IMG/VR virus record: IMGVR_UViG_3300046804_000384
Span: 1 to 25,812 of that record
Origin: a virus
Direction: 5' to 3' (one strand)
Length of the DNA stretch: 25,812 bases
The translations under genes were made by a program, and so were the position numbers. This document shows, piece by piece, positions 1 through 25,812 of this stretch. Numbering within the stretch: the stretch's first letter is position 1; each line of letters opens with the position of its first letter. The notes under the pieces are model-generated. The model was given only the letters and a program-made list of their open reading frames with translations. It was not told the origin of the DNA and did not search any database.

Positions 1-977
1 ATCGTGCCGGTCTTATCCTTAACGGTTGCTTCTTCTAGAGCTTGCAATTCCTCGAACAGATCTTCGACATCATCGACTTCCTCGAAGTCTTCCTTGACAT
101 CTGGCTTTGGTTGAGGCGTAGGATCGCGGTAGATCTTCAGCTTTGGAGATGCGTTGAAATTGTCTCGGCCGCCTGCTCCGTAGTTTGCGCGAGTCGCTCT
201 CTTAGCTCCTCTAGCAGCTGCCGCATAGAACGCAGCGCTAATTTCTTCGAGTTCTTCGGCTTCTTCTTTGACATTCTTACCGTTTTGATTGATGGATTCA
301 TAAGCCTGCTCAAGCGCATCCTTGGCTTCACTAATGGCAGCCAGAACACCACTGTCTACTTCTTGACCATCTTCTAGTTGGTCGTGCATCTCGGCTGCTT
401 GCATCGCGATTTGCTCAAGAGTGTTCTTGACTTCTCCCTTGTTGGGTTGATCAGCAGTCGGATTATTATTAAGATGAGAATTATTGTTATCTACTTGACC
501 GACAGTATTTTGTGCTCCAGCAGGATTATCTGATGTAGCTGCCTGTGAATCTTCTTCAAGTTCTACTTCTTCGCCCATGGCAGACTTGGTCGCTGTGGCA
601 TACATAACATCCTTCCAGCGATCGCCGTATCTTTCCTTGAATCCGGCAGTCTTCTTCTTCATGGCCTTGACAATTTCTTCACGCTTCGACTTTTCACCAG
701 AAGTCATCTTTTCTTCCTTGATGCCCTTTTCCTTCTTAAGTTGATCAGCAGGGCGATTGCCTATAGGAGTTCCTAGGTCATCCTTATGATGTGGTAGAGT
801 CGTATCGTCTTTGTTGATATTTGTGGCGCCGAAGACATCGTCTTTGTTGCCGTTACGATCGGCATGCTTTTGAACGAGGTGTCTCTTCCAGAATTGCTTT
901 TCGCCCTCTGGCTTAGGCTCGTAGTACTTTACGTCTGGATCTTCGACTTCATGAAGGTCTTTATTGTTCTGCGTCAT
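1..977 (-). CDS. Partial acidic protein, probable prohead core/scaffold-associated (left edge)
   Basis: An open frame starts at ATG 977 and continues without a stop for 325 codons to the window edge, so the C-terminus is missing. A GAGGAAG ribosome-binding sequence lies 9 bases upstream, inside the preceding gene, which it overlaps by 17 bases. The product is highly charged: a Lys/Asp-rich N-terminus, a conserved-looking block at residues 96-134 (KREEIVKAMKKK, then FKERYGDRWKDVMYATATK), an Asn/Gln-rich linker around 145-180, acidic heptad-like stretches (185-245), an Ala-rich segment at 248-262 and an acidic C-terminal part (295-317). In T4, genes 68, 21 and 22 (core proteins, protease, scaffold) follow gene 67, so an assembly-core role fits position and composition. 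I see no protease signature. Sites such as LEE followed by A at residues 314-317 resemble the T4 gp21 cleavage pattern (L/I-x-E). The function is inferred, but the frame itself is clear. Confidence 0.8.
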   Translation of the reverse strand, partial: MTQNNKDLHEVEDPDVKYYEPKPEGEKQFWKRHLVQKHADRNGNKDDVFGATNINKDDTTLPHHKDDLGTPIGNRPADQLKKEKGIKEEKMTSGEKSKREEIVKAMKKKTAGFKERYGDRWKDVMYATATKSAMGEEVELEEDSQAATSDNPAGAQNTVGQVDNNNSHLNNNPTADQPNKGEVKNTLEQIAMQAAEMHDQLEDGQEVDSGVLAAISEAKDALEQAYESINQNGKNVKEEAEELEEISAAFYAAAARGAKRATRANYGAGGRDNFNASPKLKIYRDPTPQPKPDVKEDFEEVDDVEDLFEELQALEEATVKDKTGT

Positions 978-1149
978 CTGATTCCACTTCCTCGAGCTCT
1001 GGATTAAACATATGACTACCGATATACTCCTTACGGGCTTCCAGAGCATCTTGAACTCTAGACGTCATGATATCATCCAGTGCACTCTTAAGGTTAAGGT
1101 GATCTTTATTCATGATAAAATCTACGATATCTTCCGCGCTATTTGGCAT
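961..1149 (-). CDS. gp67: Small prohead core protein, gp67-like
   Basis: This 62-residue protein lies directly after the portal gene, exactly where T4 has gene 67. It has an amphipathic helical N-terminal half (residues 5-43, with alternating DIVDFIM and LKSALDDIM segments and then RVQDALEARKEYIG) and a short acidic tail (ELEEVESDDAEQ). T4 gp67 shows the same layout: a helical region with a K/R-E-rich end and a strongly acidic tail, though T4's tail is longer. gp67 is an internal scaffold-core component that is cleaved to internal peptides during head maturation. The start is supported by AGGAG about 7 bases upstream of ATG 1149 and by a late promoter 24 bases further up. Its end overlaps the next gene by 17 bases. 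Assignment rests on position and composition more than on sequence identity. Confidence 0.65.
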   Translation of the reverse strand: MPNSAEDIVDFIMNKDHLNLKSALDDIMTSRVQDALEARKEYIGSHMFNPELEEVESDDAEQ

Positions 1150-1172
1150 ATCTGTCTCCTATTTGCATTATC

Positions 1173-1180
1173 TATTTATA
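1173..1180 (-). promoter_or_regulatory. Late promoter, TATAAATA, for the gp67-like gene
   Basis: An exact T4 late-promoter octamer on the minus strand, ending 23 bases before ATG 1149. An overlapping second copy (GATAAATA, 1179-1186) includes the TAA stop of the portal gene, giving a GATAAATATAAATA string. In T4 this motif is read by gp55 with RNA polymerase and the sliding clamp. Confidence 0.8.
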
Positions 1181-1181
1181 T

Positions 1182-2930
1182 TTATCTGAAGTTTGGAGGA
1201 AGAGTCTCAACCGTCTTGATTTCTCGCGGTTTCTCTCTCTTCTTACGAACTTCAGGGAATTTTCTAGTATATGGTCCAGTCTTTCCTTGAACGATCTGAG
1301 TAATCATTGGGCCTCTTCCAGATTTAGTCGTTTCTGGTTCTGCAGATGCAGCTGGTGGTGGCGCTCCACCACCAGCATCTGCGCCCTGTTGTTGCATCGC
1401 CATATCTTGGGCTTGTTGCTCTTGAGCAGCAGTATCAGCCAAGCTACCTGGCATGACTTCTTCACTCTTGATTTGCTTTTGCATCTCTTCGATGTCTTCA
1501 TCAGACTGTTGCAGAATATTCTTTTTGACCCACTCTTGTGAGTAGAACATACCAACGTATGGAGTGATCTGTTCAAGCGTAGTCAACCTTTCGCGCAGAA
1601 TCTCTGCGTCCTTCAGTTCCGAGAAATAGCTATCGGTATTGAAGTTGAAATGAATCTTGTTCTTGTACTCGGCCCAATCTTCAGAAGTCAGAATGCCCTT
1701 AAGAATAAGTTGCTTTTCAAGAGTGTGCAAGAACAGCTGCGAGAATCTCAGACGCAAACGATTGATCAACTTTTGGAACTTCAATTCGTCTTGAGTGATT
1801 TCGGCAGAACGGCCAAGATTGAAGCCAGAAGTTTCTGGATCAAGGCGAGTCATAGGAACGTTCAGGGCCTTGTAAAGCTTCTTCTCGAAGTAACGAACAT
1901 CTGACAGTTCACCAAGATTTTGACCGGAAGGCAGAGTAGAGATTTCTGTACCGCGGCCACCTTCACGACGAGGTAGCCAGTAATCTTCGAGCATCGTCAT
2001 AAACTTACGATCGTCTCTGATGTCGCCAGTCGTGGCGTCGTATACCAGACGATTCTTGTGACGCGTCATCATATCTTTGACATATTGCTCGGCTTTCATC
2101 TTAGGCAAGCTACCGACATCGATATAGAAGATACGACGTTCTGGAGCACGAGAGATACGATAAATGACCGTAGCGTCCTCGAGCATTCTTAGTTGGTTAA
2201 GTGGCTTAATGGCCTTATGCAGATAGCCAAGAACGAGCTTGTTATCTTTATCGGTCAGACCAGATGTGATGTGAACGATTGAGTCTTTAGCGATTCTGAG
2301 ACCCTGATTTTCCATGCCGGTCATAGAAGAGCCACGATAGCCTCTTTCAGAGTACATAAAGAACTCGCTAACCACTACGTTGACAAAGATATTGCCACGT
2401 CTTTCGCGGCGCATGTTACGTACTTTTCTGATCTTACGAGGATCAATGTAACGAAGCTCTTGAATACCGAGTCTTGGATTGGTCTCATCGACCATTACGT
2501 GATAGTACATTCTACCGTCGATATACCAACGACGAAAGATTTCGTAGCCATAGTTGTTGAAGTTGAACAGTTCTGATACAGTGTTCCATTCTTCAGAGAT
2601 AAGATCTTTGATTCGTTCTGGAACTTTCAGAGAATCTAGGTCGTCTAGATTGATGTCGACGATGTTCTTATTGCCATCTTTAACGATGGCTTCGTTGACG
2701 AGTTCTTCAATAGCTTGTTCACATTCTGGTTGAATCGACATCTCGCGGTACTTCGCGACGATCTCGGCTTCGGTCTTAGCAGAGCCCTCAAGGTCGAGAT
2801 ATGTTCCATAAGCACCACCCGCGGAAACGGTTAGAGCTCCGTCGTCAGTCTCCGGTGGAGAAAACGACGGAATCTCTACTACTTCCGCGGGCTTTTTCTT
2901 TATCTCAAATCCAAATAGTTCTATGGCCAT
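1182..2930 (-). CDS. gp20: Portal vertex protein of the head, gp20-like
   Basis: A 582-residue protein with the character of the T4-type portal (T4 gp20 is 524 residues). The portal is the dodecameric ring at the head vertex where packaging starts and the neck attaches. Visible family-like features include an N-terminal acidic region with SIQPECEQAIEELVNEAIV, a core containing GYEIFRRWYIDGRMYYHVM and then ELRYIDPRKIRKVR, ISRAPERRIFYIDVGSLPK in the middle, and a stem/crown region with RLDPETSGFNLGRSAEITQDE and LRLRFSQLF. The C-terminal part is Gln/Ala/Gly-rich (around 500-530) with a basic tail. I start at ATG 2930 rather than TTG 2933 because AGGAG lies 7 bases upstream of the ATG. It sits between tail tube and gp67-like genes as in T4. 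Identification is firm. Confidence 0.93.
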   Translation of the reverse strand: MAIELFGFEIKKKPAEVVEIPSFSPPETDDGALTVSAGGAYGTYLDLEGSAKTEAEIVAKYREMSIQPECEQAIEELVNEAIVKDGNKNIVDINLDDLDSLKVPERIKDLISEEWNTVSELFNFNNYGYEIFRRWYIDGRMYYHVMVDETNPRLGIQELRYIDPRKIRKVRNMRRERRGNIFVNVVVSEFFMYSERGYRGSSMTGMENQGLRIAKDSIVHITSGLTDKDNKLVLGYLHKAIKPLNQLRMLEDATVIYRISRAPERRIFYIDVGSLPKMKAEQYVKDMMTRHKNRLVYDATTGDIRDDRKFMTMLEDYWLPRREGGRGTEISTLPSGQNLGELSDVRYFEKKLYKALNVPMTRLDPETSGFNLGRSAEITQDELKFQKLINRLRLRFSQLFLHTLEKQLILKGILTSEDWAEYKNKIHFNFNTDSYFSELKDAEILRERLTTLEQITPYVGMFYSQEWVKKNILQQSDEDIEEMQKQIKSEEVMPGSLADTAAQEQQAQDMAMQQQGADAGGGAPPPAASAEPETTKSGRGPMITQIVQGKTGPYTRKFPEVRKKREKPREIKTVETLPPNFR

Positions 2931-2970
2931 CAAGGCACTCCTACTTTAATAATAAAAAGGTATTCAGAAC

Positions 2971-2978
2971 TATTTATC
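2971..2978 (-). promoter_or_regulatory. Late promoter, GATAAATA, for the portal gene
   Basis: A minus-strand octamer differing from TATAAATA only at the first base, ending 40 bases upstream of the portal ATG. The TAA in its middle is the stop codon of the tail tube gene, so the last codon plus stop form the promoter. Confidence 0.6.
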
Positions 2979-3549
2979 CTTGATCGCCAATGCCATTTGC
3001 GGCTGTAATACCGGCATTACCCAGATACCAGTTATCGTATTCAAACGATACTTGGAAATTTTCAATTTGATCTGTGGAATCCCATGCTAGATCAATAGCT
3101 CCAATATTCTGTGGATAAAGTCCTTCAAAAACATAAGTTCTTAGCGTTTCACCCGTTTTAGAATATTGTATGACTTGAGCATTTGCTTTATAGTTCAAGT
3201 TCGATGCTGATCTAAGACGTGTATTTCCACGAAGCTGATTAATCGAGTTAGACCATGTTTCCATAGCAGCTCTAAGCTTGAAATCTTCATCGTTAATAAC
3301 AGTAACGTTCCAAGTTGGGAATGTTCTATCACCAGCCATCTTTACAGCTCGACCAAAGTATGGAATAGAAATCAATCCAACAGTTGAGTCTGGAATTTGA
3401 GCAGATCGTATTAGAAAGCGACCGCCTTGAGGCATATCCAATTGAACGCCTTGAGGAGGCGAAAATAGATTGACTTCGAAGAGTGTAGGACGGGCGCCGC
3501 CGAATGTCAAATTAGATTTGAATTGCGCTACGCTGAAACTTCTTGCCAT
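2974..3549 (-). CDS. gp19: Tail tube protein, gp19-like
   Basis: A 191-residue protein, slightly longer than T4 gp19 (163). gp19 polymerises as hexameric rings to make the inner tube through which DNA passes. The N-terminus (MARSFSVAQFKSNLTFGGARP) and segments such as RFLIRSAQIPDSTVGLISIPYFGRAVKMAGDR (split around residues 45-75), then TWNVTVINDEDFKLR and YVFEGLYPQNIGAIDLAW match the family pattern of a beta-barrel tube subunit. It lies between the sheath and portal genes as in T4. ATG 3549 is preceded by GGGAG at a workable distance and by a late promoter ending 22 bases upstream. The C-terminus carries a short extra Gly/Ala-rich extension after YDNWYLGN. Confidence 0.93.
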   Translation of the reverse strand: MARSFSVAQFKSNLTFGGARPTLFEVNLFSPPQGVQLDMPQGGRFLIRSAQIPDSTVGLISIPYFGRAVKMAGDRTFPTWNVTVINDEDFKLRAAMETWSNSINQLRGNTRLRSASNLNYKANAQVIQYSKTGETLRTYVFEGLYPQNIGAIDLAWDSTDQIENFQVSFEYDNWYLGNAGITAANGIGDQG

Positions 3550-3570
3550 TGTTGTTCTCCCTTATATCTT

Positions 3571-3578
3571 TATTTATT
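3571..3578 (-). promoter_or_regulatory. Late promoter, AATAAATA, for the tail tube gene
   Basis: A minus-strand octamer ending 22 bases before ATG 3549, immediately downstream of and overlapping the stop codon of the sheath gene (GTA TAA TAAATA). Short spacing and strand agree with the other late sites in this window. Confidence 0.65.
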
Positions 3579-5664
3579 ATACTGAACCAACGATTGTAGA
3601 GAACTCAACGCCAGATCTTACAGCCACAAAGTTGAGCTGAATGAAGTTGATCGAGCGATTAGGCTTGATGTAGATATCTCCGACGAATTGATTTGAGTCT
3701 ACGATCTGATCAGTGTTATTAGTGCTATCGCAGACTACTCTGAAATCCGTAATACCTCTACGGCCCTGTACGTCTCTTAGATAAGGCTCGATTAGATTTA
3801 CAAACTGTGCGCGAGTAAATTCATCATTGAAATCAAACAGCGCAGACTTAGCCGCGTTAGAGATCGCTTTTTCAAGAACGATAAACAGACGACGTACGTT
3901 GATACGATCAAATGCCGAAGGACGTCCTAACAGAGTCTTATCTCCGTAGAGAACAGTTCCTTGACCTTGGAACGTTGATACTGGGTTTACGTCTGCCTTA
4001 TACAGAATATCGCGCTGGCCCTGATTTGGATTGAATGCCAATCTAGTTACGTTCTTGATCTGACCGCGCTGGAATCCAGCTGGTGAGAACCATGGATCAC
4101 GATCATTATCGGTGCGTACACAAGTACCGGCAACGTCTCCGTTCAGAGGAATCCAACGATATGTATCATTGTACTTGTCATACTGATACTTGTAACCACT
4201 GTCCATAACTGCATAAGAAGAAGCAGTAGTCAGATTATTACGGAAGTTTACGATATTCGTAGTAGCGTCACCGGCTGTAGTTTGTACGACAGCATCTGCT
4301 TTAGCAGGTGATATGAAAGCAACACAGTCCTTACGATACTCGGCAATATTTCCGATGATATAGTTTGCCATAGCTCCATAAGTCGTAGAAGTGCTAGATG
4401 GAGTTGTACTTTCTGCAGACAATCCGCGGGCTTTACCGGCAAGAACAAGAGAAATATCTACGTCTTCTTTGTTCTTGAACAGATCATATCCACCAGTTAC
4501 AGCTGATAGAGAGCAGTTTGACTCGCTGTTTCCGTCGCCGCCAAGAGCAAACGTAGCTGTGTATGGGTTGATATTTGTAGAAGACGCAATATTGTTTGCT
4601 GTATTTGAAACAGCACCACTACGATCTGTACCTGCCCAGATATAGTTAGAAGTATTATTCAGTACTGTCTTGTAGTAATTAGTAGCGCCCGAATCGGTCT
4701 TAGCATCTGTAGCACGTGATAGAGCTCTGAAGACTTCAAGAATCGTTCCTGGAGTACCAGTAATTTGGCCCAATTGGTCAACGACAACGACGTGCATTTC
4801 GTCATTTGCAGTATAACCCTTTTGAGCCATGTAGTTCGAACTACCCGGAGCCTTATCGACTTGTGAATAGAATTCCCAGTAGCTAGTAGTAGACGTCTGA
4901 GTTACGTTAGCTGGAAGAACGACTGGCGAAGCAAGGCTCAGAGTTGCATAAGACTGAATATTAGCACCAGAACCAGTTTCGACATTAGAAGGAGTTACGG
5001 CTGTGACCTTAACAGTCTGCGTACCAGTCGTCGTATTTCCTAAGTCGATCAGGTCGCCGACGGTAATCCAGCTTGTAGTTGCTTGAGCTGCAGCGTTAGC
5101 TTTACCGGCTTGGTTTGCGGTATAAGTGATTGTGGCTGAGTTCGAACCACTAGTAGAAGTGATGCTGATTGCAGATACGTTACCATAAGTATTTGAACTT
5201 GTGGTTTGAATGAATGCAGCATTGACTTGAAGGCTATATGCAGTAGAACTATCGCAGACAGAGATCTTCAGGCTGTTACCAAGCGAACCAGGATACTTAG
5301 CGATATATGCTACGTTAGCACTGATCGTAGTATTTGCATAGTCATCGGCGTTCTTGATAGCAAAGCCGGCTACAGTATTTGTATTGGCAACAGCATTGTT
5401 TGCTCCGTCAATGACGCGAACGACTTGCAGGCTATTGCCATATGCCAGGAAGTTAGCGGCCGTGAAGAATGTTTCGTAGTTATCGGCAGTTGGCTTACCA
5501 AAGACAGAAGCCAAAGTGCTTTCTGAATCGATCAGTCTTCTCTGATTGACTGGACCCCAAGTGAAAATTCCGGCAAACGCACCGGTAGTAGTAGATACGT
5601 TTGGCACTACTGTTGTAAGATCGATTTCACTTACATTGATACCAGGACTGACTTGAATTGCCAT
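3577..5664 (-). CDS. gp18: Contractile tail sheath protein, gp18-like
   Basis: A 695-residue sheath subunit (T4 gp18 is 659). The sheath surrounds the tail tube and contracts during DNA injection. The N-terminus (QVSPGINVSEIDLTTVVP, then TTTGAFAGIFTWGPVNQ) is typical of myovirus sheaths, as is the conserved C-terminal domain (RLFIVLEKAISNAAKSALFDFND, then LIEPYLRDVQGRRGITDFRVVCD and VGDIYIKPNRSINFIQLNF). The middle (about residues 110-400) is Ser/Thr/Asn-rich and poorly conserved, which suits the surface-exposed domains. A longer frame begins at ATG 5679, but the bases coding those extra five residues contain AAGGAGAT, an ideal ribosome-binding site for ATG 5664, so I chose 5664. A late promoter lies 47 bases upstream. 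Confidence 0.95.
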   Translation of the reverse strand: MAIQVSPGINVSEIDLTTVVPNVSTTTGAFAGIFTWGPVNQRRLIDSESTLASVFGKPTADNYETFFTAANFLAYGNSLQVVRVIDGANNAVANTNTVAGFAIKNADDYANTTISANVAYIAKYPGSLGNSLKISVCDSSTAYSLQVNAAFIQTTSSNTYGNVSAISITSTSGSNSATITYTANQAGKANAAAQATTSWITVGDLIDLGNTTTGTQTVKVTAVTPSNVETGSGANIQSYATLSLASPVVLPANVTQTSTTSYWEFYSQVDKAPGSSNYMAQKGYTANDEMHVVVVDQLGQITGTPGTILEVFRALSRATDAKTDSGATNYYKTVLNNTSNYIWAGTDRSGAVSNTANNIASSTNINPYTATFALGGDGNSESNCSLSAVTGGYDLFKNKEDVDISLVLAGKARGLSAESTTPSSTSTTYGAMANYIIGNIAEYRKDCVAFISPAKADAVVQTTAGDATTNIVNFRNNLTTASSYAVMDSGYKYQYDKYNDTYRWIPLNGDVAGTCVRTDNDRDPWFSPAGFQRGQIKNVTRLAFNPNQGQRDILYKADVNPVSTFQGQGTVLYGDKTLLGRPSAFDRINVRRLFIVLEKAISNAAKSALFDFNDEFTRAQFVNLIEPYLRDVQGRRGITDFRVVCDSTNNTDQIVDSNQFVGDIYIKPNRSINFIQLNFVAVRSGVEFSTIVGSV

Positions 5665-5710
5665 TTCTATCTCCTTCATTAAAGAAACGTGTAGATTCTA
5701 GTTACGCTTA

Positions 5711-5718
5711 TATTTATT
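5711..5718 (-). promoter_or_regulatory. Late promoter, AATAAATA, for the sheath gene
   Basis: A minus-strand octamer in the gap between the terminase and sheath genes, extended to AATAAATATAAG. It ends 47 bases before ATG 5664, longer than most other sites here. Unlike several others it does not overlap the previous stop codon. Confidence 0.65.
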
Positions 5719-5729
5719 GTTTTTGTGTT

Positions 5730-7370
5730 TTAGAAAGATTGCCTGTGAGGGCCTACGTCCATGTCATAGAATGGATCACCGAAAGAGAAGCCTTCTTCGT
5801 CACCATGGCCATCGTCTTGCCATCCAAACGGAGTCATGTCTTCATCCATCAGAGCATTACTTCCTTCAACTAGAATATTTCTAACATCAGTTTCAGTTAG
5901 ATCTTTGAAGAACGGCTGATTAGAAAGCCATCCAAACAAAACACAACACATTACCAAGTCATCGTGTTCACCTTCTTCGGCTTCGTATGAAGCTTTATTC
6001 TCAATAAATCGAGCCATTTCATAAAGAAGATCATAGTCATTGATAATAAGTTTATCATTCTCTACGAGCGATTTGAAGTTACCACAACCGATTCTCTTGA
6101 CTTGTTTAGTCGTCTTTACGCCGTACTGAGGACGATTCTTGCCACCAAATCCTGCAGACAGTCTTTGACCGGCTCGGCCCTTAGTCTGAGTTACCATGAC
6201 TGCCGGATACTCAAGATCTTGTTGTAGAATATCTACGACCTGTTGACCGATATCATTGGTCTCTACCAGAACAAAGGCCTCGTTATACAGATATCCGAGC
6301 TGAGCTACGATATTTGGATATACAAGAGGCGAGATGTCGTTGGCCTTGAACTTAGCCACGATGTTGTACGGAATCTTTGTGACGTCAAATACCACACACG
6401 CCGAGTAGTCGATATCGACGCCTCTAGACGTGTCCACCGTAATAACGTATCTGTGACCTTTTTGAGGGTGTTCATAGATATCGACGTTATTTGACGTGTG
6501 AATCGGAGTGATATACGTGAGTCTTTGCAGAACTTTACCATCAATAAGGGTGTTGGATGAACCAAGGAATTCGCACTCAAACTCCTGAGAGAACTGGCGT
6601 TCTGAGGTGTTAGAGATGGTCTCTTCACGCCACTTCGGCGTTCTGCCAGGAACATCTGACCAGTGGACAGATACTCGCTCGTATCTGTTTCTGCCCTGCT
6701 CTGAATCGGTCCAGAGCTTATAAAACATGTTCATTCCGTTAGGTGTCGAAGTGATCAGAATCTTCGAAGACTGGCCAGACGAGATCGTAGGATAGACCGA
6801 GGCAAAGAACTCGTCTTGAATATTATTTGGAACGAACGCGAACTCGTCAAGATAGATCAGATTGAACGAGTCACCACGAATTGCTGTAGATGAGGTCGAT
6901 GAGGCCAGAATCTTCGAACCATTTTCTAGTTCGATGTTACCACGGTTCCACTGAACCACGCCCTGTTGTAGCCAGCGCGGAAGGTGCTCGAACGCCAATT
7001 GAATACGTGACAGAATTTCACGAGATTGCTTTTCTTTGTTAGCTAGAATAGCGATCTTATAGTTCTCTGTGAATAGAACGTACCAAAGCAAAAGAGCCGC
7101 CACGGTAGTAGTCTTACCAACCTGACGAGGCATCTTACAGATAACGAAACGATTATCTACAGCAGTTCTGACCATCTGTTCTTGGAACGGCCATATCTCG
7201 AAGGGAACAAGACCCTTATCGATGTTGACGATCTTGATGTAGTTCTTGATAAAATACACAGGATCTTGTGAGCACTTTACGTACTCTTGAATGTTCTCGG
7301 CGTTCCATCCAATACTGACGCCGGATCTTTTTAGATTTTGGTTTCCTAAGTAAGAATTCTTATCCTGCAT
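5730..7370 (-). CDS. gp17: Large terminase subunit, gp17-like (packaging ATPase and nuclease)
   Basis: A 546-residue motor protein (T4 gp17 is 610) that cuts concatemeric DNA and pumps it into the prohead at the portal. The ATPase domain shows the adenine-binding Gln region (PFQEQMVR, about 61-68), a Walker A variant PRQVGKTT (81-88), Walker B LIYLDE (171-176, catalytic Glu176) and coupling motif ITSTPNG (206-212). The C-terminal RNase H-like nuclease has its acidic residues at D313 (TVDTSRG), E370 (LVETND) and D471 (EHDDLVMCC). All key residues are present, so it should be active. It overlaps the small-subunit gene by 11 bases, suggesting coupled translation, and AAGGGAAAG lies directly before ATG 7370. 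The tail (about 500-546) is acidic, Gly-rich and variable. Confidence 0.97.
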   Translation of the reverse strand: MQDKNSYLGNQNLKRSGVSIGWNAENIQEYVKCSQDPVYFIKNYIKIVNIDKGLVPFEIWPFQEQMVRTAVDNRFVICKMPRQVGKTTTVAALLLWYVLFTENYKIAILANKEKQSREILSRIQLAFEHLPRWLQQGVVQWNRGNIELENGSKILASSTSSTAIRGDSFNLIYLDEFAFVPNNIQDEFFASVYPTISSGQSSKILITSTPNGMNMFYKLWTDSEQGRNRYERVSVHWSDVPGRTPKWREETISNTSERQFSQEFECEFLGSSNTLIDGKVLQRLTYITPIHTSNNVDIYEHPQKGHRYVITVDTSRGVDIDYSACVVFDVTKIPYNIVAKFKANDISPLVYPNIVAQLGYLYNEAFVLVETNDIGQQVVDILQQDLEYPAVMVTQTKGRAGQRLSAGFGGKNRPQYGVKTTKQVKRIGCGNFKSLVENDKLIINDYDLLYEMARFIENKASYEAEEGEHDDLVMCCVLFGWLSNQPFFKDLTETDVRNILVEGSNALMDEDMTPFGWQDDGHGDEEGFSFGDPFYDMDVGPHRQSF

Positions 7371-7785
7371 TCTTTCCCTTGAGCATGGCTAAAAGATCGG
7401 CAGTAGATCCAACAAACAGATTGTTATTGACTGTGTCTGGTCCACCCGGAGCCTTGTCTTCGTGCTTAAGCTCTTTCTTTTTCTTGTGAAGATCCAGAAG
7501 ATCCTTGCTGGCTTCACGTTGAGTATTCAATAGAGTCGCCACGACCTCAAATGCCCTGGGGTGTTGGCTCTGTTTAGCAATTTCAAGCATCTCTTCTACA
7601 GCATCAGAAGTGTTCTTGATCGTATCATACATCATAGTTCTGACATAAGTCAGATCGTTGTTTAGTTCTTCGTCCGTGACTTTATCTGTGTCTTGATGTA
7701 TGACTACTCCGTTCTCTCTGACTGTCGCAGGAGTATTGAGTATCTGGGATATCACGCTTTTATTATCATCACTATTCATCTGCAT
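7360..7785 (-). CDS. gp16: Small terminase subunit, gp16-like
   Basis: A 141-residue protein between gp15-like and gp17-like genes, the T4 position of gene 16 (T4 gp16 is 164 residues). The small subunit forms a ring that recognises phage DNA and stimulates the gp17 ATPase. The sequence is largely helical with a central coiled-coil-like stretch (about 55-107: DTIKNTSDAVEEMLEIAKQ, then AFEVVATLLNTQREASKDLLDLHKKKKEL), as in other gp16 proteins. The C-terminus has PGGPDTVNNNLFVGSTADLLAMLKG, a tail resembling that of other T4-like small terminases. It overlaps the gp15-like gene by 14 bases and gp17 by 11. There are two possible starts, ATG 7785 and ATG 7779; GAGAG lies just upstream and does not decide between them. 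Confidence 0.85.
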   Translation of the reverse strand: MQMNSDDNKSVISQILNTPATVRENGVVIHQDTDKVTDEELNNDLTYVRTMMYDTIKNTSDAVEEMLEIAKQSQHPRAFEVVATLLNTQREASKDLLDLHKKKKELKHEDKAPGGPDTVNNNLFVGSTADLLAMLKGKNAG

Positions 7786-8605
7786 CTCTCACATAATCAA
7801 CTATAAAGCCATAAGCATCTGTAGCGTTGATGTCTTGTACGGGAACAGATGCTGCACTATTAGAAGTCGGTTGTCCATTCGCCGTTAAACCAGGCCTTAC
7901 ATATATATGCTCTTCGACAGAAGTCGTTCCGATGACAGCGGTGGTGATATCTCCGGATGGAAGTTCGAAATTGATAAAGATCTCTTTAATGACTTTCGAA
8001 TCAGATGTTGGACCATACAAGAATCCTTTGAGCGTAAACTCAAGAGTCCAGATAACGTATTCTTTAGAAGTAAAGTCGCCTTCATATAGCTCTTCTTGAT
8101 TTACAGAATTTAGAACGAGTGGAAGAGTTATATTTCCATAGTTCATTTCTGGAATAAGATTCGCAGATACATTTAGAATCGGTGTGAAGTATGGAATAAT
8201 TTGCTCTACAATTCTGAGAGCGTCATCTGAGTTTCTGGTAATGATTGACAGTCTAAATCCTATATTGTACGGTACAGGATTGTTTTGTATATGCAGATTG
8301 CCGTTGTTTGATGATCCAGTGGTGCATTTGCCAATAGAAGAGAGTTTTCTGTCTGAATCGTATCTGATATCGATGATCTCGAATGCCATACGTGGATAGA
8401 CCAAAGAGACAGGACGAAGTAAATCTTCGTTCTGAATCTGACGAGTCAGGTAACGTTCTTTTGGTCCATAAGCAATGGGAACTTTTATTGTCTTTGTAGT
8501 GTTGTTATCTAGATCGACTCTGTTGATAACGATATCGTTGAACAGGGTTCCGAAGATCGTTACGTACTTTCTTATCAATCCAAAATACCAAGTTTTACCT
8601 AGCAT
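7772..8605 (-). CDS. gp15: Tail sheath stabilizer and completion protein, gp15-like
   Basis: A 277-residue protein, close to T4 gp15 (272). gp15 forms a hexameric ring capping the tail tube and sheath and joins the tail to the neck. The start MLGKTWYFGLIRKYVTIFGTLF and the run VPIAYGPKERYLTR followed by LVYPRMAFEIIDIRYDSDRKL are typical of this family. The middle holds NPVPYNIGFRLSIITRNSDDALRIVEQIIPYF, the usual fold core. The C-terminal 45 residues are Ser/Thr/Ala-rich and end in an acidic VDYVRDADE. It begins 2 bases after the gp14-like gene stops (GAGG upstream of ATG 8605), and its order 14-15-16 matches T4. Confidence 0.92.
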   Translation of the reverse strand: MLGKTWYFGLIRKYVTIFGTLFNDIVINRVDLDNNTTKTIKVPIAYGPKERYLTRQIQNEDLLRPVSLVYPRMAFEIIDIRYDSDRKLSSIGKCTTGSSNNGNLHIQNNPVPYNIGFRLSIITRNSDDALRIVEQIIPYFTPILNVSANLIPEMNYGNITLPLVLNSVNQEELYEGDFTSKEYVIWTLEFTLKGFLYGPTSDSKVIKEIFINFELPSGDITTAVIGTTSVEEHIYVRPGLTANGQPTSNSAASVPVQDINATDAYGFIVDYVRDADE

Positions 8606-8607
8606 AG

Positions 8608-9327
8608 TTAAACCTCGCTAAATGGATTGGCAACGCTAAAGTCGATGTAGTTTCCTTGCTGCTCAAAATATTGATTCTGTACAGTCCCATCGATTTGGTC
8701 TGGTTCTGGCGTGTCGTCTGATATCAGTCTATTTTCAGCTTCTGTAGTAAGGAATAGACCATCTTCTGTAGTAAGTCTATAACCATCCGTAGCAAAACTA
8801 TAGTTTGTTTCGATGGTATCGATTTCTTGAATACCAGTATCAAGAGACTCGTCAGAGTAGTTGAAGCGTTCACACTTCAATTCAAAGAATTGTAGGGAAC
8901 CGGTTTGATAGAACGTCGACTCGTGTTCAACGAACTTGACTTCGAACATTGCGTTAGGAATCGGAAAGAAGATAAGATCGCCTTCGCGAGGACGAATGAT
9001 ATCGTACTGAGAGCCAATATCTTCTTGGAATCTACTACGAGATACACAGAATGTAATCTGATCGGCCATTGTGATGCCAAACTTCGACATCATATCGCCC
9101 TCACCCTGCCATCCCTCGAAGTTCTTGATATACATTTCGATGTGAATAGCATTACTAAATTCAGAAGTTGGATCTTCTAGAAACAGCTTGTCCACATTTG
9201 GAGTAGTGCGCGGGCAATAGATCACGTCGACACCAAAGATCTTGATCATCTCTACCGTAAGATTATCAAGAAGTCTTTGTTCTGCCGTAAAGTTCTGATT
9301 GTTGAAAAAGAAATTGGTAGTAGGCAA
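8608..9327 (-). CDS. gp14: Neck protein, gp14-like (TTG start)
   Basis: A 239-residue neck protein (T4 gp14 is 256) that, with gp13, closes the filled head and forms the tail docking site. Typical segments are RLLDNLTVEMIKIFGVDVIYCPR near the N-terminus, HIEMYIKNFEGWQGEGDMMSKFG and then ITFCVSRSRFQ in the middle, and PREGDLIFFP with LQFFELKCERFNYSDE later. The start is unusual: the frame has no ATG before residue 26 and is closed upstream by a TAG at 9352-9354. TTG 9327 is the best choice, with AGGATAG about 5-8 bases before it and a late promoter 26 bases upstream. The last 50 residues are acidic and variable, ending near VANPFSEV. It follows gp13 as in T4. Confidence 0.92.
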   Translation of the reverse strand: MPTTNFFFNNQNFTAEQRLLDNLTVEMIKIFGVDVIYCPRTTPNVDKLFLEDPTSEFSNAIHIEMYIKNFEGWQGEGDMMSKFGITMADQITFCVSRSRFQEDIGSQYDIIRPREGDLIFFPIPNAMFEVKFVEHESTFYQTGSLQFFELKCERFNYSDESLDTGIQEIDTIETNYSFATDGYRLTTEDGLFLTTEAENRLISDDTPEPDQIDGTVQNQYFEQQGNYIDFSVANPFSEV

Positions 9328-9352
9328 AATATCTATCCTATGTTTGATAGAC

Positions 9353-9360
9353 TATTTATT
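9353..9360 (-). promoter_or_regulatory. Late promoter, AATAAATA, for the neck-terminase block
   Basis: A minus-strand octamer in the 70-base gap between the gp13-like and gp14-like genes, ending 25 bases before TTG 9327. As the genes from gp14 through gp17 are contiguous or overlapping with no other late motif seen between them, this site probably drives all four. Confidence 0.7.
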
Positions 9361-9397
9361 GATTTGCATTTATCATTATGATTATGAAATGGGTCCT

Positions 9398-10141
9398 CTA
9401 GCCGATCATGTCTGAGACGGGCAGGCTGTAGCTGTTGATCATTTCGTCTTCTAGCTTCTTGATCTCTTCGATAGCATCGTTGTAGATCTTATCTCCGTTA
9501 AAGACCATTCCACCAGGAAGTTTGATTTCTTTGAACTTAGTTAGGTTAGCACCCCACTGTTGCTTGATCATAGCCGTAGCATATCTTTGTAGCCAGCGAT
9601 CGTTCCAGACATTGCTATAAACATCTGGATCTACGATCTGATATGCTTCTACGACGATATATTCACCAACATTGACTCGACCCCAGTCCATATCGATGGC
9701 CAGACGATTCATGTGTCGATTGAATCTAATCGGCTGTTCACCTACCAGAAGCTGCTCGAGGAATTGAATGTGTTGCATGGCCATGTAGTAAGGAACCATA
9801 GTCGTGGCCGTGAGATCATACAAATCGTTCAGAGCGATCTGATAACGAATGTTGAAAAGGTTATTGGTAGACAGCGCTTGGCCAATAGGAAAAATTCTGA
9901 CGGCACCGATAATATTATCCGGAAGAGTAATATACTTATTATCACGATCCGTCTGAGTCACTGGCCCGTACTTGTAGTACTGCTTCTCTGAACCGTCGAA
10001 GTGATAGTCCCAGTAGTACTTAAGAGAGTCTTCGATACGATCTTCTACCTGATCGTCGTCTACGTTGATTTCAATGACTGGCGCGCCGAGACGGCGTAAG
10101 CAATAAGCTTTGAATTCAGATCTTGACGTTGGGCCGGCCAT
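9398..10141 (-). CDS. gp13: Neck protein / head completion, gp13-like
   Basis: A 247-residue protein of the T4 gp13 family (309 in T4), which caps the packaged head and binds gp14. The N-terminus is diagnostic in character: SRSEFKAYCLRRLGAPVIEINVD, then DQVEDRIEDSLKYYWDYHFDG. Later segments include YITLPDNIIGAVRIFPIG, MAMQHIQFLEQLL and the C-terminal WLQRYATAMIKQQWGANLTKF with LPGGMVFNGDKIYNDA. The protein is shorter than T4 gp13, mainly at the C-terminus. ATG 10141 has GAGGA 7 bases upstream, and a late promoter lies 19 bases upstream. It opens the conserved 13-20 block; everything upstream in transcription is accessory adsorption machinery. Confidence 0.93.
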   Translation of the reverse strand: MAGPTSRSEFKAYCLRRLGAPVIEINVDDDQVEDRIEDSLKYYWDYHFDGSEKQYYKYGPVTQTDRDNKYITLPDNIIGAVRIFPIGQALSTNNLFNIRYQIALNDLYDLTATTMVPYYMAMQHIQFLEQLLVGEQPIRFNRHMNRLAIDMDWGRVNVGEYIVVEAYQIVDPDVYSNVWNDRWLQRYATAMIKQQWGANLTKFKEIKLPGGMVFNGDKIYNDAIEEIKKLEDEMINSYSLPVSDMIG

Positions 10142-10158
10142 GTTTAGTCCTCTTTATG

Positions 10159-11631
10159 CTATTTATTACAATTACAAGAGCAGCTAGTATTTCTAACCTG
10201 CGCGTCTAGTTCTTTAACTGCGTTTATGAGGAATGCAATGATACCAGAGTAATTGACTGATTTAGGATCTGTATCACTGACTAGCTCTGGTATAATCTTT
10301 TCTACTTCTTGAGCGATGACACCATAAGATTTGAGACCGTTGTCTTTCCAGTTGAATGATACGCCATCTAGATTTCTAACTACATCAAGAGCGCTTGGTA
10401 TGCTTTCGATATTTTCCTTAACACTCTCGTCTGATAGAGAGTTGAATATTGTGGCGTTGAGTGTTCCCGTGGATGGAACAAAGTATAGCTTTGTCGTGGA
10501 CACTACACCATTAGACCAAGAACCAGATGTAGTATTGGCCATCGGAAGATAGAATGTCTGAGTATCAGTGCTATTGGCAGTCAGCGTCGCACCACCACCA
10601 GAAGCAGTAGACCAATACACACCAGAAGAATTAGATGTTAGAACTTGGCCAGAAGTTCCTAAGCTGTTATTGGCGTATATTCCATAAATGCTCATGTCTA
10701 ATGGAGTATTGAGTCTCAAGGCTCCAGTCTGTGTAGACGTAAGTGTATTAGCGTATATGTTGAATACCGCTCGAGAACCACCAGAAGTGTTTGTGGTGTA
10801 AAACACAAAGTTATCATCGCTTTGTTGAGTCAGATAAACGTTTGCGCTTCCGGAAGTCGGAGCAAATTGAAGTCTTTGATTATTACTCATAGTAACAGTA
10901 GCGCTATGAGTGTGAGTATTCGTAAATGTATACTGTGCAGTCGTGTTTATAGTTCCGACTACGTTCTGCAGTTCGACTACTCCAATTACTGGACCATTGG
11001 ATTCACCAAACTGAACATTTCCTCCGCTGACCTGTGTACATTTTAGAGTATAAGTGTATGCTCCAGCTCCTACAGTATCTATAAACTGTAGACAGTATGG
11101 ATTGTTTTCATTGGCCAATGAAGATTCAAAATGAATATTTCCGGTAAGCATAGTGCTGTCTCTATAGAGGGCAAGCTTACCCCAAGCACCGGTAGACAAT
11201 GGATTGGCATCACCCATCGCAAAGATTTGCACTGGGTTACCTGCCGTCGTCAATTGAATTGTAGCTAGAGTTTTAGGAAATGTATCGGCGGTATTTGCCC
11301 ACTGTGTAGTAAGAACGTTATTCTGAGCATAGTTTATAGAAGCTACAGCGGATGACGGTGGAGCCCAATATATGCCCGTGCTGTTTGAGGCCAAAACATA
11401 GCCGCTGGTTCCATTAGACCCGTTTGCAGTCAATGCACCAGTAAGATTCAATGAGCTTAGATTGGCGCCTATTTCAAATGTAACTGTGCCATTAGAAGAT
11501 ACGACTTTGCCGTCTGTGAGATTTACGGCAAACTCACCAGCATCGATGTATGAACTATTTGCAGAATTCGTCGTGTTAGGAAGACGACCCGAGACCGTCG
11601 TCCTCTTAAATTGAAGCTTTGTATTAGCCAT
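10159..11631 (-). CDS. Tail/neck fibre protein with C-terminal S74 intramolecular chaperone
   Basis: A 490-residue fibre protein. The N-terminus (ANTKLQFKRTTVSGRLPN, then DAGEFAVNLTDGKV) resembles the short attachment domain of many phage fibres. The shaft is rich in Ser, Thr, Asn and Gly and beta-prone. The C-terminal ~90 residues are a peptidase S74 / endosialidase-type chaperone: SLSDESVKENI, FNWKDNGLKSYGVIAQEVEKIIPELV and VNYSGIIAFLINAVKELDAQV. Such domains trimerise the fibre and then cut themselves off just before a serine, with a Ser-Lys dyad. Ser400 and Lys405 have the expected spacing of five. The chaperone ends in an unusual Cys-rich tail (Cys484, 486, 488). AGAGGAG precedes ATG 11631. 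It occupies the place of T4 fibritin (wac), directly upstream of gp13, but no sequence link to wac is visible. About 160 C-terminal residues are paralogous to the fibre at 22619-23974. Confidence 0.85.
   Translation of the reverse strand: MANTKLQFKRTTVSGRLPNTTNSANSSYIDAGEFAVNLTDGKVVSSNGTVTFEIGANLSSLNLTGALTANGSNGTSGYVLASNSTGIYWAPPSSAVASINYAQNNVLTTQWANTADTFPKTLATIQLTTAGNPVQIFAMGDANPLSTGAWGKLALYRDSTMLTGNIHFESSLANENNPYCLQFIDTVGAGAYTYTLKCTQVSGGNVQFGESNGPVIGVVELQNVVGTINTTAQYTFTNTHTHSATVTMSNNQRLQFAPTSGSANVYLTQQSDDNFVFYTTNTSGGSRAVFNIYANTLTSTQTGALRLNTPLDMSIYGIYANNSLGTSGQVLTSNSSGVYWSTASGGGATLTANSTDTQTFYLPMANTTSGSWSNGVVSTTKLYFVPSTGTLNATIFNSLSDESVKENIESIPSALDVVRNLDGVSFNWKDNGLKSYGVIAQEVEKIIPELVSDTDPKSVNYSGIIAFLINAVKELDAQVRNTSCSCNCNK
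10160..10167 (-). promoter_or_regulatory. Late promoter, AATAAATA, for gp13
   Basis: A minus-strand octamer whose bases also encode the last residues (Asn, Lys) and part of the TAG stop of the upstream fibre gene. It ends 18 bases before ATG 10141, leaving a very short leader that still contains the GAGGA ribosome-binding site. Confidence 0.65.
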
Positions 11632-11663
11632 GTGGCTCCTCTTTTATCAGTATATACTGAAGG

Positions 11664-13910
11664 TTAGAAAGTTCCTCCATCTAGAGAAGCCCAAGCCAGA
11701 GTAGTTCCCTGCATTTGAAGGACCTGACCATCTGTACCTCTAGCAAGCTTAGATAGAGCTGTAGTAGATGACGCGTATAGAATATCACCGACTGCAAAGG
11801 ACGCCTGACCAGTACCACCAGATGTGGCAGGAAGGGCGGTGCTTAGTGCGAGAGTGTTAGCCGTAAAGGCGACAGCGATAGACGCATTCGCCGTAATATT
11901 TAACGCTGTGTTACTAGAAGTTAGAGCACCAGAGTTAAGATAGCTGTATAGTGTGGCGCTTCTAAAGCCCGTAGCGTTAGTGTTGACTAAGTTATTGCCA
12001 GATAGTTCTTGTGTAGAACCAACGAACAGATAGTAGTTGTCCGTAGAATTTTTGCGGATTAGACCGGTATGTAATTCTTGAACACCATCTGGAGAATAGT
12101 TAGCGGCAAAACCAATATCAACTACGTCTGATGTATAATTGTTTCCGGCAAGATAGATGATCGGGTCGGAGATAATCACCGATGATACGTTCTGAGTTAT
12201 TAAGTTACCCGTAACGTTGATGTTACCGCCGACGGTTAGATTTCCAGTCGTCGTGACGGTATCAAATTTACCGTTGCCTGCGAGCACATCTCGCCAATAT
12301 AGAGCGGTCGTACCTAGATCATATGTAACGTTGGCAGATGGAACGATGCTGGTATTTGCACGGGCCGTGATTGTTATAACGTCAGTAGTAGCATTACCCA
12401 GTGCGGTATTTCCATTGATGACCACATTGTCGAATGTCTGAATTCCGGTGAATGTATTGTTGTTAGACCAGAATACTACGTTGGCTGGAAGCTGAGCCGC
12501 CGGCAGAGTACCAGTAGTAATGTTCGAGGCATTAGACGCATAAGCCGTAGCATTTGAATAAGCAGTAGCTGCCTTAGTATCAGCGTACGATGTAGCATTG
12601 GTGTACGCAGTAGCCGCGTTACCTGTAATCTGAGCTTGTACTGTAGTTAAGCTCAACCCACCAAAATTGGTAGAGTTATTAGCTGTTCCTGAAAATGCTG
12701 TAGAGTTGATGACTGTATTGACAGTTGAATTACCTATGGTAAGAACTGTAGAGTTCGCTAACAAGCCTATCGATGTAGCGTTGATTGTTCCTATTAAGAA
12801 TTCATTTGTGCCATTTCCAGAAGAAAGAACAACGTTTCCAGAATAGGTAACTACACCGGAGATAGTATAGCCACCGGTAGTCACATATGTCGTTGCGTTC
12901 GTGTAGGCCGTCGCCGAGTTACCGGTGATCCAAGAAGTAATATTACCGATTGTACCAGAAGAGTTGCCGAGATATCCTGCGGCGTTAGCGGTCAGAGTAG
13001 CTACGTTGGCTGATAGTCCAGCAGTCGTCTGGTATAGTGCCGCGGCATTAGCTACTGCGTTTGAATACGCAGTAGCGGCTTTTGTGTCGGCGTAAGCAGT
13101 GGCGTTTGTATATGCAGTCGCTGCCTTAGTATCTGCGTATGCAGTAGCGTTCGTGTAAGCCGTGGCGGCCTTAGTATCGGCGTACGATGTAGCGTTGGTA
13201 TAGGCTGTGGCAGCGTTGCCGGTAATTTGACCTTGAAGAGTGGTTAGATCAGTAGATCCAAGATACGTCGCGCTATTAGCAGTTCCACCATAAGAAGTGG
13301 CATTAATCGTTACAGTCGCTGTAGCATTTGTAAATGCAATAGCAATGGCATTTATAGAGACATTTGTAGTAGTACCTACGCTAAGAATAGCTGTCGTATT
13401 GCCGACAATGTTTACGTTAGCGTTATATGTATGTACACCGGTAAATGTATATGCCGCTGCTGTATTGATAGAAGCAGTAGCTACTTTACCATCTACATAA
13501 GTCTTGATGGCATATGAAGTGACTAGTTCTGTATTAGAACCACCGGCAGAAGCACCAAGCTGAGTAGTATTGGCTTGTGGCGTGATAGATGTAATCAACG
13601 CTGCCGTAGAATTGGCCGCTGGAGAATCGATAGATGCGGCGACAAACAGGCCAGTAGTAAAGACGTTCGAGACGAAAGCGTTAGAGTCAGTAACAACGAC
13701 CGCGTTAGCAGTCAGTATACCGACGGTGGCTTGATGCAGATAAGGATACTTGCCACCAGCGATTCTGATTACGCCAGTAGATCCGTCTGGGTGACCGATG
13801 AACAGAGAGTTCGAAGAAGAGTTACCAGAATAAGCCAGCTCGCCATTAGCCAGAGAAACCGGAATGGCTGTAGTAGCACTTCGTTTAACTTGTAATACTG
13901 TATTAGCCAT
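11664..13910 (-). CDS. Large repeat-rich tail fibre protein
   Basis: A 748-residue low-complexity structural protein dominated by Ala, Thr, Asn, Ser, Gly and Val. The N-terminus (VLQVKRSATTAIPVSLANGELAYSG, split as VLQVKRS plus LANGELAYSG, then NSLFIGHPDGSTGVIRI) is of the type that opens many phage fibres and is related to that of the neighbouring 490-residue fibre. Residues about 233-290 contain tandem 15-residue repeats (AATAYTNATAYADTK), with a related copy after residue 435. Later come TVTTTGNLTVGGNINVTGNL, VIISDPIIYLAGNN, a PDGVQELHTGLIRK segment, and a terminal SGGTGQASFAVGDILYASS region ending in SLDGGTF, common in marine fibres. No S74 chaperone is present, so folding help must come from elsewhere. 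It starts by TAATG overlap with the 77-residue gene, whose last codons supply GGAGGA as ribosome-binding site. It is probably a long, trimeric distal or side fibre. Confidence 0.8.
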   Translation of the reverse strand: MANTVLQVKRSATTAIPVSLANGELAYSGNSSSNSLFIGHPDGSTGVIRIAGGKYPYLHQATVGILTANAVVVTDSNAFVSNVFTTGLFVAASIDSPAANSTAALITSITPQANTTQLGASAGGSNTELVTSYAIKTYVDGKVATASINTAAAYTFTGVHTYNANVNIVGNTTAILSVGTTTNVSINAIAIAFTNATATVTINATSYGGTANSATYLGSTDLTTLQGQITGNAATAYTNATSYADTKAATAYTNATAYADTKAATAYTNATAYADTKAATAYSNAVANAAALYQTTAGLSANVATLTANAAGYLGNSSGTIGNITSWITGNSATAYTNATTYVTTGGYTISGVVTYSGNVVLSSGNGTNEFLIGTINATSIGLLANSTVLTIGNSTVNTVINSTAFSGTANNSTNFGGLSLTTVQAQITGNAATAYTNATSYADTKAATAYSNATAYASNASNITTGTLPAAQLPANVVFWSNNNTFTGIQTFDNVVINGNTALGNATTDVITITARANTSIVPSANVTYDLGTTALYWRDVLAGNGKFDTVTTTGNLTVGGNINVTGNLITQNVSSVIISDPIIYLAGNNYTSDVVDIGFAANYSPDGVQELHTGLIRKNSTDNYYLFVGSTQELSGNNLVNTNATGFRSATLYSYLNSGALTSSNTALNITANASIAVAFTANTLALSTALPATSGGTGQASFAVGDILYASSTTALSKLARGTDGQVLQMQGTTLAWASLDGGTF
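13041..13214 (-). repeat. Tandem 45-bp (15-residue) repeats in the large fibre gene
   Basis: Four in-frame units encode AATAYTNAT(S/A)YADTK three times and a diverged fourth (AATAYSNAVANAA). The units differ at synonymous positions, so they are not recent perfect duplications. A similar pair lies near 12540-12620 and a single related unit near 12890-12930. Confidence 0.8.
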
Positions 13911-14143
13911 TAAAACGCTCCTCCATCAAGGCTCAGCTGGTCTAAGTGAAAATTTTGATCATCTTCGTGATAAATTAAGACGCTATTATTTATAGGATTA
14001 TCCATATTAACATCTTGGAGCGTAGAAAGTCTAGATCCAATTGGAGGCATGATGTTCTTGATGTAGATCGGATTAGCTTCTTTGACGAACTTAGTCTTAG
14101 TGAAGTTAAGATCTTGCTTAAGTCTTACGTTGATTCCAGACAT
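13910..14143 (-). CDS. Small fibre-associated structural protein
   Basis: A 77-residue protein wedged between the 111-residue gene and the large fibre, joined to both by TAATG stop-start overlaps, so the three are almost certainly co-translated. The C-terminal half (TLQDVNMDNPINNSVLIYHE, then QNFHLDQLSLDGGAF) resembles the 'DV...P..G.VLVYD....F' units found at the ends of many phage fibre and collar proteins. The N-terminal half is basic (RLKQDLNFTKTKFVKEANPI). The last five residues LDGGAF echo LDGGTF at the end of the large fibre. It may be a connector or tip subunit; I do not recognise a named family. Coding is supported by the two precise overlaps and a late promoter upstream of the operon. 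Confidence 0.75.
   Translation of the reverse strand: MSGINVRLKQDLNFTKTKFVKEANPIYIKNIMPPIGSRLSTLQDVNMDNPINNSVLIYHEDDQNFHLDQLSLDGGAF
13987..13994 (-). promoter_or_regulatory. Possible internal late promoter, TATAAATA, for the large fibre
   Basis: An exact late octamer within the 77-residue gene, encoding part of a Pro-Ile-Asn-Asn stretch, 77 bases before ATG 13910. It could give extra transcription of the large fibre, but an AT-rich Ile-Asn codon pair makes it easily by chance. Confidence 0.45.
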
Positions 14144-14478
14144 TAGACTTTCGTAACCTCCGGAGTAACTGTGACTATTCCTTCGATAACACGAGTGATA
14201 GCATTAGCTGTATCTACAGTCTCGATATCATAGACATATCTACCCGATTCCATGTTAGCCGTGGTGTTAGCATCCAGAGCGACGTAGATATAACCAGTGT
14301 TCGGATTAGGAATAGTGACAGTAAAAGTCACGTACGAATTTGAAGTATACCACTTTCTGATTTGCCCGCGTGCATTGTAATCCGTAAGATCCAAAGCAGC
14401 TCCGGTGTCATCGGTCAAAGCCAAGTATGTTGAAAATGTAGTTCCCTGATCTACTACGATATTAGCTTTTGCTGCCAC
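14143..14478 (-). CDS. Small beta-rich virion protein, fibre-operon leader (GTG start)
   Basis: A 111-residue protein with the look of an immunoglobulin-like beta-sandwich: alternating hydrophobic strands (ANIVVDQGTTFSTYLALTD, then YVTFTVTIP, GYIYVALD, GRYVYDIETVD, ITRVIEGIVTVTPEV). The 'dqGttf...l...d..G..ldLtdy.a.mqir' start is common in small baseplate- or fibre-linked proteins of many phages. A bacterial-surface or virion attachment domain is likely, with no enzymatic motif. The start is GTG 14478, supported by GGGAG 7 bases upstream and a perfect late promoter 24 bases further. No alternative ATG lies near. It is the first gene of a three-gene unit with the 77-residue protein and the large fibre. 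Confidence 0.8.
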   Translation of the reverse strand: MAAKANIVVDQGTTFSTYLALTDDTGAALDLTDYNARGQIRKWYTSNSYVTFTVTIPNPNTGYIYVALDANTTANMESGRYVYDIETVDTANAITRVIEGIVTVTPEVTKV

Positions 14479-14502
14479 GAATACACTCCCTATCTCGTCT
14501 AA

Positions 14503-14510
14503 TATTTATA
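14503..14510 (-). promoter_or_regulatory. Late promoter, TATAAATA, for the fibre operon
   Basis: An exact T4 late octamer on the minus strand, ending 24 bases before GTG 14478, in the largest intergenic gap of the window (14479-14561). It lies back to back with a rightward sigma-70 promoter that begins 12 bases away. Confidence 0.85.
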
Positions 14511-14521
14511 GAAGTAAGCAG

Positions 14522-14549
14522 TTGACACTAATTCGTAAATCGTTATAAT
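14522..14549 (+). promoter_or_regulatory. Consensus sigma-70 promoter facing right (antisense)
   Basis: TTGACA at 14522-14527 and TATAAT at 14544-14549, both perfect, with a 16-base spacer, on the plus strand. Transcription would start near 14556 and run antisense through the glycosyltransferase gene. This is the only plus-strand signal I can support here; there is no convincing plus-strand ORF behind it. The rest of the 14479-14561 gap holds only this element and the late promoter. Confidence 0.65.
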
Positions 14550-14561
14550 AAACCTGTGGCT

Positions 14562-15362
14562 TTATAGATGTAACTCAGTTTTGATCTTGGCCTTAAGGCT
14601 CTCTGGTACTTCTGCAGATTGCGCGAAGCGTGTCAAAACTTCAAGTACCTCTGAGTATTTCGTATCGGACTTATTGTCATGATAGCGACAGAAATCTACG
14701 CCGACATTCACGAAGCCTTCCATATCTTGTCGCTTGAAATACTCATTGGTCAGATACCAGCTATTCCAAGTATTCTGAGGATTAGCATCGTGCTCTTTGA
14801 TGAATAGATCTAGATATTGCTTATTTCTGGGTTTGGTGATGTCTTGATCGTGAATCAAGAATACCTCTGGATTATAGATCTCAGCTTCGGATCCTGGTCC
14901 GATATAAGACAGATGCTCATAGATCGGCATTCTCCACTCGTACATATGACGTCTGTGAATCTTATTGGTACCGATATGTTTAGGTCGACCAACAAAGACT
15001 TCAGGACTATAGATGTCGAGTCTTGCACATGAGACATTTGTTACGTTCGAATATTGAGCTTCGGTTCTAGCAATCTCTTCGAGCACATTGATAGAGAAAT
15101 ACTCGTCCATATCAGGAGAAAGACACCAGTCGACGTCCTGAGGCACCATCATAAGATTTACATTGCGTGCAGTATCAAATCTAAATTCATCTAGTATGAG
15201 CTGATTTAGAATGATATTTGGAACTTTTTGAAGCGCCTCAAATGTGCCATCAGTAGATCCGGTATCTAGAACGACTCTGTAGTCGAAGTCCTTAGTGTAG
15301 TAGAGCCATTGGTCTAGTTTCTTGATCTCATTTTTGCAGATTGTGTAAGCCGCAGTCTTCAT
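14562..15362 (-). CDS. Family 2 (GT-A) glycosyltransferase
   Basis: A 266-residue enzyme that would transfer a sugar from a nucleotide-sugar donor to an unknown acceptor in the cytoplasm. The GT-A signature is clear: a short N-terminal strand with TICKNE (7-12), nucleotide-binding DTGSTDGT (33-40), FRFDTARN (60-67) and the metal-binding DxD as DMDEY (84-88). His/Arg-rich NKIHRRHMYEWRMPIYEHL around 130-150 fits the catalytic and acceptor side. This short form resembles the 'SunS/WaaE-type' cytosolic enzymes. No membrane segment is seen. ATG 15362 has GGAG 8 bases upstream and lies 15 bases after the RCC1 gene stop, so it probably ends the operon that starts with the TPR gene. It is the last gene before the gap with the two promoters. 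The acceptor could be a fibre, a host glycan or another virion protein. Confidence 0.88.
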   Translation of the reverse strand: MKTAAYTICKNEIKKLDQWLYYTKDFDYRVVLDTGSTDGTFEALQKVPNIILNQLILDEFRFDTARNVNLMMVPQDVDWCLSPDMDEYFSINVLEEIARTEAQYSNVTNVSCARLDIYSPEVFVGRPKHIGTNKIHRRHMYEWRMPIYEHLSYIGPGSEAEIYNPEVFLIHDQDITKPRNKQYLDLFIKEHDANPQNTWNSWYLTNEYFKRQDMEGFVNVGVDFCRYHDNKSDTKYSEVLEVLTRFAQSAEVPESLKAKIKTELHL

Positions 15363-15377
15363 TATATAACTCCATTA

Positions 15378-16580
15378 TTAAAGTCCGTTTTTAATTGAGC
15401 CAATACTAGCAGTTCCAAATGAAATAGAATTCCAATTAGTATATGTACCGACCTGCACAGGAGAAGATACATTTGTTAGATTATTTTGACCCAATTGACC
15501 GCTTGAATTAGAACCCCAGACCCACAGAGTACCATCTGTTTTAATTGCGCCTGCAGAAAACCGTGAAAGGTGATCAGGCAGAGAGCTCCATGTAGTCAGT
15601 GCACCTACTTGAACTGGCGATGATCTATGAACAATATCATTTTGTCCTAATTGACCACTATTGTTATATCCCCAAGACCACAGAGTACCATCTGTTTTTA
15701 TGGCTAGTGTAGAACCAGAATAAGCGCCTTCACCACCACCGGTGACTTTACTCCAAGTAGTTAGAGCCCCGACTTGTACTGGAGATGATCTATGAACAAT
15801 ATCTCCTTGGCCTAGTTGTCCACTAGCATTACCACCCCAAGCCCATAGAGTGCCATCCGTTTTGATAGCTAATGAGAATGTTCTTCCTGTAGCTACAGAT
15901 GCCCATGTAGTCAGAGCACCTACTTGCACTGGAGAAGATCTGTGGGTAGTATCACCTAATCCTAATTGACCATTAATGTTATATCCCCAGGCCCATAGAG
16001 TGCCATCAGTCTTAATGGCTAACATATGGCCATCATCGCCGTTTACACTGCCGCCGCCAACCGATACTTTACTCCAAGTAGTACCAGCTCCTACTTGTAC
16101 AGGAGAAGATCTATGCGTAACATCATTTAATCCCAAACGACCGTAATTATTAGATCCCCAAGTCCAAAGAGTACCGTCTGTCTTAATAGCTGCTACTGCA
16201 TTTCCTCCGCAGTTAATGCTACTCCAATTTGTCAGTGTACCGACTTGCACTGGTGATGATCTGTGTGTTCGATCGCCTGTACCTAATTGACCAGTATTAT
16301 TTCTTCCCCAAGTCCAAAGCGAGCCATTACTCTTCACTCCTCCACCAAACCCATAAGCATTTAAACTTCCTTGATTTGGTGAAAACGATATTACTGTCCA
16401 GCCAGTTAAAATTCCTATTTGAATAGGAGAACTATAGCTAGTGGAAGTTCCATCTGGTATGATACTATCTGTATTATCACCCCAAGCCCAAAATGTTTTA
16501 TCATTATAGCTTATAAAGCTAGTGTTTGGAATATAATAGTTGTCGAAATCAACTCCATTAACTTGTAGATTACCAGCCAT
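15378..16580 (-). CDS. RCC1-type seven-bladed beta-propeller protein, copy 1
   Basis: A 400-residue protein built almost wholly of RCC1-like repeats. Seven units end in (R)SSPVQVG...W, each with the core [39 protein letters not shown] (shown here only as a pattern). A short strand pair at each end (FWAWGDN at 30-36 and [12 protein letters not shown] at the C-terminus) should close the ring, giving seven blades. The first ~25 residues ([18 protein letters not shown]) are unique and may be the virion anchor. RCC1 in eukaryotes is a Ran exchange factor, but here no such role is expected. Propellers in phages are plausible ligand-binding or fibre-tip domains. Blades differ mostly in the segment just before the AIKTDGT strand. 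The start overlaps the sulfotransferase gene by 11 bases, with GAGGA before ATG 16580. Confidence 0.85.
15432..16493 (-). repeat. RCC1-coding DNA repeats, copy 1
   Basis: Seven diverged units of about 150-170 bp that encode propeller blades. They share long near-identical stretches with the units in the other two RCC1 genes. Confidence 0.8.
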
Positions 16581-17373
16581 ACTGTCCTCTATATGATCTT
16601 TCTATATCTTTAAATTTTTCAAATAGATCATCGCCAAGAATGGTTTGTGGAGATTCAGAAATCTTCTTTAGAGTACTCCTGATAGTATGCATACCGTCAA
16701 GACCCCAAGCAGACAGATCATCATCGTTAGTATTATTTATAATGTTATTGAAGTCGTACTCATACTTAGTTAGTTTTAGGAAATCTTCTATAGATGATAA
16801 TGTACTCTTTGGGCTCTCCATTAGATCATCGTATTCTATGATTAGAATTCTATTTCCGGCGTCTTTTACGGCTTGACTGACAGACTCATAGCAGTCTCTA
16901 ACCATGTTATTCCACATTTCCATGGTTCTATTTTCATCTGTAATCTGAAGTCCATTAGAAATTATAGACTGGTCTATATGGTTGCCCGGATTTGACTTTA
17001 GAAGCTTCAGCCAACTCGCCATGATACTCGGAAGATCACGAACAGTCATTACTATCTTAATTTCTCTTTCAAATAGAATCACACTAGCCGGCATATTCTT
17101 ACCCCAGCCGCGATTCTTATCGATGATGATTGGTTCCGGTCTATGCTTCCACACGGCATCAATGAGTCTACGAGTGATGTTGGTAAGTTGCTCTCCGATT
17201 GGATTGGCTCTGACCTGTTGAGTTTCATGCCAGATTTTTTGATTAGAAATCAATATATCTAGCAGTGGAGATGTCGGTGTCGCGTAGACTTCTGGATGCT
17301 GATTGAGAATCGCCGTGAGTACTGTACTTCCACTTCTGGGAAGGCCAGACAGAAAATGAAATGTCTTTTCCAT
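16570..17373 (-). CDS. Sulfotransferase 2 (PAPS-dependent)
   Basis: A 267-residue sulfotransferase that would move sulfate from PAPS to a hydroxyl or amino group on a glycan, lipid or protein. The 5'-phosphosulfate loop is LPRSGST (11-17), directly after the first strand, and the 3'-phosphate-binding segment is [12 protein letters not shown] with Arg112 and Ser120. [13 protein letters not shown] (82-94) and LIIEYDDL (about 175-182) are typical of the bacterial Sulfotransfer family. It is clearly paralogous to the upstream enzyme over the full length, including TPTSPL and the C-terminal [18 protein letters not shown]. ATG 17373 overlaps the upstream stop as TAATG, with GGAG 6 bases before it. 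The end overlaps the RCC1 gene by 11 bases. All key residues are present; the acceptor is unknown. Confidence 0.9.
16734..16741 (-). promoter_or_regulatory. Weak candidate internal late promoter, TATAAATA
   Basis: An exact octamer inside the sulfotransferase coding sequence (Ile-Ile-Asn-Asn codons), 154 bases before the RCC1 gene. It may be a chance product of AT-rich codons. Confidence 0.25.
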
Positions 17374-18173
17374 TACGATCTCCAGAACTCCAGATTCATA
17401 TCATTATACTTATTATATAGCCTCTCACCAAGAATCTCTTTGGGATCACTAGACGTCTTTTCTAAGACAGTATTGATATCATGTAATTTCGCAAGGCCAT
17501 AGCTCTCTTCATCATTTTCTGGAGTAACATTGACTATATGTTCTAGATCATGGTCGTAATAAGGAAGTTCTAAAAAGTCGTATATTCCTCTTATTACTTC
17601 TTCTTTGTTAGAACATAGATCATCATATTCTACGATATGTAAGCACTCTCTATTATTTTCATAACCGGCTTTAAAGTTCAACCATGTTTTCTTTACATAG
17701 CTATTCCACATGGAGTCGACTCTGTTAGAATCATTCAACCAAGCTCCTTCTTTAAGAAGGGCTAAATCTATTCCACTAGTTCTCGCTGGCATGTTTCTGT
17801 TGAGTCTTAGAAAAGACGCAAATATAGAAGGAAGATCGCGAGTCGTAACTATGATCTTTGCTCGTCCAAATGCAAGTTTGATCTGTGGTATCTTAGACGC
17901 CCATACTCTATGCTTATCGATGATGATAGGCTTATCTATATGTTCCCAGCAACCATTGATGATTGCGTCAGACATATTCTTGAGTTGTTCAGGAAAAGGA
18001 TTGGCGATTACCGATGGTGTTTCATGCCAATCAGTATCGTTCTGTCTCAGAAGTGTTTCCAACGGAGAAGTCGGAGTGACGTATATCTCTGGGTTCTGAT
18101 TTAGAATAGAAGCTAACACAGTACTTCCACTTCTGGGAAGACCAGCTAGAAAAAAGAATTGTTTTTCAATCAT
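17373..18173 (-). CDS. Sulfotransferase 1 (PAPS-dependent)
   Basis: A 266-residue sulfotransferase, paralogue of the next gene. The phosphosulfate loop is LPRSGST (12-18), and the 3'-phosphate segment VTTRDLPSIFAS carries Arg112 and Ser120; IIIDKHRVWASKIP lies at 83-96 and LHIVEYDDL further on. A longer frame reaches 18254, but the extra 27 residues are basic, have no family counterpart, and overlap the TPR gene; ATG 18173 makes an ATGA overlap with that gene's stop and gives a length matching the neighbour (267). No clear ribosome-binding sequence is present, so translation is probably coupled. The two enzymes are divergent enough (for example LRQNDTDWHETPSV versus [13 protein letters not shown]) that different acceptors are likely. 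The product should be cytosolic; no signal peptide. Confidence 0.9.
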   Translation of the reverse strand: MIEKQFFFLAGLPRSGSTVLASILNQNPEIYVTPTSPLETLLRQNDTDWHETPSVIANPFPEQLKNMSDAIINGCWEHIDKPIIIDKHRVWASKIPQIKLAFGRAKIIVTTRDLPSIFASFLRLNRNMPARTSGIDLALLKEGAWLNDSNRVDSMWNSYVKKTWLNFKAGYENNRECLHIVEYDDLCSNKEEVIRGIYDFLELPYYDHDLEHIVNVTPENDEESYGLAKLHDINTVLEKTSSDPKEILGERLYNKYNDMNLEFWRS

Positions 18174-19492
18174 AGGACGTCTTTTAGTTGCTCCAGATGA
18201 GACCAGTCTCTCCACTTTCTTTGACGTAGAATAGTGCAGTTGTCTCCGTACCATTTAGAATCGCCGAGCCACGTATAGTATGTAGCGATCGGTGGACATA
18301 CCGTGATCGGAAATCCTGCGGCAGAACACACGTGTGATACTGAGGTACAACTACTTATGGTATAGTCCATGAGTGATAGACACGCCAGCAGGTCGTCTAG
18401 GTCTTCTAGATGCGGTGCGGCGTCGAATACCTTAGGATAATTCTCAATTCCTTCGTATCCATCTTTTTGTACCGAGACGAATGTAATATCATCTCTAGAG
18501 AAATCTAGTACTTCGTTGTATCGTTCTAGTGGCACTGTACGGTGTAGATCTTGATCGTAGTACATATTACCCGCCCATCGAATAGCGATCTTTCTACCGG
18601 ATGGAAGAAGCTTCTTCCACTTTTCAATATAGGCCGGGTCGGGCTTGAGATATGGTCCATTCCATAGTTCGTTCTTATCAAGATCCAGCGCGATTGGAAG
18701 ATACATGGACTTGATGCCCAGAGCGTCCGAGGGGACTTCTCTGATGCTAGAAACTGTGTTGAATCCATTCTTTCTGAATAGATCTGCGGTGTTCTTTCTT
18801 CCAGTAACGAATACTGGATACATACCGAGTTTCTTGATATTTTCCATGAAGCGAATATTGATGACTTCATCGCCGATTCCACCCTCAGCGATGATAGCGA
18901 CAGTCTTTCCGGGAATGACTTCTCCGTACCATTGAGTTAGAGGTAGATCGTACTTCTTCCAGATTCCAATTCTGTGACCGACATCGATGAAGTTGAGAAT
19001 GCCCTGCTTGAACTCTCCTTCATCGATGAGGTAAGACCCCAGATTGAATTCACAGCGTAGACGAATATCATCTGGAACCATAGGATCTTGAAGCAGATTC
19101 TTGATCTCTTGGTGTGATGTAGCAAAGTCTCCAGAAAGATAGTGCGAGAAGATCATTTCCATCTTAGCTTCGTAATCACGTGGATTGACAGCAAGATTCT
19201 GTTTAGAATACTGCATAGAGATCTCTGGATCATTCGTATGATTATACAGTTTTGCCAGATTAGATCTAGTGGCGTATCTTTGCCCTTCATTAGTCGATAG
19301 TTCTAAGGCTCTTTGAGCGCATTCAAGGGCGCTGTGGTAGTCTTTCATTTCATTGAAGTACATGCCGAGCTGATCAAACTGATCTATATTATTAGAGTAT
19401 CTTCTAAAGACTTTTAGAAGTTCTGAACCCGCTTTAAGTTCATCAGTATTTTTAAGAAACTCAATTACAAATCCAAGTGGATGCTGTTGCAT
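18170..19492 (-). CDS. TPR protein with C-terminal heptosyltransferase-like (GT9-type) domain
   Basis: A 440-residue two-part protein. Residues about 35-175 are tetratricopeptide-like helical repeats (QLGMYFNEMKDYHSALECAQRALEL, split around 42-66, then LAKLYNHTNDPEISMQYSKQNLAVNP). Residues about 195-440 have a GT-B fold pattern seen in GT9-like proteins: EGGIGDEVINIRFM (203-216) for the donor loop, IAIRWAGNMYYDQDLHRTVPLERY (302-325, pattern 'W.GN...D..R..p'), VSVQK (339-343), HLEDLDDLLACLSLMDYTISSCTSVSHVCSAAG (pattern 'D..D....L...D..i...t...H..gA.G'), and TWLGDSKWYGDNCTILRQRKWRDW. Similar TPR-GT9 fusions occur in bacteria, so this looks like a transferred gene. The ordinary His of the donor site is present at H387. 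It is the first gene of the enzyme block and overlaps sulfotransferase 1 by 4 bases. The acceptor is unknown. Confidence 0.8.
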   Translation of the reverse strand: MQQHPLGFVIEFLKNTDELKAGSELLKVFRRYSNNIDQFDQLGMYFNEMKDYHSALECAQRALELSTNEGQRYATRSNLAKLYNHTNDPEISMQYSKQNLAVNPRDYEAKMEMIFSHYLSGDFATSHQEIKNLLQDPMVPDDIRLRCEFNLGSYLIDEGEFKQGILNFIDVGHRIGIWKKYDLPLTQWYGEVIPGKTVAIIAEGGIGDEVINIRFMENIKKLGMYPVFVTGRKNTADLFRKNGFNTVSSIREVPSDALGIKSMYLPIALDLDKNELWNGPYLKPDPAYIEKWKKLLPSGRKIAIRWAGNMYYDQDLHRTVPLERYNEVLDFSRDDITFVSVQKDGYEGIENYPKVFDAAPHLEDLDDLLACLSLMDYTISSCTSVSHVCSAAGFPITVCPPIATYYTWLGDSKWYGDNCTILRQRKWRDWSHLEQLKDVL

Positions 19493-19511
19493 TATATAAA
19501 TTCTCCATAAT

Positions 19512-20762
19512 TTAACCTGTTAAGTCTTGTTTTATTATTCCTAATGAAAAACCACCGTAGCTGCCAGCACCACCAGAGATTACTGACCAATTATTCGAAG
19601 TACCAACTTGAACTGGAGATGATCTATGAACGATATTGTTTTGTCCTAATTGACCATAATTATTATATCCCCAAGACCATAGAGTACCATCAGTCTTGAC
19701 TGCTAAAGAATGATACTGCCCAGCAGATACTAATGACCAGGTAGTCAATGCACCTACTTGAACTGGAGATGATTTATTAGTTACAGTACCATCACCAAGT
19801 TGGCCAGAGGTACCTCTTCCCCATGACCAAAGAGTGCCGTCAGTCTTGACTGCCATAGTATGATACGCACCAGCAGATACTAGTGACCAATTAGTCAGTG
19901 CACCTACTTGAACTGGAGATGATCTATTAGTTACTGTTCCATCACCAAGTTGGCCATTATTATTTCTTCCCCATGACCATAGAGTACCATCGGTCTTAAT
20001 TGCTAAAGTGTGACTCTGGCCAGAAGATACTTTTGACCATGTAGTAAGAGCACCGACTTGAACTGGTGATGATCTATTAGTAGTATCATTTTGTCCTAAT
20101 TGACCATAGCCATTATATCCCCACGACCAGAGAGTTCCATCAGTCTTAATAGCGTGTGAAAATCCTCCATATGTTAAATATGAGTTATATCCACCTACGG
20201 CGACTGAAGACCATGTAGTCAGTAGACCGACTTGAACCGGAGATGATCTATTAGTTACAGTACCATCACCAAGTTGACCATAGGTATTTATTCCCCATGA
20301 CCATAGAGTGCCGTCAGTTTTAACTGCTAAATTAAAACTTCGGCCGGCTGATACGGACGACCAATTAGTCAGTGCACCTACTTGAACTGGAGATGATCTA
20401 CTGCTACCTCCGCCGAGTTCACCATAACTATTATTTCCCCATGTCCATAGAGTACCATCATTTTTAATACCAGCAGAATGTCCATAACGTCCCGCAGAAA
20501 CTAATTTCCACTGTGTAACGTTAAGTATTTGTTGTGGAGTGCTATAATATATTGTAATATAATCCGGATATCCAGTAGTTCCTGAAACGTTATTACCTAA
20601 TTCTCCGTAATAATCAAGGCCCCAACCGTACCCAACACCAAACACACCCCAGATGCTGTTGGCTCCAGACTTTCTATATGCAAGTGGAACATTTGCTTTA
20701 TCCGCTTGAGTGATTAGAATTTTATCTAGATCTGTACCGGTTCTAGTATAATTAGAGGTCAT
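19512..20762 (-). CDS. RCC1-type seven-bladed beta-propeller protein, copy 2
   Basis: A 416-residue RCC1-repeat protein with seven units ending at a Trp, each with (A)[11 protein letters not shown]...[18 protein letters not shown]. The N-terminus (TSNYTRTGTDLDKILITQ, 2-19) differs from the other copies and may be an anchor. The first blade is the most divergent (VGYGWGLDYYGELGNNVSG..STPQQI), as are the first blades of the other two proteins. Blades are strongly alike (SSVSAGRSFNLAVKTDGT versus SLVSAGAYHTMAVKTDGT), so this copy looks the youngest. The C-terminus ends in GGFSLGIIKQDLTG, which would pair with the N-terminal strand. It begins 3 bases after the DUF4376-like gene, with GAGGGG upstream of ATG 20762. 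No late promoter directly precedes it, though a CATAAATA within the upstream gene at 20831-20838 could serve. Confidence 0.85.
   Translation of the reverse strand: MTSNYTRTGTDLDKILITQADKANVPLAYRKSGANSIWGVFGVGYGWGLDYYGELGNNVSGTTGYPDYITIYYSTPQQILNVTQWKLVSAGRYGHSAGIKNDGTLWTWGNNSYGELGGGSSRSSPVQVGALTNWSSVSAGRSFNLAVKTDGTLWSWGINTYGQLGDGTVTNRSSPVQVGLLTTWSSVAVGGYNSYLTYGGFSHAIKTDGTLWSWGYNGYGQLGQNDTTNRSSPVQVGALTTWSKVSSGQSHTLAIKTDGTLWSWGRNNNGQLGDGTVTNRSSPVQVGALTNWSLVSAGAYHTMAVKTDGTLWSWGRGTSGQLGDGTVTNKSSPVQVGALTTWSLVSAGQYHSLAVKTDGTLWSWGYNNYGQLGQNNIVHRSSPVQVGTSNNWSVISGGAGSYGGFSLGIIKQDLTG
19587..20642 (-). repeat. RCC1-coding DNA repeats, copy 2
   Basis: Seven units coding propeller blades. The 20-base string at 19678-19697 also occurs, letter for letter, at 21589, 21739, 21898 and 22048 in copy 3, showing strong DNA-level similarity between the two genes. 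Confidence 0.8.
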
Positions 20763-20765
20763 GAT

Positions 20766-21410
20766 CTACCCCTCTAGTATTTCAGTCTTGAGCTCTTGAA
20801 TCTGACTTGCAGTAGTAGCAGCATCTATTTTATTTATGAATGATAATTCCCAATCAAAAGCAGCTTGAACGCTTTGATCGATATCATCGGCTATTGATTT
20901 TACATCTGATTTAGTCAGAGCAATCCAAGTTCCATTGCTGAACTTATAGTTCTTTGTATCAGAATCGCCCATTGTAGTTAGGATGTTGATCCAGATATTT
21001 CTTGGTTCACCGCGCTTCTTACTCACAGATACAGTCTGACCTTCTACGGTGACATCTATATCAGAGTTTTCTTTTTCATAGCGCTTAGCGGCTAATAGTG
21101 TCTTAAGCGTATTCTTAGCGATATCAAGATCTACGGGAGCGACGTCATACCATCCAATTACTGGATTTTCATTAGTATTCCAGAAAGGACCGGCGAGCTG
21201 TTGAGTAGGAGTGTCGAATTCTGGAATAATCGGATCTTCTACAGGAGCGATTCTAATGGTATCGTTGATGACGATAGGCTCTAGAGAGTCATATGATCCA
21301 GGAAGATCAAAAGCAATACCACGCGAGTTCAAGTAATCTTCAAAGAAGACTCTGATATAGTCACGTGGACCGACTTTCATATATCCGTTATCTATAAGTC
21401 CGTAATTCAT
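20766..21410 (-). CDS. DUF4376-like fibre-associated protein
   Basis: A 214-residue protein. The C-terminal ~110 residues fit the DUF4376 pattern seen in phage tail-fibre and tail-fibre-assembly proteins: LLAAKRYEKENSDIDVTVEGQTV (105-127), then WINILTTMGDSDTKNYKFSNGTWIALTKSDVKSIADDIDQSVQAAFDWE, and KIDAATTASQIQELK. The N-terminal part (MNYGLIDNGYMKVGPRDYIRVFFEDYLNSRG) is aromatic and may be an adaptor; its function is unknown to me. The family's role is usually guessed as fibre assembly or attachment, without a known enzyme activity. ATG 21410 has GGGAAG nearby and a late promoter 25 bases upstream. Its position between two RCC1 genes suggests it helps mount or fold a propeller. The family call rests on sequence pattern, the role on inference. 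Confidence 0.7.
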   Translation of the reverse strand: MNYGLIDNGYMKVGPRDYIRVFFEDYLNSRGIAFDLPGSYDSLEPIVINDTIRIAPVEDPIIPEFDTPTQQLAGPFWNTNENPVIGWYDVAPVDLDIAKNTLKTLLAAKRYEKENSDIDVTVEGQTVSVSKKRGEPRNIWINILTTMGDSDTKNYKFSNGTWIALTKSDVKSIADDIDQSVQAAFDWELSFINKIDAATTASQIQELKTEILEG

Positions 21411-21434
21411 CGTTCTTCCCTAAGTTATACTATC

Positions 21435-21442
21435 TATTTATG
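21435..21442 (-). promoter_or_regulatory. Late promoter, CATAAATA, for the DUF4376-like gene
   Basis: A minus-strand octamer containing the TAA stop of the RCC1 copy 3 gene (final Pro codon CCA then TAA ATA), ending 25 bases before ATG 21410. Only the first base departs from TATAAATA. Confidence 0.6.
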
Positions 21443-22616
21443 GTACTACTTGATTCTGTAATGCAAATGAAGTATACGATCCAGAAGATACTAGTGACCA
21501 TATAGTCTGTGTACCGACTTGAACAGGAGATGATCTATTAGTAGTATCATTTTGTCCTAATTGACCATAATTGTTATATCCCCAAGACCATAGAGTACCA
21601 TCAGTCTTGACGGCTATAGTATGGTATGAACCCGCAGCAACTTTACTCCAAGTCGTCAATAGACCTATTTGAACTGGTGAAGATCTGTTGGTAGTATCAC
21701 CTAAACCAAGTTGACCATATATATTATATCCCCATGCCCATAGAGTACCATCAGTCTTAATAGCATATGCTGAGTATGCTCTATAAGTACCAGCAGATAC
21801 TAGTGACCAAGTAGTCAATGCACCGACTTGAACTGGAGAAGATCTATGCGTTATATCACCTAGACCAAGTTGACCAAATGCATTATATCCCCATGCCCAT
21901 AGAGTACCATCAGTCTTAATAGCATACATTGATGCGCCGGCGCTCGATATAGATGACCAATTAGTCTGTGTACCGACTTGAACGGGTGATGATCTATCAA
22001 TAATAGTACCACTACCTAATTGGCCATAATTATTATGTCCCCAAGTCCATAGAGTACCATCAGTCTTAATAGCTCCTACACTGCCACTAAACTGAGTTGT
22101 TCCTCCAGCAGAAATCTTTGACCACGTAGTCAGTGCACCGACTTGAACTGGTGATGATATATAGTACCCAACATATCCACTACCAGTACCTAATTGTCCA
22201 GCTTGTCCGCTACCACCAATAGCCCAGAGCGTGCCATCGGTTTTAATTCCCATGCTGAATCCGGGATTATCACCACCAATAGAAACAATCGCCCAATCAC
22301 GCAACGCGCCGACTTGAACCGGTGATGTCTTAGTAGCATTGTTATTTAAGCCTAATTCACCATAGGAATTATATCCCCATCCCCACAGTGTGCCGTCACG
22401 CTTGATGGCCATACTATGGAATGAGCCAGAAGAAGCGCTATCCCAAAATCCGTATCCGGCCGCTTGTATAGGTGAAGACCTATTAGTTGTAGTGCTGTCT
22501 CCGAGATTATTAGTTGCATTATATCCCCAATCCCAAAGGTTTGAATAATGAACATAATCATAACTGCAATAAGCAGTCTCTACAGCGGTATTATTGGTCT
22601 TAAAGTTAGTAGTCAT
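21438..22616 (-). CDS. RCC1-type seven-bladed beta-propeller protein, copy 3
   Basis: A 392-residue RCC1-repeat protein with seven Trp-ended units. The first unit is preceded by a unique N-terminus ([20 protein letters not shown]) with one Cys; the last blade is completed by [19 protein letters not shown]. Unit 3 is unusual: the WxWG core is changed to [19 protein letters not shown], so one blade has lost its second Trp, which should alter a propeller face. Units 4-7 are near the consensus. Whether it binds a receptor, sugar or partner protein cannot be told from the sequence. It starts 2 bases after the fibre gene stop, with GGAGAA 12 bases upstream. Its place beside an S74 fibre makes a tip or accessory of that fibre the leading idea. 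Confidence 0.85.
21498..22538 (-). repeat. RCC1-coding DNA repeats, copy 3
   Basis: Seven blade-coding units of about 150-170 bp. The same 20-base string recurs at 21589, 21739, 21898 and 22048, so spacing within this gene is near 150 bp. Confidence 0.8.
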
Positions 22617-22618
22617 GA

Positions 22619-23974
22619 CTAGTTATTCTCCAGTCTGTCCACCTTGGCCGATAGTTCTTTGACTGCTTGAATTAAGTACGCTATCAAACCAGAGTAGTTG
22701 ACACTCTTTGTTCCATCGGTATCTGTTACTAAGAATGGAATGATCTTCTCAAGATCTTGGGCGATGACACCAGAAGACTTATCTCCGGTATTCTTCCAAT
22801 TGAAAGTCACACCGTTGAGTTGATTGATTATCGCTGTCGCATCGGAGATGGTCTCTACATTGTCCTTAGCCGACGCGTCGGACAGAGAGTTGAAGATGGT
22901 AGAATTCAGAGTTCCAGTTGAAGGAACAAAGTAAAGCTGAGTATTAGAGACTACACCGTTAGACCAAGCGCCTGAGACGGTATTCGACATCGGAAAGTAG
23001 TAAGTCTGAGTGTCGGTATTATTGGCAGTAAGAGTGGCGCCACCTCCGGATGCCCAATATAATCCAGTACCATTAGAGAATAGAAGTTGGCCGTTTGCGC
23101 CGAGACTTCCGTTTGCATAGATGCCCTGCACCGCTAGAGCCGTAGAGTTTAGAACTCCAGAGACAGTAGAGTTACCGATGCTGATTGAGATCGCATTGAC
23201 TACTGCATTGACCGTAGAGTTTCCGGCTCTGATATCTCTAGAAGATAGAATATCGCGTACTGTCAGATCGCCAGAAGTAAGAGTCAGAGATCCATTGATC
23301 GACCCAGAAGTGTTTGCACTTACTGGAGTATAGTTTAGACCGACTGAAGAGTTACCCGTGATATCCGCCGCAGTAAGAGTCACCGCGCCGGATCTGGTAT
23401 TGAATGATGTAACGCCAGACGCTGGAGTAGAGATGGTCTGTGCGGTAACAGCTGTGACTCTACCCTTAGCGTCTACGGTAATAACCGGATATGTCGTAGT
23501 ATTACCGTATGTGTTGGCCGTGACACCAGAATTGGCAAGAGTGACTGCAATGGTAAGATTAGCGGTTCCATCGAAATTGCCATTGCCGGTTGCGTCGGTA
23601 GTAAGAGCGATATTGCGGGCTGTAGTAAGTGCATTCGCTGAGTTGGCAATACCAGAGAAAGACGTAGCGTTGATCGTGGTATTGACTGAGGTATTTCCGA
23701 ACGTGAGCGAATAGCCATTTGCGATGGCCACATTAGAAGCGATAGTCAGAGTTTCGTTGGTGCTTACATTACCACCACGAATAGTGTTAAAAGCTCCAGT
23801 CGTACCAGATAATGTACCAGAAATAAATGCGTTTCCGGTAGTAACACCACCAGAAGAATTAGAAGCTACCGTTACGACGATAGTTGACATATCGTCTAAA
23901 AGATTATTGGTTTTAGTCAACCAAGAAGCAAATGTATCGAATCCCGGTTGTACATTAGAGTACTGTTTAGACAT
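22619..23974 (-). CDS. Tail fibre protein with C-terminal S74 intramolecular chaperone
   Basis: A 451-residue fibre. The N-terminus ([30 protein letters not shown], split here for length as [18 protein letters not shown] at 12-29) is typical of marine T4-like fibre attachment domains. The shaft repeats [10 protein letters not shown]-like and [14 protein letters not shown]-like units and a [13 protein letters not shown] segment, also a common fibre repeat. The last ~90 residues are an S74 chaperone: [11 protein letters not shown] with Ser365 and Lys370 as the predicted self-cleavage dyad, then [26 protein letters not shown] and [24 protein letters not shown]. The fibre would trimerise and then cut before Ser365. 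It is followed by RCC1 copy 3 after 2 bases. AGGAAATAGAAG lies upstream of ATG 23974, and a late promoter ends 30 bases before it. The residues before the chaperone are paralogous to the other S74 fibre. Confidence 0.88.
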
Positions 23975-24003
23975 TAACTTCTATTTCCTGCAATATGATA
24001 GTA

Positions 24004-24011
24004 TATTTATT
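24004..24011 (-). promoter_or_regulatory. Late promoter, AATAAATA, for the S74 fibre
   Basis: A minus-strand octamer, extended to AATAAATATA, whose first A is the last base of the TGA stop of the small coiled-coil gene. It ends 29 bases before ATG 23974. Confidence 0.65.
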
Positions 24012-24220
24012 CATGATTTGTTGACTAAAGCGCTCAATAATTCTTTTATCTGTGATAAGTCATTTTTGATAGCTTCTACTTCTTCTACTACGTTTTCGGC
24101 TCTAAGTCTTCGTTCTCTTTCTTTTTTATATGAAGCTAAAGCTTCTACATTAGTATTTAGCACGGCCGTGGTGCTTCTATCTCGTATAAAATTCTCTTCG
24201 TCGGTCTTTACATATCTCAT
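24011..24220 (-). CDS. Small coiled-coil protein
   Basis: A 69-residue hydrophilic protein with a continuous predicted coiled coil from about residue 25 (ALASYKKERERRLRAENVVEEVEAIKNDLSQIKELLSALVNK, with hydrophobic heptad positions V, V, I, L, I, L, L, V). The N-terminus is MRYVKTDEENFIRDRSTTAVLNTN. It starts by TAATG overlap with the large structural gene, so translation is probably coupled, and no ribosome-binding site is obvious. Its place between a virion structural gene and a fibre gene suggests a trimeric or dimeric connector, but no family is recognised. The frame is supported by the exact stop-start overlap and by a late promoter that begins right at its stop. Confidence 0.75.
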   Translation of the reverse strand: MRYVKTDEENFIRDRSTTAVLNTNVEALASYKKERERRLRAENVVEEVEAIKNDLSQIKELLSALVNKS

Positions 24221-25812
24221 TATGTCAACGCTATGGCTCTAAGATTAAGAACGCGTGGAACTACATATGAACTATTAGAGGCTAGAACTATCTTGATTGC
24301 ATAGGTTACGTATGTATCGTACGGAACTCCAGATGCATTGTAGTATCTGAGAATATTACTGTTTTGCGTATCGATGAATGCTGTATGTGGGAAATCCACA
24401 CGCTCATATGATCCAGCAGTCGTGCTGAACGAAGAGTTATTGTCGATCGTCATCGATGTATTATTGGCGATAGCCGTAACTTTAGAGACTTGGAACGTAG
24501 CTTTAGTAGAGTCACTATAGATCTTTACTAGATCGCCAATTGTTATATCTGTCGTGAATGCCGTATTGATTCCGCCGACCGTAGCATTAGATGCATTGGT
24601 AGTAATAGTTCCAGTCTTAATTGTTGAGAATGGAGACGTCGGAATAGAGAACTTAAGCTCTTTGATGTCAGATAGGTTAGTAGAATCTGAATATAGAGTC
24701 GAAGAGACTTCGTCGTTTACAAGCAGAGTCCAATCTTTAGAGTCAAAAGTCTCTGGATCAGCAGCAGACAAGAACTTTCCATATACATTGATTACAGTTC
24801 CTCTTGGACGATATGCATCTAAGTATACTACTAGATCTTCAGAATCTAGTCCAGAAGCCAGTGTGATCGTCTTTGAGATGTACTTGTTTATAGCCAGACC
24901 AGACTTGGTATTTTCACCATAATACTGATTAGTGATCATATTACGATATGCCACTACAGAAGAAGTTGGTAGATCTACAATTGGACTGATGAACGAGCTG
25001 TCAGATGAAAGAACTAGGTTGGCCGAGAATGACTTTCTTCCACCCATATTTGTAATTTCACTAGATTTAGAAGCAATGATAACTTCGTTGTCCAGTATGC
25101 TATTCATATTAGACGTACTATACGTTTTTACGGATGTATTTCCATAAGTTCCAGTTATAGTATTAAGCATCTGAAGATCGATGGTGGCATTTGGTAGAGT
25201 TAAGTTATGGAACAGAGGCGCAAATCGATTGACGACTCTATCTCTAATGAGACCAATCTGAGTATTAGCTCTAGATGTAATTCCTACTACCGTAGAATTT
25301 TGTGTGAATTTGAACGTGCTATTTGTTGCAGTAGAATCTACAAGAGTCAGATCCAGATAATTTAGATCATAGTTATATACTCTACCGACTGGAGTCCATT
25401 GTATTGTGACGTTTCCAGAGAATATTGGAGTATTCTTTATAGTCATAGAAGAAGTGTTTGACACACTGTTAACAAATAGCGTATCATAATAACTTCCATT
25501 AGAGGCTATCAAAATTGCTGTATTTGTAAATTGAGTAAATCCACTCGTAACAGTTCCGGTCAATCCCTGTAGAGTTACAGTATTTGTATTTGAATTGATC
25601 GATACATTCTGTGAAGTTGTAGATGAATTTGCAAATACAGTATTTGAAGTCAATTGAAATGCATATTCGCCCTGTTCAAAATAGCCATATGCGTTGGCCA
25701 TATAGAAGAACTCGTAGTCTTTATTGACTAGACTTACTGAGCTATTAGCAGTAGAAGTGAATACCGCTCTTTTTAGATTTAGCTTCAAGAATTCATTTGG
25801 AATTGGATTCCA
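24220..25812 (-). CDS. Large virion structural protein, C-terminal part (right edge)
   Basis: At least 530 residues; the frame stays open through the edge, reading WNPIPNEFLKLNLKRAVF before the point where a TTG (25788) might be taken as a start. The N-terminus is therefore missing and that TTG should not be used. The protein is Ser/Thr/Asn-rich and beta-prone, with a conserved-looking part SGLDSEDLVVYLDAYRPRG and then VINVYGKFLSAADPETFDSKDWTLL (about 330-380 of the visible part), and YVTYAIKIVLASNSSYVVPRVLNLRAIAL at the end. Similar C-terminal domains occur in large baseplate- or tail-linked proteins of marine T4-like phages. A role in the baseplate wedge is likely but not proved. It is followed by the small coiled-coil gene through TAATG. 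Confidence 0.72.
   Translation of the reverse strand, partial: WNPIPNEFLKLNLKRAVFTSTANSSVSLVNKDYEFFYMANAYGYFEQGEYAFQLTSNTVFANSSTTSQNVSINSNTNTVTLQGLTGTVTSGFTQFTNTAILIASNGSYYDTLFVNSVSNTSSMTIKNTPIFSGNVTIQWTPVGRVYNYDLNYLDLTLVDSTATNSTFKFTQNSTVVGITSRANTQIGLIRDRVVNRFAPLFHNLTLPNATIDLQMLNTITGTYGNTSVKTYSTSNMNSILDNEVIIASKSSEITNMGGRKSFSANLVLSSDSSFISPIVDLPTSSVVAYRNMITNQYYGENTKSGLAINKYISKTITLASGLDSEDLVVYLDAYRPRGTVINVYGKFLSAADPETFDSKDWTLLVNDEVSSTLYSDSTNLSDIKELKFSIPTSPFSTIKTGTITTNASNATVGGINTAFTTDITIGDLVKIYSDSTKATFQVSKVTAIANNTSMTIDNNSSFSTTAGSYERVDFPHTAFIDTQNSNILRYYNASGVPYDTYVTYAIKIVLASNSSYVVPRVLNLRAIALT

Follow-up and report, generated by a model that had tools for sequence, protein, structure and literature searches.

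The window, i.e., the whole stretch of DNA analysed, is a virus record of 25,812 bases from a T4-like myophage, the minus strand of which encodes portal, tube, sheath, terminase and neck proteins, tail fibres with S74 chaperones and three RCC1-repeat proteins. The portal protein has 57% identity with its counterpart in Stenotrophomonas phage DLP_6 and about 54% with those of cyanophages and Methylophilales phages; for the terminase, the figure is 57% with Pelagibacter phage Mosig. In the direction of transcription, the minus strand successively carries a tail fibre with an endosialidase-type chaperone (Peptidase_S74; 22619-23974; PF13884, 2e-13; fibre/baseplate PHROGs), an RCC1-repeat protein (21438-22616; PF00415, 5.8e-68), a DUF4376 tail-fibre-like protein (20766-21410; PF14301, 3e-7; phrog_10508, tail fiber, 5e-10), a second RCC1-repeat protein (19512-20762; PF00415, 3.8e-77), a TPR protein with a C-terminal putative glycosyltransferase, hereafter TPR-GT (18170-19492), two sulfotransferases (ST), namely ST-B of 266 aa (17373-18173) and ST-A of 267 aa (16570-17373), a third RCC1-repeat protein (15378-16580; PF00415, 8e-62), a GT2-type glycosyltransferase (14562-15362; PF13704, 8e-7; phrog_13126, 2e-38) and a relative of the L-shaped tail-fibre assembly protein (14143-14478; phrog_3304, 7e-27). 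From TPR-GT through ST-B and ST-A to the third RCC1 gene, the genes form a translationally coupled run set among tail-fibre genes, with junctions consisting of ATGA, TAATG and an overlap of 11 bases, respectively. An alternative longer start of ST-B at 18254 is possible but overlaps the upstream gene by 85 bases, whereas the ATG at 18173 forms ATGA with the upstream stop. Of note, a T4-type late promoter word, TATAAATA, lies at 14503-14510 on the minus strand, 25 bases ahead of the start of the fibre-assembly gene (14478); with four occurrences in the window against 1.84 expected, a count reached in 16 of 100 shuffles, this word is not above chance.

Both STs are Sulfotransfer_3 proteins scoring far above the Pfam cut-off (PF13469, 57.9 and 72.1 bits for the ST-A/ST-B pair against 27) and both match phrog_27463, which bears out an earlier reading, made from the sequence only, of two full-length enzymes side by side at 16570-18173. 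Sulfotransferases bind PAPS through two motifs, the 5'-PSB and the 3'-PB, whose roles are described in PMC6637879. As that reading also had it, each protein exhibits LPRSGST, here within GLPRSGST (18120-18143 in ST-B, 17323-17346 in ST-A), together with an Arg/Ser 3'-phosphate segment, with Arg112 and Ser120 in both (17814-17840 in ST-B, 17014-17040 in ST-A). Across the family, every one of the 68 aligned members has the same nine residues, namely R13, G15, S16, D85, R88, W90, R112, S120 and H229 (ST-A numbering). The further claim that all expected residues are kept thus stands for the PAPS motifs but not for the catalytic residue: according to PMC6637879, the catalytic residue of canonical sulfotransferases is a His or Glu located between these motifs, whereas no column in this interval has His or Glu in at least 54 of the 68 members. 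The invariant acidic residue there is Asp85, and His229 lies past the 3'-PB; since a conserved His/Glu is missing between the motifs, either of these two residues is proposed as a candidate catalytic base. The missing residue lowers the claim to a canonical mechanism and leaves membership of the Sulfotransfer_3 family unaffected. It would also accord with one or both enzymes being catalytically dead or redundant, as would the greater divergence of ST-B members relative to ST-A members. Such a loss is nonetheless highly improbable, as none of the 68 members, among them both window genes, departs from the PAPS motifs or the other invariant residues, and ST-B has been kept beside ST-A in four lineages. 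Purifying selection is apparent in the ST-A pair compared (L033/L034), with a dN of 0.017 and a dS of 0.401. Altogether, both ST-A and ST-B are very probably PAPS-dependent sulfotransferases.

The predicted fold of ST-A, the member of the pair that was modelled, is that of a sulfotransferase over its full length. The AlphaFold2 model (pLDDT 95.6) retrieved by structure search 50 listed VIA matches, all sulfotransferases by title (Z 12.3-19.1), with a top Z of 19.1 across 237 residues. The best seven VIA rows are tyrosylprotein-type enzymes TPST1/2 (Z 18.6-19.1), followed among the matches listed by CurM (16.5), an olefin-synthase sulfotransferase (16.3) and heparan enzymes (about 14-15); the best PDB sequence matches are TPST as well (1e-5). 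Human and tick TPST are thus closest in fold to the ST-A model, and both PAPS motifs are common to TPST and the phage STs. In TPST, the stretch GEETR contains the catalytic Glu. It is aligned with TPTSP in ST-A and likewise with TPTSP in ST-B, so the catalytic Glu of TPST has no counterpart in either. This bears on whether the STs could be protein-tyrosine sulfotransferases acting directly on tyrosines of RCC1 or other fibre proteins, in the manner of TPST or RaxST, which the proximity to TPST in structure (18.6-19.1 against 16.5 for the next group) and sequence would support, along with recurrent tyrosines in the RCC1 repeats. Against it, a conserved Glu/His is wanting between the motifs, no acidic tyrosine target was seen for the phage STs, and the RCC1 tyrosines are flanked by Asn and Gly whereas TPST sites are described as acidic (PMC6272617); direct tyrosine sulfation is consequently regarded as unlikely. 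RaxST of Xanthomonas is reported as a bacterial protein-tyrosine sulfotransferase (PMC6637879); the structural comparison concerns TPST. The sole NCBIfam match of both STs is NoeE, the Nod-factor sulfotransferase, with 24.8 and 21.8 bits against a cut-off of 500 and only the N-terminal PAPS motif aligned, which places neither protein within NoeE. NoeE works with the fucosyltransferase NodZ, and a NodZ-like fucosyltransferase is reported in the cultured cyanophage S-SRM01 (PMC8557907).

The sequence-only reading had asked whether the two genes duplicated in the phage or came from two sources, and phylogenetic analysis was run on this point, with a broad tree of 99 representatives drawn from 144 domains at 133 loci and a careful one of 34 sequences; most viral loci come from the best 80 of at least 536 encoding stretches. 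In both trees, ST-A and ST-B fall within one all-viral clade, where A and B group together with support of 97/98 (15 rows) and the ST-A group with 100/100. A tree including STs found independently via the TPR-GT gene agrees (19 rows for A; 23 rows for A and B, support 96). A tree that makes the two window genes sisters, as after a recent duplication in the window phage, is rejected (AU p 2e-6), and two independent acquisitions are not favoured because A and B share one all-viral clade. B forms a clade of its own in 30% of bootstraps (AU p 0.386) and is either one clade or the stem giving rise to A. It is present in four contig lineages (the window, L003/L004, L026/L027 and L028), each time immediately upstream of A. 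Judging from the sampled rows, the pair is an old duplication within the viral clade. ST-A and ST-B are now 43% identical, and of the different acceptor regions previously claimed the divergence itself holds (57%); it is distributed along the whole sequence, and a distinct acceptor domain was not seen. Two intact PAPS-binding enzymes kept distinct since an old duplication would fit two acceptor sites.

Regarding occurrence, the notion that phages seldom carry even one sulfotransferase holds for isolates (10 of 50,697 phage records) but not for uncultivated viruses, with at least 536 encoding stretches in IMG/VR. The same family as ST-A/ST-B comprises the phrog_27463/Sulfotransfer_3 proteins of Synechococcus phages S-SRM01, S-SKS1 and S-SCSM1 and of marine single-cell viruses, with 24-36% identity to the window ST-B; the record of S-SRM01 has one ST match where the window has a pair. 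Genes of psbA type are present in the three isolates tested (3/3) and in none of 12 IMG/VR contigs searched.

Immediately upstream of the pair, the TPR part of TPR-GT is recognised by Pfam, while its putative glycosyltransferase part is assigned from motifs and a modest hhalign match (58% probability to a GT9-like phage protein, against 0.2% for an unrelated control). This part has no match to a Pfam glycosyltransferase family and no strong PDB match, the best (E 0.025) being an entry titled N-acetyl glucosaminyl transferase. Apart from gaps at contig ends, related contigs keep the order fibre, RCC1, DUF4376, RCC1, TPR-GT, variable cargo, ST and neck genes. In S-SRM01, the island reads fibre, RCC1, DUF4376, RCC1, TPR-GT, cargo, RCC1 and ST, and in AG-345-E08, RCC1, RCC1, TPR-GT, RCC1 and ST. 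When loci are chosen by TPR-GT instead of ST (best 80 of 158 relatives, 54 after de-duplication at 90% with no further correction for kinship), RCC1 lies within the flanks in 48 of 54 and an ST in 38 of 54. TPR-GT itself occurs in 4 of 50,697 phage records, corresponding to three distinct phages, all with RCC1 and two with ST; the third, BUCT-ZZ01, has RCC1 and TPR-GT but no ST within the 18.8 kb read. Among 88 ST loci, which were not de-duplicated and include isolates, RCC1 is found in 34 and a separate TPR-GT in 31. Since no RCC1 homologue is found in the other 54, the ST family also works elsewhere. A literature search at title level, with most subscription papers beyond reach, found no description of an RCC1/TPR-GT/ST phage island.

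Four ST loci have RCC1 without a separate TPR-GT, and in three of them (L054, L057 and L097, as opposed to L087) the two enzymes are fused. Such fusions are ORFs of 585-597 aa with an N-terminal ST domain and a C-terminal TPR-GT; they are found in L054 (identical to L057), L097, L154, L155, L185 and L207. The six proteins are distinct from one another (42-82% identity), and each of their contigs also carries RCC1 genes. No other observation argues as strongly for ST and TPR-GT working on one product. Because ST is fused to TPR-GT in six lineages, it is tied to TPR-GT better than to host metabolism. More telling than rarity are the old duplication and this fusion with a fibre-linked TPR-GT.

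The cargo of related islands is of glycan type, with GT2, GT25, an FkbM methyltransferase, an epimerase, an HldE-like protein and a carbamoyltransferase. In two of them (L007:8375-10717 and L031:11174-13546, minus strand), an epimerase/cupin/HldE-like kinase-adenylyltransferase trio, encoded on the other strand, occupies the interval from ST to the neck genes and could represent a supply of nucleotide-heptose type feeding glycosyltransferases. A carbamoyltransferase is close to an ST pair in the same island (L026:12561-14252), and two TPR-GT homologues (L033:911-2632 and L231:8281-9993) have a C-terminal stretch weakly matching Methyltransf_11, possibly another fused decoration enzyme. Several ST lineages are found in the island, as if sulfation were selected there; in L270 and L275, a second ST comes from a lineage other than A/B, as if this slot of the island had taken up STs more than once.

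Two further readings bear on this context. The STs and glycosyltransferases may instead remodel the host surface polysaccharide (capsule or LPS) during infection, e.g., against re-adsorption of progeny or superinfection, and the GT25, FkbM, epimerase and HldE-like cargo is indeed typical of O-antigen/LPS decoration. This option, which together with direct tyrosine sulfation is the main rival, appears rather doubtful, since the STs share a coupled run with fibre genes and, in relatives, form one protein with the RCC1-linked TPR-GT, an enzyme which beside an adhesin-like gene would look more like one for protein glycosylation. Activity on a small molecule or nucleotide, in host sulfur metabolism or DNA modification, is quite improbable: nucleotide or protein modification is suggested for phage sulfotransferases in PMC10829341 and the ST of S-SCSM1 sits among replication and late genes, whereas the STs of the window lineage belong to the fibre island and are not grouped with nucleotide genes.

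As for the supply of PAPS, which the sequence-only reading expected from the host, 31 of the 88 ST loci (not de-duplicated) have an APS-kinase-like gene at 0-3 kb on the downstream side of ST. Examples matching phrog_10255 just downstream of STs are L031:10783-11205, L032:6658-7089, L003:8811-9695 and L026:14252-14659. The three proteins scored reach 29.8-43 bits with PF01583 (cut-off 21.1) and stay under the NCBIfam APS-kinase cut-offs; the top profile matches are APS kinases (2yvu, 2e-11), and the best 30 VIA rows for a model are APS kinases or enzymes with an APS-kinase domain. In the TPR-GT set (54 loci from the best 80 of 158 relatives), the kinase gene is present at 20 loci, all 20 with ST, against ST at 18 of the 34 loci without kinase (Fisher p 1e-4); the contrast loses significance among the 26 loci with full flanks (p 0.14), so incomplete contigs may drive it. 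Starting from the kinase, ST lies within 6 kb at 19 of 80 loci, and 18 longer kinase contigs have an ST above cut-off elsewhere in two cases and weak ST matches in five more. The gene has no profile match in the 25.8 kb window, PF01583 has none in L010, a near relative with a contig of 99 kb, and the kinase is absent from S-SRM01, S-SKS1 and S-SCSM1. As shown by alignment, many of these genes are fused to a C-terminal HxGH nucleotidyltransferase domain. A PAPS synthetase, combining APS kinase and ATP sulfurylase, was considered for this fusion and not upheld: the ATP sulfurylase family PF01747 is matched in 0 of 15 records, the NCBIfam matches of the HxGH half in L003 are mostly nicotinamide-nucleotide adenylyltransferases, and the model of this half is poor (pLDDT below 50 in 246-277). 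In phage Bhz60, the kinase/HxGH gene adjoins a NADAR gene, which favours a role of NAD type. PAP phosphatase (PF00459) is likewise matched in 0 of 15 records. The APS-kinase-like gene as PAPS supply is thus a lead.

The context of STs, fibre genes and a putative glycosyltransferase suggests a virus that may put sulfated sugars on its own fibres. The observations are intact genes, complete PAPS motifs, the predicted ST-A fold, the coupled gene order, the old duplication, the conserved linkage and the TPR-GT fusion in relatives, and it is from these that we infer the activity of the STs, the glycan, its RCC1 acceptor, a division of labour and a benefit. ST-A and ST-B would be the PAPS-dependent sulfotransferases of a virion-decoration module, where TPR-GT, aided by neighbouring glycosyltransferases, would put a glycan on RCC1-repeat fibre proteins late in infection; the two STs would then each add sulfate at a position of its own on the glycan, or at a different class of site, and the negative charge of the sulfate could tune attachment or shield the fibres. 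The reading tentatively preferred here, at somewhat less than an even chance, is that the STs sulfate a glycan borne by RCC1 fibre proteins of the phage itself. It is weakened by the 54 of 88 ST loci with no RCC1 homologue, by BUCT-ZZ01 with RCC1 and TPR-GT but no ST in the 18.8 kb read, by the want of a Pfam or strong PDB match for the glycosyltransferase part of TPR-GT and by a closest fold among protein-tyrosine sulfotransferases. More speculatively, these genes may form a phage sulfoglycoprotein system in which a dedicated TPR glycosyltransferase builds the glycan on RCC1-propeller fibres, one or two phage STs sulfate it and, in some relatives, a phage APS-kinase-like enzyme raises PAPS, the virion thereby presenting sulfated sugars to its host. 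A prokaryotic virus with a receptor-binding protein bearing a sulfated glycan is reported in HRPV-1, whose spike protein VP4 carries sulfated glucuronic acid in its N-glycan (PMC6137143). HRPV-1 differs in being an archaeal virus with a legionaminic acid pathway thought to be host-encoded, whereas the STs here are phage genes.

According to PMC10580990, it is unclear what phage sulfotransferases do, and PMC12285232 lists them as auxiliary metabolic genes. The TPR-GT fusion and the tight linkage to RCC1 fibre genes turn the latter label into a testable claim, i.e., sulfated virion glycoproteins, for which mass spectrometry offers a direct test since the cultured S-SRM01, whose host is Synechococcus sp. 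KCZYC6, has the same island. Should this prove true, sulfation would have to be counted among the chemical modifications with which phages alter their own adsorption apparatus. Elsewhere on the virion, the tail sheath protein of the window (3577-5679) is 700 aa long and its phrog_23 match covers positions 18-474 only, suggesting an insertion of about 200 residues.
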